From positions 1-64,000 of the forward strand of contig JAFQQW010000053.1 in the NCBI GenBank assembly GCA_017410375.1: 64,000 bases of DNA. Direction: 5' to 3'. Below are positions 1 to 64,000 of the stretch, one piece after another (position 1 is the first letter of the stretch; each line of letters starts with the position of its first letter). The stretch is from Clostridia bacterium. Its GTDB lineage: Bacteria; Bacillota; Clostridia; RGIG6154. Position numbers and translations under genes: made by a program. The notes under the pieces are model-generated. The model had not been told where the DNA came from, ran no database searches, and saw only the letters and a list, made by a program, of their open reading frames with translations.

Positions 1-2
1 TA

Positions 3-60
3 TTTTGTCAATTTGAATTCGTCGGCGTACAGAGGTACGGTAGAGTTCAAATTGACAAAA
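3..60. repeat. 15-bp perfect inverted repeat with nested hairpin
   Basis: Arms at 3-17 (TTTTGTCAATTTGAA) and 46-60 are exact reverse complements. Inside, CGTAC (26-30) and GTACG (35-39) form a second small stem around AGAG. No coding sequence is visible here. It could be a folded RNA, a protein-binding palindrome or the remnant of a small mobile repeat. The window begins at its left edge, so anything further left cannot be judged. Confidence 0.7.
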
Positions 61-67
61 AGCAAGC

Positions 68-102
68 AATGGAGCGGAATCCTCGATGGATTCCGCTCCA
101 TT
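68..102. repeat. 15-bp perfect inverted repeat
   Basis: AATGGAGCGGAATCC (68-82) and its exact reverse complement at 88-102 flank a 5-nt loop. It follows the 3-60 repeat directly. The stretch after it (about 119-150, containing TTCTTCGCTTCGCTCAGAA) resembles short dispersed intergenic repeats that I recall from other bacterial genomes; that resemblance is memory, not a search. GCAAGCAA (62-69) also pairs with TTGCTTGC (158-165) around the whole element. Confidence 0.65.
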
Positions 103-191
103 CAACATCTGTTCAAACCGGAGATTCTTCGCTTCGCTCAGAACAACAAATAGTTCTTTGCTTGCGGTAGAACGACTTTTTCGACAATCTG

Positions 192-217
192 AACCGACTT
201 TTATAAAAAAGTCGGTT
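192..217. terminator. hairpin with T-run, intrinsic terminator on + strand
   Basis: AACCGACTTTT (192-202) pairs with AAAAGTCGGTT (207-217) around ATAA, followed on the + strand by more T residues. The polarity suits a transcript entering from the left of the window. It also sits directly after the stop codon of the leftward creatininase-family gene, so it may act on both strands, though the T-tract is poorer on the minus side. Confidence 0.6.
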
Positions 218-223
218 TTTATA

Positions 224-958
224 TTAAACAATTGTTTTGTCTAAGTATTCAAGAGAAAGACGAACCATTTCGTCGCCCAGTTCTTTATTCGCTTCTACCG
301 CATTTTTGGTGAACCAGTGATTTACGTCACCAAGTCTGTCAAGCTGAACGGTATCGGGATACAAAGACATCAGAATAGAGGACTCGAATTTACCTGCATG
401 GTCGTATCCGGTTGCATTCTGCACCTCTGTGCTCATAGTCGGGATAACTTTAATCCAGCCAAAGGGATTGTCTTCGTTATCCAGGTTTTCATAATAGGTG
501 TTGTAGCTTTCACTGCCCCACCAGCCCTGTCCTTTTGTTTTTTCAAGGTAAGCCATGGTTGCACGTTTTGCCGCTTTCATATAAGAAAGAGTCATGGGCA
601 TTAAGGATTCCTGCTCAAACTGGTGGTGAATCAGAACATAAATGTTTCTGAAGCCCGAGCTTAAGAGGCTCATGAACACATAATACACATACTGTTCAAA
701 CGCGTTTTCTTCCACATGAACTGTTCCGCTGGTCTCATCGCCTACTGCATAGCTTGCCGGGCTGTAGCTAATGGAAGGAGCAATGATAAGCTCCTTTTTC
801 TCAGCAAGCTTTTCAAGCAAGCCCTGGGCAACCAGAGTGTCACAGCCGTACGCACAATGCGCACCGTGGTATTCAACTGTACCGCCAACAATGACAAGCG
901 GTGTATTGTTTTCCTTCGCTTTTGTAGTTTCACGCGGGAAAATTTTATCTAAATACAT
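224..958 (-). CDS. creatininase-family amidohydrolase
   Basis: A 244-residue protein of the creatininase / creatinine amidohydrolase superfamily, whose members are metal-dependent hydrolases of cyclic or linear amides. The first metal motif is clear: GGTVEYHGAH with Glu29 and His31, and Asp40 at the usual eleven-residue distance from the Glu. The family's GHGGN-type motif is replaced by HHQFE (111-115), and HAGKFESS (187-194) matches the usual HAGxxETS. It is the last gene of a four-gene leftward operon, with an AAGGAG site before ATG 958. The substrate is unknown; creatinine is only one possibility, since most family members act on other compounds (for example formamidopyrimidines or the MftE peptide). 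Confidence 0.85.
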   Translation of the reverse strand: MYLDKIFPRETTKAKENNTPLVIVGGTVEYHGAHCAYGCDTLVAQGLLEKLAEKKELIIAPSISYSPASYAVGDETSGTVHVEENAFEQYVYYVFMSLLSSGFRNIYVLIHHQFEQESLMPMTLSYMKAAKRATMAYLEKTKGQGWWGSESYNTYYENLDNEDNPFGWIKVIPTMSTEVQNATGYDHAGKFESSILMSLYPDTVQLDRLGDVNHWFTKNAVEANKELGDEMVRLSLEYLDKTIV

Positions 959-972
959 ATAGCAGCATCTCC

Positions 973-1773
973 TTATCCGCGGTTTTCTTCAAACCATTTC
1001 AAAATATTGCCTTCATACCAATTTTCGGGGTTTTGACGAACATCTTCTAAAAGCGCTTTGCCGAACGGTTGAATATTTAACACTTTTAAAAGTGCATTTC
1101 CGCAATAAGCTTCAGATGTATAAGCTTTTGCAAAGTCTGTAAGCTTATCGCTGATATACGGCCAGAAATAGGTGTCGCTTCGTTTGCTTCTGCCTTCAAA
1201 ACTGCAGATGCTTTGCACGGCTTTATCATATACACCACATTTTCTTGCATTCTCCAGCACTTCATCTACCAATGTGTATTCAAGTAAGTGCCGAAATGTC
1301 AGCTTATCAAAATCCACACCAACCAAAACAACTTTTACATTGTCCTCAAACATTTTCTGCCAGGGAGAATCCTTTGCAAAGGGCGTAGCACCGTAAATGC
1401 CGTACCGCTCACCTGAATTGCCATGGGTTTCGGTGTAGTAAAGCGCTTTCTTGCCGATTGCAGCGACCGAATGGGTTGCCTGATTACTTCTTAAAGCGTC
1501 CGGTCTTAGACGGAACACTTCTGTGATCAGACCTGTATCGGAAGGCTTATCCATATGCCAGGTATCATATGCATCCGAAAAGTTTTTCATGGAAAGCGTC
1601 GGCACGACAACCGTGCCTTCGCTTCCTACAGCTTCTAAAAATGCATCAATCACCGTATCTGCGCCGCCATCCACTTCACCAAAGCTTTTCAATGAGGAAT
1701 GCACCAGAACAGAATCTCCTTTTAAAATACCGAGTTTATTCAGGGATGAAACAACATCTTGTTTACAAATCAT
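973..1773 (-). CDS. AAC(3)-family N-acetyltransferase-like protein
   Basis: A 266-residue protein of the antibiotic_NAT / AAC(3) fold, which transfers acetyl from acetyl-CoA to amines. Visible family marks are LVHSSLKSFG near residue 24, GGADTVIDAF (36-45), GTVVVPT (53-59), the HSVAAIG motif with His101, and VGVDFDKLTFRHLLE with Thr159 and His162. Length is normal for the family. Homologues are common in environmental and gut bacteria without a resistance role. Its position inside an operon with two amidohydrolase-like proteins suggests acyl transfer to a metabolite rather than defence against aminoglycosides. Start ATG 1773 has AAGGTG upstream and lies 9 bp after the preceding stop. Confidence 0.85.
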   Translation of the reverse strand: MICKQDVVSSLNKLGILKGDSVLVHSSLKSFGEVDGGADTVIDAFLEAVGSEGTVVVPTLSMKNFSDAYDTWHMDKPSDTGLITEVFRLRPDALRSNQATHSVAAIGKKALYYTETHGNSGERYGIYGATPFAKDSPWQKMFEDNVKVVLVGVDFDKLTFRHLLEYTLVDEVLENARKCGVYDKAVQSICSFEGRSKRSDTYFWPYISDKLTDFAKAYTSEAYCGNALLKVLNIQPFGKALLEDVRQNPENWYEGNILKWFEENRG

Positions 1774-1782
1774 AAAATCACC

Positions 1783-2157
1783 TTATTCAGCGTAGCCTAA
1801 AGTTGTGTAAAACGCAAGGTTTGCCTGTGTGTTATCCAGTCTTCCATACTGCACAACAATGTTTCCGCTTGCTTCTAGCTTCATGGCATACTGGGTTTCA
1901 AAGGGCACTTCAAAATTGCACATATCGGTAAGATTGTTCATTCTGAAGCAACGTACCTTTTTCGCGCCGACTGTCCATTCGATATCCTCATAGCAGTCTT
2001 TATCAGTAAAGTAAAGGGTAACTTTGATTTTTACATCCTGTTCATTATCATTCACAATGATTACAGATTCATGCCCCTTTGCCTTACCTTCCCCGGGCTG
2101 CGGTAATTCGCAATCCGGTAAAATCCAAGTTTTTTTACCTACACCTTGATTACACAT
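1783..2157 (-). CDS. Anabaena sensory rhodopsin transducer (ASRT)-like small-molecule-binding protein
   Basis: A 124-residue protein matching the ASRT family: GKKTWILPDCELP at the N-terminus, GHESVIIVND, VTLYFTDKD, and a C-terminal VQYGRLDNTQANLAFYTTLGY. Known members form beta-sandwich tetramers; the Anabaena protein binds sensory rhodopsin, but most homologues occur in bacteria without rhodopsin and have been proposed to bind small molecules. No rhodopsin gene is in this window. The start is taken as ATG 2157, which overlaps the upstream stop by 8 nt and gives a family-like N-terminus; an in-frame TTG at 2166 has AAAGGA closer to it and is the alternative. Confidence 0.82.
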   Translation of the reverse strand: MCNQGVGKKTWILPDCELPQPGEGKAKGHESVIIVNDNEQDVKIKVTLYFTDKDCYEDIEWTVGAKKVRCFRMNNLTDMCNFEVPFETQYAMKLEASGNIVVQYGRLDNTQANLAFYTTLGYAE

Positions 2158-3325
2158 CGAGTTCAATGATTCCTTTCTTTAAGTAGTCGGTCATGGAATG
2201 GCAGCCGTCTTTTGTGATTGCAACACCTTTTTCCCATCTTACACCAAAGCCGTCGCCCGAAATAAAGGTATCCACCTGGAAGGTCATGTTTTCTTCCAGC
2301 GGATAATCGGAAGTGGTTTCCATCCAGGGTGCTTCTACTTCAATCATACCCGTGCCGTGGCAGGGACCGTATACAAAGTTATCTTTAAAGCCGTTCTCTA
2401 CATAAAGCTTGTAGAAATCCTTTGCAACATCGCTTGCCATTTTACCTGCCTTTAACTGTTCCACAGTCCAGTCGTGTGCCTGAAGGCAGAATTCAACAGT
2501 TTCTCTTCTCTTGCCTTCCAATTTACCCATAACGACAGGCAGACCGATTGCAGGAGAATAACCGTCAATTTTAGCAGAAAGGTTCAACTGAACAATATCG
2601 CCCTTGTTGATGGTTTTGTAACTGGAACGGGAAATTGCATGACTTGTGGACTTTTCGCTGAATACATACATCGGAAGACCTTCGTATTCTGCGCCTTCTT
2701 CATAAATAACTTTTTGTGCAACACCAACCATTTCAAGCTCGGTAACGCCGGGCTTAAGCTGACGGATAACTTCGTCGGTGGCAAGTTCAATGATTCGGAA
2801 GCCTTCCTGAATGCAAGCTAATTCATTGATACTCTTGATTTTACGTAAGGTTACCATAATATCATTGCAATTGGAAATTTCAGCATTGGGATAGCTTTCT
2901 TTCAAGCCTTCAAAAATCGGCAGCGTACATTCTACATAGCTACCCAGACCAATTTTGATGTTTTCGCCCGATACACCGATGCTTTTGAACACATCTTTAA
3001 ATGTGTCAGCATGCAGTTCAGGATATGCAGGGTCAGCAGATTCTCTGAATTCTCTTAAAACAAAGATTTTATCAAGCTTGGAAACGTCTTTTGCAAAGAT
3101 TGCAGATTCGGGACCTACCATCAATGCTGCGTCGCCGGTTGCAGAAATTGCAACGCCTGCTCTTTCAAACAACGGCCAGAAACCGCTGAAATATCTTGCG
3201 TTTGCATAATCCGATTCGGTGCTGGATACAACCATAACATCGAGGCCCTTATCGCGCACTAATTTTGCCGCCTTTGCAATTCTGTCCTTATACTCGCTTT
3301 CGGGGATACAAATTCTTTTACTCAT
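2150..3325 (-). CDS. creatinase-like M24 'pita-bread' hydrolase, metal site incomplete
   Basis: A 391-residue protein with an N-terminal creatinase_N-like domain (about 10-155) and a C-terminal M24 fold (about 165-390). Aminopeptidases of this clan bind two metals through Asp, Asp, His, Glu, Glu. Here the first Asp is Asn248 (QLNLSAK), the second is replaced around Ala259 (GYSPAIG), His323 is kept (CHGTG), the first Glu position is Asp352 (QVDTF) and Glu365 is kept (VRWEK). Loss of metal ligands is also found in creatinase, which uses the fold without metal to cleave a C-N bond. A creatinase-type or other non-peptidase reaction is therefore more likely than X-Pro cleavage. It is first in the operon, with AGGAGG before ATG 3325. 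Confidence 0.82.
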   Translation of the reverse strand: MSKRICIPESEYKDRIAKAAKLVRDKGLDVMVVSSTESDYANARYFSGFWPLFERAGVAISATGDAALMVGPESAIFAKDVSKLDKIFVLREFRESADPAYPELHADTFKDVFKSIGVSGENIKIGLGSYVECTLPIFEGLKESYPNAEISNCNDIMVTLRKIKSINELACIQEGFRIIELATDEVIRQLKPGVTELEMVGVAQKVIYEEGAEYEGLPMYVFSEKSTSHAISRSSYKTINKGDIVQLNLSAKIDGYSPAIGLPVVMGKLEGKRRETVEFCLQAHDWTVEQLKAGKMASDVAKDFYKLYVENGFKDNFVYGPCHGTGMIEVEAPWMETTSDYPLEENMTFQVDTFISGDGFGVRWEKGVAITKDGCHSMTDYLKKGIIELDV

Positions 3326-3355
3326 TTTTACATTCCTCCTTTTTTATTTACTTTT

Positions 3356-3361
3356 ATTATA
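3356..3361 (-). promoter_or_regulatory. -10 element for the 224-3325 operon
   Basis: On the minus strand TATAAT lies 31 nt before ATG 3325, predicting a leader of roughly 25 nt that carries AGGAGG. I see no clear -35 hexamer at 16-18 nt spacing, so the promoter may need an activator or be of an extended -10 type. Confidence 0.5.
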
Positions 3362-3440
3362 CATCAAGAATTCCCTTTTGTATTTGACCGATAATAAACT
3401 TTTTTTGCACAATCTTAAATTTATGTTATAAAAGACAATG

Positions 3441-3465
3441 AAAGCTCTGCAAAATGCAGAGCTTT
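3441..3465 (-). terminator. hairpin after the YitT gene
   Basis: AAAGCTCTGC (3441-3450) pairs exactly with GCAGAGCTTT (3456-3465) around a 5-nt loop, directly after the stop codon at 3468-3470. The minus-strand T-tract is short, but the stem is strong and separates this gene from the next leftward operon. Confidence 0.7.
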
Positions 3466-3467
3466 TT

Positions 3468-4307
3468 TTATACACTTCTGAAGCCTCGACCGATAATTTC
3501 ACTGCTGGTGGTAATAATGATAAAGGCGTGCGGATCAATTTCTTTGATTTTGTTGCGTAGCTTTATGGCTTCGATTCTTCGGCAAACGGTATGAATCATG
3601 TTTTTTTCATTTTTTGTGTACTCACCCACTACATTGCTTACCGTTACACCGTGATGCAACGTTTTGATGATAAATTCAGAAATTTCTTCCCGTTTATCCG
3701 TGATAACTACAAAATATTTAAAGGTATTTAAATTTTCAATAACCGCATCCACTAAAAACGCTTTGGCAAACAATCCTAAGATAGAAAAGAGTCCTGCTTC
3801 AATACCGAATACGAAAAACGAACTTGCAGCAACCACAAAGTCGGAAATCAGAAGCGCTTTGCCTACATCAAGGCTTGTAAATTTTTTCAGGATTAACGCA
3901 ATAATGTCTGTACCGCCTGCAGAGCCGTCGCTGTTAAAAATCATAGCCGAGCCGATAGAGGTTAAAAGCATGGCATAAATCAATTCTAAAAAGGGCTGGT
4001 CGGATAACGGTGCATTAAGTGGCATAAAAAGCTCAAACAAATAGGTAATTGCCGAATACAGCATACTGCAATACACGGTCTTTACGGTATTTTGTTTTCC
4101 AAGTAACAAAAAGCCAAGTACAAGTAGCGCGATATTCAGCGACCAGATATAAACACCTGCTGAAATGGGTGTAACCTTAGCAAGCAAGGTACCAATACCC
4201 GACACACCACCCGTAGCAAAGCCGTTGGGAATTTTAAAGAAATACACGCCCACAGCAAGAAGAAAACTACCAAATGTCATCCAAAAAAAGCTTTTGAATT
4301 TTTTCAT
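3468..4307 (-). CDS. YitT-family membrane protein (DUF161 + DUF2179)
   Basis: A 279-residue integral membrane protein. Residues about 1-195 carry five or six hydrophobic segments with the family pattern of small-residue turns (NGFATGGVSGIG near 28, SDGSAGGTDIIA near 126). The C-terminal 80 residues (from about 200) are the soluble DUF2179 domain, a ferredoxin-like fold with GVTVSNVVGEYT and CRRIEAIKLRNKI. Its function is not established. It stands alone between its own promoter (4337-4365) and a terminator. AAGGAG precedes ATG 4307. Confidence 0.9.
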   Translation of the reverse strand: MKKFKSFFWMTFGSFLLAVGVYFFKIPNGFATGGVSGIGTLLAKVTPISAGVYIWSLNIALLVLGFLLLGKQNTVKTVYCSMLYSAITYLFELFMPLNAPLSDQPFLELIYAMLLTSIGSAMIFNSDGSAGGTDIIALILKKFTSLDVGKALLISDFVVAASSFFVFGIEAGLFSILGLFAKAFLVDAVIENLNTFKYFVVITDKREEISEFIIKTLHHGVTVSNVVGEYTKNEKNMIHTVCRRIEAIKLRNKIKEIDPHAFIIITTSSEIIGRGFRSV

Positions 4308-4336
4308 AATGCATCTCCTTTTTTTCGTTTGCTTAC

Positions 4337-4365
4337 ATCATACTACAAAACTTAAGTTTTTTCAA
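4337..4365 (-). promoter_or_regulatory. sigma-A-type promoter for the YitT gene
   Basis: Minus strand: TTGAAA (4360-4365), a 17-nt spacer and TATGAT (4337-4342). The start codon lies 30 nt downstream of the -10. Confidence 0.7.
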
Positions 4366-4400
4366 CCATTTATTTATGAAAAAAACGACTTTTTCAAAAA

Positions 4401-4422
4401 AGAACCGCCATATGGCGGTTCT
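4401..4422 (-). terminator. palindromic terminator after the large secreted protein gene
   Basis: AGAACCGCCATATGGCGGTTCT is a perfect 22-bp palindrome starting 11 bp beyond the stop codon at 4433. On the minus strand it is followed by a run of T residues, giving a classic intrinsic terminator. Confidence 0.85.
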
Positions 4423-4432
4423 TTCAGTTTAA

Positions 4433-7400
4433 TTATTCAAACGGATGAATAGTAATTTTTTCCCATTTGTGGGTCATGCCAGGACCTGTGCCACTGCCGT
4501 AGTTGCTTGCGTTAATATTGGATTTAATCACAAGCACGGCTCTGCCACCGTCCCGAAGCTCAACAGAAGAAACGAAGCCATCCATTTTCTGGGTTTCACC
4601 CTTGTCCACAAGGTCTGCCGTAACTTTAAGGCCCAACGCATTGGTTGCGGTCAGTTCAAAGGGAAGCACCTTTGTATCGATAACAAATCTGAATTCGGAG
4701 GCTTGAGAGCCTTGCTGAACAATTTCAAACTCGGTCGACTTGAATTTTAGTGCTTTTGCTTCGTCCGATACAGATGCATCAGAACCCGTAGAGGGTGCAG
4801 AAGGTGTCGAAGGTGCAGATGCGGTCGGTTTTTCATACACAATGCCTTCAGCCTTGGATTTAAGGGCAGTCATCAGCTTGCCACTACCCGCATCAACTAC
4901 ACTGCCATCCTTCATGGTTTCGGAAAGCGTATAGGTAAATACAGCATCCGGATTGTCTACCTTAATAATAAATTCAAAAGGATAAACTGTAGCTGTTTCG
5001 GTTTTCTTTTCACCACCGTCAATCTGATAGGTTAAGGTTGCACTCTGAATGTCTGCCTGGGTATGAGTGGTATACACATACGCATAGTAGTGATCTGCAG
5101 ACATCTGTAAGGTATAGCCCTTACCTGCTTTATGATGGGATACGGTTGCACCGATTTGTGTATCCTGAATCTGATTACGGAGTGCCGCAAAGGAAGGTGC
5201 TTTAACAGTATCAATATTCAGCTTAACCGCCTGCAAGGATTTAGACGGAACAGTTAAGGTAAATGCACCGTTTACCACATCCACTGTGCCAATTTTGCCT
5301 GTTTTATCATAAAGTGTTGCTGTGCCGTTATAATTTGCACCGCCTTCAATTTTATCTCCAAGCTTAATGGTTGTGGTTACAGCGTCAAAATCTTCGTTCA
5401 TAAACGCAATACCCACTACCCCGTCTTTTCTTGCTGCCATCCAGTCAATCTGAATGGAATCAGGCTCTACGATGCCTTTGGCAAGCCAGGGCCACATATC
5501 TGCTTCATCATAGAATTTGCCGGGCTTATGACCGTACTGATTGGAGTTAAAGTAAGCATAACCCTGCTGACGAAGTGCCGGGAATTCAATATTTTGTCCC
5601 GAAAATGCATAGGTCTGATTGATTAAGAAATCTTCCAGCATTGCAATGTAAGGCGGTAAATGGTGCCAGTAAATACCTGTGTAATCCGGGCCGTCAACCG
5701 GATAGTTGGTTTCCTGTTCATAGGTCATGAATGCACTTCTGTAATAGCCTTCATAACTGTTATAACGACCCAGAATCGAGTTTTGGGCAAGGTTTGCATA
5801 AAAATCCTCGCCGGTATATGCAGAAAGCTTCATGAAATCACCCACAAAGGACTGCATCACAATATGTGCACTTCTTACAAAGGTAGAGGGCTGTTCAATA
5901 CCAAGGCTTACACGGGACGGAAGCCATCCTTCTACGTTTTTGGTAAGGCCTGTAATGATATCATTGTTGTGGCTTGTGTTGGAAAGGTCACCTTCTCTGC
6001 CGATACGCATCTGGGAAGGACCTGCCCACCACATGGTGCTGTTTACTTCGGAATTATAAACAAAATTCTTCTGAATTTCTTCAAGGTTATTCGCTTCCAC
6101 AAGATTGGTTCTCTTGTCACCGTCCACACCGGGAACCCATAGACATGTGGTCATAACCTGCGCAACATATTCTGCCGCGTCCAGATACTTTTTGTCGTCG
6201 GTAAGCTCGTACATATCAAGGAGCGAAGACATGTTCGGCACGCAGGAGATGTAAACAAAGGTGTTCCAGTCCTGCTGAATGTAGCTTTCTTTATACACTT
6301 CCTCTTCCAGATATTTATCTGCAAGTGCAATAGCGTTGTCCAGATATTTTTGTTCACCTGTATGCTGATACATTGCAATATCATTTGCAAAAGGCGGAAT
6401 GGAGCCGTAGGTATTTACAACCTCGGTATTCCCCTTTTCAACACCGTAATCATAAAGGAACGGAATTGCGCCCTGGCTCATTTCATACATACCAAGCATA
6501 ATGTTTGCGTTAAAGCCCTTGATAGGCTCGCCAATGGGCGAAATAGAATCTGTCTTTAAATACGGACCGTTACCCTCACCAATACGGTTAAAGTGGAGGT
6601 TTTTACGGGTTAGCGCATTGGCAATGGTCGGAATGGTACGTCTTTCAAGCATCTCTTCATCTTCAGAGAGCAAGTAATCCTGCAAAGCCTGCATAGAGTT
6701 ACCCATGGAGGTGGTGTTACTGCTTTCCATGTTGTAATGTGCTTTGTCGTATACATCCCAGCCTGCATATTTGTCATCCAAAATCAGGTCACGGGTGTTA
6801 AAAATAACATCGTTCAGTGAGCGGATATAGTTCTTTCTGTAACTGTCTACATCAAAAAGATCTTCTGCGATAACCGAATAGCTATCAAACCAGTCTGCCA
6901 CATCACTGACAATACGCACACGAAGGTTATAGGTAGAACCGGCATCCATTTTAGATTCCTTTGAACCCATAACAGGTGCAAAAGCAGTACCTCTGTGCAA
7001 ACCATTCAGGCCGTGCATGGTAATACCCAAAATAGAGTTGTAATCATAAACCCATCTTTGAGGAATCCAGGACGGATCGAACACAACGCCCTTGGTAACC
7101 GCAACATTGCTGTAGGCATTATTATCGTAAAGGGTAAGTGTGCCCATGGGGGTATACAGATACTGTTCGGTCAGAAGCTGCGGTTCTTCCGGCACACGCT
7201 TATACTGAATGCGAAGCGGTGCTAAAGCAAAGGAATATTCCTGCTGTTCAAAACCCTTTCCTTCCCATACCGCGATGCTGTAATAACCGTTTGTGCTGGG
7301 TGAAAAGTCAATAGATACCAAAGGATATCTTTCCGCATCGGTTCTCCAGGTTGCTTTTAATACGCCAGTTTCATTTTCGGAAACTAAGGTTACGCCATTT

Positions 7401-9220
7401 GCATCTGCAACATAATCGGTGGGAATGAAATAGTGCGGTGCACCTGCTTTGTAGGGATCTTCCGTAAGACCGCCATAGGTGTTTCCGTCATAATTGTATT
7501 TCATGGAAATACCGTAAATGTCACGGGAAACGGAGTAACCGGCTTCGGTTGCCTGATAAACAAGGTAACCTAAATCTTCATTTCTGTTCTTGGTTTTTAC
7601 CCACTGACCGTTATGCTTTGCATAAATTTCGTTCTGTACAACCTGTCCGCGAGAGGTAGGAACCTTATAGAATACAACCTTTGTATCTTCGTTTTCGATA
7701 GATGTGCTTTCTGTAGGTGTACCTTCTTCGTTGGCATAAGCCGGGAAAGAAAGGTTAAAGTCCGGCACATTATTATAAGGCATTACGTTGCGCGTTACTG
7801 TCTGATAATTTTCAGCCGGCACATAATCTAAATCCTTAGAAAGCAAAATGGCATCATAACGGGCATAGAAGCCTGAGGTATCATGTACATACATAGTGTT
7901 TTTGCCTGCAGGTAGTTCGATTGTGCCACCTGTTGCCCACTTGTAGCCGGTATCACCGTGGGTGCCGTATTTATGCTCTAACATCGGCCGGTCATTAAAT
8001 TGCAGATTAAAGAATCTGTGTCCCTGCTGATTCTGCGCAAAGTCTTTGGAACGCACCCAGATACGGTATGTACCGCCCTTACTGAGTTCAAAGGGTGCGA
8101 TTGCAGGCTTGTTGTTCGAGGCATCTGCATCCTCTAAGGTTGCGTTGATATCAGAAGGTACCGCACCTCGCATGGCAGAAGTGTTGAACGCCCCATCTGC
8201 ATTTTGTTCCATTACCCATGTACCAACATCAGTATAGGATTCCTGGGTAAACAAAACCATTTCTTCGGGAACATTAGCCAGAATAGATACGGTCTGCGTG
8301 GTATCATCCCAGGAAACCTGCGCACCAAGCGCTTCGGATACAAAACGAAGCGGTACAAGTGTTCTGTCGTTTAACAAAACGGCAGGTTGGTCTAAGGTTT
8401 GAGGCTTGCGGTTTACTTTTACATTTACATCGTCAATGGGAAGGCTGACTTCCAATCCGTTTCGTCTGCCCATCGCGGTCTGATTCTCATCATCCCAGGA
8501 AACCACGCAACCGAGTGCTTCAAAAATCGCACGGAACGGAACCATAGTTCTGTCGTTCAAAAGAATCGGATCTACATCAAAGGTCATCCACTCGCCGTTC
8601 AGCTTCACAGCAATTTCGCTGTCAGGTCTCCCGGAAAAGTCCGCATCAGGAGAAAAAGTATAATCCCCTTCTTTGTACTGATGTGCAGAAATCAAAGCTT
8701 CTACATCCTCTTTAGATGTCGGTGGCGTAAAGTCTAAATCATCTGTAATGACAATCGCAGCACATCTTGCACAGTTGCCTTTGGAATCAATCACAGAAAC
8801 AACCTGCTCACCGCCAAAAGCCATGAACGGGTCTGTTGCTTCCCAGGAAAAGCCGTCAACGCAATGTGCACCGAATTGTTGCGTAATTACACTGCCAAGC
8901 TGAACTGTATAAGGACGCGTGCCGGGCATGGTCGCAAAGTCTTTAGACAGTACCCAAAGCTTATACGTCCCTTCCTTCGGCAGACACACCTTAATGGTTG
9001 CAGGTGTATCAAGACTTGGAACACTATTGGTTGCGCCCATTATAATTTTGTAACCGGTCGCAGGATCGGTCTGCACCTGCCAGTTACCCAAATCGGTAAA
9101 ACCTTCAGGGCCTAATACAATGTACACGTTGTCCTTTTTCAGCTCGCTCGCAAATGCCGAGAACGGCATCATAGAGAAAACCAACAAAAGAACAAGCATC
9201 ATAGAAATACTCTTTTTCAT
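4433..9220 (-). CDS. large secreted multidomain protein, probable polysaccharide-active enzyme
   Basis: A 1595-residue exported protein with signal peptide 1-25 (basic start, hydrophobic core, SAFA). Module A1 (about 29-165) and A2 (about 321-466) are clearly related: both have TDLGNW/TDVGTW, GTYKLWVLSKDF/GTYRIWVRSKDF, FGAHCVDGF/YGTHGDTGY and a closing DLDF/DLDY. They look like beta-sandwich binding modules. Between them lies a copper-amine-oxidase N-terminal-like domain (about 205-313) with two LLNDRTxVPxR repeats. A beta-rich region (470-780) precedes a helical region (about 790-1215) with toroid-like repeats such as EQKYLDNAIALADKYL and DKKYLDAAEYVAQVM, as in many lyases and glycosidases. 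A C-terminal beta region, a Pro/Ser linker (1466-1482) and a final domain follow. I recognise no catalytic family. No cell-wall anchor was seen. Confidence 0.75.
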   Translation of the reverse strand: MKKSISMMLVLLLVFSMMPFSAFASELKKDNVYIVLGPEGFTDLGNWQVQTDPATGYKIIMGATNSVPSLDTPATIKVCLPKEGTYKLWVLSKDFATMPGTRPYTVQLGSVITQQFGAHCVDGFSWEATDPFMAFGGEQVVSVIDSKGNCARCAAIVITDDLDFTPPTSKEDVEALISAHQYKEGDYTFSPDADFSGRPDSEIAVKLNGEWMTFDVDPILLNDRTMVPFRAIFEALGCVVSWDDENQTAMGRRNGLEVSLPIDDVNVKVNRKPQTLDQPAVLLNDRTLVPLRFVSEALGAQVSWDDTTQTVSILANVPEEMVLFTQESYTDVGTWVMEQNADGAFNTSAMRGAVPSDINATLEDADASNNKPAIAPFELSKGGTYRIWVRSKDFAQNQQGHRFFNLQFNDRPMLEHKYGTHGDTGYKWATGGTIELPAGKNTMYVHDTSGFYARYDAILLSKDLDYVPAENYQTVTRNVMPYNNVPDFNLSFPAYANEEGTPTESTSIENEDTKVVFYKVPTSRGQVVQNEIYAKHNGQWVKTKNRNEDLGYLVYQATEAGYSVSRDIYGISMKYNYDGNTYGGLTEDPYKAGAPHYFIPTDYVADANGVTLVSENETGVLKATWRTDAERYPLVSIDFSPSTNGYYSIAVWEGKGFEQQEYSFALAPLRIQYKRVPEEPQLLTEQYLYTPMGTLTLYDNNAYSNVAVTKGVVFDPSWIPQRWVYDYNSILGITMHGLNGLHRGTAFAPVMGSKESKMDAGSTYNLRVRIVSDVADWFDSYSVIAEDLFDVDSYRKNYIRSLNDVIFNTRDLILDDKYAGWDVYDKAHYNMESSNTTSMGNSMQALQDYLLSEDEEMLERRTIPTIANALTRKNLHFNRIGEGNGPYLKTDSISPIGEPIKGFNANIMLGMYEMSQGAIPFLYDYGVEKGNTEVVNTYGSIPPFANDIAMYQHTGEQKYLDNAIALADKYLEEEVYKESYIQQDWNTFVYISCVPNMSSLLDMYELTDDKKYLDAAEYVAQVMTTCLWVPGVDGDKRTNLVEANNLEEIQKNFVYNSEVNSTMWWAGPSQMRIGREGDLSNTSHNNDIITGLTKNVEGWLPSRVSLGIEQPSTFVRSAHIVMQSFVGDFMKLSAYTGEDFYANLAQNSILGRYNSYEGYYRSAFMTYEQETNYPVDGPDYTGIYWHHLPPYIAMLEDFLINQTYAFSGQNIEFPALRQQGYAYFNSNQYGHKPGKFYDEADMWPWLAKGIVEPDSIQIDWMAARKDGVVGIAFMNEDFDAVTTTIKLGDKIEGGANYNGTATLYDKTGKIGTVDVVNGAFTLTVPSKSLQAVKLNIDTVKAPSFAALRNQIQDTQIGATVSHHKAGKGYTLQMSADHYYAYVYTTHTQADIQSATLTYQIDGGEKKTETATVYPFEFIIKVDNPDAVFTYTLSETMKDGSVVDAGSGKLMTALKSKAEGIVYEKPTASAPSTPSAPSTGSDASVSDEAKALKFKSTEFEIVQQGSQASEFRFVIDTKVLPFELTATNALGLKVTADLVDKGETQKMDGFVSSVELRDGGRAVLVIKSNINASNYGSGTGPGMTHKWEKITIHPFE

Positions 9221-9251
9221 AATATACCTCCCGATTATTTATCTATATATA

Positions 9252-9280
9252 ATTTTAACAAATCGTATATTTGTTCGCAA
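9252..9280 (-). promoter_or_regulatory. probable promoter for the large secreted protein gene
   Basis: Minus strand: TTGCGA (9275-9280), a 17-nt spacer and TAAAAT (9252-9257). The weak -35 fits a promoter needing an activator. A 19-bp inverted repeat, AACAAAT-N5-ATTTGTT (9257-9275), lies across it. Confidence 0.5.
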
Positions 9281-9316
9281 TTGTATAAACTATACAAAAT
9301 TTAACAAAAACTATAC
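9281..9316. promoter_or_regulatory. operator-like repeats between the secreted protein and AraC-type genes
   Basis: AAACTATAC occurs as a direct repeat at 9287-9295 and 9308-9316, exactly 21 bp apart (two helical turns), as is usual for AraC-family sites. The first copy is part of a palindrome, TTGTATA-AAC-TATACAA (9281-9297). The repeats lie upstream of the leftward -35 and just before the rightward -35. Confidence 0.55.
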
Positions 9317-9324
9317 TTTTGCCA

Positions 9325-9353
9325 TTGAAAATGCTAAAAATATGTGCTATAAT
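9325..9353 (+). promoter_or_regulatory. sigma-A-type promoter for the AraC-type regulator
   Basis: TTGAAA (9325-9330), a 17-nt spacer and TATAAT (9348-9353), 20 nt before the start codon, with AGAGGTG between. Confidence 0.75.
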
Positions 9354-9373
9354 TATAAAAAGAGGTGATTGAT

Positions 9374-10117
9374 ATGACAGATCAGATACCCATTGTTGAA
9401 AAATTCATATTAAGCTATCGCCGTCACTGGGAAAAAGGTGTTCAGTGGCAAATTGAAAACCGCGTAGATTCATCCCTTTATTTCCCGATTCGAGGCACTC
9501 TTGTTTTTGAAGGCGATTTTGGTACAATTATATGTGATGCCGAGCATCCGATGTATATCCCGCGTAACCTTTCTTATGTGTATCACGCAACCGCCGACAC
9601 AGATGCATATTTGTTTAATTTTTATGACCAAAACCCATTGGATGCACCACAACACATATCTGCTGTTGAAATCAGAGAATTGGAAAACGCGCACGATCAA
9701 CTAAATCTTCTGCGTATTGTCCCTTCGGCAAAAAATAATGCAAAATCCTTTTCTGTTCTGTACAGAATCATGAGTCTTGCTTTCCCGGAATCCACAAACG
9801 AAAAGGATGCCGTTCTTTTACCGGCACTGGAACATATTGCCCTACATTTTAACGACACTTCCCTCTCACTGGACGTGCTTGCAGAAAAATGCCATATCAG
9901 CAAAGTCTATCTGCATAAGCTTTTCGTTAAAAAACTTGGTATTACACCATACCGTTACATTACAAACGCAAGAATGAACCGTGCATACATACTGTTAAAA
10001 GACGGCAAAAGTGTCGGTCAGGTGGCGCAGGATGTGGGATACAATGATATCTACACGTTCAGCCGTGCGTATAAAAAGCATTTTCATGAATCTCCTGAAA
10101 AAACCAAAAAGAAATAG
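9374..10117 (+). CDS. AraC-family transcriptional regulator with cupin sensor
   Basis: A 247-residue regulator. The N-terminal 130 residues form a cupin-like sugar- or ligand-sensing domain (PIRGTLVFEGDFG, HPMYIPRNLSYVYH). The last 105 residues hold two helix-turn-helix motifs: LDVLAEKCHISKVYLHKLF and SVGQVAQDVGYNDIYTFSRAY, with the FHESPEK tail typical of the family. It is transcribed divergently from the large secreted protein, and direct repeats spaced by 21 bp lie between them, so it probably controls that gene and perhaps the neighbouring glycosidases. The start is ATG 9374 with AGAGGTG six nt upstream; an in-frame GTG at 9365 overlaps that site and is unlikely. Confidence 0.92.
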   Translation: MTDQIPIVEKFILSYRRHWEKGVQWQIENRVDSSLYFPIRGTLVFEGDFGTIICDAEHPMYIPRNLSYVYHATADTDAYLFNFYDQNPLDAPQHISAVEIRELENAHDQLNLLRIVPSAKNNAKSFSVLYRIMSLAFPESTNEKDAVLLPALEHIALHFNDTSLSLDVLAEKCHISKVYLHKLFVKKLGITPYRYITNARMNRAYILLKDGKSVGQVAQDVGYNDIYTFSRAYKKHFHESPEKTKKK

Positions 10118-10138
10118 CAACAGCGAAAACGCTGTTGC
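10117..10138. terminator. bidirectional intrinsic terminator
   Basis: GCAACAGCG (10117-10125) pairs with CGCTGTTGC (10130-10138) around AAAA, with TATTTTTT on the + side and TATTTCTTTTT on the minus side. It ends both the rightward regulator gene and the leftward GH95 gene. Confidence 0.85.
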
Positions 10139-10144
10139 TATTTT

Positions 10145-12472
10145 TTAAAACATAACCGTAATTTCGATTGTTTCATCTGCAGACAAAGCCATTTGCATTT
10201 CTTGACTACCGTTTAATTCAAAATACATCTTTTCCGGCAAAATCAAAATCAGATCAGCATCTTCCTGCAACTGTTTCAAAAGTATAACCGCTTTATTTTC
10301 GTTCCATGTTAACGTTACTTCAGTGTTGGTAGATGTAAGCAAAGGACCAATTGTGCCACTGCCCCATCTTTCGGGAAGTGCCGGGAACAAATACAGCTCA
10401 TTTTGTGCAGAAAAAACAAACATTTCATGGATTGCGCTTGTGATACCCATGTTGGCATCCAGCTGAACAGGCGCTTTGGTTTCCATTCCCATGCACGAAA
10501 CAATACCCATACGTCGCCAGTCATTATGTGTCGTAAAAAAGTTAGAAAGCACGCAAGATTTGGCAAGAATATCAATGGCGTTTAATGCCTTATCGCCTTG
10601 TCCCAGTCTCGCATATACATTTGCCATATACGCCATAGACCAACCGGACTGTTCCTTTATGCCGACAACTTCTCGTTTTTCAACCGCAACCTCTGCGGCT
10701 TTGTGCAATTCAGGATTGTTATTTCTTGTAATTTCCTTGCCCGGGAAAACGGGATATAAGTGCGATTCATGTCTGTGTTGGTAATTGTCTCTGTAAAATG
10801 GATGCATCCATTCTGCCAAGGCACCATCTTCATTCACTTGATACGGCGGAATTTTATTCAACATCTCTCTCCATTTTTCCATTTTTTCCACATACATTCC
10901 ACAAAGCTGAGCACCTTCCAAAAGATTGGACAAAAGCTCTTTTACAATTGCAAAATCCATGGTTGCGTTTACATTGACTTCTGAATTGCATTTTAAATCG
11001 TGCAACACATTTCCGGGTACGTTTTCAGGTGAATTGGAAGGTGACGAAACCAGATATCCATCCTCTCCCACCGAAAGATAATCTTCATAGAAAAGTGCAG
11101 TTTCATACATGAACGGAAGTGCTCTTGTTTTTAAGAATTCTGCATCTCTTGTATGCAGATAATAATCAAAATAATGCTGGGCAATCCAGCCTGCACCGCC
11201 TGTCCAATGCAAAATATGCGGATACAAAAGCTTATGCAGACCACTCTCGGGCGTGCTCACGGAACAGATGTTAATTCCACGACATTCGAAAAGCTTTTTG
11301 GCATTTTCCCGGTAATCGTCCATATGACTTTCCACGTAATTGAATACATTTAGAAGAAGCTCAGGCATATTTCCGCTCAGCGCCTGCCAGTAGATCATTT
11401 CAATGTTGACATTAAACATGTTATATGCCCACATTCCATTGTAGTCACCACACCAAAGCCCATACAGATGGCACGGAAGCCCGCCTTCTTTATTGGCGCA
11501 AACAAGCAAATATCTGCCAAAGGACCAGAGTTTTTCCGTAAGCTCCTCAGACATTTCCGAATCATACGCATCCATCAGCAGTAGTTCGTTTGCAGTATCG
11601 CCTACGCCGTTTCCAAGCTTAAACACGGTTTTCCCAAAAATCTCGTTATGTAACGCAGAGCTGCTTTTAAAAGCTGTATCATAATCCGGTGCATCGCTTA
11701 AATCCTGCTCAATTTCTTTAAATTGTTCCAATGCATCGCCATCTACAAATGCTTTGAGCTTAAGCTCAATTTGGCTTGCATCGGTTACGCGAATGCCGTT
11801 TTGTTCTACCATAGACTTACCGTCATGCGAAATCTGCAAAACCGCACCATACGGTTCATCCCACTCAGAATGAAAGAATACCGTATTTTCCTTATAGTCG
11901 GTAACACCTTCAGGAGGCGTTAAATCACCGATGGTTTGCAGGTCGTGCACCTTCAAATCAAAGAGTGCGTTATATTTTTTCGTTCCTTCTGCCGTAATTT
12001 TGCAATAGAAAACATCATTTTCCCTCGATACAAAAGCTCTGCGCTTAAAAAAGGTATCCTCTTCATGCCAGCACACAACCGTCTCGGCAGTATCCATGTT
12101 TAAAAAACGTCTGTAATGCTTAAAGGGAGCATGACAGTCGGTCACTATATCTATGTCGCAGAGCGGAAGCGGTTTTCCAAAGGTTTCACCCTTAAACCCC
12201 TTTTCCTTCAGTGCCTCCGACAAAACATTTTCTGCTTCTTTGACCTTGTTTTCCGCCAGAAGTGTCCGCATTTTTGTCAATGCTTCGTGCACATCCGGAA
12301 GTGGTGCAATTTTTTTATCGCGCCAGAGACGGCTGTGATTCAAAGCAATTATTTCATGCCCTACACCGCCATACACCAGCGCACCAATCTCACCGTTACC
12401 AACAGGAAACGCCTCGCGCCAGGCATCTTTATAGCAGGATGCCGGATATTTCATAATCAATTGGTTTCGCAT
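10145..12472 (-). CDS. glycoside hydrolase family 95 enzyme (alpha-L-fucosidase or alpha-L-galactosidase type)
   Basis: A 775-residue protein with no signal peptide, so intracellular. Family marks in order: AWREAFPVGNGEIGALVYGG near the start, FNVNIEMIYW (the two Asn that activate the water in GH95), HWTGGAGWIAQHYFDYYLHTRD, ALAEWMHPF (position of the general acid Glu), HRHESHLYPVFPG, GWSMAYMANVYARLGQGD and QLDANMGITSAIHEM with the conserved Asp. It would remove terminal alpha-L-fucose or a stereochemically related L-sugar from imported oligosaccharides. Start ATG 12472 is chosen because GGGGAGG ends 7 nt before it; TTG 12478 overlaps the window for SD binding. It shares a divergent promoter region with the GH27 gene. 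Confidence 0.9.
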   Translation of the reverse strand: MRNQLIMKYPASCYKDAWREAFPVGNGEIGALVYGGVGHEIIALNHSRLWRDKKIAPLPDVHEALTKMRTLLAENKVKEAENVLSEALKEKGFKGETFGKPLPLCDIDIVTDCHAPFKHYRRFLNMDTAETVVCWHEEDTFFKRRAFVSRENDVFYCKITAEGTKKYNALFDLKVHDLQTIGDLTPPEGVTDYKENTVFFHSEWDEPYGAVLQISHDGKSMVEQNGIRVTDASQIELKLKAFVDGDALEQFKEIEQDLSDAPDYDTAFKSSSALHNEIFGKTVFKLGNGVGDTANELLLMDAYDSEMSEELTEKLWSFGRYLLVCANKEGGLPCHLYGLWCGDYNGMWAYNMFNVNIEMIYWQALSGNMPELLLNVFNYVESHMDDYRENAKKLFECRGINICSVSTPESGLHKLLYPHILHWTGGAGWIAQHYFDYYLHTRDAEFLKTRALPFMYETALFYEDYLSVGEDGYLVSSPSNSPENVPGNVLHDLKCNSEVNVNATMDFAIVKELLSNLLEGAQLCGMYVEKMEKWREMLNKIPPYQVNEDGALAEWMHPFYRDNYQHRHESHLYPVFPGKEITRNNNPELHKAAEVAVEKREVVGIKEQSGWSMAYMANVYARLGQGDKALNAIDILAKSCVLSNFFTTHNDWRRMGIVSCMGMETKAPVQLDANMGITSAIHEMFVFSAQNELYLFPALPERWGSGTIGPLLTSTNTEVTLTWNENKAVILLKQLQEDADLILILPEKMYFELNGSQEMQMALSADETIEITVMF

Positions 12473-12498
12473 AATCAAACCTCCCCGAAATTAATTGC

Positions 12499-12527
12499 AT
12501 TATACAACACAGTTTCTTATTTGTCAA
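12499..12527 (-). promoter_or_regulatory. perfect-consensus sigma-A promoter for the GH95 gene
   Basis: Minus strand: TTGACA (12522-12527), a 17-nt spacer and TATAAT (12499-12504), matching the sigma-A consensus exactly. Transcription would begin near 12492, giving a leader of about 20 nt. Confidence 0.85.
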
Positions 12528-12570
12528 TTCATTTTTATTTGTCTTTTTGTTGGGGGTTTCGAAATATACA

Positions 12571-12599
12571 TTGACAAAACACTTTCTGCTATGTATAAT
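12571..12599 (+). promoter_or_regulatory. perfect-consensus sigma-A promoter for the GH27 operon
   Basis: TTGACA (12571-12576), a 17-nt spacer and TATAAT (12594-12599). It faces away from the equally perfect GH95 promoter; the two -35 boxes are 43 bp apart. Strong unregulated-looking promoters here suggest a repressor or high basal expression. Confidence 0.85.
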
Positions 12600-12635
12600 A
12601 AGAGTATCAAAAAAGAGAAAAAAGGAGCGATTATT

Positions 12636-13769
12636 ATGTTAGCAAAAACACCACCTATGGGATGGAATTCCTGGAACACTTTTGCACGTGATATTGACGA
12701 AAATTTAATCAAAGAAATGGCGGATTATCTTGTATCCGAAGGTTATAAGGATGCAGGCTATGAATATCTGGTTATTGATGACTGCTGGGCTGAAAAGCAG
12801 CGTGATGCTGACGGAAATTTAGTTCCCAGCCACGAAAAATTCCCCTCCGGCATTAAGGCTGTTGCGGACTATGTACACAGCAAGGGCTTGAAATTCGGTA
12901 TTTACTCCTGCGCCGGTGTTCGTACCTGTGCAGACTATCCCGGAAGCTTCGGTCACGAATACCAGGATGCAAAGCTGTTTGCAGAATGGGGTGTTGACTT
13001 CTTAAAATACGATTTCTGCAACTTCCCTGCAAACGCAGACAACCAGTTGGCTTATGCAACCATGAGCATGGCTCTTAAATCAAGCGGACGCGAAATTCTG
13101 TTCTCTGCTTGTAACTGGGGTACAGGCGAGCCTTGGAACTGGATGCGTTCGATTGGTGTACATATGTACCGTTCCACCAGAGATATCTTAGATAATTTCG
13201 TATCCTTTAAGGATATTGCAGAAAGCCAGATTCCGAATCTTTCCATGTCTGCACCCTACTGCTTTAATGACCCGGATATGCTTATCGTTGGCATGCACGG
13301 CAAAGGTCATGTAGGTATTGAAAACGGCTGCACAGATGAAGAATACAAAACCCACTTTGCACTTTGGGCAATGTTCCATGCGCCTTTGATGATTGGTGCA
13401 GACCTTCGCAAGCTCAGCCCCGAAAACAAAGCACTTCTGCTCAACAAGGATTTAATTGCAATCAACCAGGATATTGAAGGCAGACCGCCGCACGAAATCA
13501 ATAACCTTTACTTTAACACCTACGAAACCCATATTTTCTTCAAACATCTTGCAAACAACGAATTTGCAATCGGCATGTTCAACTTCTCGGATGGCGATAA
13601 GGAAGTAACCGCAAATTTTGCAAACGCAGGTCTTCCCTATTATACCGGCATTGGTCTTAAGTTGAAAGATGTGTTTACCGGCGAAGATTTGGGTATTATC
13701 AAGGACAGCTACACCAAAACAATTCCTGCACACGGCTGTGCAGTTCTGAAAGGAACATTTGCATTTTGA
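12636..13769 (+). CDS. GH27 alpha-galactosidase-type enzyme
   Basis: A 377-residue glycoside hydrolase of clan GH-D without signal peptide. The N-terminal TIM barrel opens with TPPMGWNSWN and carries YLVIDDCW (45-51), GIYSCAG (88-94), the nucleophile Asp126 in LKYDFCNF, and the likely acid/base Asp183 in MYRSTRDILD, followed by NDPDMLIVG. A short C-terminal beta domain closes the protein. It would release terminal alpha-D-galactose, or possibly alpha-N-acetylgalactosamine or beta-L-arabinopyranose, which also occur in the family. The long open frame extends upstream to 12495 but would run through the promoter; ATG 12636 has AAAGGAG 8 nt before it. Confidence 0.92.
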   Translation: MLAKTPPMGWNSWNTFARDIDENLIKEMADYLVSEGYKDAGYEYLVIDDCWAEKQRDADGNLVPSHEKFPSGIKAVADYVHSKGLKFGIYSCAGVRTCADYPGSFGHEYQDAKLFAEWGVDFLKYDFCNFPANADNQLAYATMSMALKSSGREILFSACNWGTGEPWNWMRSIGVHMYRSTRDILDNFVSFKDIAESQIPNLSMSAPYCFNDPDMLIVGMHGKGHVGIENGCTDEEYKTHFALWAMFHAPLMIGADLRKLSPENKALLLNKDLIAINQDIEGRPPHEINNLYFNTYETHIFFKHLANNEFAIGMFNFSDGDKEVTANFANAGLPYYTGIGLKLKDVFTGEDLGIIKDSYTKTIPAHGCAVLKGTFAF

Positions 13770-13957
13770 TTCAAACCTGCAAGCAATGTGAAAGAAAACT
13801 TTCACACGATGAAAAAGCATTATACAGAAAAATGATTAACAGACAGGCAGAGACTTTTCTTTGCCTGTCCTGTCTTGCTGACTATTTTAAGGTTTCGGAA
13901 AAAGCTCTGCAGGAAAAAATTGATTTTTTCAAAGAAATTGGTTGTACTTTATTTTAG
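13766..13957 (+). CDS. small zinc-ribbon protein
   Basis: A 63-residue protein with two Cys pairs, CKQC (5-8) and CLSC (33-36), separated by 24 residues, the pattern of a single zinc ribbon or treble-clef. The rest is charged and helical (KALYRKMINR, VSEKALQEKIDFFKEIG). It begins with TTG 13766, which overlaps the TGA of the GH27 gene, with AAAGGA about 11 nt upstream, so translation is probably coupled. I do not recognise a named family. It may be a nucleic-acid or protein-binding helper of the neighbouring genes. Confidence 0.6.
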   Translation: MIQTCKQCERKLSHDEKALYRKMINRQAETFLCLSCLADYFKVSEKALQEKIDFFKEIGCTLF

Positions 13958-13969
13958 TGAGGTATGCAT

Positions 13970-14965
13970 ATGAATATTGATAATCTGATAAAACAAAGCA
14001 TGGAAGTCGTTCGTTCCCATAAATTAGAGCCGGGCGTTTACTGCCGTTGGCTTTGGCAGGACGAAAAAGGGAGCCGAAGACTTGGCATTAACGAATACGG
14101 ATGTGCGGATGCGGCAAATATTCTCTACACCATTGGTGCTTTCCCAGCAGATGCTGCCGAACGCGAAGCCTCTGTGCGTGCGTTACAGAGCTTGCAGGAT
14201 GAAAAAACGGGACTTTTCACCGAGGAAACCCATCATTTCATTCATACCACTGCCCATTGTGCGGCAGCGCTGGAGCTTTTTGAAGCAAAGCCTCTTTACA
14301 AAATGCACGATTTAAAGCAATATACCACAGTTTCGGGCTTGTATCAGCTGTTAGAAAGCATAGATTATGCCAACAATGCCTGGGACGGCTCGCACGAAGG
14401 TGCCGGTATTTATGCAGCTTTGGTGCTGAACGGCGAAGTGGATTTAAATTGGCAGGAAGCCTATTTTAAATGGTTTTTTGAAGAAGCTGACCCCGACACA
14501 GGATTCTGGCGAAAGGGCTATGTGGACAAGGGTAATAAACCTCTTTACTACCACTTAGCAGGTACTTTCCATTATCTTTTTAATCATGAATATGCCAAAA
14601 TGCCTATCCGTTATCCCGAAAAGATGATTGACACCTGCCTTTGGCTTTATAATAACAAAAAAATGGGAAGCGGTTTTCATGAAGCCTGCGATTTCCTCGC
14701 AGTAGACTTTATTTACTGCTTAAACCGCGCACTCCGCCAATGCGGACACCGCACAGAAGAAGCCAAAGCAGTTATGCGGGATTTTGCAGAAAAGCATCTG
14801 GCGTTTTTAAACAGCTTAGACTGGAAAACCCACGATGGTATCAACGACCTACACCGTCTGTTTGGCGTTTTGTGTTGCTTAGCTGAGCTTCAGCAGGCAC
14901 TGCCTGGTGAAATCCGCTCCGAAAAGCCTCTTAAACTTGTATTAGACAGACGCCCCTTTATCTAA
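13970..14965 (+). CDS. unassigned helical protein, alpha/alpha-barrel-like
   Basis: A 331-residue soluble protein rich in helices with repeats of the kind found in alpha/alpha toroids: LGINEYGCADAANILYTIG, TTAHCAAALELF, GAGIYAALVLNG, GTFHYLFNHEYA and HEACDFLAVDFIYCL. Such folds occur in terpene-cyclase-like, glucuronyl hydrolase-like and glycan-processing proteins. I cannot name a family or catalytic residues. It has no signal peptide and is the third gene of the GH27 operon, so an intracellular role in handling the same glycan is a reasonable guess. Start ATG 13970 has GTGAGG 7 nt upstream; ATG 13964 is only 1 nt from it. Confidence 0.65.
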   Translation: MNIDNLIKQSMEVVRSHKLEPGVYCRWLWQDEKGSRRLGINEYGCADAANILYTIGAFPADAAEREASVRALQSLQDEKTGLFTEETHHFIHTTAHCAAALELFEAKPLYKMHDLKQYTTVSGLYQLLESIDYANNAWDGSHEGAGIYAALVLNGEVDLNWQEAYFKWFFEEADPDTGFWRKGYVDKGNKPLYYHLAGTFHYLFNHEYAKMPIRYPEKMIDTCLWLYNNKKMGSGFHEACDFLAVDFIYCLNRALRQCGHRTEEAKAVMRDFAEKHLAFLNSLDWKTHDGINDLHRLFGVLCCLAELQQALPGEIRSEKPLKLVLDRRPFI

Positions 14966-14980
14966 ATAATGCATACAAAA

Positions 14981-15002
14981 AAAGCCCGGATTTCCGGGCT
15001 TT
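14981..15002. terminator. bidirectional intrinsic terminator
   Basis: AAGCCCGG and CCGGGCTT form a stem around ATTT between converging genes. The minus strand is followed by TTTTT and the plus strand by TTATTAATT. Confidence 0.8.
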
Positions 15003-15013
15003 TATTAATTGTT

Positions 15014-16855
15014 TTATTCGGGTTTGCCTACGATTTTGTTAATCTTATCCTGAATCAAAACTGTAGACAGAAGAGGCATAAAGATGGCGAAGACAAGGCA
15101 TAGAACAGAAATCTTAAACGATTTGCTGTTTTCTTCACCATATGCTTCAACATTTTCTGCTGTCTTATAAATCCAGTAAACATTATAAAGCGGGAGGAAA
15201 ATGCAAAGCAACAATTCCTTAACAGGCTTTCTGTCTTCAACAGAAGCAACCTTGTTCAGATTCTTTGTTACATTATAGGTCCAGATCAGATTCCAAATGC
15301 CCAAAGTAATAATACTGAAGAAAATGTGTTTTCCAATGCCGTTATATTCTGTAAATACGCAAGGAACAAGAATAAAGGAAATACAAATCATGGTTACAGC
15401 ATAAAGTGATAAAGCAACGTGCGACAAAGGATTGGAAGAAAAACCGGAAACACCGATTAACACCGTGATAACAGCCGCAATAATTGCAATAACTCTGAAT
15501 TTAATAAGCTTTTGATACTTGCCGGCAAAAATGACTGCAAACATCGCAATAACCACACCGCTCCAGAGATACGGGCTTGCCAGGAAATCGAAAATAGTAT
15601 AATTCAATATATCAAAGCTGAAATATGCACGACTATCAGTGCTGATAAACATGTAAAGCAAGGTTGCAAAGCCCATCATAGCACAGGAAAGCATAGCAAG
15701 CATTCCGTACTTATTTTTGAAAAGGCAAACCGCAAGACAAATCAATCCTGCCACAACGATAAGCATCATAATCAAAGCCAAAACACCTTCAACAACTGTT
15801 GATGTATACATGTCAGAAAGTTGCTTTTGATTGGCTATACAATACGCAAGATTTCCTGGAAGTTCTTCTCTTACAGAATAAAAATCGTCTTCATCTAACT
15901 CCAGAGAGTGTGAAGTAGAATAAACTGTCATACCTTCGTCTTCCATAGCTTGTTCAACAAGCTCAATCGCTTTGTCAAACTCCGTCCTCTTCATTTCATC
16001 CTTGTAATCGTTCCATTCCAATATGTCAGAAGAACCCCAGTAGTAACTGTAATCATGTTCAAAGTGTGTAAATTTATCAAAGGCTTCAATTTTCTCTTCA
16101 AGAGAAGCAATCTCTGCTTCGTTCTCTTTGATTTCCTCACGAATAGCTGTACCAAAGGGATTGGATGCAAAGGTTGTCAAAATTGTAAGAACAGCAACAA
16201 CAACGAGAAGAAGCGCTAAAAGCTTTCTGACAGCAAAACCAAAACGTTTGAAGGGCACCAAAAGAATGACCAATGTAAGTAAAGCGATGAACAGGAACAA
16301 GGAATCCAGGAAGGATAACAAAAGTAAAACAATAACTGCCCATCTGAAATATGTATTCAATTTTGGCAAAATACCGAAGGAAATGAGTGCAAACAACACA
16401 TAGGTTGCAATATGCAAAAATGTAAAGAAGTCAAAGTACTTGTTTGCAATTGCCGAAACAACAGAAACAAGTGCTAAAGCAGCAAATCCAATCGGCATAA
16501 GCTTAAACAGCTTTTTAAACAATACTGACGCCAATACACATGCCCAGGATAACACAAACAATAAGGTTACAATCATTCCCAGAATATTTAACCCATGATT
16601 ATCAAAATCAAGAATTCGTAAAAATGGAACAAATATCATTTCTGAGAGTAAAACAATTATCACAACCCATGTCCATTTGCCGGCAAAAGCCGTGTCTTCA
16701 TGAAAGGCAAGATAACCGCAAACAATCGTTGCGATAAAGAAAACCGGCGCGATACTTCTAAAAAGATTGATGTCAATAAAATAATCCATTGCCGACAGGA
16801 TTAACGTCAGCGCCGCCAGCACAATTGTGCTGATACCAAGTGTTTTTTTGTTCAT
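15014..16855 (-). CDS. polytopic membrane protein with C-terminal DUF4234 domain
   Basis: A 613-residue protein. Residues 1-235 contain about seven hydrophobic segments. A charged extracytoplasmic or cytoplasmic stretch follows (about 238-335) that begins with a coiled-coil-like IKENEAEIASLEEKIEAF. Further membrane segments follow, and the last 130 residues match DUF4234 (TLGIWNLIWTYNVTKNLNKV and LYNVYWIYKTAENVEAYG). The function of DUF4234 is unknown; some copies sit next to envelope genes. The gene is monocistronic, with a strong promoter and a palindrome in its leader suggesting specific regulation. AAGGAG precedes ATG 16855. Confidence 0.75.
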   Translation of the reverse strand: MNKKTLGISTIVLAALTLILSAMDYFIDINLFRSIAPVFFIATIVCGYLAFHEDTAFAGKWTWVVIIVLLSEMIFVPFLRILDFDNHGLNILGMIVTLLFVLSWACVLASVLFKKLFKLMPIGFAALALVSVVSAIANKYFDFFTFLHIATYVLFALISFGILPKLNTYFRWAVIVLLLLSFLDSLFLFIALLTLVILLVPFKRFGFAVRKLLALLLVVVAVLTILTTFASNPFGTAIREEIKENEAEIASLEEKIEAFDKFTHFEHDYSYYWGSSDILEWNDYKDEMKRTEFDKAIELVEQAMEDEGMTVYSTSHSLELDEDDFYSVREELPGNLAYCIANQKQLSDMYTSTVVEGVLALIMMLIVVAGLICLAVCLFKNKYGMLAMLSCAMMGFATLLYMFISTDSRAYFSFDILNYTIFDFLASPYLWSGVVIAMFAVIFAGKYQKLIKFRVIAIIAAVITVLIGVSGFSSNPLSHVALSLYAVTMICISFILVPCVFTEYNGIGKHIFFSIITLGIWNLIWTYNVTKNLNKVASVEDRKPVKELLLCIFLPLYNVYWIYKTAENVEAYGEENSKSFKISVLCLVFAIFMPLLSTVLIQDKINKIVGKPE

Positions 16856-16887
16856 AAAACATTCTCCTTTTTGTTTTTTTAGAAATT

Positions 16888-16902
16888 GTTACATCATGTA
16901 AC
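16888..16902. promoter_or_regulatory. palindromic operator-like site in the leader of the DUF4234 gene
   Basis: GTTACAT-C-ATGTAAC is a perfect 7+1+7 palindrome lying between the predicted transcription start (about 16910) and the ribosome binding site. A repressor bound here would block elongation or initiation. Confidence 0.5.
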
Positions 16903-16916
16903 TTCTGTATACATCA

Positions 16917-16945
16917 ATTATACGCCCGATTGTACTAAAAGTCAA
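16917..16945 (-). promoter_or_regulatory. sigma-A-type promoter for the DUF4234 gene
   Basis: Minus strand: TTGACT (16940-16945), a 17-nt spacer and TATAAT (16917-16922). Confidence 0.8.
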
Positions 16946-16968
16946 TCTATTTCGACAAAAATTTCCAA

Positions 16969-17002
16969 AAAAATGAGCATAATATTTATCATGCTCATTT
17001 TT
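16969..17002 (-). terminator. intrinsic terminator after the SSB-like gene
   Basis: AAAAATGAGCAT (16969-16980) pairs with ATGCTCATTTTT (16991-17002). On the minus strand the stem is followed by TTTTGG. It lies 16 bp after the stop codon. Confidence 0.75.
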
Positions 17003-17017
17003 CAAATATAAATATCG

Positions 17018-17635
17018 TTATTTAACAATTTCAAGCTTGGAGACCGACACTTCAAAGGCGGTTCTTTCTTCATAGGTTTCTTCATCCAGCTTCTTTTTGT
17101 AAACACGACTCTGAATTCTGCCCCATATTTTCAGATTGGTTCCAACCTCTAAAGTTGCGCAAAACTTTGCATTTCTGCCCCAGGCAATGCACGGAATATA
17201 GTCCGATTTGCCGTACTGACGGTTCACAGCCAGTAAAATGTCCGCAATTTCTCTGCCGAAGGGTGTGGTACGGTATGTTGGTGCTTTGCAAACAAAGCCA
17301 TTTAAGTACACAAAGTTTGGCGAAGCAAAATCGGCAGTCATGGGATACAGATTCTTCGCAAAAACCGTTAAAACAAGCTTACTGCCCTGCCCGCTGTAGT
17401 TATTATAAGAGCGGTACTGTCCTTCCACCTGTACCATTTTTCCGGGCGAAATATTCATTTCGTTTAAAAGCCGTTCCGATGCTGTAACAATTATAGTATC
17501 CGCGCTTTCGCTCAGGCGCGGTACAAGCAATTCAAACTTAAAAAACTGTTCCCCGTAAATCTCGTGGCTTAGCATTAAGCCGCTTAAAACTTTCCCCTCC
17601 AGCTGAACCAGATTATTTGTGTCAATGCATTCCAT
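17018..17635 (-). CDS. single-stranded DNA-binding-type protein with two OB folds
   Basis: A 205-residue protein with two tandem SSB-like OB folds. The first spans about 5-100 (LVQLEGKVLSG, FFKFELLVPRLS, MVQVEGQYRSYN) and the second about 110-203 (VYLNGFVCKAPTYRTTPFGREIADILLAVNR, IPCIAWGRNAKFC, LKIWGRIQSR). The second copy carries the usual bacterial SSB pattern; there is no acidic DDDIPF-type tail for partner binding. It is therefore probably not the main SSB but an accessory one. The start is ATG 17635 with GGGGGAT upstream; an earlier in-frame codon at 17671 lies within the polC terminator. It follows polC in the same direction. Confidence 0.8.
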   Translation of the reverse strand: MECIDTNNLVQLEGKVLSGLMLSHEIYGEQFFKFELLVPRLSESADTIIVTASERLLNEMNISPGKMVQVEGQYRSYNNYSGQGSKLVLTVFAKNLYPMTADFASPNFVYLNGFVCKAPTYRTTPFGREIADILLAVNRQYGKSDYIPCIAWGRNAKFCATLEVGTNLKIWGRIQSRVYKKKLDEETYEERTAFEVSVSKLEIVK

Positions 17636-17662
17636 AACGATCCCCCATTGTTTTAAAAAATA

Positions 17663-17689
17663 CGGCGGCAAACATTCGGTTTGCCGCCG
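17663..17689 (-). terminator. hairpin after polC
   Basis: CGGCGGCAAA (17663-17672) and TTTGCCGCCG (17680-17689) form a perfect 10-bp GC-rich stem. On the minus strand it is followed by TATTTTTTAAAA. It ends the long ileS-polC operon, but the SSB-like gene starts only 28 nt later, so that gene needs read-through or a promoter in the 49 bp between the polC stop and the stem. Confidence 0.8.
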
Positions 17690-17738
17690 CTTTGTTCTAT
17701 ACTATATGTATGCAAACAATATCGGGAATATACAGATT

Positions 17739-20700
17739 TTAGAAAAATGTCAGCTGATTGGATTCGCGCATACCGTCAAGACAGCCTTCTGCTTTAAGCA
17801 CCTCGATGGCTGTTTTGTTTACGCCTGCGCGCACTCTTAAATCGTCAATGGTCATAAATTCACCCTGCTGTCTGGCTTCTACAATTGCAATTGCCGCCGA
17901 TTCACCAAGACCTGCCAGCGCATTTAACGGAGGCAGAATACCTTCGTCAGTCTTTAGGAATTTCTTCGCATCCGATTTATAAAGGTCTATAGGCACGAAG
18001 GTGTAACCACGGCTGTACATTTCGTTACAAACTTCCAGAATGGTTAACGTGTTATTATCCTTTGCCGAAAGCTTTGTTTCGCTGTGACGCATATTATACA
18101 TGGTCTCTCTGACCTTTTCAACGCCTTTTGTCATAATGGAAGCATCAAATTCATCCGCACGAACTGTAAAATATGCCTGATAAAACGCTTCAGGTCTATG
18201 CACTTTAAACCACGCAATTCGGTACGCCATGGTTACATATGCCGCCGCATGGGCTTTGGGGAACATGTAACTGATTTTAAGACAGGAATCGATATACCAC
18301 TGCGGCACGCCTGCCTCTTCCATATGCGGAATCATATCCATATGCTGTTTCAGCTTACCCTTACGGGTAAATTCCATAATATCAAACGCAGTCTTATTTT
18401 CCACACCCCATCGAATCAGCTCGGTCATAATATCGTCACGGGTACAGATAACCTCTTTCAGAGAAGCTGTTCCTGCTTTAACCAAATCCTGTGCGTTATT
18501 CAGCCACACATTTGTACCGTGTGACAAACCTGAAATACGAACCAATTCCGAAAAAGTTGTGGGTTTTGTATCCACAAGCATCTGACGAACAAAGTTTGTA
18601 CCAAATTCGGGGATTGCATAAGTACCAACCACGTCAAGCATATGGTCGCCTTCTAAGAATTCAGGTTTGTACTTTAATGCCTCCGTAGAAGTAAACAAGC
18701 TCATAACACCCGGGTCATCCAATGGAATGGTTGTAACATCAACGCCCGTTAAGTCGGACAACATACGAAGCACGGTCGGGTCATCACGACCTAAAATATC
18801 AAATTTTAGCAACGTACCCTTCATCTTACCGTAATCGAAATGGGTTGTGATAAAATTACAATCCTTTTTATCCGCCGGACGGTTAATGGGACAAAAGTCC
18901 AAAATATCCATGTCTGCAGGTACAACAACCATGCCCCCGGGATGCTGACCGGTGGTTTTCTTAACGCCTTCGCACCCCATTTTCAGCCGGTTCTTCTCAG
19001 CGTTACTTGCGGTTTTCTTGCGCTCTTCCAGGTATTTTAAAACATACCCGTATGCAGTTTTTTCCGCAAGGCCGGAAATGGTACCTGCTTTAAACACATG
19101 GTCTTCACCAAATATTTTTTCGGTATATCTGTGGGATTCCGATTGATACTCACCCGAGAAGTTCAAGTCAATATCAGGGTCCTTATCCCCATAAAATCCA
19201 AGAAAGGTTTCAAACGGGATATCGTGTCCGTCTTTATAAAACTGTGTTCCGCATTTCGGGCAAGCCTTATCGGGCAAGTCCATACCGCACCCCACAGAGC
19301 CGTCCTCAATCCACTCAACATTTTTACAATTCGGACAGATATAATGCGGAATCAGCGAATTTACTTCGGTGATTTTCATTAAGAATGCAACAAAAGAAGA
19401 ACCAACAGAGCCTCTTGAACCTACCAGATAGCCATGATCTAACGAATCCCACACCAGCTTCTGCGCAATAACATACATCACCGAAAAACCGTTGTCAATG
19501 ATGGAATGGAATTCCTTTTCCATTCTTTCGCGAACCAATGGTGGCAAATCCTCACCGTAAATTTCTTTGGCGCGTGCCTCTGAAATGTTTCGAACATCAT
19601 CCTCTGCCCCTTCAATGCTCGGTGCATAAGTATTCTTCGGAATCGGATGCAAGTCATCCTCCACCATATCCGCAATCATATTCGGATATTCAATAACTGC
19701 TTTGTAACGGGTTTCATCGTCAAGATAAGTAAATTCGTCCAGCATTTCGTTGGTGTTTCTGAAGAATAGCGGTGCCTGATTGTCCGCGTCATCATACCCT
19801 TGACCTGCCTGAATAATGGAGCGGTAAATGCTGTCCTCGGGGTCTAAGAAATGAGCGTCACAGGTTGCAACATAGGGCTTACCAAGCTCTTTTGCAAGGT
19901 CTACAATTAGTTTGTTGTGTCCCATTAATTCTTCGATGCTGTTCACAATTCCCTTATCCAGCATAAAACGGTTATTGCCAAGGGGCTGAATTTCCAGATA
20001 ATCATAAAAATCAGCAATTTTTTTCAGTTGTTCTTTGGGCTTTCCGTCTAAAATCGCACGGTATAACTCACCTGCTTCGCAGGCAGAGCCTAAAATCAAG
20101 CCTTCCCGGTTGCGCTCTAAAATACTTCTGGGCACTCGCGGACGGCGATGGAAATAATTGATGTGTGATTCCGAGATGATACGGAACAGATTTTTCATAC
20201 CATCCTGATTTTTAACCAGAATAATGGCATGATATGTTTTTTCTTTGGTGTAATCAAAAGAAGCGATGCGCTCATTTAGTTCACTGACACGCTTGATATT
20301 TTCATTTTTAAGCTGTTCGCAGAATTTTAAGAAAATCTGACCACAGGTGTTGGCATCATCATTTGCGCGATGGTGGCTTCCCATGTCGATTTTATATCTG
20401 CCGGCAACTGCATCCAACGTATATTTCGTATGCTGTTTATCCATGCATCTTGCCATAACCAGTGTATCAATAGATGCATTTTCAAACTTCAGATTCCGTT
20501 TATTGCAGGCGTAGGAAATAAACCCGCAATCAAAGGGTGCGTTATGTGCAATCAAAGGATGGTTACCGATAAAATCTAAGAACTTAGGTAACACCTCGTC
20601 CAGAGAAGGCTGTCCTGCCAGCATTTCATTGGTAATGCCTGTTAAATTGGTGGTAAACTCGGAAATTTCAAAGCCCGGGTCTACAAACATATCAAACTCA

Positions 20701-21716
20701 TCAACCACAGCACCGTTTTCGATTTTCACAGCGCCGATTTCAATGATTTCGGAATTTAAGGGACTTAATCCCGTGGTTTCAATATCAAAGGCAACAAATG
20801 TGCCATCAAAAATCTGATCGCACTCCCCGTCTACGATTTTTATGCTGTCATCAATCAGATAGCATTCCATGCCGTATATGATTTTAATTCCGTATTTTCC
20901 GCCTGCATCATACGCATCCGGGAAAGACTGGGCAACACCGTGGTCAGTAATAGCGATTGCCTTATGTCCCCATTTTGCCGCGCGTTTTACCGCATCCTCT
21001 GCTTCAATGACCGCATCCATGGCACTCATCTTGGTATGTAAGTGCAGTTCCACACGTTTTTCAGGCGCATCATCTTTCTTTTCAGGCAATTTTATTTCCT
21101 GAATCGCGGTTGCCATCATGGTTACTTCATGGTCAAACTGGTCGTAACGGGCATCCCCGAATACACGCACCGACACACCTTTTTTCACTCTGTCCATCAC
21201 ATCTAAATTGTTCTTTTTTGGATCTAAGAACATTTTAACGGTAATAGACGAGGTTTTATCAGTCATATCAAAACGGAAAATGATTTTTCCTGTCTTGGTT
21301 TCCATGGAATCGGTGCCGAATACAGTTCCTTCGACCGTAACCCTGCCGTAATATTCATCAATATTTGCAATTTTCTCAATCGGACCATCCGGTGCTTTTT
21401 TGCCGTATATCAAATCCGTTTTAGGTTTTTCTTCTCCGCTTGGTGCATTGCCTGCAGGTTTTGCAGTTACTGCCGGCATTTCCACAACAATCGGTTCAGG
21501 TGCTGTGAACTTAAAAGAAAAATCTATATTTTCAATGCCGTAAACCGAACGAACTTCATCTGAAAACGCTTGCTGTACCTCTTCCGAAATGCGAAAAGGC
21601 AACACAATATCCGCAGAGAGATAGTTTTCTCCGCGTTTCATAACAACGTTTTCGATTTCCGCCGCCACAAATTCGGCATTGGGTATAATCGCTTTAAATA
21701 CATCTAAAAATTTCAT
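17739..21716 (-). CDS. polC: DNA polymerase III alpha subunit, PolC type
   Basis: A 1325-residue replicative polymerase of low-GC Gram-positives, somewhat shorter than the usual ~1440 because the N-terminal region is reduced. Order: N-terminal domain (1-75), linker, OB fold (120-210), PHP domain opening with ELHLHT (223-228), interrupted by a DnaQ-like 3'-5' exonuclease (308-480; Asp311 and Glu313 in FDIETTG, then HNAPFD and HRANDDANTC). The PHP remainder follows, then the polymerase core with GSRGSVGSSF, a four-Cys zinc site near 795-822, catalytic PDIDLNFSGE near 846, HPGGMVV and the C-terminal part. It copies the chromosome together with the sliding clamp and DnaE. Last gene of the housekeeping operon, 14 bp after ispG; GGAGAT precedes ATG 21716. 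Confidence 0.97.
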   Translation of the reverse strand: MKFLDVFKAIIPNAEFVAAEIENVVMKRGENYLSADIVLPFRISEEVQQAFSDEVRSVYGIENIDFSFKFTAPEPIVVEMPAVTAKPAGNAPSGEEKPKTDLIYGKKAPDGPIEKIANIDEYYGRVTVEGTVFGTDSMETKTGKIIFRFDMTDKTSSITVKMFLDPKKNNLDVMDRVKKGVSVRVFGDARYDQFDHEVTMMATAIQEIKLPEKKDDAPEKRVELHLHTKMSAMDAVIEAEDAVKRAAKWGHKAIAITDHGVAQSFPDAYDAGGKYGIKIIYGMECYLIDDSIKIVDGECDQIFDGTFVAFDIETTGLSPLNSEIIEIGAVKIENGAVVDEFDMFVDPGFEISEFTTNLTGITNEMLAGQPSLDEVLPKFLDFIGNHPLIAHNAPFDCGFISYACNKRNLKFENASIDTLVMARCMDKQHTKYTLDAVAGRYKIDMGSHHRANDDANTCGQIFLKFCEQLKNENIKRVSELNERIASFDYTKEKTYHAIILVKNQDGMKNLFRIISESHINYFHRRPRVPRSILERNREGLILGSACEAGELYRAILDGKPKEQLKKIADFYDYLEIQPLGNNRFMLDKGIVNSIEELMGHNKLIVDLAKELGKPYVATCDAHFLDPEDSIYRSIIQAGQGYDDADNQAPLFFRNTNEMLDEFTYLDDETRYKAVIEYPNMIADMVEDDLHPIPKNTYAPSIEGAEDDVRNISEARAKEIYGEDLPPLVRERMEKEFHSIIDNGFSVMYVIAQKLVWDSLDHGYLVGSRGSVGSSFVAFLMKITEVNSLIPHYICPNCKNVEWIEDGSVGCGMDLPDKACPKCGTQFYKDGHDIPFETFLGFYGDKDPDIDLNFSGEYQSESHRYTEKIFGEDHVFKAGTISGLAEKTAYGYVLKYLEERKKTASNAEKNRLKMGCEGVKKTTGQHPGGMVVVPADMDILDFCPINRPADKKDCNFITTHFDYGKMKGTLLKFDILGRDDPTVLRMLSDLTGVDVTTIPLDDPGVMSLFTSTEALKYKPEFLEGDHMLDVVGTYAIPEFGTNFVRQMLVDTKPTTFSELVRISGLSHGTNVWLNNAQDLVKAGTASLKEVICTRDDIMTELIRWGVENKTAFDIMEFTRKGKLKQHMDMIPHMEEAGVPQWYIDSCLKISYMFPKAHAAAYVTMAYRIAWFKVHRPEAFYQAYFTVRADEFDASIMTKGVEKVRETMYNMRHSETKLSAKDNNTLTILEVCNEMYSRGYTFVPIDLYKSDAKKFLKTDEGILPPLNALAGLGESAAIAIVEARQQGEFMTIDDLRVRAGVNKTAIEVLKAEGCLDGMRESNQLTFF

Positions 21717-21730
21717 TTTATCTCCTATGT

Positions 21731-22768
21731 TTACATTTTTTCGATTTCCTTAAGTAATGTTTCGATAACTTTGTCGAACGAAACACGTCCTACAATTTCG
21801 CCTTTTTTGAAGAGAATGCACTCTTCTTTACCACCGGCAACACCAATATCGGCTTCCTTTGCCTCGCCGGGGCCGTTGACTACACATCCCATAACTGCAA
21901 CCGTAATATCCTTATTGATTGCTTTAAGCTTGGGTTCCAACGCATTAACAATGTCAATCAAGGGATAACAGCATCTTCCGCAGGTCGGACAGGAAATTAA
22001 GGTTACGCCTCCCTCTAATCTGCCACACGCCTTTAAAATTTCTTTCGCCGCATAGATTTCCCGAACCGAGTCAGCGGTTAGTGAAACACGCATGGTATCA
22101 CCAATTCCTTCGTTTAAAAGCGTTCCGAGTCCTACACTGGATTTAATCAGACCGCCGTATTCAGTTCCTGCTTCTGTTACACCGATATGTAATGGACAGT
22201 CTGTGAGTGCGTGAATTTTTCTGTATGCTTCAACCGTTTGCATAACCGAAGAGGATTTAAGAGAAATCACGATATTTTCCATGCCGTATTTTTCTAAGGT
22301 TTTTATTTCTTTCAAACCGCTCTCTACCATTGCATCGGCACAAGGCGCTCCATATTTTGCTAAAATTTCTTTGTCTAAAGAACCGCCGTTTACCCCGATG
22401 CGAATAGGTATGTTTTTTTGGATCGCTTTTTCCGCAACTGCTTTCACGCGTGCTTCATCTCCAATATTTCCGGGATTAATGCGCACCTTATCCACACCAC
22501 GCTCCATGCATTCAATTGCAACACGATAATCAAAATGAATGTCAGCCACCAGAGGAATAACTATCTGTTCTTTAATTTTATCAATTACGCGCGCTGCTTC
22601 CATATCAGGAACGGTTACACGCACGATATCACAGCCTGCAGTCTGCAATGCTTTAATTTGTTCAACCGTTGCCGATACATCTGCCGTCTTTGTGGTGGTC
22701 ATAGATTGAACAAGTACCGGATTTCCGCCACCTATTACGCGGTTACCAATGGAAACTTTTCTGGTCAT
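21731..22768 (-). CDS. ispG: 4-hydroxy-3-methylbut-2-enyl diphosphate synthase
   Basis: A 345-residue enzyme of the MEP pathway that reduces MEcPP to HMBPP using a [4Fe-4S] cluster. The TIM-barrel part has PVLVQSMTTTKTADV (18-32), DIVRVTVPD, DKVRINPGN and RIGVNGGSL. The cluster domain has SCPTCGRC near 258-265 and MGCVVNGPGEA near 300, supplying the three Cys ligands and the NGPGE motif. It is the short bacterial form without the insert of plant enzymes. It sits with dxr, uppS and cdsA, so precursor supply for undecaprenyl phosphate is co-transcribed. AGGAG precedes the ATG. Confidence 0.97.
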   Translation of the reverse strand: MTRKVSIGNRVIGGGNPVLVQSMTTTKTADVSATVEQIKALQTAGCDIVRVTVPDMEAARVIDKIKEQIVIPLVADIHFDYRVAIECMERGVDKVRINPGNIGDEARVKAVAEKAIQKNIPIRIGVNGGSLDKEILAKYGAPCADAMVESGLKEIKTLEKYGMENIVISLKSSSVMQTVEAYRKIHALTDCPLHIGVTEAGTEYGGLIKSSVGLGTLLNEGIGDTMRVSLTADSVREIYAAKEILKACGRLEGGVTLISCPTCGRCCYPLIDIVNALEPKLKAINKDITVAVMGCVVNGPGEAKEADIGVAGGKEECILFKKGEIVGRVSFDKVIETLLKEIEKM

Positions 22769-22779
22769 TTTTACTTCTC

Positions 22780-23784
22780 CTATCCGAAAATTCTGCCTAC
22801 ATCGTTAAAGGTAACAATCAACATCAGCAATAACAATAAAAACATACCTGTCGCATGAAAGCCTGCTTCAATATTTTCAGGCACTTTTCTGCGGATAATC
22901 ATAGAAATCAGCACGAACAAAATGCGTCCGCCGTCTAAAGCAGGAATGGGTAACAAATTAAAAAGCCCGAGGTTGATGGTAATCAGCGCCACAATATAAA
23001 GCAAGTCCGTAAAACCGCTTTTTGCCGCTTTACCCACCTCATTTACAATGCCAACAGGACCTGAAGCATCTTCGAGGGATGCACCGCCTGAAATAAGCTG
23101 CCACAAGCCATCCAGTACAATTTTACCCATAAAAAATTCCATATAAAAAGAATTTTTAACTGTCGTTAGAAACGTGTTGTCAGGAGCAGCTGCCGTAAAC
23201 CCTAAATACGCCTGCCCTTCGCTTTCGTAGGGCTTAAAATTCTGAATTACAATCTCTTTTCCATCCCGTTCAACCGTTAAATCAAAGGGCTTATTTCCGT
23301 TTTTCAGAAAGAAAAATTTCAAATCTGGATAAATATTGATTTTTGTGCTGTTCATTTTCACAACGCGGTCACCGGGCTGAAGGTTTGCAGAGTACGCGGG
23401 CGTATTTTCAAGCACCTCATGCACAACAGGCTCCGCAACTTTGTCCTGACCGCCGTAAAAGCAAAGCAACACCACAAATCCCAACACCAGATTCATAATG
23501 GCGCCCGACGCCAAAACCCAGAGCTTTTGCCAGTTTTTTGCGTTACAAAAGGCTCTTTCGTCAGTGCTTTCACCGTTTTCCCCTTCCAGATTACAAAAAC
23601 CGCCAATGGGAAGCAAGCGCAAAGAATATTTTGTTTCCTTGCCCTGCCAAGATAAAAGCTTTGGCCCCATGCCGATAGCAAACTCATGCACAAGTATACC
23701 GCTTGCCTTTGCCGCCACAAGATGCCCTGCCTCGTGCACGCCAATCATCACGCCAAAAACTATCAATGCTATAAGAATTGTCAC
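22780..23784 (-). CDS. rseP: RseP-type site-2 intramembrane metalloprotease
   Basis: A 334-residue M50 protease. HEAGH (17-21) in the first membrane helix binds zinc, and PALDGGR in the penultimate helix supplies the third ligand Asp. A single PDZ domain lies between (about 105-185: VVHEVLENTPAYSANLQPGDRV). Family members cleave anti-sigma factors or leftover signal peptides inside the membrane; the actual substrate cannot be told here. The start codon is GTG 23784, with GGAGG 7 nt upstream. It lies between dxr and ispG with 3-bp and 11-bp gaps, an order common in Firmicutes. Confidence 0.93.
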   Translation of the reverse strand: MTILIALIVFGVMIGVHEAGHLVAAKASGILVHEFAIGMGPKLLSWQGKETKYSLRLLPIGGFCNLEGENGESTDERAFCNAKNWQKLWVLASGAIMNLVLGFVVLLCFYGGQDKVAEPVVHEVLENTPAYSANLQPGDRVVKMNSTKINIYPDLKFFFLKNGNKPFDLTVERDGKEIVIQNFKPYESEGQAYLGFTAAAPDNTFLTTVKNSFYMEFFMGKIVLDGLWQLISGGASLEDASGPVGIVNEVGKAAKSGFTDLLYIVALITINLGLFNLLPIPALDGGRILFVLISMIIRRKVPENIEAGFHATGMFLLLLLMLIVTFNDVGRIFG

Positions 23785-23787
23785 TTT

Positions 23788-24933
23788 TTAACCTCCAATT
23801 TGACGGATTACAGCTTCTCTGGCTGCCCAGTCTGCCTCTTCAATATCAGATAATGTGTAGTTTTTAACTGATTTATACATCTGCATTGCGTTTTCAATCA
23901 ATGCAGGAATATCCAAAAATCCGATTTTTTCATGTAAAAACAAATCCACCGCTGCCTCGTTTGCGCCGTTCATAAAGCATGGCATTGTACCACCGGCTTT
24001 AAGTGCTTCTTTTGCAAGGCGCAGACACGGAAAAGCCTCTTCATCCGGCTGATAAAACGAAAGATTCGGATGCTTTAAAAAATCAAACGGTGCCTCGTTT
24101 ACCGTTTCTCTTTCGGGGTAAAACAGAGCAACCGAAATAGGAAGCTTCATATCCGGCTCACCCATCTGTGCAAGCACAGAGCCGTCGGTAAGCTCAATCA
24201 AGGAATGGATAATGCTCTCCCTATGCACCACCACATCTATTTTTTCCACATCCATATCAAATAACCATTTGGCTTCGATAATCTCTAACCCCTTGTTCAT
24301 CATGGTTGCAGAATCAATGGTAATTTTTTGTCCCATAGACCAGTTCGGATGTTTTAATGCATCCTGCAAAGATACGTCTTTAAGTTGTTCCTTTTTTCTG
24401 CCGAAAAACGGACCGCCCGAAGCTGTTAAAATCAACCGACGGGGTTTGTGTCCACATTCTAAGCATTGAAAAATCGCGCTGTGCTCACTGTCCACAGGTA
24501 AAAGCTTTACGCCCTTTTCCCGAATACGATCAGTTACATACTGCCCTGCCGTTACTAAAGTTTCTTTGTTGGCAAGCGCAATATCATTCCCTGCTTCAAT
24601 GGCAGCTAAAGTCGGCTTTAAGCCGGAGATACCAACTGTTGAGGAAACCACAATGTCATTTTCGGGCATTGCTGCCACCTCGCACATGCCTTCCACACCA
24701 CAAAGCACCTTTGTATCGGTATCAGAAAGTGCAACTTTTAAAGCGTTATATTTAGATTCGTTTGCCACCGCAACAAATTTAGGAGCAAAACATCTCGTTT
24801 GCTCCTCTAAAAGTTTTATATTGCTGTGACCTGTAATGGCATTAACCCGAAATTTATCTTTATTCCGGGCAATAACCTCTAATGTCTGGGTACCGATTGA
24901 ACCGGTAGACCCCAATACAGTTATATTCTTCAC
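23788..24933 (-). CDS. dxr: 1-deoxy-D-xylulose-5-phosphate reductoisomerase
   Basis: A 381-residue enzyme converting DXP to MEP with NADPH and a divalent metal. The N-terminal Rossmann motif is GSTGSIGTQTLEV (8-20). The catalytic region has LLPVDSEHSAIFQCL (metal ligands Asp and Glu) and ASGGPFFGRKKEQL, followed by HPNWSMGQKITIDSATMMNKGLEIIEA, the best known signature of the family (shown here in part: NWSMGQKIT and NKGLE). The length is normal. It is the second MEP-pathway gene in this operon. Confidence 0.97.
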   Translation of the reverse strand: MKNITVLGSTGSIGTQTLEVIARNKDKFRVNAITGHSNIKLLEEQTRCFAPKFVAVANESKYNALKVALSDTDTKVLCGVEGMCEVAAMPENDIVVSSTVGISGLKPTLAAIEAGNDIALANKETLVTAGQYVTDRIREKGVKLLPVDSEHSAIFQCLECGHKPRRLILTASGGPFFGRKKEQLKDVSLQDALKHPNWSMGQKITIDSATMMNKGLEIIEAKWLFDMDVEKIDVVVHRESIIHSLIELTDGSVLAQMGEPDMKLPISVALFYPERETVNEAPFDFLKHPNLSFYQPDEEAFPCLRLAKEALKAGGTMPCFMNGANEAAVDLFLHEKIGFLDIPALIENAMQMYKSVKNYTLSDIEEADWAAREAVIRQIGG

Positions 24934-24942
24934 AAAATCACC

Positions 24943-25746
24943 TTATCCCAAAATAGGTAAATGTTTTACAAAATAATAAACCAGCGGTGCAATGAAAATA
25001 ATGCTGTCTAAGCGATCCATAATGCCACCGTGACCGGGCAAAAGATGTCCGTAATCCTTGATTTCATACTGGCGCTTAATCATAGAAGCCGCAAGGTCAC
25101 CAATTTCGGAAAGAATGCCCGAAACAGCACCTAAAATCACAAGATTTACATAGTTTACCTGCGCGGAAAAAGCAAACTGCATCACAAGACCGAAGCCTGC
25201 AAAGCATAAAATTGCACCTAAGAAGCCACCCACAGCGCCCTCAACGGTCTTTTTTGGGCTGATGTTCGGGCAAAGCTTGTGCTTACCCGTAAATACACCG
25301 ACAAAATAAGCAAAAATGTCTGTACCGCACGCCCCTAAAAGCACCAGGAAAATCAGGTACTGTCCAAAGGGTAACTTCCTTACAAGCACGATATGGAGCA
25401 TGGTAAACACAATGTAAACCAACATGAATGCGGAAAGTGTCACTTTGGAAAACGCTATTGTATTGTCTGATTTAAGCATTGCCAAAAACAGTAATACTAC
25501 ATACAAAAACAGTAATGCCGGCATCCATTCAACCGGAATCCACTTGTATGCAAAAATTGTAACAGCGTAAATAAAGTTTAGCACCATCAAAGAAATATTC
25601 TTATGTAAGTCAAGCGCCTTGTACATTTCAAACAAGCCGTAAAGTGTAACAAGCCCCACTGCAACATGCAGTACATTCACCGGTGACAAAAGCAGTAGAA
25701 TAACTACAAGTGCACCAATCACACCGGTTATGATTCTCTGTTTCAT
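24943..25746 (-). CDS. cdsA: phosphatidate cytidylyltransferase
   Basis: A 267-residue integral membrane enzyme making CDP-diacylglycerol from phosphatidic acid and CTP. It has about eight hydrophobic segments. The C-terminal signature is present: SEIGDLAASMIKRQYEIKD followed by GHGGIMDRLDS, with the conserved Asp residues. An upstream LCPNISPKKTVEGAVGG motif is also typical. It lies between uppS and dxr as in many Firmicutes. AGGAG precedes ATG 25746. Confidence 0.96.
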   Translation of the reverse strand: MKQRIITGVIGALVVILLLLSPVNVLHVAVGLVTLYGLFEMYKALDLHKNISLMVLNFIYAVTIFAYKWIPVEWMPALLFLYVVLLFLAMLKSDNTIAFSKVTLSAFMLVYIVFTMLHIVLVRKLPFGQYLIFLVLLGACGTDIFAYFVGVFTGKHKLCPNISPKKTVEGAVGGFLGAILCFAGFGLVMQFAFSAQVNYVNLVILGAVSGILSEIGDLAASMIKRQYEIKDYGHLLPGHGGIMDRLDSIIFIAPLVYYFVKHLPILG

Positions 25747-25764
25747 AACAAAAACTCTCCTAAA

Positions 25765-26487
25765 TTACTTGTTCAATCCGCCGTATCTTCTGTCGCGCTT
25801 CTGATAAGACGCAATCGCCTGAAGCAAATCGTCGGTTGAAAATTCCGGCCAAAGCACATCGGTAAAATAGTACTCAGAATATGCAGACTGCCAAAGCAGG
25901 AAATTGCTGGTACGAAGCTCACCACCGGTGCGGATAATCAGTTCAGGGTCATCCACATAGGAGGTATACATAAGAGAAGACATAAATTCTTCAGTAATGT
26001 CTTCTGCCTTCAGTTCCCCCTTTGCACAAAGCTCTGCCGCTTTACGGGTCGCCTTTACAATTTCATCTCTTCCGCCATAACCAAGTGCGATGTTAAGCTC
26101 GAAGGTTGCATTCTTTGTTTCCTCTTCGATGACAGCCATTTTTTTGCGCAATGCTTCGTCAAATCCGGAGAGGTCGCCGATTACACGGATGCGCAGGTCA
26201 TTATCGCCAATCTGGTTTTTCCAGTCGCCCAAATAGAAGCTCAAAAGCTTCATAATACCCGAAACCTCTAATGTGGGCCGCTTCCAGTTTTCGGTGGAAA
26301 AGGCGTAAACCGTCATATGCTTTACGCCTATATCACTGGCAAACTTGGAAATGGTTTTTAAATTTTCTGCACCCTCTTTATGACCCATAGTACGGGGAAG
26401 CCCCTTTTTCTGAGCATAACGACCATTCCCATCCATAATGATGCCAATATGGTTGGGAATATTTAAAGTATCGATATCATATTTCAA
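25765..26487 (-). CDS. uppS: undecaprenyl diphosphate synthase (cis-prenyltransferase)
   Basis: A 240-residue enzyme that adds isopentenyl units to farnesyl diphosphate to give the C55 carrier for peptidoglycan and other wall polymers. Signature segments are HIGIIMDGNGRYAQKKGL near the start (catalytic Asp, Arg), YAFSTENWKRP, LNIALGYGGRDEI and the C-terminal LIIRTGGELRTSNFLLWQSAYSEYYF. The only start that keeps the whole P-loop-like first motif is TTG 26487, which overlaps the frr stop by 11 nt and has AAGGAAG about 8 nt upstream. The rare start and overlap suggest translation coupled to frr. Confidence 0.95.
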   Translation of the reverse strand: MKYDIDTLNIPNHIGIIMDGNGRYAQKKGLPRTMGHKEGAENLKTISKFASDIGVKHMTVYAFSTENWKRPTLEVSGIMKLLSFYLGDWKNQIGDNDLRIRVIGDLSGFDEALRKKMAVIEEETKNATFELNIALGYGGRDEIVKATRKAAELCAKGELKAEDITEEFMSSLMYTSYVDDPELIIRTGGELRTSNFLLWQSAYSEYYFTDVLWPEFSTDDLLQAIASYQKRDRRYGGLNK

Positions 26488-27031
26488 GAATTTCAGCTTC
26501 CTTTGCTTTTACAATTTTATCAATCTCTTTGATTGCATTGTCGGTCAGTTCCTGAACGTCTTTTTCGATATTTTTCAAATCATCTTCTGTAATTTCGCTG
26601 TTCTTCTGCTGTTTTTTAAAGCCTTCCAGCGCATCACGGCGGATAGAACGAATTGCAACCTTGGTCTCTTCACCTGTCTTGGAAAGACCTTTTACGATTT
26701 CTTTTCTTCTTTCTTCGGTGAGCGGCGGGAAAGATAAGCGGATAACCTTACCATCGTTGGTAGGCGTAATACCGATATCGGAAGCTAAGATTGCCTTTTC
26801 AAGATCTTTTAAAATAGAAACATCCCACGGCTGAATCATAAGTGTTCTCGGTTCGGGAACAGAAACAGTACCAATCTGCGGAACAGGTGTTGCCGCACCG
26901 TAATAATCAACAGTGATTTTGTTTAATACAGCAGGATTTGCTCTGCCTGCGCGGATAGCCGCGAATTCATTTTTGAGCACATTAATGCTCTTGTCCATTT
27001 TTGTCTGAATTTCCTGGTAATTACCTTTCAT
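26477..27031 (-). CDS. frr: ribosome recycling factor
   Basis: A 184-residue two-domain protein that, with EF-G, splits the post-termination ribosome. Typical segments are IRAGRANPAVLNKITVDYYG (part: AGRANPAVL), VSVPEPRTLMIQPWD and LPPLTEERRKEIVK-like FPPLTEERRKEI, with a C-terminal helix of the three-helix bundle. It follows pyrH by 21 bp, the near-universal order. GGGGG precedes the ATG. Confidence 0.97.
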   Translation of the reverse strand: MKGNYQEIQTKMDKSINVLKNEFAAIRAGRANPAVLNKITVDYYGAATPVPQIGTVSVPEPRTLMIQPWDVSILKDLEKAILASDIGITPTNDGKVIRLSFPPLTEERRKEIVKGLSKTGEETKVAIRSIRRDALEGFKKQQKNSEITEDDLKNIEKDVQELTDNAIKEIDKIVKAKEAEILEI

Positions 27032-27052
27032 AATTCATTTCCCCCTTAAAAT

Positions 27053-27772
27053 TTAAGAATTGGTAACAATTGTACCGATTTTTTCGCCTTTTGCAGCTCT
27101 GATAATATTGTATGTATCTTCCAGTCCGAACACGTGAATCGGAATATTGTTGTCCATGCAAAGAGAGGTTGCGGTAGAATCCATAACCTGCAGTCTGTGA
27201 TTTAAAACATCGATAAAGGAAAGTGCATCATAGCGCTTTGCATCAGGATTTACATTCGGGTCGCTGTCATATACGCCATCCACCTTCTTCGCCAGAAGAA
27301 TGATTTCAGCTTCAATTTCAGCGGCACGAAGAGCTGCGGCTGTATCTGTAGAGAAGAACGGATTACCGCTGCCACATGCAAAGATAACCACTCTGCCTTT
27401 TTCCAAATGACGCATTGCACGTCCTCTGATATAAGGTTCTGCAATCTGACGCATTTCAATGGCAGACTGTACGCGAACTTCCACGCCTTTGCTTTCCAGA
27501 GAATCCGCGAGCGCCAACGCATTGATTACAGTTGCAAGCATCCCCATATGGTCGGCTCTTGTCTGATCCATACCCTTGTTTTTGCCGGTTCTGCCACGCC
27601 AGAAGTTACCGCCACCAACAACGACACCAACCTCAACGCCCATTTCCATGCAATTTTTTATCTGTTCACAAATGGAACTGATTACATCCTGATTTAAACC
27701 GAAACCGGTTTCGCCGGCTAAAGCTTCGCCACTGACTTTTAGAATGACTCTCTTATACTTTGGTTTATCCAT
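27053..27772 (-). CDS. pyrH: UMP kinase
   Basis: A 239-residue amino-acid-kinase-fold enzyme phosphorylating UMP to UDP. Visible motifs are [13 protein letters not shown] (nucleotide binding), [28 protein letters not shown] and the C-terminal half with [18 protein letters not shown]. The start is ATG 27772, with CGGAG upstream; the open frame has a TTG at 27796 that would add eight residues without a better site. rpsB and tsf, which often precede pyrH, are absent; dusB is upstream instead. Confidence 0.96.
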
Positions 27773-27808
27773 TTTAATACTCCGTTTCCGCTTCAAAAAG
27801 CTGATTAT

Positions 27809-28735
27809 TTAGCGCAGATCGTTTAAAGCCCGTTGCATCTCTTTTTCGGTGTTACACGCATTGATTGCAACCTTTGCCTGTGCCGCACCGTACATACCTT
27901 TTATATACCAGCACATGTGCTTTCTCGCTTCACGAACTGCAATTGCTTCGCTTTTATGTTCTACAATATAGGCTAAATGCCGAATTGCTGTATCCAAAAT
28001 TTCGTCTTTTGTATATTCTCTGTCCGAAAAAATGAACGGATTCCCTTGCGCACCGCGGGCTACCATGACTCCATCACAGCCGGTCTCGTTTTTTGCACGT
28101 TCTATTGCTTCCTTATCCCAGATATCTCCGCTTAAGATTACGGGAATTCCAAGGGTTTCCTTCACCTGACGGACAATATCCCAGTCTGCAACACCTGCAT
28201 AAAACTGTTCCCTAGTTCTGCCATGCACCGTAACTGCATCTGCACCGCTTTCCTCTGCCATTTTTGCAAAAGAGAGAGCGTTTTTGGTTTCTGCACTCCA
28301 ACCGGAACGAAACTTCACCGTAAGAGGCAATTCTGTCGCCTTACGCACCGCTTCAATGACCTTTGAAGCCTTTGTTTCGTCCTGCATAAGCGCAGAGCCA
28401 TCTCCATTTTTTACGATTTTAGGTGCCGGACATCCCATGTTGATATCTAAAATATCCGCAATTTCCATGTCGGTGATGCGCTTTGCCGCCTCTGCCATGA
28501 TTTCCGGCTCATTACCAAAAATCTGGACAGTAAAACATTTTTCCGTTTCATGTTTTGGAAGCAGAGTCACCGTTTTTTTATCCTGATAGTGCATAGCGCG
28601 CGCCGAAATCATTTCGCTGGTTGTGTTTTTACAGCCAAGCTCCACACAAATTCTGCGAAAGGGCAAATCGGTAACACCTGCCATGGGCGCTAAAATCACG
28701 TCCGAGGCAAGTGTTAAATTTTTAATTTTGAGCAT
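27809..28735 (-). CDS. dusB: tRNA-dihydrouridine synthase
   Basis: A 308-residue FMN enzyme reducing specific uridines in tRNA. It has the N-terminal APMAGVTDLPFR, MGCPAPKIVKNGDGSALM (part: MGCPAPK), the catalytic-site GADAVTVHGRTREQFY and the GDIW and CDGVMVARGAQGNP FMN-binding segments. The C-terminus is the helical tRNA-binding domain. Its ATG overlaps the preceding stop (TAATG), so it is translationally coupled to the DUF1858 gene. DusB-type by overall pattern; the modified position cannot be read from the sequence. Confidence 0.93.
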   Translation of the reverse strand: MLKIKNLTLASDVILAPMAGVTDLPFRRICVELGCKNTTSEMISARAMHYQDKKTVTLLPKHETEKCFTVQIFGNEPEIMAEAAKRITDMEIADILDINMGCPAPKIVKNGDGSALMQDETKASKVIEAVRKATELPLTVKFRSGWSAETKNALSFAKMAEESGADAVTVHGRTREQFYAGVADWDIVRQVKETLGIPVILSGDIWDKEAIERAKNETGCDGVMVARGAQGNPFIFSDREYTKDEILDTAIRHLAYIVEHKSEAIAVREARKHMCWYIKGMYGAAQAKVAINACNTEKEMQRALNDLR

Positions 28736-28944
28736 TATTCACCAATGGTTTCAAGATACTCATTGATTGCATTAACCAATTTATCGCAATCTACACCGTG
28801 AACTGCGCAAGCCTGTTCAATGCTTTCACCGCTTGCAGAGGGGCAACCCAGGCAATGCATACCGATGTTTAAGAAGAACGGTGCCGTGCCGGGATCAATT
28901 TTTAAAACATCCATGATAATTGTGTCTTTTGTTACTTTTGCCAT
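28735..28944 (-). CDS. DUF1858 (hybrid-cluster-protein-associated disulfide) protein
   Basis: A 69-residue single-domain DUF1858 protein. It starts VTKDTIIMDVLKIDPGTAPFFLNIGMHCLGCP and keeps the two conserved cysteines of the CLGCP motif. The domain is proposed to be a redox disulfide module and is often linked to iron-sulfur or anaerobic enzymes. ATG 28944 is the start, with AAGGAG 9 nt upstream; the in-frame TTG at 28953 overlaps that site. It lies between a fumarase-type beta subunit and dusB. Confidence 0.9.
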   Translation of the reverse strand: MAKVTKDTIIMDVLKIDPGTAPFFLNIGMHCLGCPSASGESIEQACAVHGVDCDKLVNAINEYLETIGE

Positions 28945-28969
28945 AATAAACAACTCCTTATATAAAATA

Positions 28970-29473
28970 TTATTTTACAAGTACAATTGCAGGGAAATCT
29001 TCCACATACAGTTTTCTTAACGCTTCCGCGCCTAAATCCTCGTAGGCAATGATTTCCTGCGATTTAATAGATTTGGCAAGCAGAGCACCTGTACCGCCTG
29101 TTGCACCAAGATAAACCGCACCGTTATTGGAAATGGATGCGAGCACCTCTTCGGAGCGCTCCCCTTTCCCAATCATGCAGCTTAACCCCAAATCTAAAAG
29201 AGTTGGTGCGTAAGCGTCCATACGACAGCTTGTGGTCGGTCCGCACGAGCCGATAACCTGTCCCGGCTTGTTCGGACATGGACCTGCATAATAAATCGTC
29301 TGATTTTTCACCTCAAAAGGGAGATTATCTCCCTTTTGAAGTGCTTCAATCATCCGTTTGTGCGCTGCATCTCTTGCCATATAAATATACCCGGTAATCA
29401 GAACTTTCATACCGTATTTAAGCCCCTTGATGTCTTCCTTTGTAATCGGGGTATTAAGCTTTACTGTTTTCAT
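28970..29473 (-). CDS. class I fumarase / tartrate dehydratase beta-subunit-like protein
   Basis: A 167-residue protein matching the C-terminal (beta) part of iron-sulfur fumarate hydratase and tartrate dehydratase: LITGYIYMARDAAHKRM, YYAGPCPNKPGQVIGSCGPTTSCRMD (part: GPTTSCRMD), MIGKGERSEEV and GATGGTGALLA. The alpha subunit, which holds the [4Fe-4S] cluster and is normally encoded just upstream, is not in this window: ileS is the upstream gene. The alpha gene may be elsewhere. Start ATG 29473 has AAAGGA upstream and lies 10 bp after ileS; an earlier in-frame codon at 29497 would overlap ileS. Confidence 0.88.
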   Translation of the reverse strand: MKTVKLNTPITKEDIKGLKYGMKVLITGYIYMARDAAHKRMIEALQKGDNLPFEVKNQTIYYAGPCPNKPGQVIGSCGPTTSCRMDAYAPTLLDLGLSCMIGKGERSEEVLASISNNGAVYLGATGGTGALLAKSIKSQEIIAYEDLGAEALRKLYVEDFPAIVLVK

Positions 29474-29483
29474 GATGCTTCCT

Positions 29484-32400
29484 TTAAAGTCTTTCAATGG
29501 TGATGGTCACTGCTTCACCGTTGATATTCCAGTCCTTGGTATAACCCTTGCAAGCTTCCATTGCATCACAAAGGGTTTCTGAAGAGATTTCTTCTTTGTT
29601 GCTTTCAATGATACCTAAAATCTTTTCAGAGCCTTCTGCATAAAGCTTAATGTGATTCTGTACGTCAAAATCAGCTTCCTTACGCATGGTCTGGATTTTG
29701 CTGATAATTTCACGAACAAAGCCCTCTTCAATCAGCTCAGGTGTGAGATTTGTATCCAAAATTACAGTTACATCTCTGTCAGTTTCAGAATACAAGCCTT
29801 CTTTTTGAACGGTTTCGATAAGCAAATCCTCTTTGGAAAGAGCTACCGGTGCGCCGTCAATTTCAAAAGTGAATAATTCATCCGCATTCAATTTTTCCAT
29901 TGCAGCTGCGGTATCGCAAGATGCAAGGTATGCACTGATTTTACCCAAGATTTTACCATATTTCGGACCTAAAGTTCTAAGCTGCGGCTTAAACTTATAA
30001 GCAACCAGAGAGTCTACAGAATCCACAAATTCCAGTTCCTTAACATTTAATTCTTCTAAAACAATGTCAAAGTACTCTGCATCCAGAGCTTCGGGTGCCT
30101 GCGCATACATTTTCGGCAAAGGCTGACGGTTTTTGGAGTTTGCGGTATTTCTTGCCGCACGACCTGCAACAACCAGCTTTAATACCAAATCCATGTTTGC
30201 TTCCAGCTTTTCGTCTACGAAATCCGCGTTGTATACAGGATAATCACAGAAATGAATGCTCTCGGGAGCAGCTGCATCGTTTGTACGAACCAGATTCTGA
30301 TAAATTTCTTCTGTCATAAACGGAACATAAGGTGCACACAGCTTGCAAAGCTCAGCAAGTACGGTATACAAAGTCATGTATGCATTAATCTTATCCTGAG
30401 GCATATCCTTTTGCCAGAAACGTTCACGGCAACGACGAACATACCAGTTGGAAAGTTCATCTGCAAACGCCTGAATGGAACGGGCAGATTCGGTAATACG
30501 ATAGTTTTCCAAATCGGTATCCACCTTGTTGATTAAGGTATGCAATTTAGACAAAATCCATTTATCCATAACCGCAAGCTTATCATATTCAAGGGAATAC
30601 TTGGTCGGATCAAAGTTATCAATATCTGCATAAAGAATATAGAATGCATAGGTGTTCCAAAGTGTACCCATGAACTTTCTCTGTCCTTCGTTTACCGCAT
30701 CTTCATGGAAACGGTTCGGAATCCACGGGAAGCTGGAGGTATAGAAGTACCAGCGAACCGCATCAGCACCCTGATTGCTAAGAACAACCCAGGGGTCAAC
30801 AACGTTGCCCTTGTGCTTACTCATCTTCTGACCATACTTATCCTGAACGTGACCTAAAACGATAACATTCTTATAAGGCGACTTATCAAACAATAAAGTA
30901 GAAATTGCCATAAGTGTGTAGAACCAGCCACGGGTCTGGTCAATGGCTTCAGAGATGAAGTCAGCCGGGAAGTTCTGGTCAAAAATTTCTTTGTTTTCAA
31001 AGGGATAGTGCCACTGTGCAAAAGGCATGGAGCCTGAGTCAAACCAGCAGTCAATTACTTCGGTTACACGGGTCATCTTGCCACCGCATTCGGGACAATT
31101 CAGATGTACCGCATCAATGTAGGGACGGTGCAGTTCAATTTCATCCGGGCAGTCATCCGACATAGCCTTTAATTCTTCGATACTGCCGATGGTATGTCTG
31201 TGACCGCATTCACATTCCCAGATCGGAAGCGGTGTACCCCAGTAACGCTCACGGGAAATACTCCAGTCAATTACATTTTCAAGGAAGTTACCGAATCTAC
31301 CGTTTTTGATGTTGTCCGGCATCCAGTTAACCGTCTGGTTGTTTTTCAGAAGCTGCTCACGAACAGCCGTCATTTTAATAAACCAGGATTCTCTTGCATA
31401 GTAAAGAAGCGGTGTATCGCATCTCCAGCAGAACGGATAAGAGTGTGTAAACGGAACTGCCTGATACAAAAGACCTCTTTCTTTGAGTTCTTCGATTACC
31501 AAGGGGTCAGCATCCTTTACGAACATACCCTCATATTTACCGGTACCTTCCACAAACTTACCTTCTGTGTTTACAAGCTGTACAAAAGGCAAATCGTTAT
31601 CACGACCCACACGGGCGTCATCTTCACCAAATGCAGGTGCGATATGTACGATACCCGAGCCGTCGGTGGTGGTTACATAGTTATCTGCCACAATGAAATG
31701 GCATTTTTGTTTGGTCTTCGCAAAATCAAAGAGCGGTTCATATTCCACGCCTTTGAGGTCTGTACCTGTCATTTCTTCTAAAATTTCCACTTCAGAACCC
31801 AGAACGGACGGTACAAGTACCTTTGCCATAATATAAGTTAAACCTTCAAACTTAACCTTTACATAGGTTTCGTCAGGATTTACAGCAAGTGCTACGTTAG
31901 ACGGAAGTGTCCAGGGTGTGGTTGTCCACGCTAAGAAATATGCATCCTGGTCTTTAATTTTAAAGCGTGCGAATACAGACACCTCTTCGACATCCTTATA
32001 GCCCTGTGCTACTTCGTGGCTGGAAAGTGCAGTACCGCAACGGGGGCAATACGGAACAATCTTATGACCTTTATAAAGCAGGTCTTTATCCCAGATTTGC
32101 TTTAATGCCCACCATACGGATTCGATGTATTCGTTGTGATAGGTTACATACGGGTCATCCATGTCCGCCCAGAAGCCTACACGGTCACTCATTTCCTTCC
32201 AGAGACTTTCGTATTTCCAAACGCTTTTTTTGCATTCTTCTACAAAAGGCTCAACGCCGTATTTTTCAATCTGCGGTTTGCCGTCAATACCGAGAAGCTT
32301 TTCGACCTCCAGTTCAACCGGCAAGCCATGGGTATCCCAGCCCGCTTTACGCAATACACGGTACCCTTTCATGGTTTTATAGCGTGGTACGATATCCTTC

Positions 32401-32588
32401 ATAACGCGGGTTAAAATGTGGCCGATATGCGGTTTACCGTTTGCGGTCGGGGGTCCGTCATAGAAGGTAAACACAGGTGCACCCTCGGGACGGGTACTGC
32501 GCTGGAAAACCTTTTTATCCTGCCAGAATTTAATAATATCATGTTCTCTCTCTTCAAAGTTCAAACCGGTTGGTACTTTTTTATACAC
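29484..32588 (-). CDS. ileS: isoleucyl-tRNA synthetase, long (type 2) form
   Basis: A 1034-residue class I synthetase charging tRNA-Ile. The HIGH motif lies in GKPHIGHILTR (about 52-62), and the KMSKS loop is KMSKHKGNVVDPW near 590. The editing domain lies between. The sequence NGRFGNFLENVIDWSISRERYWGTPLPIWECECG (excerpt: ISRERYWGTPLPIW) is of the eukaryote-like type that includes mupirocin-insensitive enzymes. The start is GTG 32588 with ACGGAGG eight nt upstream; the in-frame ATG at 32618 lies too close to the predicted transcription start. First gene of the long operon; no T-box leader fits in the short upstream gap. Confidence 0.95.
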   Translation of the reverse strand: MYKKVPTGLNFEEREHDIIKFWQDKKVFQRSTRPEGAPVFTFYDGPPTANGKPHIGHILTRVMKDIVPRYKTMKGYRVLRKAGWDTHGLPVELEVEKLLGIDGKPQIEKYGVEPFVEECKKSVWKYESLWKEMSDRVGFWADMDDPYVTYHNEYIESVWWALKQIWDKDLLYKGHKIVPYCPRCGTALSSHEVAQGYKDVEEVSVFARFKIKDQDAYFLAWTTTPWTLPSNVALAVNPDETYVKVKFEGLTYIMAKVLVPSVLGSEVEILEEMTGTDLKGVEYEPLFDFAKTKQKCHFIVADNYVTTTDGSGIVHIAPAFGEDDARVGRDNDLPFVQLVNTEGKFVEGTGKYEGMFVKDADPLVIEELKERGLLYQAVPFTHSYPFCWRCDTPLLYYARESWFIKMTAVREQLLKNNQTVNWMPDNIKNGRFGNFLENVIDWSISRERYWGTPLPIWECECGHRHTIGSIEELKAMSDDCPDEIELHRPYIDAVHLNCPECGGKMTRVTEVIDCWFDSGSMPFAQWHYPFENKEIFDQNFPADFISEAIDQTRGWFYTLMAISTLLFDKSPYKNVIVLGHVQDKYGQKMSKHKGNVVDPWVVLSNQGADAVRWYFYTSSFPWIPNRFHEDAVNEGQRKFMGTLWNTYAFYILYADIDNFDPTKYSLEYDKLAVMDKWILSKLHTLINKVDTDLENYRITESARSIQAFADELSNWYVRRCRERFWQKDMPQDKINAYMTLYTVLAELCKLCAPYVPFMTEEIYQNLVRTNDAAAPESIHFCDYPVYNADFVDEKLEANMDLVLKLVVAGRAARNTANSKNRQPLPKMYAQAPEALDAEYFDIVLEELNVKELEFVDSVDSLVAYKFKPQLRTLGPKYGKILGKISAYLASCDTAAAMEKLNADELFTFEIDGAPVALSKEDLLIETVQKEGLYSETDRDVTVILDTNLTPELIEEGFVREIISKIQTMRKEADFDVQNHIKLYAEGSEKILGIIESNKEEISSETLCDAMEACKGYTKDWNINGEAVTITIERL

Positions 32589-32621
32589 GATTTTTACCTC
32601 CGTTAAATTGTTATTCATTCT

Positions 32622-32650
32622 ATTTTACTCTATTTTTGCTCATTTGTAAA
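32622..32650 (-). promoter_or_regulatory. sigma-A-type promoter for the ileS-polC operon
   Basis: Minus strand: TTTACA (32645-32650), a 17-nt spacer and TAAAAT (32622-32627). The start would lie near 32615, giving a leader of about 27 nt ahead of GTG 32588. Confidence 0.65.
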
Positions 32651-32656
32651 GGTTTT

Positions 32657-33316
32657 TTAGCAAATTTCTGTCATATTTTCTAAAAATAAACCGTCGCGGT
32701 TTATCCGGACACATTCCATCTCAAAATCAGGGATGTATTTTTTAAGTGCATCCAGCACAACCGTCGCTTTTAAGCTTGCGCCGTCTGCACAGGACAAAAC
32801 AAGAAGCATGTCCAAAATCTTGCCGTTTACAGAAGCCTCTGCATTTGCAATAGAGGGCTTGATGTCCGTTTCCGCAATTCCCTTTTTGGTTTTCTTGTCC
32901 ACCAAAATTTCGGATTGATTCAAAACGGCTTCAATCTTTTTCTTAAGCTCCGGAATTTCCTTCTTCAGTTCCACATAAACCGTATAGGCTGCAAGCTGTA
33001 AGCAACTGGTTTTCTGTTGCGGTTCGGAAGCTTCGGAAATTCGTATATCAGGCGGCAGCGCTTCGTTCAACCGTCCGCAAAGCTCTGCAAACGAAAGCTT
33101 CTCATCCAGTTCAATATCCATGTATTCTTTTGTACCCGTGACCCCTAAAGGCAACGGAAAACCGATAGATATCTTCTGGTGCGGATTAAAGCCCTGGGAA
33201 TAGGATATCGGAAGTTCTGCGCGTTTAAACGCTCGCTGAAACATGCGCATCAAATCCAGGTGTGACACATATTTTGCGTAGCCTGTTTTAGAAAAAGTCA
33301 ATCGGTATTTATACAC
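32657..33316 (-). CDS. DUF2344 / TIGR03936-family radical-SAM-linked protein
   Basis: A 219-residue protein opening with YRLTFSKTGYAKYVSHLDLMR (excerpt: KYVSHLDLMR), then ISYSQGFNPHQKISIGFPLPLGVTG (excerpt: QGFNPHQKIS), the marks of the DUF2344 family. These proteins nearly always follow a TIGR03960 radical SAM gene, as here, and are sometimes fused to it; their joint reaction is unknown to me, though the pair sits near RNase G and ribosomal protein genes in many Firmicutes. Start GTG 33316 has GGGAGG upstream and overlaps the preceding stop by 8 nt. Confidence 0.9.
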   Translation of the reverse strand: MYKYRLTFSKTGYAKYVSHLDLMRMFQRAFKRAELPISYSQGFNPHQKISIGFPLPLGVTGTKEYMDIELDEKLSFAELCGRLNEALPPDIRISEASEPQQKTSCLQLAAYTVYVELKKEIPELKKKIEAVLNQSEILVDKKTKKGIAETDIKPSIANAEASVNGKILDMLLVLSCADGASLKATVVLDALKKYIPDFEMECVRINRDGLFLENMTEIC

Positions 33317-35144
33317 AGTGTCCACCTCCCAGCGCAATTGCACCGCATCCGGTACAGCCCTTTCGGCAATCGGGAGTTGTAATTCCCTGCTCTGCCTTTT
33401 CTCTTTCCCGTTTTAAAAACGCTTCACTTACGCCTACATCAATATGTGACCAGGGCAAAATTTCATCAAATTCACGCTTACGGGTTGCATAAAAATCAGG
33501 GTCAACACCACAAGCCTTAAACACATCCATCCATCGTTCAAAGCTAAAGGTTTCATCCCAACCATCAAATTTACAACCCATTTCATGTGCCTTTAAAAGC
33601 ACTTTGCAAAGATTTCTGTCACCGCGTGCAAACACCGCTTCCAGATAAGACACTTTGCTTTCATGCCAGTTGTATACAATCTGACGCTTACGGATAGAGT
33701 GCTTTAAATTCTGCTGTTTTTCCACAACAGATGCTATTTTCTCCTGAGGATCCCACTGGAAAGGCGTAAAGGGCTTCGGTACAAAAACAGACGTGGAAAC
33801 CGTAACTTTCACACCACGGTTTTTGCCCTTTGGCACGCAATTATAATAACAATCCACAACCTTTTCTGCAAGTTCTCCGATGCCCATAACATCTTCCATA
33901 GTTTCAGTAGGCAAACCCATCATAAAATAAAGCTTTACCGTATTCCAACCATTGGAAAATGCCAAGGCTGAGGAATTCATCAGGTCGTTTTCGGTAACGC
34001 CTTTGTTAATAACATCTCTCAAACGCTGTGTACCGGCTTCCGGTGCAAAGGTAAGACCTGTTTTGCGAACCGCCTGCACCTTTTTCATTAAGTCCATAGA
34101 GAAGTTGTCCACCCGAAGAGACGGCAAGGAAAGGCTTACCTTTTTTTCCTGTGTCACTTCTAAAAGACGGGACATCATTTCTTCCAGCTTCGAATAATCA
34201 CTTGTACTCAATGATGAAAGGGACATTTCATCATATCCTGTATTTTTTATAAGCTTTTCCGCAAGCTCTGTGATACGGTCAACCGATTTTTCCCGAACGG
34301 GTCTGTAAATCATGCCTGCCTGACAGAAGCGACACCCACGGGTACAGCCACGGAAAATTTCAAGCATGATTCTGTCGTGCACAATCTCTGTAAACGGAAC
34401 TACAAGCGTTTCGGGATAATATGCCTTTGACATGTCGTGAATGATACGCTTTTGCGGTCTATCTGCCGCAAAATCACGGTTCTTTGCAATTTTTTCCACC
34501 GTTCCGTCCGCATGATAAGTCACGTCATAATATTTTGGTACATAGATACCGTCAAGCTTTGCAATACGTTCCAAAAAAGTTTCACGTTCTTCGCCATTGT
34601 TTTTCCATTCAACGTATTGGTCAATGACTTCATTGAAAATTTCTTCGCCCTCACCGAGCATGACAAAATCCACAAAATCTGCTAACGGCTCAGAATTATA
34701 TGAGCAGGGACCGCCCACACAAACAAAGGGGCCGTCTGTTCGCTCCTTTGAAAGAAGCGGAATATTTGCTAAATCCAGCATATTCAAAACATTGGTGTAG
34801 CACATTTCGTACTGCAGTGTAAAGCCCACCAGATCAAAATCGGAAACCGCTTTTTTATTTTCAAGAGAATACAGCGGAATATTATGCGAACGCATCTTTT
34901 CTTCCATGTCAATCCATGGTGCAAACACACGTTCACAAAGACTATCCTCCCGTTCATTAATCATATGGTATAAAATCTTCATACCCAAATGAGACATACC
35001 GATTTCGTAAGTATCCGGAAAACAAAAAGCCACTTTGCAGGAAGCTTTATCAAAATCCTTTACTATGCTTCCCATTTCGCCGCCGATATAGCGGGCAGGC
35101 TTTTGTACATCCAGTAAAAATTTTTCTATATCTTCGATTCGCAT
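33309..35144 (-). CDS. TIGR03960-family B12-binding-like radical SAM protein
   Basis: A 611-residue radical SAM protein. The N-terminal 200 residues resemble a B12-binding-like Rossmann domain (VAFCFPDTYEIGMSHLG, FVCVGGPCSYNSEPLADFVD in part). The radical SAM core begins near 268 with EIFRGCTRGCRFCQAG, whose CxxxCxxC holds the [4Fe-4S] cluster. APEAGTQRLRDVINKG is also typical. A Cys-rich tail ends CRKGCTGCGAIALGGGHC, which may bind a second cluster. It is directly coupled to the DUF2344 gene. Substrate unknown. Confidence 0.92.
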   Translation of the reverse strand: MRIEDIEKFLLDVQKPARYIGGEMGSIVKDFDKASCKVAFCFPDTYEIGMSHLGMKILYHMINEREDSLCERVFAPWIDMEEKMRSHNIPLYSLENKKAVSDFDLVGFTLQYEMCYTNVLNMLDLANIPLLSKERTDGPFVCVGGPCSYNSEPLADFVDFVMLGEGEEIFNEVIDQYVEWKNNGEERETFLERIAKLDGIYVPKYYDVTYHADGTVEKIAKNRDFAADRPQKRIIHDMSKAYYPETLVVPFTEIVHDRIMLEIFRGCTRGCRFCQAGMIYRPVREKSVDRITELAEKLIKNTGYDEMSLSSLSTSDYSKLEEMMSRLLEVTQEKKVSLSLPSLRVDNFSMDLMKKVQAVRKTGLTFAPEAGTQRLRDVINKGVTENDLMNSSALAFSNGWNTVKLYFMMGLPTETMEDVMGIGELAEKVVDCYYNCVPKGKNRGVKVTVSTSVFVPKPFTPFQWDPQEKIASVVEKQQNLKHSIRKRQIVYNWHESKVSYLEAVFARGDRNLCKVLLKAHEMGCKFDGWDETFSFERWMDVFKACGVDPDFYATRKREFDEILPWSHIDVGVSEAFLKREREKAEQGITTPDCRKGCTGCGAIALGGGHCV

Positions 35145-35166
35145 TTGTACCTCCGGTCATACACTA

Positions 35167-35988
35167 TTATACAGTATCTATTGTACTACAAAACGTATCA
35201 TTTTGCAATTGTTTTTGTAAAATTTCAGCAAAATTAATTTCATAGCCGAAATTCGCCATCGCTTCCATAACCTGACGCAATGTCACAGACCCTAAAAAGG
35301 CACATTTTCCATCCAGTATATCGAACATAACCTCTCCTGCTTTGGAATTGAATTTCAATACACGGTTTGCTTTAGTTTCCGCAAAAACCGCGTAATGGGT
35401 GATTTTTTGAATTTCACGACGGCTACCAAAAGATAAAATTCGCGGTTCTTTTTCACTACATGCCAAAAAGATCGCAATGATAAGAACAGAAAAATTCACA
35501 CCTGTTTTATAAAACAGTACTACCCCAATACCAAACAATAGAACTGTTAAAATCAATGCTGTTACATGCATGATGCGGATGGCTTTTTCTTTTCCCACCT
35601 CTTCTGTGAGAATAGCTTTAAGTATCCTTCCCCCATCTAATGGCAAAACCGGCAATAGATTGATGAGAAACATAAATAAATTGGACAACATAAACAGCTC
35701 ATTTTGCCAAAAAAACTGCACACCAAGCAACAAAAGATTTGTCAAAGGTCCTGCCAACGCCGTCAGGCATTCAGCCCGTTCATTTTTAAAAGGTTCTGCT
35801 TCCATACAAACGCCCCAGGGCATAAAGCTGACTCTCAAAACGGCTGTACCCGTAAGATGTGCTGCCAGAATATGTCCGCATTCATGTAAAAATGCTACGG
35901 CAAAAACCAAACAAACTTCAACTCCGATACCCATGCAGAAGCTTAAAAAAAGCAGGCATAAAAAAAGAGGATTCATGTACATACGCAT
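35167..35988 (-). CDS. spoIVFB: SpoIVFB-like M50 intramembrane metalloprotease
   Basis: A 273-residue membrane protease. HECGH in the second hydrophobic segment (residues 35-39) provides the zinc site, and PVLPLDGGRIL in a later helix gives the third ligand. The C-terminal 70 residues are a soluble regulatory-looking part rather than a standard CBS domain. In Bacillus SpoIVFB cleaves pro-sigma-K in the mother cell; the gene order minD, SpoIVFA-like, SpoIVFB supports the same role. The ATG overlaps the previous stop (TGATG). Confidence 0.85.
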   Translation of the reverse strand: MRMYMNPLFLCLLFLSFCMGIGVEVCLVFAVAFLHECGHILAAHLTGTAVLRVSFMPWGVCMEAEPFKNERAECLTALAGPLTNLLLLGVQFFWQNELFMLSNLFMFLINLLPVLPLDGGRILKAILTEEVGKEKAIRIMHVTALILTVLLFGIGVVLFYKTGVNFSVLIIAIFLACSEKEPRILSFGSRREIQKITHYAVFAETKANRVLKFNSKAGEVMFDILDGKCAFLGSVTLRQVMEAMANFGYEINFAEILQKQLQNDTFCSTIDTV

Positions 35989-36230
35989 CAATCCCCTTTG
36001 TTATTTTCAGTAATCGGCTGAAAAACAGACCGCACATCCACTGTATAGGTCAGATAATGTTTAATCTTATCACACACCATCTGCACCCGCGGGTGCTCAC
36101 TCACAGATATTCCCCATATCACAAGAAATATAAGCAATGCTGTTATACTTTGTACAACGGTTTTCACCGCAAATGCCTGTTCGTTTTTTGCCCCTCTTTT
36201 AGTTGTATACCTTCTGTGTCTGTTCCGCAT
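35988..36230 (-). CDS. spoIVFA: minimal SpoIVFA-like membrane protein without LytM domain
   Basis: An 80-residue protein: a basic N-terminus (RNRHRRYTTKRGAK), one membrane segment (about 27-43), and a short tail with VCDKIKHYLTYTVDV. Position between minD and spoIVFB is that of SpoIVFA, and the tail resembles the region just after the membrane helix in SpoIVFA and related M23-type proteins. Those proteins are usually 200 or more residues with a C-terminal LytM domain, which is missing here with no frameshift remnant visible. The start is ATG 36230, preceded by ACGGAGG; the frame extends to 36257. Assignment is mostly by context. Confidence 0.6.
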   Translation of the reverse strand: MRNRHRRYTTKRGAKNEQAFAVKTVVQSITALLIFLVIWGISVSEHPRVQMVCDKIKHYLTYTVDVRSVFQPITENNKGD

Positions 36231-36281
36231 CGCAAAAGCCTCCGTTCCTGTTATCAATATATGCGAAACAGTATTGTTTAT

Positions 36282-37061
36282 TCAGATTTTCTTTTTACGC
36301 AGAAATCTTTTTTTCACAGGTATATCCACGAGCGGAATATGTTCTCCGTTCAGACGTTTTGCCGCCTCTAAATACGCTTTGCTTGCCGAATCCTTTTCAT
36401 TCAAAGCAATCGGCTGACCGTTGTAACCGGACAAAAGCACCGAATCACTGTCCGGCACCGCACCCACAAGCTGTACCGCCATATTTTCCACAACCTGTAA
36501 AATGTTCGGCATTTTCCCACGACGCACCAGTTCCGTTTTAAACCGATTGACCAGAAGCTTTAATTCTGCATCATATTCATCACAAACAACACTTGCGATT
36601 CTGTCCCCGTCGCGCAAGGAAAACGGGTCATGATTGGCAACAATCAGGACTGTATCCGATACCGCTATCGCCGCACACACATTTTCGCCGATGCCTGCAG
36701 GACAATCTAAAATAATATAATCAAATTTTTCACGAACCTGTTCTGCAAAGAATTGCATTTCCGCATCAGAAACCGCATTCTTTTCTTTAAATTGCGCAGC
36801 CGCAAGAAAAGAAAGCAAAGGATATTTATCGCTCTGCACCAACGCATCCTCCACTTCGCACGCTCCGCTTACAACATCCAGCACATCATACACAACCTCA
36901 TTCTGAAGTCCCAGCGCCAGATCTAAATTGCGAAGTCCGATATCCAGATCCACAACCAAAGTATTCTTTTGTAATTTTGCAAAGGACAATCCAAGATTTG
37001 CAACTGTAGTCGTTTTACCTGTGCCGCCTTTCCCGGAGACGGCCGCTATGATTTTTCCCAA
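36282..37061 (-). CDS. minD: septum site-determining ATPase MinD
   Basis: A 259-residue ParA/MinD ATPase. The deviant Walker A GKGGTGKTT is at residues 10-18, and the switch region DIGLRNLDLALGL and FDYIILDCPAGIG follow. The last residues (VKKRFLRKKKI) form a basic amphipathic helix suited to membrane attachment. MinD positions the division inhibitor MinC; neither MinC nor MinE is encoded next to it. The start is TTG 37061 with AAGGAG eight to nine nt upstream, because no ATG lies near. It follows mrdA by 12 bp. Confidence 0.93.
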   Translation of the reverse strand: MGKIIAAVSGKGGTGKTTTVANLGLSFAKLQKNTLVVDLDIGLRNLDLALGLQNEVVYDVLDVVSGACEVEDALVQSDKYPLLSFLAAAQFKEKNAVSDAEMQFFAEQVREKFDYIILDCPAGIGENVCAAIAVSDTVLIVANHDPFSLRDGDRIASVVCDEYDAELKLLVNRFKTELVRRGKMPNILQVVENMAVQLVGAVPDSDSVLLSGYNGQPIALNEKDSASKAYLEAAKRLNGEHIPLVDIPVKKRFLRKKKI

Positions 37062-37073
37062 AAAAATCTCTCC

Positions 37074-39104
37074 TTATTGCAACAGCATATGCGGTTCATA
37101 TGTGTCGCTGACTTTCTGATTTTCAAAATACGTTTCAAAAACCGCTCTTGCAATGGGTGCCGCAGTCGAACCGTGACCACCATGATCCAGAACAATTGCA
37201 ATCGCGATTTCCGGCTTATCAAAAGGTGCAAATGCTATGAAAATACCGTTACTCGAGCCGTTTAGCACTTCCGCGGTACCTGTTTTACCGCCAACCGCAA
37301 TCTCAAAATCCTTAAACACGCTTTTAGCGGTTCCCTCTTCTGTAACTTTTTTCATACCGTTTTTTACAGCATTTAAGTTTTCGTCGGATATATCTATTTT
37401 ATCCACAACCTCTATCGAGGTTTGTCGCAAAATCTCACCTGTGCCTGTTTTCTTTACCGCTTTGAGTAAATGTGGACGATAACGCGTTCCGCCATTGGCG
37501 ATGGTCGCCGTATAATTTGCCATCTGAATCGGTGTAAACAGATTATCCGACTGACCGATGGCCGCCTGCAGAGTATCGCCGGCATACCAGATTCCGTCGT
37601 TTGCTTCACGGGCTTCCCGGGATGCAACAAGTCCTTCTGCTTCTCCTCCGATTTCAATACCTGTTATCTGACCCAACCCGAATCTTTTCGCATAATCAGC
37701 AAGACTGTCAATACCAAGACGTCTGCCTACCTCAAAAAAGTAATAGTTACAGGAATCCTGTAAGGCCAGCGCTGTATTTACATAACCGTGTCCTTCGCCG
37801 GTGTTCCGCCATTCTAAACAGGACGGCTGATAATCTTTATAATAGGTATATTTTCCTTTATCCTCAATCAGGTCATCCGCTTCGATTTTATCTTCCTCCA
37901 GTGCCGCAATAGCCGTCAGAGGTTTAAAAGTAGAGCCGGGAGAATAGGTACCTGCTAAAGCTCTGTTCCATAAAGGATTTGCAGGATTGTTTAAAAATTC
38001 TTCGTATTTGGCATTGTACTCTGCAGGATTAAAACCCGGATAAGACGTAATTGCCAAAATTTCACCGCTATTTACATCCAGACAAACCGCAGAGCCTGCA
38101 TTACAATCGATATAACCGCTTTGCTGCGCACTTTCAATGGTAGCTTTTAAGGTTTTCTCCATAACCGATTGCACTTCCACATCCAAAGTCAGCAACACTT
38201 CATTGCCGGGTATCGGTTCTCTGGATTCTACAATCTGTTCCCCTTCACCGCTCATGCGTGCTACACTGCGCATGCCGTCAAAACCACGCAAATCAGACTC
38301 ATAGGTGTATTCTATACCCTGCTTGCCGATAATCGCATCCATGGAATAGCCTTCATCCTTGAGTTTTTCGTATTCCTCCTGATAAATCAGCCCAACATTG
38401 CCCAAAATATGTGCCGCCAGCTCCTGATTCGGATAATATCGGATTTGTTCCTGCGCCACCACAATAGAAGGATACTCCCAGTTATTTTCCTTTACAATCG
38501 CAACGGTATTCATGGAAACATCCGACGCAATCGTATAAGGATTTTCTTCTGAATAGCCACGAAGGCGAATTTCATAAATTACACCAACGGTTTTTCTTTT
38601 CAAATCAAGACTCAGACCGGGCTTTACATCGTATTTATCTGCCAAAAACAATATCGCCTCCTGCGCCGTGGCATTCGGGTCGATACCGTATTCTGCTTTC
38701 CATTCCTTCAATCGCTTTTTTGCACCCTTCCCTGTCATGGTAAAAGAAAAAGGCGCTTCCTTTGTAATAGGCAACGAATCTCGTACGGTTCCGCCTTCCT
38801 TGTCAATCAAACGAATTACACGCGCAATCACATCCGCCCGTTCATCTGATGACAAGCCGGACGGCTTTATCTGCACCGAAAAACAGGTTCGGTTTCCAAC
38901 CAGAACATTACCGTAGCGGTCAAGTATTTCACCGCGCGGAGCTTCCACCGTCATGGTCAGATATTTTTTTTGTTCCGCTTCTTCCCGATACCGTTTTCCT
39001 TCTATAATTTGCAGTTGAAACAGCTTGAGGACACATAATAAACACATAATACCTGCAATAAAAAGCAGCACATATGCCCGACTTGTATCGTTTTTGTTAT
39101 ACAT
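37074..39104 (-). CDS. mrdA: elongation-type penicillin-binding protein 2
   Basis: A 676-residue class B transpeptidase with one N-terminal membrane anchor (about 8-26), a dimerisation domain (GEILDRYGNVLVGNR) and the catalytic domain. Active-site motifs are STFK in YSPGSTFKPLTA, SCN in LQDSCNYYFFE and KTG in GGKTGTAEV. It cross-links side-wall peptidoglycan together with the Mre proteins and a SEDS glycosyltransferase. It follows mreD with a one-base overlap, as expected for a rod-complex operon. Confidence 0.94.
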   Translation of the reverse strand: MYNKNDTSRAYVLLFIAGIMCLLCVLKLFQLQIIEGKRYREEAEQKKYLTMTVEAPRGEILDRYGNVLVGNRTCFSVQIKPSGLSSDERADVIARVIRLIDKEGGTVRDSLPITKEAPFSFTMTGKGAKKRLKEWKAEYGIDPNATAQEAILFLADKYDVKPGLSLDLKRKTVGVIYEIRLRGYSEENPYTIASDVSMNTVAIVKENNWEYPSIVVAQEQIRYYPNQELAAHILGNVGLIYQEEYEKLKDEGYSMDAIIGKQGIEYTYESDLRGFDGMRSVARMSGEGEQIVESREPIPGNEVLLTLDVEVQSVMEKTLKATIESAQQSGYIDCNAGSAVCLDVNSGEILAITSYPGFNPAEYNAKYEEFLNNPANPLWNRALAGTYSPGSTFKPLTAIAALEEDKIEADDLIEDKGKYTYYKDYQPSCLEWRNTGEGHGYVNTALALQDSCNYYFFEVGRRLGIDSLADYAKRFGLGQITGIEIGGEAEGLVASREAREANDGIWYAGDTLQAAIGQSDNLFTPIQMANYTATIANGGTRYRPHLLKAVKKTGTGEILRQTSIEVVDKIDISDENLNAVKNGMKKVTEEGTAKSVFKDFEIAVGGKTGTAEVLNGSSNGIFIAFAPFDKPEIAIAIVLDHGGHGSTAAPIARAVFETYFENQKVSDTYEPHMLLQ

Positions 39105-39607
39105 CAGCGTCCTAAGCCTCCTTTGTCATAATTCAGTTTTCTGAACAGCCACGCATAGAGAACATACACAAATACAGCACAAAATGTATTTATAAATGCC
39201 TGCGGAAAAATCAATTTTGTCAGTGCATACGCAACTGCACCGGTTTGCTCGCCTACAATAAAAATCCAGTACTGAACCAGTTCTGTTGCAAAGGTTAACA
39301 CAAACGTAAAAATCAGTACGGTAAGCAAAGTTTGTCTGAATGCATATTTGGTTGCCAAATGAACCGCCAATGCCGATGCAAGAGAAATGATAAGATACAC
39401 AAAATCAACCCCGCCCAACAGGCAATCCATGAAAAAACCGCAGACCGCCGCACCGATATAACCTAAGACATAATCAAAAGAGGTCAGTACTATGATCGCA
39501 GTGAGCATCAAACCATAATTATACCATCCAAAGCAAATGTGATGGGTAAACGTAACCTGCAAAAGAGTCAGAAAAATCGTAAAGGCAATCACAATTATTT
39601 TTTTCAT
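39104..39607 (-). CDS. mreD: rod shape-determining protein MreD
   Basis: A 167-residue integral membrane protein with about five hydrophobic helices and few polar residues. Typical family features are the short length, GYIGAAVCGFFMDCLLGG in the middle and the position between mreC and mrdA. It is part of the side-wall elongation complex. Sequence conservation is low in this family, so the call leans on context. Confidence 0.88.
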   Translation of the reverse strand: MKKIIVIAFTIFLTLLQVTFTHHICFGWYNYGLMLTAIIVLTSFDYVLGYIGAAVCGFFMDCLLGGVDFVYLIISLASALAVHLATKYAFRQTLLTVLIFTFVLTFATELVQYWIFIVGEQTGAVAYALTKLIFPQAFINTFCAVFVYVLYAWLFRKLNYDKGGLGR

Positions 39608-39610
39608 ACC

Positions 39611-40429
39611 TTATGCCTCCGTTTTGAGGACAAGCACCTCTTGTACCCGTTGGAAATCCACCGCAGGCTTTATGATAGCGTAGCTTCCGGACCCGGTTTC
39701 GGACTTTTCAAAGGATTCAACAGTTCCGATTACGATCCCTTCCGGATACACACCGCCCATGCCGGAACTGATAATGGTATCACCTGCAACAATATCGGCA
39801 TCCTCGGTAATGTTTGTCATCCGGCATTTTCCGTCATGCATCAGGGTAATATGCCCTTCAACCAGAACATAGTCGCCGTTTCTTGCCACCTTACCGCTTA
39901 CCGCATGCTCGGTATCAATAACCGCCACAACCTTAGCCCAATTCGGTCCAACTTCGGCAGTACGTCCTACAAGACCGTTGCCGGAAATGACCGGTTGGTT
40001 AGATTTAATACCATCCCCTTTACCTTTATTGATGGTAAAGGTACTGAACCAGTTCCCGTCTTCCTTTGCAATAATTTCTGCCGCCACAGTATCCAGCTTA
40101 GTATACGCCTCCCGAAGTGCAAGCAACTTATTCAGACGTTCATTCTCACGCTTTAAGCCTTCATACGCGGCAAGCTCATTTTCCAATGTAGAAAGCTGTA
40201 ATTGAAGCTTTTGATTCTGTTTGTGTACACCCCCGGCATGGGTTATGGAATAAACCAACCCGGAAACACCTTTGCTTCCGCTGTTCATGGCAGATGTAAA
40301 CGGTGAGATGATTGTACCCCCGATATTCAGAACAAAATTACGAAGCGGCGGAATCAATGCAACAAGTAATACAACCGCTAATATAATACAAAGCAATCTT
40401 TTCTTTTTAACATTCATCTTTCTTTTCAT
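39611..40429 (-). CDS. mreC: rod shape-determining protein MreC
   Basis: A 272-residue single-pass membrane protein: membrane helix about 10-28, a coiled-coil segment (about 60-95, QLSTLENELAAYEGLKRENE in part), then the beta-rich periplasm-side domain with GDGIKSNQPVISGNGLVG and GDTIISSGMGGVYPEGI. It scaffolds PBP2 and MreD. No mreB gene lies upstream in this window. ATG 40429 has AAGGAG upstream and overlaps the previous gene by 23 nt. Confidence 0.93.
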   Translation of the reverse strand: MKRKMNVKKKRLLCIILAVVLLVALIPPLRNFVLNIGGTIISPFTSAMNSGSKGVSGLVYSITHAGGVHKQNQKLQLQLSTLENELAAYEGLKRENERLNKLLALREAYTKLDTVAAEIIAKEDGNWFSTFTINKGKGDGIKSNQPVISGNGLVGRTAEVGPNWAKVVAVIDTEHAVSGKVARNGDYVLVEGHITLMHDGKCRMTNITEDADIVAGDTIISSGMGGVYPEGIVIGTVESFEKSETGSGSYAIIKPAVDFQRVQEVLVLKTEA

Positions 40430-40931
40430 ATATAAACTCCTTCAAAAGTCGTGTTTTCCGTCCAATCAGCCAAGCAATACCTCCACAAAGCAAACCGCAC
40501 GGAACACTTCCGATTAACAGATATGATAGATAATACAGCGGAGCTGAAGACTGCAAAAAACAACATGCCACCGCAATCTGTCCCACCTGAAACAAACTGC
40601 TGCCCAAAACACTGATGCCCAAAATACTGCATTTACCTGTTTTCATTAGCATACACATGCCAAGCACCGCAAAAGAAATGCCAACAGCACCGTAAAAAAT
40701 GCTCATGGCTCCCGAGAACAAAAATCCGCTGAGTACCGCCTTTAACAAACCTACCCCTAAGGCATATTTTGCTCCGAAAGCAAATAGCGCCACTAAAACA
40801 GCAAGGTTGGAAAAACCGATTTTCAATCCGTAAAGCGGTATAACAGGAAAAAAGGTGCTTTCTATGTATCCTAAAATCAAACCAACCGTAACAAGGCAGG
40901 CACAAGTCAGATTTTTCTTAGTAGCTGACAC
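40407..40931 (-). CDS. Gx transporter / heptaprenyl diphosphate synthase component I-like membrane protein
   Basis: A 174-residue hydrophobic protein with five or six membrane segments, IPLYGLKIGFSNLAVL near residue 32 and GVGLLKAVLSGFLF. This pattern matches the 'Gx transporter' family, ECF-type substrate-binding-like proteins often found next to a NusG-II protein and FAD:protein FMN transferase in Clostridia. The ligand is not known. Start GTG 40931 with AAGGAG 9 nt upstream, overlapping the NusG-II gene by 14 nt. Confidence 0.85.
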   Translation of the reverse strand: MSATKKNLTCACLVTVGLILGYIESTFFPVIPLYGLKIGFSNLAVLVALFAFGAKYALGVGLLKAVLSGFLFSGAMSIFYGAVGISFAVLGMCMLMKTGKCSILGISVLGSSLFQVGQIAVACCFLQSSAPLYYLSYLLIGSVPCGLLCGGIAWLIGRKTRLLKEFIYEKKDEC

Positions 40932-41271
40932 CGTCCACCGCTCCTTCCCCTGAAACCGTGATAACCAAACGATTGGGCAAGCAAATCAAACTCTCTCCAC
41001 ATTTGGAAATCGCACCGGCATCCATTTCAAGCTTGTCTTTGCAAGTGGTGTTAACAACGCTTGCTTGTCCGTTTTCAATTTTTACGGTGTTTTCTCCGAA
41101 TTCGGATTGAATGTTTACCACAGCGTCTTTGGACAGGCTATATACACTGTTCAGCTCTCCGTTTACATAAATTTCAATTTTAGAACCGCTTTGCTTTCCA
41201 CCAAGTGAAAACAGCAGACCGATACCAACAAACAAAACCAGACCGCATACAAAAAAATCCCATTTTTTCAT
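40918..41271 (-). CDS. NusG domain II-containing protein
   Basis: A 117-residue protein with one N-terminal membrane segment (about 6-23) and a single NusG domain II: IEIYVNGELNSVYSLSKDA, then GENTVKIENGQASVVNTTCKDK and CLPNRLVITVSG (shown in part). The two Cys and the CLPNRLVI motif are characteristic. It is exposed outside the membrane and is often linked with Gx transporters and extracellular electron or flavin systems; the exact role is unknown. Its ATG overlaps the dut stop. Confidence 0.9.
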   Translation of the reverse strand: MKKWDFFVCGLVLFVGIGLLFSLGGKQSGSKIEIYVNGELNSVYSLSKDAVVNIQSEFGENTVKIENGQASVVNTTCKDKLEMDAGAISKCGESLICLPNRLVITVSGEGAVDGVSY

Positions 41272-41714
41272 ACGCCGGTAGATCCGAATCCGCCGATTCC
41301 CCGCTCTGTTTCATCTAAATCGGAAACTTCCTGCAGATTCACCTGCGAAACAGGCATAAATACCATTTGTGCTATTCGGTCACCGGGATAAATCGTAAAA
41401 TCAGATGTGCCGAGATTAATCAGTGCACACTTGATTTCTCCGCGATAATCGCTGTCAATAACACCTACACTGTTTGCAAGTGCAATGCCGTTTTTGCACG
41501 CAAGACCGCTTCTGGCAAAAATGAACGCACCGTAAGAGGCATCAGGAATAGAAATGGCGATTCCTGTCGGTACAAACTGCGTTTCACCCTTTTTCAGCAA
41601 CAAAGGCTCTTCCAATGCAGCTTTTAAATCCATCCCGGCACTGCCTTCTGTCGCATAAAAAGGTAATTCCGCATTGTCTCTGAGACGTTTGATTCTGACC
41701 GTGATTTTACTCAT
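41268..41714 (-). CDS. dut: dUTP diphosphatase
   Basis: A 148-residue trimeric-type dUTPase that keeps uracil out of DNA and supplies dUMP for ThyX. The five motifs are visible: GSAGMDLKA (24-32), FARSGLACKNG, GVIDSDYRGEI, GDRIAQMVF and the C-terminal ERGIGGFGSTG lid. Coupled by overlapping start and stop codons to zapA and the NusG-II gene. Confidence 0.96.
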   Translation of the reverse strand: MSKITVRIKRLRDNAELPFYATEGSAGMDLKAALEEPLLLKKGETQFVPTGIAISIPDASYGAFIFARSGLACKNGIALANSVGVIDSDYRGEIKCALINLGTSDFTIYPGDRIAQMVFMPVSQVNLQEVSDLDETERGIGGFGSTGV

Positions 41715-42076
41715 TGTCTCACCTCAAGCTTCGCAATTTCTATTTTAAGTCTCTGAATTTCCTGTCTCAAAACTTCATTGTCCCGTTTTTGAGCGGTAAT
41801 CATTTTCTCATTATCTTTGTTTTTTTCAAGAAGGGTTTCGTGTGCATTTTGTAATTTTTCCAGCTCCTCACGCACCTTGAAAAGTTCATCTGCAATATTA
41901 ACAGATGCTAAAACTGCCGCCATATTGGTACTGAGTCTGGAATTGCGTCCCGTGATTTCAGTCAGCTTTTTGTCTACATAAAATGCCACTCTGTGCACAT
42001 ATTCTTCACTATCGGTGCAGGTAATGGTATAGTCGTTACCCAGTAAACGAATTGTGGTTTTCATCGTATCCTTCAT
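41711..42076 (-). CDS. zapA: cell division protein ZapA
   Basis: A 121-residue protein that bundles FtsZ filaments. The N-terminal domain has TTIRLLGNDYTITCTDSEEYVHRVA (excerpt: IRLLGNDYTI) and DKKLTEI; the C-terminal 60 residues form the long coiled coil. It is slightly longer than Bacillus ZapA. GGAGA precedes the ATG; it follows the Nudix gene by 11 bp. Confidence 0.92.
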   Translation of the reverse strand: MKDTMKTTIRLLGNDYTITCTDSEEYVHRVAFYVDKKLTEITGRNSRLSTNMAAVLASVNIADELFKVREELEKLQNAHETLLEKNKDNEKMITAQKRDNEVLRQEIQRLKIEIAKLEVRQ

Positions 42077-42087
42077 AGCTTTCTCTC

Positions 42088-42627
42088 CTACTTTTTACAT
42101 AAAATTTCCGATGCAAGTAACACGCCGATAACCGTTTTTGCATCCTGAATTTCACCATTAATTATCTTTTGTTTCATTTCATCAACAGGTATTTTGATAC
42201 ACTCTAAGAACTCATCTTCATCTAAGTGAACCTTGCCGGGAATAAGGTCCGTCGCAATATAAAGATGAAGCACCTCCTCAAGAATCGCCGGCGAAGAATA
42301 GTATGTGATAAGTTTTTCAATATTGCCTGCCTTAAAACCGGTTTCTTCTTCCAGTTCACGTAGACCGCACGCCAAAGGGTCTTCGCCTTTTTCAAGCTTT
42401 CCTGCAGGAATCTCCAGCATAACCTTGCGGGATGCCGCCCGGAACTGACGCACCAGAATGATTTCTCCATCCTCGGTTATGGGTACAACACCAACAGCAC
42501 CATTGTGCTCAACCACCTCACGGCAGGCATTGTCTCCGTTCGGAAGCTCGACACGGTCAACACGGAGGGTTAAAACTTTCCCCTTGTATTTGGTATCAGA
42601 AGCCTGTATTTTTTCAAATAATTCCAT
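42088..42627 (-). CDS. Nudix hydrolase, ADP-ribose pyrophosphatase type
   Basis: A 179-residue enzyme with a complete Nudix box: GKLEKGEDPLACGLRELEEETGF (residues about 76-98, excerpt RELEEETG), plus the upstream VRQFRAASRKVMLEIPAG pattern of ADP-ribose pyrophosphatases. It would cleave ADP-ribose to AMP and ribose 5-phosphate. Its stop and start codons are adjacent to rmuC and near zapA. Confidence 0.92.
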   Translation of the reverse strand: MELFEKIQASDTKYKGKVLTLRVDRVELPNGDNACREVVEHNGAVGVVPITEDGEIILVRQFRAASRKVMLEIPAGKLEKGEDPLACGLRELEEETGFKAGNIEKLITYYSSPAILEEVLHLYIATDLIPGKVHLDEDEFLECIKIPVDEMKQKIINGEIQDAKTVIGVLLASEILCKK

Positions 42628-43866
42628 TTATTCCACCTCTTCCGAATCTGTAAACACATCTTTGCCCAGCAGCTCTACAGTTTCCGACTCGGGTAATGCA
42701 GTTACAGACTTAAGCTTTCTTTGAATAACGCGGGTACGCGTGCCCACAAGTTTGTCCAAATCATTGTTTGCCATTTCAATACGTTTTTGAGCCGACTCAA
42801 GCACCGTCGCAAATTTATCAAATTCCGTCTTGACCGCACCAAGCACATCCCACACTTCACCCGAGCGTTTCTGAATAGCAAGAGTACGAAAGCCCATCTG
42901 TAAGCTGTTCAGAATTGCCGCCATATTTGTGGGGCCTGCTACAATAACTTTATAGTCCCGCTGAAGCACTTCCGAAAGGTTTCTGCGCAAAACCTCTGCA
43001 TACAATCCTTCCGTAGGCAGAAACATAATCGCAAAATCCGTAGTTTCAGGGGGTGCAATATATTTATCTGAAATATCCTTTGCAAAGCTTTTAATACGTC
43101 TTTCCAGCATAACCGCCGCTTCATTAATTCGGGTAGAATCCGCGGAATCATATGCATCCATCAGATTAGAATACGCGTCTGCAGGAAACTTTGCATCAAT
43201 GGGCAGATACACCGTGTGATCCCCGTCGCCCGGTAAAATCACCGCATATTCCACCACGTTTTTCTCGCCTTTTTTGGTTGCCACGTTAGTCGCATACTGT
43301 TCAGGAGGCATAATCTGCTCTAAAATACTTCCAAGCTGAATTTCTCCTAAAATACCACGGGTTTTAACATTGGAAAGCACTTTTTTCAAGTCGCCGACAC
43401 CGGTTGCCAAAGACTGCATTTCGCCTAAAGTTTTATATACCTGCTCCAACCGCTCGCTAACCATTTTAAAGGATTGACCAATGCGGTCCTCCAGGGTTTT
43501 CTGCAGTTTTTCGTTCACCGTCTCATTCATTTTATCAAGACGTTTATTGTTTTCTTCCTGCAAAACAGTTAATCGGCTTTCCATGGTACGACGGATGTTT
43601 TCGAGTTTTTGCTCATTTTCCAGCACAAAATCAGAAATCCGCTTGTCCATCTGCTTTAAAAGTTCTGTCTGTGCCGATGCGTTTTGCAAATTTGTATTGG
43701 TCATAAGGGTCGAAAAGGTTTGCATGGACGAGTTTACCTCACCCACTGTTTCTTTTCGGATAGCATTGATTTCTGTCTTATAATCCTCTTTTTTGCTGTT
43801 TTTCAAAAGCAGAACAAGCACCAGGACTATCAAAAGCAGTAATGCCGCTAAAATTGCAATCTCCAT
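42628..43866 (-). CDS. rmuC: RmuC-family DNA recombination-associated protein
   Basis: A 412-residue protein with an N-terminal membrane helix (4-21), a long coiled coil (about 60-150) and the RmuC nuclease-like domain from about 160: GILGEIQLGSILEQIMPPEQY, LPIDAKFPADAYSNLMDAYDS and FLPTEGLYAEVLR (in part). RmuC limits inversion rearrangements at repeats in E. coli; the fold resembles restriction endonucleases. It sits between a Nudix gene and proA. Confidence 0.93.
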   Translation of the reverse strand: MEIAILAALLLLIVLVLVLLLKNSKKEDYKTEINAIRKETVGEVNSSMQTFSTLMTNTNLQNASAQTELLKQMDKRISDFVLENEQKLENIRRTMESRLTVLQEENNKRLDKMNETVNEKLQKTLEDRIGQSFKMVSERLEQVYKTLGEMQSLATGVGDLKKVLSNVKTRGILGEIQLGSILEQIMPPEQYATNVATKKGEKNVVEYAVILPGDGDHTVYLPIDAKFPADAYSNLMDAYDSADSTRINEAAVMLERRIKSFAKDISDKYIAPPETTDFAIMFLPTEGLYAEVLRRNLSEVLQRDYKVIVAGPTNMAAILNSLQMGFRTLAIQKRSGEVWDVLGAVKTEFDKFATVLESAQKRIEMANNDLDKLVGTRTRVIQRKLKSVTALPESETVELLGKDVFTDSEEVE

Positions 43867-43878
43867 TTTTCTTTCTCC

Positions 43879-45111
43879 TTAACGGGTTTGTCCGTTTCCG
43901 TAAATAATATACTTAGTTGTGGTGATTTCCTTTAAGCCCATCGGTCCGCGTGCGTGCATTTTCTGGGTTGAAATGCCCATTTCCGCACCAAATCCGAATT
44001 CACCTCCGTCAGTAAAACGTGTGGACGCATTTACATAAACCGCCGCGGAATCAATTTCATCCAAGAAACGGTTTGCGTTGTCGTAATTATTGGTTACAAT
44101 ACATTCAGAATGTCCTGTGCTGTTTGCATTAATGTGGTCAATTGCACATTCTAAATCCGGTACTACCTTACAGGATATCACCAAATCCAGATATTCGGTT
44201 GCATAATCCTCTTCGGTTGCAGGCAAAACCACATCTGAATATTTTTGTGTCTGTGCGCAACCGCGGATTTCACAGCCTGCATCGGTTAAAGCCGTAATTG
44301 CTTTCGGCAAAAATACATCTGCAATTTTTTCATGCACCAAAAGACTTTCTGCCGCATTACATACCCCTGTTCGCTGGGTTTTGGCATTCATTAAAATTTC
44401 AAGTGCCATGTCTGTATTTGCAGATTCATCCACATAAATGTGACAATTGCCCGTGCCGGTTTCAATGACAGGCACCGTAGCATTCTCCACAACCGCACGG
44501 ATAAGTCCTGCTCCACCTCTAGGAATCAGCAAATCCACAAAAGCATTCATTTTCATAAGCTTCATGGTGCTTTCCCGGGATGTATCTTCAATCAGCTGGA
44601 TGCAATTCGGGTCTAAAATATCCTTTATAGCATCCCGCATCACCTGCACAATGGCTTTGTTGGAAAAAATAGCATCGCTGCCACCTTTCAAAATCACGGC
44701 ACTGCCGGCTTTTAAGCAAAGCGCCGCCGCATCCACCGTTACATTGGGACGCGCTTCAAATATAATGCCGATAACCCCCATCGGTACGCGCTTTTTACCA
44801 ATCAGCAAGCCGTTGGGACGTTTGGTCATAGAAAGCACTTCTCCTACCGGGTCATCCAGCTTTACGATATCCAGTACAGAATCTGCGATTGCCTGAATGC
44901 GGTCATGATTCAGCGCCAGACGGTCAATCAAAGAATCCTTCATACCGTTGATTCTCGCCTGAATAACATCTTTAGCGTTTTCAATGATTATATCATGCTC
45001 ATTTTTTAGCAACGCTTCTGCAATTTTGGTTAAAGCTTCATTTTTGAGCACAGTAGATGCTCTGCCCACTGATTTTGATGCACTTTTTGCCAGTTGTCCG
45101 ATTTTTTCCAT
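43879..45111 (-). CDS. proA: gamma-glutamyl phosphate reductase
   Basis: A 410-residue aldehyde-dehydrogenase-fold enzyme, the second step of proline synthesis. Marks are VPMGVIGIIFEARPNVTVDAAALCLKAGSAVILKGG (excerpt: EARPNVTVDA), LIPRGGAGLIR, the catalytic Cys in KTQRTGVCNAAESLLV, and FTDGGEFGFGAEMGIST. It follows proB by 14 bp, the standard order. Confidence 0.96.
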   Translation of the reverse strand: MEKIGQLAKSASKSVGRASTVLKNEALTKIAEALLKNEHDIIIENAKDVIQARINGMKDSLIDRLALNHDRIQAIADSVLDIVKLDDPVGEVLSMTKRPNGLLIGKKRVPMGVIGIIFEARPNVTVDAAALCLKAGSAVILKGGSDAIFSNKAIVQVMRDAIKDILDPNCIQLIEDTSRESTMKLMKMNAFVDLLIPRGGAGLIRAVVENATVPVIETGTGNCHIYVDESANTDMALEILMNAKTQRTGVCNAAESLLVHEKIADVFLPKAITALTDAGCEIRGCAQTQKYSDVVLPATEEDYATEYLDLVISCKVVPDLECAIDHINANSTGHSECIVTNNYDNANRFLDEIDSAAVYVNASTRFTDGGEFGFGAEMGISTQKMHARGPMGLKEITTTKYIIYGNGQTR

Positions 45112-45125
45112 ATTCTACCTCCAAA

Positions 45126-45914
45126 TTATGCATGAAAGACGGTACCTACATTTTCACCGTCAAATAAGCTGTACAAAATGCCGGGGTCGGCACCGTTACA
45201 AACCACCGTATGTATACCGGATTTTGTGGCAATTTCAGCAGCCATTACCTTAGTGATCATTCCGCCCGTACCGCGGTTACTGCCTGCACCACCTGCTATC
45301 TTCTTCAAATCCTCATTAATTTCGTATACATCCGAAATCAGTTCCGCATCCGGATTTTCCTTCGGATTTTCGGAATACAAGCCGTCAATATCCGTCAGAA
45401 TAACCAGCGTTTCGGAGTCGGTAAGGCACGCAACAACCGCAGATAAAGTATCGTTATCGCCAAACTCAATTTCTTCAACCGAAATGGCATCATTTTCATT
45501 CACAACCGGCACCACATCCATCCGGAGTAATGTAATAAATGTGTTCACAACATTCTGTTTTCGTTCTTTGTTTTCAATAACATCCTTGGTTAAAAGAACC
45601 TGCGCAGTAGAATAACCGTATTCTGAAAAGATTTTATCATACAAATACATCAACTCGCACTGTCCCACAGCTGCTGCTGCCTGCTTTTCCATTGTAATGG
45701 TCGGCTTGTGCTTAAGACCAAGCTTTCCAACGCCGACACCGATTGCACCCGAGGAAACCAGAATAACCTCCATGCCTCTGTTTTTTAAATCAGAGAGCAC
45801 GCGTACCAGCTGTTCAATACGTCTTAAATTCAGTTTTCCGTTTTCATATGTAAGTGTAGAGGTGCCTACCTTTACCACTACACGCTTTGTTTCTTTTAAT
45901 GCCTTACGAATCAT
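45126..45914 (-). CDS. proB: glutamate 5-kinase without PUA domain
   Basis: A 262-residue amino-acid-kinase-fold enzyme phosphorylating glutamate. Motifs: RVVVKVGTSTLTYENGKL near the start, VSSGAIGVGVGKLG, FGDNDTLSAVVACLTDSETLVILTDIDGLY (excerpt: NDTLSA) and GTGGMITKVMAAEIA. The PUA domain of the 367-residue E. coli enzyme is absent, which is common in some Firmicutes and may alter proline feedback. ACGGAGG precedes ATG 45914. Confidence 0.95.
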   Translation of the reverse strand: MIRKALKETKRVVVKVGTSTLTYENGKLNLRRIEQLVRVLSDLKNRGMEVILVSSGAIGVGVGKLGLKHKPTITMEKQAAAAVGQCELMYLYDKIFSEYGYSTAQVLLTKDVIENKERKQNVVNTFITLLRMDVVPVVNENDAISVEEIEFGDNDTLSAVVACLTDSETLVILTDIDGLYSENPKENPDAELISDVYEINEDLKKIAGGAGSNRGTGGMITKVMAAEIATKSGIHTVVCNGADPGILYSLFDGENVGTVFHA

Positions 45915-45918
45915 TTTG

Positions 45919-47526
45919 TTATAAATCCTCCGTCTGTGCTATTTTTTGCTGAATTTCTTTAAAAATCGGTGCTGCGCTTTGCGCGCCCGATCGTCCGTTT
46001 TCTACAAATATACAAAGGGCATACTTTGGTTTTTCTGCCGGAAAGAAGCCGGTAAACCAGCCATGAACATATTCGGTATCACCAATGCGGATTCCCGTCT
46101 GTGCACTTCCGGTTTTTCCGCCACAGCTTACCTTTTCCGAATATGCATTCTGCCCCGTTCCGTCTTTTACGGTTTTAATCATCATGTTTTTTATGATATT
46201 GGCATTTTTTTCGGAAAGTACACGGATCTCTCCTGATTTTCTTAGGCTTTTATAAAAACTTAAATCTGCATTCAGAAGGCTGTCCGTTAAGTTTATCTGC
46301 CTGCGTACACCACCGTTTGCGATAACAGCACTTAAAACCGCACCGTGTACTGCTGTTCCGAGTAATTTCCCCTGTCCGATGGAAATATTTGCTAAATCCG
46401 CCGCATAATATTCTGTTTCATCCGGCAAAACACCTTTGTTTTGCGGAAAGTCAACCGGATGAATTAAATTCTCTCCAAGTCCAAAAGATTTAGCCATATC
46501 CAATATATTATTATACTCCGTTTTTTGCCCAATGTCAATAAAAACTGAGTTACAAGAATGCAGGAACGCCTGCTCTACAGACATTTTTTTCAAATTTGGG
46601 TGATTTTTGCACGAAAATCGCACATCACCCACCATTTTTTCGCTATTGCAATCAAAAATATCCTTAGGAGAGACTGCGTTTTCTTCCAGTGCCGCGGCAA
46701 GTACCACAATCTTGAAAATGGACCCCATATCATACATGGCAGTCGCCCGATTCAGTAACGGTAAAGCTTCATCCTGCAAATATCCCTCTAGAAAATTCGG
46801 ATTAAATGTAGGCGAAGAAACCATTGCTATCAGATCAAACGTCTGCACATCCAAAAGCACCGCCGCTCCCGAAACATTTTCCAGTGCATCCTGACAAATT
46901 CTGGTGTATTTTTTGTTTAAGGTTGTCTTTAACAGCTTACCATCTGTTTTCTCCATTGCAAAGCTAAGTCCGGGCAATAAACCGCCGAATGCATCCTTAC
47001 AGACATTTACCGTATATCCGTCACCATTTTCAAGATATTCTTCGCAGGCAAACTCAATTCCACTGGCACCTTTTGTATCCTGCAGGTAACCGATTGTTAC
47101 CGCACCATTACCTTCATCTGCGTACCGCTTGGTGTCCTCAATTACGCATACATTCGGATGGTTTTCAATCCTGTCGTTATCAAAGTCCCACTGCACATCT
47201 ATATACACAATTCCGTCTTTCTGAAGCATTTTAAAATATTGCGGCGCCTTTTCGCGGTCTATCTCCGAAAGCAAATTAAAGTCGCGAACTTCGTTTCCGC
47301 TTTCTACCACAACCAGAACTTTTTTCTTGCCTACCGCTGTAAAGCTCAGCAAATTTCTGTCATAAATATTGCCTCTTCCGCGATTCAATTCTATCTGATA
47401 GCTTTGTTGCTTTTCTGCCATACTTTTATAAATTGCACCTTCGGTAATCATAAGACCGTAAAGACGGATTCCCAATCCGACAAAACAGAATAGTGCAACA
47501 CAAAACATCCACCATATTCGTTTCAT
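45919..47526 (-). CDS. class B penicillin-binding protein (FtsI/SpoVD type) without PASTA domain
   Basis: A 535-residue transpeptidase: membrane helix 7-27, a short dimerisation domain (NRGRGNIYDRNLL near 48) and the catalytic domain with SIFK in YDMGSIFKIVV (near 267), SCN in LHSCNSVFIDIG (near 326) and KTG in CGGKTGSAQTG (near 470). It is shorter than FtsI or SpoVD and lacks the C-terminal PASTA repeats. A division or spore-cortex role is possible. Its GGAGGG ribosome binding site, 7 nt before ATG 47526, is buried in a strong hairpin (47532-47570), so expression may be controlled there. Confidence 0.9.
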   Translation of the reverse strand: MKRIWWMFCVALFCFVGLGIRLYGLMITEGAIYKSMAEKQQSYQIELNRGRGNIYDRNLLSFTAVGKKKVLVVVESGNEVRDFNLLSEIDREKAPQYFKMLQKDGIVYIDVQWDFDNDRIENHPNVCVIEDTKRYADEGNGAVTIGYLQDTKGASGIEFACEEYLENGDGYTVNVCKDAFGGLLPGLSFAMEKTDGKLLKTTLNKKYTRICQDALENVSGAAVLLDVQTFDLIAMVSSPTFNPNFLEGYLQDEALPLLNRATAMYDMGSIFKIVVLAAALEENAVSPKDIFDCNSEKMVGDVRFSCKNHPNLKKMSVEQAFLHSCNSVFIDIGQKTEYNNILDMAKSFGLGENLIHPVDFPQNKGVLPDETEYYAADLANISIGQGKLLGTAVHGAVLSAVIANGGVRRQINLTDSLLNADLSFYKSLRKSGEIRVLSEKNANIIKNMMIKTVKDGTGQNAYSEKVSCGGKTGSAQTGIRIGDTEYVHGWFTGFFPAEKPKYALCIFVENGRSGAQSAAPIFKEIQQKIAQTEDL

Positions 47527-47531
47527 AAAAA

Positions 47532-47570
47532 AGCCCTCCGTGTTTTATTTTTAACAAAACACAGAAGGCT
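47532..47570 (-). terminator. terminator-like hairpin that sequesters the ribosome binding site
   Basis: On the minus strand a 15-bp stem (5' arm 47570-47556, 3' arm 47546-47532; 13 Watson-Crick and 2 G-U pairs) has a 9-nt loop and is followed by TTTTT and then the ATG of the penicillin-binding protein gene. GGAGGG (47539-47534) lies wholly in the 3' arm. It starts 6 bp after the U32 stop codon. It could terminate the upstream message, block translation, or both. Confidence 0.75.
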
Positions 47571-47575
47571 ATCCT

Positions 47576-48790
47576 TTATTTTTCTTTTCTCAATATGGAA
47601 TCTTTTGGGCATGAAACGCCACAGGGAATCTTAAGCTTCATCATAGCATGGGGGCAAGATTCAATTGACTCCCCTTTTTCGTTGAACATTTCTTTCACCG
47701 TAAAAGACAAAGCTTCACCCTCGGGACGCAGAATTTCAAGCACGTCCCCTACTTTAAACTTGTTGCGTTGTTGCACATACAGCATCTGCTCTTTTTCGTC
47801 ATATTCCTCTACGATTCCCACCAAATCATACAACCGTTTATAAGAACTGCTGGTATAAATCTGCTGATTGCCGTCAGGCTTTCCGAAAAAGAATCCGGTT
47901 GTATATTCCCGATGACTGATTTTTTCCAGTTCTTTATAATGGTTTTCATTAAATGGCTTATCGTTTACAGCATCGTCTAAAGCATCCTTATAGGCTTTGG
48001 TAACGGTCGCTACATAGTATTCAGTCTTAACTCTGCCTTCAATCTTCAGGCTGGATATACCCGCATCCACAAGCTCTTTCAAATGGTGAATCATACACAA
48101 ATCCTTGGAGTTGTAAATAAAAGTACCCCGTTCATTTTCAAAAACAGGCATGTATTCTCCGGGACGTTGTTCCTCCATCAAATAATACTTCCAACGGCAG
48201 GGATGCGCACAGGCACCCTGGTTACTGTCACGGCCGGTCATGTAGTTGGAAAGCAAACACCTGCCCGAGTAAGAAATACACATTGCACCATGTACAAAGC
48301 ATTCCAATTCCAAATCCTCCGGCACGTTGGCACGGAATTCTTTAATTTCTTCAATTGAAAGTTCACGGGCAACAATAATGCGTTTTGCACCCATTTTATA
48401 CCAGGCATTTGCCGAAGCATAGTTTACGTTGTTTGCCTGGGTACTGATATGAATATCTAACTCCGGCGCAATGGTTCTTGCCAGATCAAAAAGTCCCAAA
48501 TCGCTGATGATTGCCGCATCGGCACCCATGTCCGCCACTTCTTTAATGTACTGCTTGAACGGTTCTAAATCCTTATTATGCGGTAAGATGTTGGCTGTAA
48601 TATACACCTTTTTTCCCCGTTCATGGGCATACTGTATTCCTTCAGCCAGTTCTTCCATGGTAAAATTCTCAGCAGCTTCGCGCAACGAAAAGGCTTCGCC
48701 ACCCACATACACCGCATCGGCACCGTAAGTAAATGCAAATTTTAATTTTGAAAGACTCCCTGCAGGAGCTAAAATTTCAGGTCGCTTCAT
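47576..48790 (-). CDS. trhP: U32-family peptidase-like protein, probable tRNA uridine hydroxylation factor
   Basis: A 404-residue U32 protein. It begins RPEILAPAGSLSKLKFAFTYGADAVYVGG (excerpt: EILAPAGSLSKL) and carries the signature ELECFVHGAMCISYSGRCLLS (excerpt: FVHGAMCISYSGRC), then RDSNQGACAHPCRW with further Cys for an iron-sulfur cluster. Members such as Bacillus YrrN/YrrO (TrhP) take part in prephenate-dependent hydroxylation of U34 in tRNA. The neighbour is a TrmR-like methyltransferase and mltG lies before it, matching the Bacillus yrrL-yrrM-yrrN order, so the same role is likely. Confidence 0.88.
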   Translation of the reverse strand: MKRPEILAPAGSLSKLKFAFTYGADAVYVGGEAFSLREAAENFTMEELAEGIQYAHERGKKVYITANILPHNKDLEPFKQYIKEVADMGADAAIISDLGLFDLARTIAPELDIHISTQANNVNYASANAWYKMGAKRIIVARELSIEEIKEFRANVPEDLELECFVHGAMCISYSGRCLLSNYMTGRDSNQGACAHPCRWKYYLMEEQRPGEYMPVFENERGTFIYNSKDLCMIHHLKELVDAGISSLKIEGRVKTEYYVATVTKAYKDALDDAVNDKPFNENHYKELEKISHREYTTGFFFGKPDGNQQIYTSSSYKRLYDLVGIVEEYDEKEQMLYVQQRNKFKVGDVLEILRPEGEALSFTVKEMFNEKGESIESCPHAMMKLKIPCGVSCPKDSILRKEK

Positions 48791-48793
48791 GGT

Positions 48794-49456
48794 TTATTTC
48801 CCTTTCTCTGCATAATAAGACAATGCCACACCGTCGCCTAATGGTAAAACCGAAGTAGTCAGTTTAGGATGATTGCACAGCATTTCCAGATACTCCCGCA
48901 TTCTGCCTACAATAGTTTTCTGCCGTCTTTTCACCAAATCATCCGATGCGGTCATGCCTTTGTACAAAACGTTGTCCGATACAATCAGTCCGCCGTCATT
49001 CATAAGCGGTAAAATCAGTTCAAAAAATTCGTGATAATAACCTTTAGCCGCATCAATAAACACCAAGTCAAACTTGCTGTTAAGACAAGAAAGCACTTCT
49101 AACGCTTCCCCTTCAATCACACGAATCTTTTCGTTCAGATTTGCCTTTTCAATATTTGAAAGCGCGAGAGAAGTCATTTCCGGTTCGCGTTCAACGGTAA
49201 TCAGCCGTCCGTTTTCAGGAAGTTCTCTTGCAAACACAATGGCAGAATAACCGATAGCTGTACCCACTTCCAGAATACGGCACGGCTTTGAAAGCTTGCA
49301 CAAAAACTGCAAAAGCGCCCGCACCTCAGGATGAATAATCGGTACATCGTGCATTTTTGCATACGCTTCGAGTTCCGCCAGAAAATCATCCTTCGGCGGA
49401 AAAAGCGTATGCAGATATTCGGTTATGTAATCTAAATTGATTTTCTCTCCTGCCAA
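48794..49456 (-). CDS. trmR: O-methyltransferase, probable tRNA 5-hydroxyuridine methyltransferase
   Basis: A 220-residue class I SAM methyltransferase of the methyltransferase-3 (COMT-like) family: LEVGTAIGYSAIVFA (motif I), VEREPEM, FDLVFIDAAKGYYHEFFEL (excerpt: VFIDAAKGYY), and GGLIVSDNVLYKGM. Bacillus TrmR (YrrM) of this family methylates ho5U34 to mo5U34 in tRNA. The order mltG, this gene, U32 protein is the same as in Bacillus, which supports that role over a metabolite methyltransferase. Confidence 0.87.
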   Translation of the reverse strand: MAGEKINLDYITEYLHTLFPPKDDFLAELEAYAKMHDVPIIHPEVRALLQFLCKLSKPCRILEVGTAIGYSAIVFARELPENGRLITVEREPEMTSLALSNIEKANLNEKIRVIEGEALEVLSCLNSKFDLVFIDAAKGYYHEFFELILPLMNDGGLIVSDNVLYKGMTASDDLVKRRQKTIVGRMREYLEMLCNHPKLTTSVLPLGDGVALSYYAEKGK

Positions 49457-50560
49457 TTACAATCCGGCCTTTCTCGTATTTTCTTGATGTTCTGCAAATG
49501 TTTCTGCAAAATAATGGGTTCCGTTTCCGTCTGCCACAAAAAACAAGTAGTCGGTGTTCGCCGGGAAAATTGCTGCCTCAATTGCACCCAATCCCGGAGA
49601 AGCAATCGGGCCTACCGGCAGCCCGGAATATTTATAGGTGTTATACGGAGAATCTATCTCTGTATCCTCTATGGTGAGCACATCCTTACGTTCCTGCAAG
49701 ATGTACTGCACAGTAGCACAGGATTCCAGCTTGCCGTACCCTTCACCTTTTTTATTTAAACGGTTGTAGAACACACCGCTGACAAGATCCAGCTCATTTT
49801 TGTCTGCTGCTTCTCTTTCCACCACGGATGCCATAATAATTACATTATCCAAAGAAAGATGTTGATTTTTAATATCTTGTTTATAGGGCTGATATACTTT
49901 CTTATCAAAGTTTGCAAGCATTTTGTTGATGATGCTTTTCGCACCCTCTTCAAAAGAGAAATTATAGGTATCCGGGAACAAATAGCCCTCCAATTCATTT
50001 TCTCTGTCAGGTATTTCCTTTAAGAATTCAAATTCGTAATAGGCTTTATCTGCATAAGTATCAAACTCTTCCGCTGTACAAAGCCCCTTTTCCACTAAAT
50101 TTGCTTTAATTTCACGAAGCTCCATACCCTCATAAAAGGTCATGTTTACTGTTTCCACAAAGGTGTCGGTTTCTAAGGCATCTGCAATATTGGCATACCC
50201 GGTGTCTGCAATAAAATGCGGTCCTTCCTTGTATGTTCTGCCGGTCAACACGGAATAGACTGTAAACAGAACATCATTTCCAATGTAGTCGTTCTCTTTT
50301 AAAAGCTGTGCAATATACCGCGTTCCAACCCCCTCCGGGATTTCAACAGTCGTATTTCTTTTTCTGCCGATGCCGGAAAACTCAATAACCAACAGTATTA
50401 TCGCCAAAATCAAAACAATCAGGAGTATGTTTTTCAAATGCTGAAATTTCTTCTTTTTCTTCTTCTTTCTGGAAAGGTACTTTTCCATAATTGGGTCGTT
50501 TACCATTTCTTCCGGTTGTTCACTAATATGTTCTTCCGGTAAATTCTTATTCTGTTCCAT
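49457..50560 (-). CDS. mltG: endolytic transglycosylase MltG
   Basis: A 367-residue YceG-family enzyme that cuts nascent peptidoglycan strands near the membrane. A charged cytoplasmic N-terminus with a Lys-rich stretch precedes the single membrane helix (about 45-65). The extracytoplasmic part has a LysM-like subdomain, EGYLFPDTYNF, then the catalytic Glu in IMASVVEREAADKNELDLVSGVFYNRL (excerpt: VVEREAADK) and the C-terminal YSGLPVGPIASPG. ATG 50560 is preferred; it overlaps the cyclo-ligase gene. Confidence 0.95.
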   Translation of the reverse strand: MEQNKNLPEEHISEQPEEMVNDPIMEKYLSRKKKKKKKFQHLKNILLIVLILAIILLVIEFSGIGRKRNTTVEIPEGVGTRYIAQLLKENDYIGNDVLFTVYSVLTGRTYKEGPHFIADTGYANIADALETDTFVETVNMTFYEGMELREIKANLVEKGLCTAEEFDTYADKAYYEFEFLKEIPDRENELEGYLFPDTYNFSFEEGAKSIINKMLANFDKKVYQPYKQDIKNQHLSLDNVIIMASVVEREAADKNELDLVSGVFYNRLNKKGEGYGKLESCATVQYILQERKDVLTIEDTEIDSPYNTYKYSGLPVGPIASPGLGAIEAAIFPANTDYLFFVADGNGTHYFAETFAEHQENTRKAGL

Positions 50561-51080
50561 CAATCACCCTTCTCTCTGTTATAATTTTGTTCATCTTCAT
50601 ATCAGATTCATGAACATCTTCTATTCTTCCGACCACCTGAAAATCGTATGCGATGCCCACAGCATCGCAGGCTTTGTTTTTCAAGAAGCGGTCGTAATAG
50701 CCTTTTCCATAGCCCGTCCTGTTTTGTTGCTCATCAAATGCAACACCGGGAACCAGCACAACATCCGGCTCACAGGTAAGCATCGCATCCCGTTCGGGCT
50801 CGGGCACCCCGAACAAGCCTTTTGTTAATGTTTCACTCAATCGGTAAAAAGAAATTGTATCCCCCTCGGTTACCGGCAGAAAAACGTTTTTATAAAACGT
50901 AAAAAGTGCAGAAATATCCACTTCATTCTGTATGGATGCGTAAGCACATACGTACATATCTCGATTCGGGTACATTTGCTTAACCGTTTCACACACGGCA
51001 AGGCTTTTACTTTGCACCTCTGCATCGCTGAGACTGTTACGCTTCGCCTTCATCAAGGCCCTGAGTTCCGCTTTACGCAT
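50547..51080 (-). CDS. ygfA: 5-formyltetrahydrofolate cyclo-ligase
   Basis: A 177-residue ATP-dependent enzyme turning 5-formyl-THF into 5,10-methenyl-THF. It starts with the basic helix KAELRALMKAKRNSL, has VLVPGVAFDEQQNRTGYGKGYYDRFL (excerpt: GYGKGYYDRF), the defining glycine-rich loop, and GIAYDFQVV. It overlaps the DJ-1 gene by 8 nt and mltG by 14 nt. One-carbon supply fits with thyX in the same transcript. Confidence 0.94.
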   Translation of the reverse strand: MRKAELRALMKAKRNSLSDAEVQSKSLAVCETVKQMYPNRDMYVCAYASIQNEVDISALFTFYKNVFLPVTEGDTISFYRLSETLTKGLFGVPEPERDAMLTCEPDVVLVPGVAFDEQQNRTGYGKGYYDRFLKNKACDAVGIAYDFQVVGRIEDVHESDMKMNKIITERRVIDGTE

Positions 51081-51612
51081 AAATCATACCGTTTCTCAGT
51101 TGTTCAGCCGTTTCATCATCCTTAAGAAGCGAAACCAGGTGAAAAGCCAGTGCCGCCGCAGTACCTGCACCGCGCGAAGTAATGATTCTGTCTTCTTGTA
51201 CAACTGCATCCTTCAGAACGGTTGCCCCCAGCAGAGTTTCTTCAAAGCCCGGATAGCAAACCGCATGCTTGTCCTTCAAAAGACCCATTTCTCCTAAAAT
51301 TTTTGGTGCCGCACAAATCGCTGCTATATATCCGTTTTCACTTTTTGCATATTTTTCAATCAATTCAATCACAGCATCTGTTTTCTGTAAATTCAACACA
51401 CCGGGCATTCCGCCGGGCAGAAACAAAAGTTCAGAAACCTCTGCATCCTCTAAGGCACAGTCCGCCTTCACTTCAATGCCGTGCGCCCCCTGTACAATCA
51501 TGGTGCCGTCTGCAGATGCCATTTTCACCTCAACATTAGCACGGCGTAAAATATCCACCACCGTAAGCGCTTCGATTTCTTCAAAGCCTTCTGCCAAAAC
51601 TGTATATACCAT
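51073..51612 (-). CDS. DJ-1/PfpI-family protein
   Basis: A 179-residue class I glutamine-amidotransferase-like protein. VLAEGFEEIEALTVVDILRRA at the start holds the conserved Glu, and the nucleophile Cys lies in YIAAICAAPKILGEMGLL (excerpt: AAICAAPKIL). TSRGAGTAAALAFHLV is also typical. Relatives act as deglycases, chaperones or peptidases; the role here is unknown. ATG 51612 is chosen with AAAGG upstream; the frame continues to 51639 in overlap with tmk. Confidence 0.9.
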   Translation of the reverse strand: MVYTVLAEGFEEIEALTVVDILRRANVEVKMASADGTMIVQGAHGIEVKADCALEDAEVSELLFLPGGMPGVLNLQKTDAVIELIEKYAKSENGYIAAICAAPKILGEMGLLKDKHAVCYPGFEETLLGATVLKDAVVQEDRIITSRGAGTAAALAFHLVSLLKDDETAEQLRNGMIYA

Positions 51613-51632
51613 TCCCTTTGACCGCCTTTCTG

Positions 51633-52304
51633 TCAGCAATACTTTAAAGCATTTTTCAAAATTTCAACGTGTATATCTTCAATGGTGCGAAGCGCATCCT
51701 GCTTCACACACTGCACCCGCTGCCAACCGAATTTCTGTGCCACATAGATTGCGCTTTCATAGCTGTTGCGCAGGTGATTCTTATCATTTTCATGAATATC
51801 CTTTTCCATGCTTCCGGTAATCTTATTGGCACGCTCTGCCATAAGCTTTTCCGAAAAGGATGGCTCCATCTCCAGAAACAGAACCACATCCGGCTCGGGT
51901 AATTTCAGATACGAAAACTCGTATTCAAACAGCCAATGCAAATACGCGTCCCGCTCTGCTGTATCTTTGATTTTTCCTGCCTGATGAATCATATTGGAGG
52001 TAGTATAGCGGTCCGCAACCACAATTCCGCCGTCATTATAAAATGCTTCCCAATCCTTTTTGAAGGATGCAAAACGATCTACCGCGTAAAAGGAAGAAGC
52101 AGCATACGGATTGACACTTTCCGCATCCTGCCCGAACTCTCCTGCCAGATACATTTTTACCAGTGCAGAAGATGGCTCGTCATAGCAAGGGAAAGAAACT
52201 TTTTTTACTTTTTTCCCTTCTTGCAAAAGCGCTTTAACCAAAAGCTCGGTCTGGGTTTGCTTCCCGCTGGAGTCTAACCCTTCAATTACAATCAGTTTGC
52301 CCAT
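51633..52304 (-). CDS. tmk: thymidylate kinase-like dNMP kinase
   Basis: A 223-residue P-loop kinase making dTDP from dTMP. The P-loop is IVIEGLDSSGKQTQTELL (7-24), and VVADRYTTSNMIHQAGKI is the DR motif with the substrate-binding Tyr/Thr. The lid region differs from E. coli Tmk and is of the type with MAERANKITGSMEKDIHEND (in part) seen in some Clostridia. It starts directly at the thyX stop... in transcription order thyX precedes tmk with a TAATG overlap, so dTMP synthesis and phosphorylation are coupled. Confidence 0.93.
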   Translation of the reverse strand: MGKLIVIEGLDSSGKQTQTELLVKALLQEGKKVKKVSFPCYDEPSSALVKMYLAGEFGQDAESVNPYAASSFYAVDRFASFKKDWEAFYNDGGIVVADRYTTSNMIHQAGKIKDTAERDAYLHWLFEYEFSYLKLPEPDVVLFLEMEPSFSEKLMAERANKITGSMEKDIHENDKNHLRNSYESAIYVAQKFGWQRVQCVKQDALRTIEDIHVEILKNALKYC

Positions 52305-53068
52305 TACTTCGTCTCCTTTAAGTACATTGCGCGTTTTTCAAGCATTTTCCCACAGGACATTTTCCCCTCGGGACATGCTTTTTTCAGGCACGGCGGTCCG
52401 CTTTTTTCAAACAGAATAGGCGCTACCTCTTTTACCAGACGAAGCATTTCGTTTGCCATTTCGCGGATTTCCCACTGGGCGCGCTCACAGCAACGATGTT
52501 CGAAGAAATTATAAAGACTTCTTGCATTAAAGGTCATAATGATTGCGGTTGTGCAGGCATTCGGCAATACATATCTTGCATCTTCAATCGCCTTTTTTTC
52601 AGCCTTTTTCTCCGCTTCCTTTTCGTCTAAGCCTTCTGCAATGAAGGTTGCTTTATGTTTTTTTTGCAAAATTGTTGTCAGTTCATCATAAGCCTGCTGT
52701 TCCTGTTCCATAGTTTGAATAAACACCCTTTTGGCTTCTTCATCCTGCGCAATTTCAGGCGGAATCACATATTCAAACTGTCCCTCTTTTACATATCTCT
52801 GGGATTTTTGTGTGTAGCTTGCGATTCTGTGGCGCACCAACTGATGGGTCAGAGATCTGGAAACACCCTCTACCCCAAAGGTGAAGCTGGCGTGCTCAAT
52901 CGGACTTTCGTGTCCGATAGAAACCAGCATTTTCAAAAATTTCTCTGTGTTATCTTTTTCCAGATTGTCCAGCAACCCATCAATGCCTGCACTGGAATAG
53001 CAAAGCTTTGCACTTGCCGCAATCAATTTTTCACAATTGGGTGTATATTGTAAAAGTTCAACTCTCAT
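52304..53068 (-). CDS. thyX: flavin-dependent thymidylate synthase
   Basis: A 254-residue ThyX making dTMP from dUMP with methylene-THF and FAD. The signature is [15 protein letters not shown] (near 76-90), a variant of RHRxxSxNExSxRY. [29 protein letters not shown] (excerpt: [12 protein letters not shown]) and [21 protein letters not shown] (excerpt: [12 protein letters not shown]) are also typical. The C-terminal Cys-rich [17 protein letters not shown] tail is seen in a Clostridial subgroup. The ATG overlaps the previous stop (ATGA). Confidence 0.96.
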
Positions 53069-53790
53069 TTTCTCAACTTTCCTCTCTTAAAAACAACTTC
53101 CAGTAAAAACAGCGGTAACTGCATCATTCTGCCGATGCGCTTGGGTTCACAAAGCAAACGGTAAAACCACTCCAGACCAAGCTTGATAAAGATTTCAGGT
53201 GCACGCTTTGTGTTACCCGAAAGCACGTCAATCGTTCCGCCCGCACCCACTAAAATTTTCGCATTCAAAATATCTTTATTTTGTGCAATCCATTTTTCCT
53301 GCTTGGGCGCCCCAAGGCATACCAGCAATAAGTCGGGTGCCTTTTCAGAGATGTCAGCAACAATTTGTTTTTCCTTTTCAGCATCAAAATAGCCGTCTGC
53401 CACACCGCAAACCGTAATGCCTTTGTAGCTTTCTTCCACCTTTGCCTTTGCCTGCTCTGCCACACCGGGCTTTCCACCAAACAAGTAGACCGATCCGCCC
53501 TTTTGTGCAAGTTTTTCCAGTATACCGCAACAAATATCAAAGCCTGCCGCGCGTTCTTTAATATGTCCGCCTAAAATTTTGGAAGCATACACAATACCGA
53601 TACCATCGGGCGTTACTACGTTTGCAGTATTTAACACTTCACAAAACTCCGGCTCTTTTTTTGCAATCTGCACAATCTCCGGGTTCGGAGTATACAGTAC
53701 AAACGGAGCATTTTCAAATGAAACCGCTTTTTCTACCGTTTCGGAAATTGTAAAATTATCAAATAAAACACCAAAAATATTTGTTTTCAT
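53065..53790 (-). CDS. WecG/TagA/CpsF-family glycosyltransferase
   Basis: A 241-residue GT26-type transferase that adds a sugar, often N-acetylmannosamine, to a lipid-linked GlcNAc for wall teichoic acid or a similar polymer. Motifs: [19 protein letters not shown] (in part; TPDGIG), [32 protein letters not shown] and [18 protein letters not shown] (excerpt: GGTIDVLSG). ATG 53790 has GAGGTGG upstream; GTG 53799 is an alternative. It precedes thyX and follows a deacetylase gene. Confidence 0.93.
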
Positions 53791-53792
53791 GT

Positions 53793-54560
53793 TTACCACC
53801 TCTTATTTTCTTCAATGCACCGAATCAGTTCGGCACCGCTTACGCCACCGCTTGCCGTAATGCGCTTTAGCGCATAGATATCATCACCCTTACGGTTCAC
53901 ACCCGGCGTTACGGCTTTGACCTTCACACAACCGAGATATCCGGCATTCCGAGCTTCTTTCTGTACTTCAGGTGTGTAGTTTCCATAAGGATATGCTAAA
54001 AACTTTGCTTCTTTTCCGATATGCTTGTAAATTAAATATTTGGACAAGCGAAGCTCTTTTAAAATCGTTTCCCGGTCTGCCAACATAAAATCGCTGTGTG
54101 CACAGGTATGGCTTTCAATTTCAACCAAGCCCGATTCCTGCATTTCTTTTGCCTGCTCCCAGGTAAAATGCGGATAGGTTACACCGTCCCGCATCCCCAT
54201 GTACTGGGTAATCACAAATATCGTAATGGGAATATTGTACTTTTTGACAATCGGAAACGCATGGGTGTAGTTATTCAGATATCCGTCATCAAAGGTTATG
54301 ATAACCGGCTTTTCGGGAAGTGTTTCCTCCCCGGCTTCAAAACGCGCGTACTGATAAAGCGAAATCGGTGTATAGCCTGCATTTAAAAGTGCAACCATCT
54401 GCTCTTCAAATTCAGAAGGCTTCATTTCAATATTTGCGTTTTCAGGTGCATAGGTTTCGTTGAGATTGTGATACATCAGTACGGGCACGACGGTTTCAGC
54501 CTGCACCACTACAGGAGGCAGGCAAAGCACCATCAATAAAAGTGCAAGAATTTTTCTCAT
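53793..54560 (-). CDS. secreted polysaccharide deacetylase
   Basis: A 255-residue NodB-homology protein with signal peptide (MRKILALLLMVLCLPPVVVQA, 1-21). Motif 1 is ITFDDGYLNNY with the catalytic base and metal Asp; motif 2 is ESHTCAHSDF with the two His ligands. LAYPYGNYTPEV is motif 3. It probably removes acetyl groups from peptidoglycan or another wall glycan outside the cell. First gene of the long leftward run, with its own promoter at 54598-54626. Confidence 0.93.
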   Translation of the reverse strand: MRKILALLLMVLCLPPVVVQAETVVPVLMYHNLNETYAPENANIEMKPSEFEEQMVALLNAGYTPISLYQYARFEAGEETLPEKPVIITFDDGYLNNYTHAFPIVKKYNIPITIFVITQYMGMRDGVTYPHFTWEQAKEMQESGLVEIESHTCAHSDFMLADRETILKELRLSKYLIYKHIGKEAKFLAYPYGNYTPEVQKEARNAGYLGCVKVKAVTPGVNRKGDDIYALKRITASGGVSGAELIRCIEENKRW

Positions 54561-54597
54561 TTTTCACCACATCTTTATTTAAAATACATACAAATTC

Positions 54598-54626
54598 AGT
54601 ATAACATAAACATAAGAATTTTGCAA
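54598..54626 (-). promoter_or_regulatory. sigma-A-type promoter for the deacetylase-led operon
   Basis: Minus strand: TTGCAA (54621-54626), a 17-nt spacer and TATACT (54598-54603), 38 nt before ATG 54560. Confidence 0.65.
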
Positions 54627-54630
54627 CAAA

Positions 54631-54662
54631 AAATGCCTTTTTTCTTTCGAAAAAAAGCATTT
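54631..54662 (-). terminator. intrinsic terminator after the AbrB/SpoVT-like gene
   Basis: AAATGCCTTTTTT (54631-54643) pairs with AAAAAAAGCATTT (54650-54662) with one mismatch. It overlaps the stop codon region and ends in T residues on the minus strand. Confidence 0.7.
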
Positions 54663-54907
54663 TATTTGATTTTGGTTATTTTTTTCAGGCATGCAGAACA
54701 AATGTTGCGATTTTCGTACTGCACCATATTTTTACCTTCTCCGCAAAAGATGCAGGCAGGCTCATATTTTTTCAGCACAACACAATCTCCGTCCACCCAG
54801 AATTCTACACTGTCTTTAGGAGAAATATTGAATTTTTTACGCAATTCTTTCGGAAGAACCAATCTGCCCAGTTCATCAATTGGTCTTACGATGCCGGTCG
54901 GTTTCAT
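54662..54907 (-). CDS. AbrB/SpoVT-like transition-state regulator with C-terminal zinc ribbon
   Basis: An 81-residue DNA-binding protein. Residues 1-50 are a swapped-hairpin AbrB domain: GIVRPIDELGRLVLPKELRKKFNI (excerpt: RPIDELGRLVLPKELR) and DSVEFWVDGDCVVLKKY. A four-Cys motif follows, CIFC (near 52-55) and CSAC (near 71-74), forming a zinc ribbon. SpoVT and AbrB set transition-state and forespore gene expression in Bacillus. It is monocistronic with a near-consensus promoter. Confidence 0.9.
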   Translation of the reverse strand: MKPTGIVRPIDELGRLVLPKELRKKFNISPKDSVEFWVDGDCVVLKKYEPACIFCGEGKNMVQYENRNICSACLKKITKIK

Positions 54908-54943
54908 TTTCCCATTCCTCCCTTTCTCTTAAAGTACAGGAAT

Positions 54944-54972
54944 ATTTTACCATATCCGGCAAAAACTGTCAA
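54944..54972 (-). promoter_or_regulatory. sigma-A-type promoter for the AbrB/SpoVT-like gene
   Basis: Minus strand: TTGACA (54967-54972), a 17-nt spacer and TAAAAT (54944-54949). AGGGAGG lies before ATG 54907. It lies just after the metA stop. Confidence 0.8.
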
Positions 54973-54975
54973 GAT

Positions 54976-55917
54976 TTACTTTTTTCCTTTTCCGTTCGAC
55001 TCGTTGATACGGCTTAAGTCATAAGGTGTCTCCTGGTACAGATAATAGTTCACCCAATTGTTAAACAAAAGTGCCGCATGTGCTCTCCAGGTCATTTTGG
55101 GTGTTTTTGACGGGTTGTCATCCGGGAAATAATTTTCGGGAATATCCGGATTAATCCCCTTATCTAAATCGCGGAAATACTCTTTAGAAAGCGTGTCTGC
55201 ATCATACTCACAATGACCGAATACAAATACCTGCTTGCCGTTTTTGGCAATCACAAGATACACACCTGCCTCTTTGGAATCTGCAAGAATTTTCAATTCA
55301 GAACATGCTTCGATATCTTCTTTCGGAATGGTTGTATAACGGGAATGCGGTGCCATAAAGCTATCGTCAAAGCCTCGAAGAAGCTTAACGTTTTTGGCGC
55401 GTGTTTTATGCTTGTACACACCCGAAAGCTTTTTCGGCAGAGCCTGCTTTTGTATACCGTAATGGTAGTACATACCTGCCTGTGCACCCCAGCAAATATG
55501 CAATGTAGAGGTCACATGATGCTTGCTCCACTCCATGATTTCGCAAATTTCATCCCAATAGGTTACTTCGTTATATTCTAAGTTTTCCACCGGTGCACCG
55601 GTGATAATCATACCGTCATAGTTTTGATTTTTCACATCCGCAAAGGTTTTGTAAAAGCGCTCCAAATGCTCGGGCGGTGTATTTTTGGACTGGTGCGAGG
55701 CGGTCTGAATCAAATCAAACTCCACCTGAATGGGTGTATTCCCTAACAAACGCAAAAGCTGTGTTTCGGTCACAATCTTGGTGGGCATGATGTTTAAAAT
55801 CAGCACCTTAAGCGGACGGATATCCTGTTTGGATGCCCGTTTCTCGGTCATAACAAAAATATTTTCTTCACGCAGTACTTTCACTGCCGGTAATTTGTCC
55901 GGAATTTTAATAGGCAT
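54976..55917 (-). CDS. metA: homoserine O-acetyltransferase (MetA type)
   Basis: A 313-residue MetA-family enzyme activating homoserine for methionine synthesis. The catalytic Cys is exactly residue 142 in HICWGAQAG, and the His/Glu pair is in VFGHCEYD. Residue 111 is Glu ([12 protein letters not shown]) where E. coli has Gly; this Glu is reported to favour acetyl-CoA over succinyl-CoA, so acetylation is predicted. ATG 55917 has GGAGA six nt upstream; TTG 55923 is in frame but adds nothing. It has its own promoter, and no SAM riboswitch fits in the 112-bp gap upstream. Confidence 0.94.
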
Positions 55918-55949
55918 AAACAATCTCCTTTTTTATGTCTGTTTCTTTC

Positions 55950-55977
55950 ATTATACTCATTTTGCTAAAAATTTCAA
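55950..55977 (-). promoter_or_regulatory. sigma-A-type promoter for metA
   Basis: Minus strand: TTGAAA (55972-55977), a 16-nt spacer and TATAAT (55950-55955). The rightward tepA promoter must lie in the remaining 58 bp; I see only an AT-rich TATATAAAT without a clear -35. Confidence 0.7.
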
Positions 55978-56035
55978 GTGTTTTTACATAAAAAGCGAAA
56001 AAAATAAGTATATAAATTACAAAAAGGAGTCAAAT

Positions 56036-56674
56036 ATGAGCCAGAACAAAGATAACGGTATCACCGACTTGAAAGGAAAAATTCATTGTCTGAACATCAT
56101 CGGACAGATTGAGGGACACACCATACTTCCCTCTCAGAACAAAACCACCAAATATGAACATGTCATTCCACAATTAGTTGCCATTGAAGAAGATGAAGAA
56201 ATCGAAGGACTTCTGATATTATTAAACACGGTTGGCGGAGATGTAGAGGCAGGTCTTGCCATCGCAGAAGTGATTGCCGGCATGAGCAAGCCTACCGTCT
56301 CGCTGGTTTTGGGTGGCGGACATTCCATCGGTGTACCCCTGGCGGTTGCAGCAGACTTTTCATTTATCGCCCGCTCTGCCACCATGACCATCCATCCTGT
56401 CCGTATGAACGGCATGATTATCGGTGTTCCGCAGGTGTTTGACTATTTTGATAAGATGCAGGACCGTATTATCTCTTTTATCGCTGAAAACTCAAAAATA
56501 AAAGAAGCAGATTTTAAAAAACTGATGTTCGAAACCAAGGATATTGCAAACGATGTGGGTACGGTTTTATTCGGCGAAGAAACCGTAAAGCACGGCATTA
56601 TGGATTCTGTCGGCAACATTCGGGATGCCCTTTGCAAATTACACGAAATGATTGGGGGTAAGCACAAATGCTGA
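56036..56674 (+). CDS. tepA: TepA-like ClpP-fold serine protease
   Basis: A 212-residue cytoplasmic protein of the ClpP/crotonase fold. The catalytic Ser is in [16 protein letters not shown] (excerpt: GGGHSIGV), His in TIHPVRMN, and [21 protein letters not shown] (excerpt: [11 protein letters not shown]) precedes them. Bacillus TepA (YmfB) has been linked to protein export and spore proteins. ATG 56036 has AAAGGAG upstream; the open frame continues left to 55730 only as an overlap with metA. It starts the tepA-ylzJ-spoIIIE order known from Bacillus. Confidence 0.9.
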
Positions 56675-56853
56675 TTTACAGTATTATGCCGATGGACACT
56701 ATTTTCCCGCCCGAGCGGACACCCAAAACTTTCCGACCTGTCCGTGGCGGTATTTTAGAACTGGACAGCGAAAACAAAATCCAAAGAATCATCTCTACAG
56801 ACCTGAAAAAATATTTAGACTACAACATCGGCGATTTAGCGGAAAAATCTTGA
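56668..56853 (+). CDS. ylzJ: YlzJ-like small protein
   Basis: A 61-residue protein of the YlzJ-like family: it begins [14 protein letters not shown] and ends with a short acidic tail. It overlaps tepA by 7 nt and lies directly before ftsK, the same order as in Bacillus. Function is unknown. The GGGGG of the tepA end serves as ribosome binding site. Confidence 0.8.
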
Positions 56854-56878
56854 TTTTTTTTCGTTTCTGTGCTATACT
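56850..56878 (+). promoter_or_regulatory. sigma-A-type promoter for ftsK
   Basis: TTGATT (56850-56855), a 17-nt spacer and TATACT (56873-56878). The -35 overlaps the ylzJ stop codon. Downstream a 10-bp-period direct repeat TTACAAAC (56891 and 56901) lies in the leader. Confidence 0.7.
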
Positions 56879-56923
56879 GGATATATCTATTTACAAACGG
56901 TTACAAACCGGAAAGGAATTCAT

Positions 56924-59344
56924 ATGGCACGCAAAAAACGTTCACAAACGAGCAACAATAATAACAACAAAAAAGGAAAGCAGAAAGCACCGCGATCCAT
57001 TCCTTTTTCGCCTGAGATTACCGCTATATGTATTGTAGCGGTCGGTCTTTTTCTGCTGGCGTCATTTTTTGCAGGAGACGGAACGGGGGCAGTAGGTGAA
57101 TTTTTCAAAAATCTGTTCTTTGGATTTTTTGGCTTTACTGCATACCTTTGCCCTTTCTATATGCTAGCACTTGCAACCAATCTTTTATTTGAAAAGGAAA
57201 TTAAGAAGCATAAAAGCAAGTTCATTTACACACTCGGACTTATGATTATGCTTTCTGCCACCATACACTTTTTCAGTTCGAAAATTCCTGATTATGATTC
57301 CTACATAAAGGCAATTCCCGGCTTTTTTACAGCGGGAACCGAGCTTACCGGTGGTGGCATCATCGGTGGTATTCTTTACCGTTTCTTCGCCGAAACCTTA
57401 AGCATCGGCAGAGTCGGCACCGCCATTGTATACATTTGTGTTATTTCCATTCTCAGCATTTTACTGTTCCATATTTCGGTAAAGGATCTTCTGGAAAATG
57501 CGGCATCCTATTTAAAAGAAGCCCGTGCAAAGCACGCTGAACGAAAAGTGCAGGAGCAACAGGAAAAAGAACGCAAAAAGCCTCGCGAGTATGCCGGTCG
57601 CATTTTAACCGAAACAGACGAAAACACTTTTGTTGCCGTTCCTGAGCTGAGCGACGAGGATGACTCTGACTACGATGAAATTTATGTTCCGCCCGAGGAA
57701 GATATCATTATCGGCCCCGACTCTCCCGTTCCGCCCGAAAACGACAAAACCTTTACTGACAGCATTGTGGACGAAAATAATCAGGTTGCCATGAACATGG
57801 AAAGCGAGGAAGATACCGAAGAAGAGGAAGAACCATTCACGCTCGAAAACAACGGTGATTTGTTTATCAACTATCAATTCCCTACCGTTGACCTTCTGAC
57901 ACAGTACAAAAAGTCCAAAAAAGGCATGACTGAAAGCGAAATTAACGCCAATGCGAAAAAGCTGGTATCCACCTTAGCAAGCTTTGGCGTGCAAGCGAAG
58001 ATTTTACAGGTTACAAAAGGACCTGCTATCACCCGCTACGAATTACAGCCCATGGCAGGTGTAAAGGTAAGTAAAATTGTAAACTTAGCAGACGATATTG
58101 CTCTTAACCTTGCCGCGCAGGGTGTCCGTATTGAAGCACCTATTCCGGGCAAAGCAGCTATCGGTATTGAAGTGGCAAACCGCGAGATTGATATGGTCAG
58201 CATGCGTGAAGTTTTAGAAAGCGATGCCTTTAAGAATCACCCTTCTAAGCTTGCAGTTGCTTTAGGTAAAGACATTAGCGGCACACCCATCATTTTAGAC
58301 CTTGCCAAAATGCCTCATCTGCTGATTGCAGGTCAGACCGGGTCGGGTAAATCTGTTTGTGTAAACTCTATTATCGCAAGTATTATGTACAAAGCATCTC
58401 CGAATGAGGTTAAGCTCTTAATGGTTGACCCGAAGGTGGTTGAACTAAGTGTATATAACGGCATTCCGCACTTGGATACTCCCGTCGTGACCAAGCCGAA
58501 AAAGGCTGCAGGTGCATTAAGCTGGGCAGTAAACGAAATGATGCTCCGCTACGATATGTTTGCAGAAGCAAAGGTTCGCGATATCAAAGGCTATAACAAC
58601 TATGCAAAATCGCACAATTTAGCATCCATGCCACAGGTTGTTATTATCATCGACGAGCTTGCCGACCTGATGATGGCAGCTCCCGGCGAAGTGGAAGACT
58701 CCATTTGCCGTCTGGCACAGCTTGCCCGTGCTGCCGGCATGCACTTAGTTATCGCAACACAGCGTCCGTCGGTTAATGTCATTACCGGTACAATTAAAGC
58801 CAACATCCCCTCCCGAATTGCATTTGCAACCTCAAACGCTATTGACTCCCGTACCATTTTAGATTCTTCGGGTGCTGAAAAGCTTTTAGGTCGCGGTGAT
58901 ATGCTATATCACCCCACAGGTGCATCCAAACCTATCCGTGTACAGGGTGCATTTCTCTCTGATGAAGAAAGAGATGCGATTATCGAGTTTGTAAAATCCA
59001 CCTGCACCGCAAGCTATAACCCCAATATTTTAGAACACATTGAAAAAGAAAGTGTATCGGATAAGGAAAAAGCTGAAAGCGGTGGCGGCGAATGTGACGA
59101 TTTGCTTCCAAAGGCGATTGATATTGTCATGGAAATCGGACAAGCTTCCACTTCTATGTTACAGCGCAAAATGAGCGTCGGCTTTGCAAGAGCGGGACGC
59201 ATCATGGACCAGATGGAACAGCGCGGTATTGTGGGTCCCTCTCAGGGTAGCAAGCCCCGTGAAATTCTGATTACAAAAGAACAATACATGGAGCTTAAGG
59301 CAACAGGCATTTTCTCTGAGCCTATGAAATACGATGCCGACTAA
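56924..59344 (+). CDS. ftsK: DNA translocase FtsK/SpoIIIE
   Basis: An 806-residue DNA pump moving chromosomes through the division or sporulation septum. Four membrane helices occupy about 28-190, an acidic linker 220-310 follows, then the alpha and beta motor domains with Walker A AGQTGSGKSVCVN near 470 and Walker B VVIIIDELADLM; LLGRGDMLYHPTGA is the family signature. The C-terminal gamma winged helix (DIVMEIGQASTSMLQRKMSVGFARAGRIMDQME in part) reads polar DNA sites. The tepA-ylzJ neighbourhood points to the SpoIIIE role. AAAGGAA precedes ATG 56924. Confidence 0.95.
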   Translation: MARKKRSQTSNNNNNKKGKQKAPRSIPFSPEITAICIVAVGLFLLASFFAGDGTGAVGEFFKNLFFGFFGFTAYLCPFYMLALATNLLFEKEIKKHKSKFIYTLGLMIMLSATIHFFSSKIPDYDSYIKAIPGFFTAGTELTGGGIIGGILYRFFAETLSIGRVGTAIVYICVISILSILLFHISVKDLLENAASYLKEARAKHAERKVQEQQEKERKKPREYAGRILTETDENTFVAVPELSDEDDSDYDEIYVPPEEDIIIGPDSPVPPENDKTFTDSIVDENNQVAMNMESEEDTEEEEEPFTLENNGDLFINYQFPTVDLLTQYKKSKKGMTESEINANAKKLVSTLASFGVQAKILQVTKGPAITRYELQPMAGVKVSKIVNLADDIALNLAAQGVRIEAPIPGKAAIGIEVANREIDMVSMREVLESDAFKNHPSKLAVALGKDISGTPIILDLAKMPHLLIAGQTGSGKSVCVNSIIASIMYKASPNEVKLLMVDPKVVELSVYNGIPHLDTPVVTKPKKAAGALSWAVNEMMLRYDMFAEAKVRDIKGYNNYAKSHNLASMPQVVIIIDELADLMMAAPGEVEDSICRLAQLARAAGMHLVIATQRPSVNVITGTIKANIPSRIAFATSNAIDSRTILDSSGAEKLLGRGDMLYHPTGASKPIRVQGAFLSDEERDAIIEFVKSTCTASYNPNILEHIEKESVSDKEKAESGGGECDDLLPKAIDIVMEIGQASTSMLQRKMSVGFARAGRIMDQMEQRGIVGPSQGSKPREILITKEQYMELKATGIFSEPMKYDAD

Positions 59345-59354
59345 AGGAGTCTTT

Positions 59355-60302
59355 ATGAAAGTAGTTGTTTTAGATGCAGGAACACTGGGCGATGACATCG
59401 ACCTTTCCCCTCTGCATGACAATTTTGACACAACGGTATACAAAAGCACCGCACCCGACGAAGTGGAACTGCGTACCAAGGATGCGGATGCGGTTGTGAT
59501 TAACAAAATCAAAATGAATGCTTTAACTTTAGGACAATCCCGTCCAAAGCTTATTTGTCTTGCGGCAACCGGCTACGATAATGTGAACTTATCTTTTTGT
59601 CGCAAAGAAGGAATCGGCGTTTGCAATGTGGTCGGATACTCCACCGATTCTGTGGCACAGCTGACTGTAACACAAGCCCTTTATCTGCTGATGCATATGC
59701 CTGAATACACAGCTTTTGTAAACAGCGGTGTCTATTCGGCAGGTACCACCGCAAACCGCGTTTCTCCTACCTTTCACACTTTAAACGGAAAAACCTGGGG
59801 TGTTGTGGGCTTGGGAAACATCGGCAGAAAAGTAGCAGAAATCGCGAAAGCTTTCGGGTGCAAAATTCTTGCAAACAAGAATACTCCTGACCCGGATTTT
59901 CATTGTGTTTCTTTAGAACAATTATGCCGGAATTCAGATGTTATTTCTCTGCACACACCGCTTACCGAGCAAACCAAGCATTTAATTGACGAAAAAATGC
60001 TTTCCATAATGAAGCCAAGCTGTGTACTGATCAATGTAGCGCGCGGACTTGTTTGCGATGAGCAAGCGGTTGCGGATGCAATTTTAAGCGGCAAAATCGC
60101 AGGCTTTGGCACAGATGTGTATTCCGAAGAACCGTTTTCTAAAAATCATCCCATGCACAGACTTTTAAATTTACCAAACGTATGCCTTACGCCGCACATG
60201 GCATGGGCGGCACTGGAAGCCAGAAATCTCTGCATGGAAGAAATCCGCGACAACATATTGTCCTATCAGCAAAAGGGAATCAGAAATCGTGTAGACATAT
60301 AA
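59355..60302 (+). CDS. D-2-hydroxyacid dehydrogenase
   Basis: A 315-residue NAD(P)-dependent dehydrogenase. The Rossmann motif is VVGLGNIGRKVAEIAKAFG (excerpt: GLGNIGRKVA), and catalytic-site segments are SLHTPLTEQTKHLI, NVARGLVCDEQAV with the Arg, and PHMAW with the catalytic His. The N-terminus resembles glycerate or hydroxypyruvate reductases (VVLDAGTLGDDIDLSPL). The substrate cannot be set from sequence. ATG 59355 has AAAGGAG upstream; it lies 10 bp after ftsK. Confidence 0.9.
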   Translation: MKVVVLDAGTLGDDIDLSPLHDNFDTTVYKSTAPDEVELRTKDADAVVINKIKMNALTLGQSRPKLICLAATGYDNVNLSFCRKEGIGVCNVVGYSTDSVAQLTVTQALYLLMHMPEYTAFVNSGVYSAGTTANRVSPTFHTLNGKTWGVVGLGNIGRKVAEIAKAFGCKILANKNTPDPDFHCVSLEQLCRNSDVISLHTPLTEQTKHLIDEKMLSIMKPSCVLINVARGLVCDEQAVADAILSGKIAGFGTDVYSEEPFSKNHPMHRLLNLPNVCLTPHMAWAALEARNLCMEEIRDNILSYQQKGIRNRVDI

Positions 60303-60308
60303 AAAAAC

Positions 60309-60335
60309 TCCCCCGAAACATCTTGTTTCGGGGGA
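60309..60335. terminator. bidirectional intrinsic terminator
   Basis: TCCCCCGAAACA (60309-60320) pairs exactly with TGTTTCGGGGGA (60324-60335). The minus strand continues GTTTTTTT, the plus strand AATTTCT. It separates converging genes. Confidence 0.85.
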
Positions 60336-60342
60336 ATTTCTA

Positions 60343-61155
60343 TCATCCTGCAAGATCACTTGAAGAAATATCAAACATGTTCAAAAGCAGTATTTTTAAG
60401 TCAGGATACAAATTTGCATAGTCGGTAAAAGTAGCTGTGAACGCACTTTTTTCGCTGTCTCCCATGCTTTTATAAATGGACTTGGCAGAATCTATCTGCG
60501 ATTTGTACGTAATCGTTTTCATTTCATTCATGTCCAGCTGAACGCCCTGGTCAATACGCGCCTGCAAATCTTCGCAAACATCTAAAACCAGTTCCTTAAT
60601 CGCCTCACCATTTGCGGTATCAAACTTTGCCCAATAAAACGCGTCATAAAAACCGGGTAAATCTCTTTCAATAATACCCTGCGCACTCAACAGGTCAAAT
60701 TCGTACACATCCGAGATCGGCACCACACTACCCTCAGCTGTCCAGACAAACACCTTTGCCTTTAAAGGATATTCAGTCGGCCAGATGTTAACAGCAGGAC
60801 TGTTAGAGCCTGTATATAATTTTTTTGCTACTTTATAACTCCAATACACATCATTAATAACAGTACAACCTACAAATCTGCCTTGTGCCGTGTACCAGCA
60901 AACATATGCCGCACAAACCGGAGCCTGTCCTTCTTTTTCATCACCACCGGTTAATTCGTTTGAAGAGGACATGTTCACAACCACCGAACGACCGTCCTGC
61001 AAGTCGCCTACATCCTCAACCATATTGATTTTAGGTGCATCTACTGTAATTTTTGTTGTTTCTGTCGAAACTACCGATGCTGCAGCACCAACCGCCACAA
61101 CCGGTATAGCAGAAAATATAGAAAATGCGAGCAAAATCGCCATTAACTTTTTCAT
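60343..61155 (-). CDS. secreted protein of unknown function
   Basis: A 270-residue exported protein with signal peptide 1-26 (MKKLMAILLAFSIFSAIPVV start, Ala-rich cleavage zone). The first mature part is beta-like, with CAAYVCWYTAQGRFVGCTVIND and ARYLLKAKVFVWTAEG-like WPTEYPLKAKVFVWT; this short repeat style is seen in surface proteins with carbohydrate contacts. The second half is helical (IKELVLDVCEDLQARIDQG). I know no family. Monocistronic, with a promoter at 61192-61221 and AAGGAGG about 11 nt before the ATG. Confidence 0.7.
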   Translation of the reverse strand: MKKLMAILLAFSIFSAIPVVAVGAAASVVSTETTKITVDAPKINMVEDVGDLQDGRSVVVNMSSSNELTGGDEKEGQAPVCAAYVCWYTAQGRFVGCTVINDVYWSYKVAKKLYTGSNSPAVNIWPTEYPLKAKVFVWTAEGSVVPISDVYEFDLLSAQGIIERDLPGFYDAFYWAKFDTANGEAIKELVLDVCEDLQARIDQGVQLDMNEMKTITYKSQIDSAKSIYKSMGDSEKSAFTATFTDYANLYPDLKILLLNMFDISSSDLAG

Positions 61156-61191
61156 CGTGCAGATAATCCTCCTTATCTAAAGTACTTATTT

Positions 61192-61221
61192 AGTATACCA
61201 TATTGGCTTAGAATTTGTCAA
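61192..61221 (-). promoter_or_regulatory. sigma-A-type promoter for the secreted protein gene
   Basis: Minus strand: TTGACA (61216-61221), an 18-nt spacer and TATACT (61192-61197). Confidence 0.75.
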
Positions 61222-61250
61222 CCGTTTTATAAAACAGGAAATTTTTACAC

Positions 61251-61278
61251 AAAAAAGGCAACGCAGGTTGCCTTTTTT
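61251..61278 (-). terminator. intrinsic terminator after recR
   Basis: AAAAAAGGCAAC (61251-61262) pairs exactly with GTTGCCTTTTTT (61267-61278), two bp beyond the recR stop codon. The minus strand continues with T residues. Confidence 0.85.
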
Positions 61279-61280
61279 AT

Positions 61281-61883
61281 TTAGAACAGATTTACTCTGT
61301 TTTCAAGTGCTTTGGAAAGGGTAATTTCGTCAGCGTATTCGATATCGCCGCCGATAGGAATTCCTTTTGCAATACGGGTCACCTTTATGCCAAAGGGAGA
61401 AAGCAAACGTCCGATATACATACCGGTTGCCTCCCCTTCCACATCGGTATCAGTGGCAAGAATCACTTCTTCCACACCGCCTTGTGCAACACGCGCAACC
61501 AATTCCTTGATGCGAATGTCCTCGGGCTTTATGCCGTCCATGGGAGAGATTGCGCCATGCAAAACATGGTATAACCCTTTATACTCTTTTGTTTTCTCAA
61601 AAGCCACCACATCTGCCGGCGATTCACAGACACAAATCACAGACTTATCTCTGAAAGAATCATTACAGATTTCACAGGGGTCTTTGTCGGTCAGATTACA
61701 GCAAATGCTGCAATACCCTACTTTATCCTTGGCATCCTGAATGGCAGAAACAAGACTGCTTGCCTTTTCTTTGGAAAGCCCCAGCACATAAAACGCAAGC
61801 CTTTGTGCCGATTTATGACCGATGCCGGGCATCTTTTGAAATTCTTCTATCAGTTTTGCAACTGTTGCTGCATAATACGCCAT
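61281..61883 (-). CDS. recR: recombination mediator RecR
   Basis: A 200-residue protein loading RecA at gaps with RecF and RecO. Order: helix-hairpin-helix ([17 protein letters not shown], excerpt), zinc finger with [16 protein letters not shown], Toprim domain with [15 protein letters not shown] and [15 protein letters not shown], and the C-terminal [25 protein letters not shown] (excerpt: [14 protein letters not shown]). It follows the topoisomerase gene by 10 bp; dnaX, its usual partner, is absent. AAGGAGG precedes the ATG. Confidence 0.96.
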
Positions 61884-61893
61884 TTATTGCCTC

Positions 61894-64000
61894 CTAAAAG
61901 AGTGTAAGCTGTTCACCGGATTTATCCTCTGCACTGAGCTTGTTGCCCGCTGCCGGTAAATTTCTTGCGCGGTATCCCTTTGTATCCGCAAGACCCGCTT
62001 CCGATAACTTTCTTAAATTAATCATTGTACCGCGCTTGCCGGGATTAAAGGTTTTTACGCCCTGCGCAGAGCGGGTTGCCTTTTCGGGCACCTGTGCGGT
62101 ATTAAATACCATTGCTTTTTCATTTGAACCATATGCAACCATATCGGTATCCTCAGGGATAAAGATGGCTTTTACAAGCGGTGCATGGTCAGAATATGCA
62201 TTTGCCAGCATCTTACGGTTGTTCTTGGTTACATAAGCTTTAACCGGAACCTTGCAGGTTCTGCCGTCCGCATATCCAAAGAACATGAAACCGCTGTAAT
62301 CGGATGTGGGTACAATAGAGATGATTTTTTCGTTGGGTTGCATAGCCAACAGGTTGGGTGTGTATTCACCCATAGAGCTTACCTTGCAGTCCGGAATATC
62401 ATTGATTCTCATTTTGTAAACATTGCACTGGTCGCTGAACAATAATACTTCGTTTTTATTGGAGGTTTCCTCCACCTGCACAATGCGATCATTTTCTTTC
62501 AACTTATGCTCACCGCTAGAACGAAGCGATACCAAAGATACCTTTTTCAGATACCCTTCCTCTGTCAGGAACAGCTTTAATGCATAATCTTCCACATAAA
62601 CCTCGGTCTGGACATTAACAATCCCCTCTTCTTCCGGAATAACGCGAGAAATACGGCCTTTGCCGTACTTTTTGGCAATGTCCTCCAACTCTTTCGAAAT
62701 GAGCTTTTTGATTCTGCGTTCGCTGGAAAGAGTTGTTTTCAAATCCTCAATCTCGCGCTCTAAATCCGCAACCGCTGCAATACTCTTTAAAATGTATTCT
62801 TTATTGAGGTTTCTCAACTTGATTTCAGCCACGAATTCAGCCTGAATCTCATCGATGTTAAAGCCTTTCATCAAGCCGGGCACAACCATGTCCGCCTTTT
62901 CGGTTTCACGAATGATACGAATGGCTTTATCAATATCCAATAAGATTTTTTCCAAACCGCGCAAAAGATGCAGACGGTCTTCTTTTTTCTTTAAATCGAA
63001 AGCTAAAATACGCTTTACACAGCCCACACGGAAGCGAATCCATTCCAGTAAAAGGCCGCGCACGCCAAGCACTTTGGGCATACCGTCAATCAGCACATTA
63101 AAGTTACAGCTGAATGTATCCAAAAGCGTGGTGTTTTTGTAAATCTGTGCCATCAACTTTTCCACATCCGCACTCTTTTTTACATCAATTGCAATCTTCA
63201 AGCCTTTTAAGTCGGTTTCGTCACGGATATCGGTAATTTCTCTGTATTTGCCTGCTTTAATACCTTCAACGACCTTTTCAATAATCACTTCCAGGTTGGT
63301 CGTGTATGGAATTTCGGTAATTTCAATAACGTTGTTTTTCTTATCATAATTATATGTGCCGCGGATTTTGAAAGAGCCTCTGCCTGTTTCGTAGATTTCA
63401 CGCATAGCTTCTTGATTATAAAGAATTTCACCGCCACCCGGAAAATCCGGTCCTTGAATAATCGGAAGCAGGTCCGCCTTTTCGTCCCGCATCAGAGCAA
63501 TAGTTGCTTCGCAAATCTCACGCAGGTTAAAGCTGCAGATTTTACTAGCCATACCAACCGCAATACCCTCATTGGGATTTACAAGGATATTCGGAAACTT
63601 AACAGGAATAAGCACCGGTTCTTTTAATGTGGCATCAAAGTTATCTACAAAATCAACTGCATCCTTATCAATGTCGCCAAAAACTTCTTTGCAAATGCTG
63701 TCAAGCTTTACTTCTGTATAACGGGCTGCAGCATATGCCATATCTCTGGAATATTGCTTACCGAAGTTACCCTTTGAATCCACGAATGGGTGCAAAAGCG
63801 CACCGTTACCGACTGTAAGTCTGACCATGGTTTCATAAATTGCCGCATCGCCGTGCGGATTCAACTGCATGGTACGTCCCACAACATTGGTAGACTTAGA
63901 ACGGTTACCCGTTAAAAGGTTCATTTTGTGCATGGTATACAGAAGCTTTCTGTGCGACGGTTTAAATCCGTCAATTTCGGGAATGGCACGGGACACAATA
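61894..64000 (-). CDS. type IIA DNA topoisomerase A subunit, ParC/GyrA family (5' end outside the window)
   Basis: At least 700 residues; the reading frame continues past 64000 with ..VSRAIPEIDGFKPSHRK, so the true start is not seen. It is the breakage-reunion subunit: the active-site Tyr lies in MAYAAARYTEVKL, with NPHGDAAIYETMVRL and GNFGKQYSRDMA before it. The C-terminal beta-pinwheel starts near residue 500 and lacks the GyrA box (QRRGxxG), so it is more like topoisomerase IV than gyrase. The IDGFKPSHRK form is a divergent Clostridial type. Its B-subunit gene is probably just upstream. Confidence 0.9.
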   Translation of the reverse strand, partial: IVSRAIPEIDGFKPSHRKLLYTMHKMNLLTGNRSKSTNVVGRTMQLNPHGDAAIYETMVRLTVGNGALLHPFVDSKGNFGKQYSRDMAYAAARYTEVKLDSICKEVFGDIDKDAVDFVDNFDATLKEPVLIPVKFPNILVNPNEGIAVGMASKICSFNLREICEATIALMRDEKADLLPIIQGPDFPGGGEILYNQEAMREIYETGRGSFKIRGTYNYDKKNNVIEITEIPYTTNLEVIIEKVVEGIKAGKYREITDIRDETDLKGLKIAIDVKKSADVEKLMAQIYKNTTLLDTFSCNFNVLIDGMPKVLGVRGLLLEWIRFRVGCVKRILAFDLKKKEDRLHLLRGLEKILLDIDKAIRIIRETEKADMVVPGLMKGFNIDEIQAEFVAEIKLRNLNKEYILKSIAAVADLEREIEDLKTTLSSERRIKKLISKELEDIAKKYGKGRISRVIPEEEGIVNVQTEVYVEDYALKLFLTEEGYLKKVSLVSLRSSGEHKLKENDRIVQVEETSNKNEVLLFSDQCNVYKMRINDIPDCKVSSMGEYTPNLLAMQPNEKIISIVPTSDYSGFMFFGYADGRTCKVPVKAYVTKNNRKMLANAYSDHAPLVKAIFIPEDTDMVAYGSNEKAMVFNTAQVPEKATRSAQGVKTFNPGKRGTMINLRKLSEAGLADTKGYRARNLPAAGNKLSAEDKSGEQLTLF

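Follow-up and report, generated by a model that had tools for sequence, protein, structure and literature searches.

A Three-Gene M24–ASRT–Creatininase-Like Module of Mostly Herbivore-Gut Clostridia, Probably Involved in the Use of a Nitrogen-Containing Sugar Derivative

The operon described here, located at the start of a 64,000-nucleotide stretch of Clostridia DNA (the window), is a member of a widespread gene triad of mostly herbivore-gut Clostridia, accompanied by an extra acyltransferase gene. The triad encodes a protein of the M24/creatinase fold, a small ligand-binding protein of the ASRT type, and a creatininase-superfamily hydrolase, and it probably represents an undescribed step in the use of a nitrogen-containing sugar derivative. 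Routine annotation would label the three gene products a peptidase, a creatininase, and a "sensory rhodopsin transducer."

Results

Layout of the Operon

Four open reading frames, all complete and on the minus strand, match Pfam families above the gathering scores. The original prediction had described four tightly packed leftward genes for creatinase-like, ASRT-like, AAC(3)-like, and creatininase-like proteins; the packing is real, and the Pfam matches bear out all four assignments.

3441..3465, minus strand: terminator-like hairpin that follows the YitT-like gene upstream and sets it apart from the unit (number of such matches not above chance)
3391..3418, minus strand: promoter-like match (TTAAGA, 16 nt, TATTAT) from a consensus scan, situated after the upstream hairpin and ahead of the M24 gene; weak, not above chance
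2150..3325, minus strand: M24/creatinase-fold protein, 391 aa (Creatinase_N and Peptidase_M24); the unit's first gene and the module's core
1783..2157, minus strand: small ligand-binding protein of the ASRT type, 124 aa when counted from the ATG (Pfam ASRT, PF07100)
973..1773, minus strand: AAC(3)-like acyltransferase, 266 aa (Pfam Antibiotic_NAT, PF02522); accessory, outside the conserved module
224..958, minus strand: creatininase-superfamily hydrolase, 244 aa (Pfam Creatininase, PF02633; alignment with genuine creatininases)
68..102, minus strand: terminator-like hairpin past the end of the creatininase-like gene, with a stem of 15 bp (number of such matches not above chance)

The junction between the M24 and ASRT genes is an 8-bp overlap, formed by the M24 stop and the sequence ATGTGTAA at the ATG at 2157, which is a better ASRT start than the listed TTG at 2166. 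An identical 8-bp ATG overlap is present in 27 of 78 related loci, and translation of ASRT is probably coupled to that of M24. Gaps of 9 bp (1774–1782) and 14 bp (959–972) follow the ASRT and AAC(3)-like genes, respectively, and a ribosome-binding-like AAGG(A/T)G motif precedes both the AAC(3)-like and the creatininase-like gene. Shuffled sequence yields terminator-like hairpin matches at least as often, and Rfam gave no match across window positions 1–5000. The contig starts at window base 1, leaving 224 bp of sequence downstream of the unit; the upstream neighbors visible in the window encode a YitT-like membrane protein and a large secreted protein.

Conservation of Three of the Four Genes

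Among the best 80 of 284 M24 relatives, the M24, ASRT, and creatininase-like genes occur in the same order at 64 loci. With the creatininase-like gene as an independent anchor, this gene was found in 20 of 291 genomes of the class, all 20 among the 27 that carry this M24 type (p about 2e-25, ignoring relatedness), and within 1.2 kb of the M24 gene in 17 of the 20. The three genes form a linked, co-occurring module across many genomes, present in about 7–9% of those sampled from the class (20–27 of 291). The close named relatives of the module come mostly from herbivore guts. In plasmid records, relatives of ASRT and M24 were seen only at about 25–34% identity, with no annotated triad.

Scattering of the homologues in relatives had been named beforehand as the outcome that would speak against the original prediction; for the three genes this outcome did not occur, and their adjacency extends well beyond one genome. 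The triad is spread over several taxonomic families and remains together although the M24 and creatininase-like trees differ, which leaves almost no credence for the adjacency being a one-off of this genome. At most, such a reading would hold for the AAC(3)-like gene. Within the same best 80 of 284 relatives, this gene is found at the same position elsewhere only in locus L081, whose operon is not a sister of the window operon in the trees, and the locus of the closest M24 relative, L048, has no AAC(3)-like gene. AAC(3) genes lie within about 8 kb in 3 of the 80 loci, which is estimated to be little above chance. Since hardly any relative carries the gene, the conserved unit comprises three genes, not four; the four-gene system first proposed was reduced to its M24–ASRT–creatininase-like part, and the AAC(3)-like gene is accessory.

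The AAC(3)-like protein scores 133.4 bits against PF02522 (cut-off 25) but only 98.5 bits against the AAC(3) model NF033082 (cut-off 270), and it falls likewise far under the cut-offs of the other NCBIfam AAC(3) models. Its assignment as a resistance gene was rejected, the protein being under every curated cut-off.

An M24 Fold without Either Known Active Site

The M24 protein exceeds the Pfam cut-offs for both PF00557 and PF01321, and its predicted structure is a pita-bread fold, with Foldseek matches to prolidases (E 6e-25) and to creatinase (TMq 0.72). The five prolidase metal ligands (D, D, H, E, and E) align with N248, A259, H323, D352, and E365, so that two are identical, one is conservative, and two, both Asp, are lost. 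The creatinase active site has a catalytic His and two guanidinium-binding Glu residues; in the alignment with genuine creatinases, the His is replaced by I231 and the two Glu residues by Gly and D352. The protein therefore keeps the pita-bread fold while lacking both the prolidase metal site and the creatinase catalytic residues. Across 85 sequences, many polar residues near the former site do not vary, among them H229, C322, H323, D352, E365, and R363; an invariant set of catalytic residues in place of the lost ones was not identified. The M24 proteins of the module form a subgroup in which neither known active site survives and which may therefore hold new chemistry. As creatinase itself shows, the fold is able to catalyze without metal.

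A Complete Metal Site in the Creatininase-Like Protein

E29, H31, D40, H112, and E115, as well as H187 and E192, align with genuine creatininase controls, in which these positions make up the two-metal ligand set and the catalytic His. The metal-ligand residues are conserved in 77 relatives, and the protein, as judged from its sequence, keeps a complete metal site. Against the creatininase model TIGR04448, it scores 64.8 bits (curated cut-off 235), compared to 372 and 363 bits for the genuine controls; its second-best curated match is the IolN model NF041098.

An ASRT Subgroup with an Altered Pocket

The ASRT protein scores 101.9 bits against its Pfam model (cut-off 25) and has PDB relatives 2II7 and 1NC7. 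Within the SHEshChhN signature, the pocket His is kept as H32 (in GHESVIIVN) and is conserved in relatives; the pocket Cys is absent, with Ile in its place. All 90 M24-linked ASRTs examined have Ile, Val, or Met at this position, whereas Cys is present in 24 of 28 other ASRTs. M24-linked ASRTs constitute a subgroup without the family Cys in the pocket. The identity of the pocket residue follows gene context, and the module offers an operon for a direct test of what ASRT proteins bind. Among the best 80 of 284 relatives, ASRT is missing in approximately 10% of loci, where the M24 and creatininase-like genes are directly adjacent, indicating that ASRT is not essential.

Carbohydrate Genes around the Module

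The module sits among sugar regulators, sugar transporters, and glycoside hydrolases. In roughly half of the loci (best 80 of 284 relatives), a divergent AraC gene is found upstream of M24, and LacI and ribose/rhamnose-type sugar ABC transporter genes are found beside the module in two distant genomes. Operon partners include DUF4432, MocA, GH20, GH78, and GH3, which is not so among distant genes of the same loci, and a 710-aa operon partner has a predicted fold like that of GH138/GH67/GH20 enzymes. These partners differ from locus to locus and so do not point to any one sugar. In the window, no AraC gene adjoins the four-gene unit. The genome does contain a relative of the usual AraC neighbor (C24:5324-6193, 46% identity), which cannot be tied to the operon because it is located elsewhere.

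Amide and ring hydrolases form a theme among the replacement and neighboring genes. A polysaccharide-deacetylase-family gene replaces the creatininase-like gene at two loci (L033 and L108) and is also present in the operon of L204; in L161, the triad is followed by a gene for an M20 deacylase; and paralogous ASRT–M24 clusters carry PTE-like and M81 genes.

Amino-sugar genes (NagA-like, sugar-kinase-like APH, GH20, and deacetylases) recur near the triad; this is suggestive, although their numbers are too low to pin down the substrate.

Discussion

A Model for the Module

The reading given the most weight, with about an even chance of being correct, is that the three proteins, a metal hydrolase, a pita-bread protein free of metal, and a subunit that binds the ligand, cooperate in the catabolism of a sugar derivative bearing an amide or lactam. 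The module would receive a sugar derivative with a C–N bond (amide or lactam), which the creatininase-like metal hydrolase would open or cleave. Lacking the usual metal pair, the M24 protein would act on the product or on a related N-substituted acid, while ASRT, serving the M24 protein as subunit or gate, would bind the sugar-like ligand. In a few lineages, the AAC(3)-like enzyme may acylate an amine. A more specific form of the model is put forward only tentatively: the substrate of an undescribed pathway would be a sugar amine or the amide of a sugar acid, such as a plant-derived compound of the opine/Amadori or sugar-lactam type. A metal amidohydrolase would open the ring and pass the product on to M24 enzymes of a new, metal-free class, with ASRT as their ligand-binding subunit; the amidohydrolase would be the creatininase-like protein or, in its stead, an enzyme of the polysaccharide-deacetylase fold, a PTE-like enzyme, or an M81 enzyme.

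Alternatively, the M24 protein could be a pseudo-enzyme that forms a metabolite sensor or scaffold with ASRT, the creatininase-like protein being the sole catalyst and the pair controlling that protein or a transporter. ASRT has been proposed, in the main text of PMC2739507, to be an intracellular sugar sensor working through protein contact. Both known M24 active sites are gone, and the M24–ASRT pair persists beside several different hydrolase partners. However, so many invariant polar residues at the former site would be expected of a working active site rather than a dead one, and the creatinase fold can operate metal-free, which makes this alternative possible but rather doubtful. Salvage of peptides or imino acids, by a divergent prolidase-type dipeptidase and a creatininase-like amidase for small cyclic peptides, is unlikely: the top curated M24 match is indeed an archaeal Xaa-Pro dipeptidase model, and the M20 deacylase in L161 would fit, but the score is 84 bits against a cut-off of 630, both Asp metal ligands are lost, and the neighbors are carbohydrate genes.

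Detoxification or antibiotic modification built around the AAC(3)-like enzyme would account for a gene of this family inside the unit and for its independent occurrence at the same position in L081. Nearly all triads lack the gene, however, and the low AAC(3) score and carbohydrate context also argue against this idea, rendering it very unlikely. Classical creatinine degradation, in which creatininase opens creatinine and creatinase cleaves creatine, was suggested by the creatinine/guanidino framing of the original prediction, and the same two superfamilies do adjoin in genuine plasmid clusters (L128 and L129). Measured against these controls, both proteins are only 19–26% identical, the creatininase-like score is a fraction of the genuine ones, and the creatinase His, Glu, and Glu have become Ile231, Gly, and Asp352. 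Curated scores and catalytic residues rule this pathway out as a candidate, with scarcely any probability left to it, and the neighbors point to carbohydrate metabolism instead.

Comparison with Known Systems

Divergent creatinase-like and creatininase-like proteins joined by an ASRT-type binder are a real unit, as originally suggested, and the accompanying claim that no described pathway has this gene set agrees with the open-access literature, in which (the broader part by title and abstract) no papers joining ASRT with creatininase, an M24 operon, or rhamnose were found.

The creatininase–creatinase pair of L128 and L129 resembles the module in bringing the two superfamilies together, in its creatininase metal ligands, and in an M24 fold that has also lost the metal-binding Asp. 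The module differs in its low identity to that pair, its lack of creatinase catalytic residues, its creatininase score below the curated cut-off, the presence of ASRT, and its carbohydrate neighbors. Ectoine hydrolase DoeA and DMSP lyase DddP likewise employ the M24 fold in small-molecule catabolism (Foldseek E 1e-18 to 1e-21), but the M24 protein scores only 53 (cut-off 613) and 22 (cut-off 600) against their NCBIfam models and is 15–17% identical to them in structural alignments. IolN, the 3-dehydro-scyllo-inosose hydrolase of inositol degradation, provides a precedent for a creatininase-fold enzyme in carbohydrate catabolism, although the match to NF041098 reaches 52 bits against a cut-off of 245 and covers residues 2–125 only.

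The sugar-linked ASRT/ASRAH operons, such as the rhamnose-type with a TM1070-like ASRT (De Souza, Iyer and Aravind 2009, PMC2739507), share with the module a stand-alone ASRT in a carbohydrate-catabolic operon and the retained pocket His. As presented in the main text of that paper, which mentions neither an M24 nor a creatininase-like partner of ASRT, the partners are a sugar isomerase, an aldolase, and a kinase, whereas here they are M24 and creatininase-like proteins, and the pocket Cys of those ASRTs gives way to Ile, Val, or Met throughout the M24-linked set.

Gene Organization and Linkage

The original prediction described a four-gene operon, and its four open reading frames are present, each matching the Pfam family named for it:

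224-958, minus strand, creatininase-like protein
973-1773, minus strand, AAC(3)-like protein
1783-2157, minus strand, ASRT protein
2150-3325, minus strand, creatinase-fold (M24) protein

The packing is as tight as proposed (less than 15 bp): the M24 and ASRT genes meet in an 8-bp ATG overlap, with the better ASRT start at 2157, and the remaining junctions measure 9 bp and 14 bp. Terminator-like hairpins, matches no commoner than chance, lie between the unit and the upstream YitT-like gene and again downstream, where the view is limited to 224 bp because the contig's first base is also that of the window. A 1595-residue secreted protein (4433-9220, minus strand; Cu_amine_oxidN1 and a weak GH127 match) adjoins the unit. 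Read by eye, unaligned, it resembles a 1798-residue protein of the same genome (L214:7398-12794, minus strand), which directly adjoins that genome's other creatininase-family gene (L214:6554-7348).

The prediction was to be judged by whether homologous genes are scattered in relatives. The M24, ASRT, and creatininase-like genes stay together, but the AAC(3)-like gene is absent from nearly all relatives. When the ASRT genes of 60 relatives were followed, the triad stood together in six genomes other than that of the window, five in the same gene order and one rearranged. A search across 84,980 species genomes yielded 284 M24 relatives; among the best 80, which include a few duplicates of each other or of the 60-relative set, 64 carry M24, ASRT, and creatininase-like genes in that order on one strand. 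Because this sample is M24-anchored, counting was repeated with the creatininase-like gene as anchor. Of the 291 class genomes examined, 20 have the gene, and every one of these belongs to the 27 that carry this type of M24 (hypergeometric p ~2e-25; counted by genus, 16 fall within 23 of 180, p ~8e-18; kinship ignored in both). The distance to M24 is below 1.2 kb in 17 of the 20. The window's nearest relative is locus L048 in the M24 tree but L068 in the creatininase-like tree, which indicates that the triad genes stay together despite apparent exchange. At two loci lacking an ASRT gene, a ~380-residue protein, judged by eye to look like a parallel beta-helix, sits between M24 and the creatininase-like gene (L076:9166-10317 and L089:9197-10315).

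Among the same best 80 of 284, only locus L081 has an AAC(3)-like gene at the window's position; L095 and L116 carry a related gene ~3 kb downstream. Identity between the window copy and that of L081 is 50%, compared to 77-82% for neighboring genes, and the protein comes nowhere near any of the cut-offs for aminoglycoside resistance. We regard the gene as an accessory one, outside the conserved triad.

In paralogous ASRT-M24 clusters, the creatininase-like gene is replaced by a PTE-like gene (loci L026, L029, and L031) or an M81 gene (L030). One such cluster, ASRT-PTE-M24, is in the genome of the window itself (L026:13814-16456, contig C24), flanked by two AraC-family genes. The second M24 type also occurs in 7 of the 27 genomes with triad-type M24, and an uncharacterized ~260-residue protein (starting KLKDKLWLWGQ), with only a sub-threshold GH85 match, recurs beside it:

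L166:7537-8319
L165:10398-11183
L178:8032-8916

Divergence of the Three Proteins

Genuine creatinase-creatininase pairs recovered from plasmids served as controls, and their creatininases exceed the curated cut-off. Both window proteins were predicted to be divergent, and are. M24 is 19% identical to the control creatinase, with Ile, Gly, and Asp at the positions of the catalytic His, Glu, and Glu; a creatinase assignment was rejected. At the prolidase metal ligands, both Asp residues are lost (N248 and A259) and D352 replaces Glu, while H323 and E365 are kept. Other ASRT-linked M24 types show comparable site loss. The predicted structure is a pita-bread fold (mean pLDDT 79); its nearest matches are prolidases when ranked by E-value and creatinase when ranked by query TM-score.

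The creatininase-like protein falls below the creatininase equivalog cut-off, and was rejected as a true creatininase, but keeps the metal-site residues. Very probably, therefore, it is a functional metal hydrolase with a different substrate specificity.

ASRT proteins have been proposed as sugar binders, with a pocket His and Cys in the motif SHEshChhN (De Souza, Iyer and Aravind 2009, PMC2739507). Across the gathered loci, M24-linked ASRTs keep the His but replace the Cys with Ile, Val, or Met in 90 of 90, many being too closely related to represent independent events. ASRTs in other contexts, whose recognizable neighbors are mostly rhamnose-type genes, have Cys in 24 of 28; of the four exceptions, two are at the start of a contig, with the upstream neighbor cut off. 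The pocket change is a clear-cut and testable pointer to a different ligand for the M24-linked group.

Genomic Context and Proposed Function

Carbohydrate families (DUF4432, GFO/IDH/MocA, GH20, GH78, GH3, apiosidase-like, and polysaccharide deacetylase) are prominent among the 123 operon partners; the leading families among 108 more distant genes of the same loci are not carbohydrate families. A divergent AraC-family gene lies directly upstream of M24 in about half of the loci. In two distant genomes (L161 and L204), their neighbors include LacI regulators and sugar ABC transporters of the ribose/rhamnose type. A polysaccharide-deacetylase-family gene occupies the creatininase-like slot in M24-ASRT loci L033 and L108, and closes the M24-ASRT-transporter operon in L204.

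A recurrent 710-residue partner, which matches no Pfam family, has a fold resembling GH138, GH67, and GH20 enzymes, a likeness that gives class only at a model confidence of 70. Found at L095:10320-12446 and ~11 other loci, it is possibly an undescribed glycoside hydrolase family. L204:3295-18000, from a distant genome of the phylum, holds two parallel operons, each with an M24 gene and a sugar ABC transporter of the ribose type; the first also encodes ASRT and a polysaccharide deacetylase, and the second a creatininase-like protein. In the 2.77-Mb genome G000, an AraC-family query matches 110 times, as might be expected of a specialist plant-polysaccharide degrader.

One model, to which we give an even chance, would have the triad catabolize a sugar derivative containing an amide or lactam linkage, either imported or released by a glycosidase. 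The metal hydrolase would open this compound, M24 would process the product without metal, as creatinase does with creatine, and ASRT, encoded by a gene that overlaps the M24 gene or lies just after it, would bind ligand. The main alternative, that M24 and ASRT form a non-catalytic sensor, appears distinctly less likely.

In the open-access literature searched, no description was found of the triad combination, the ASRT pocket change, or the M24 subgroup without a metal site, nor, in keeping with the original prediction, of a pathway with this gene set. The component families are known, and ASRT-sugar operons are already described in PMC2739507 (2009); by kind, the module is classed as an ASRT-linked carbohydrate operon.
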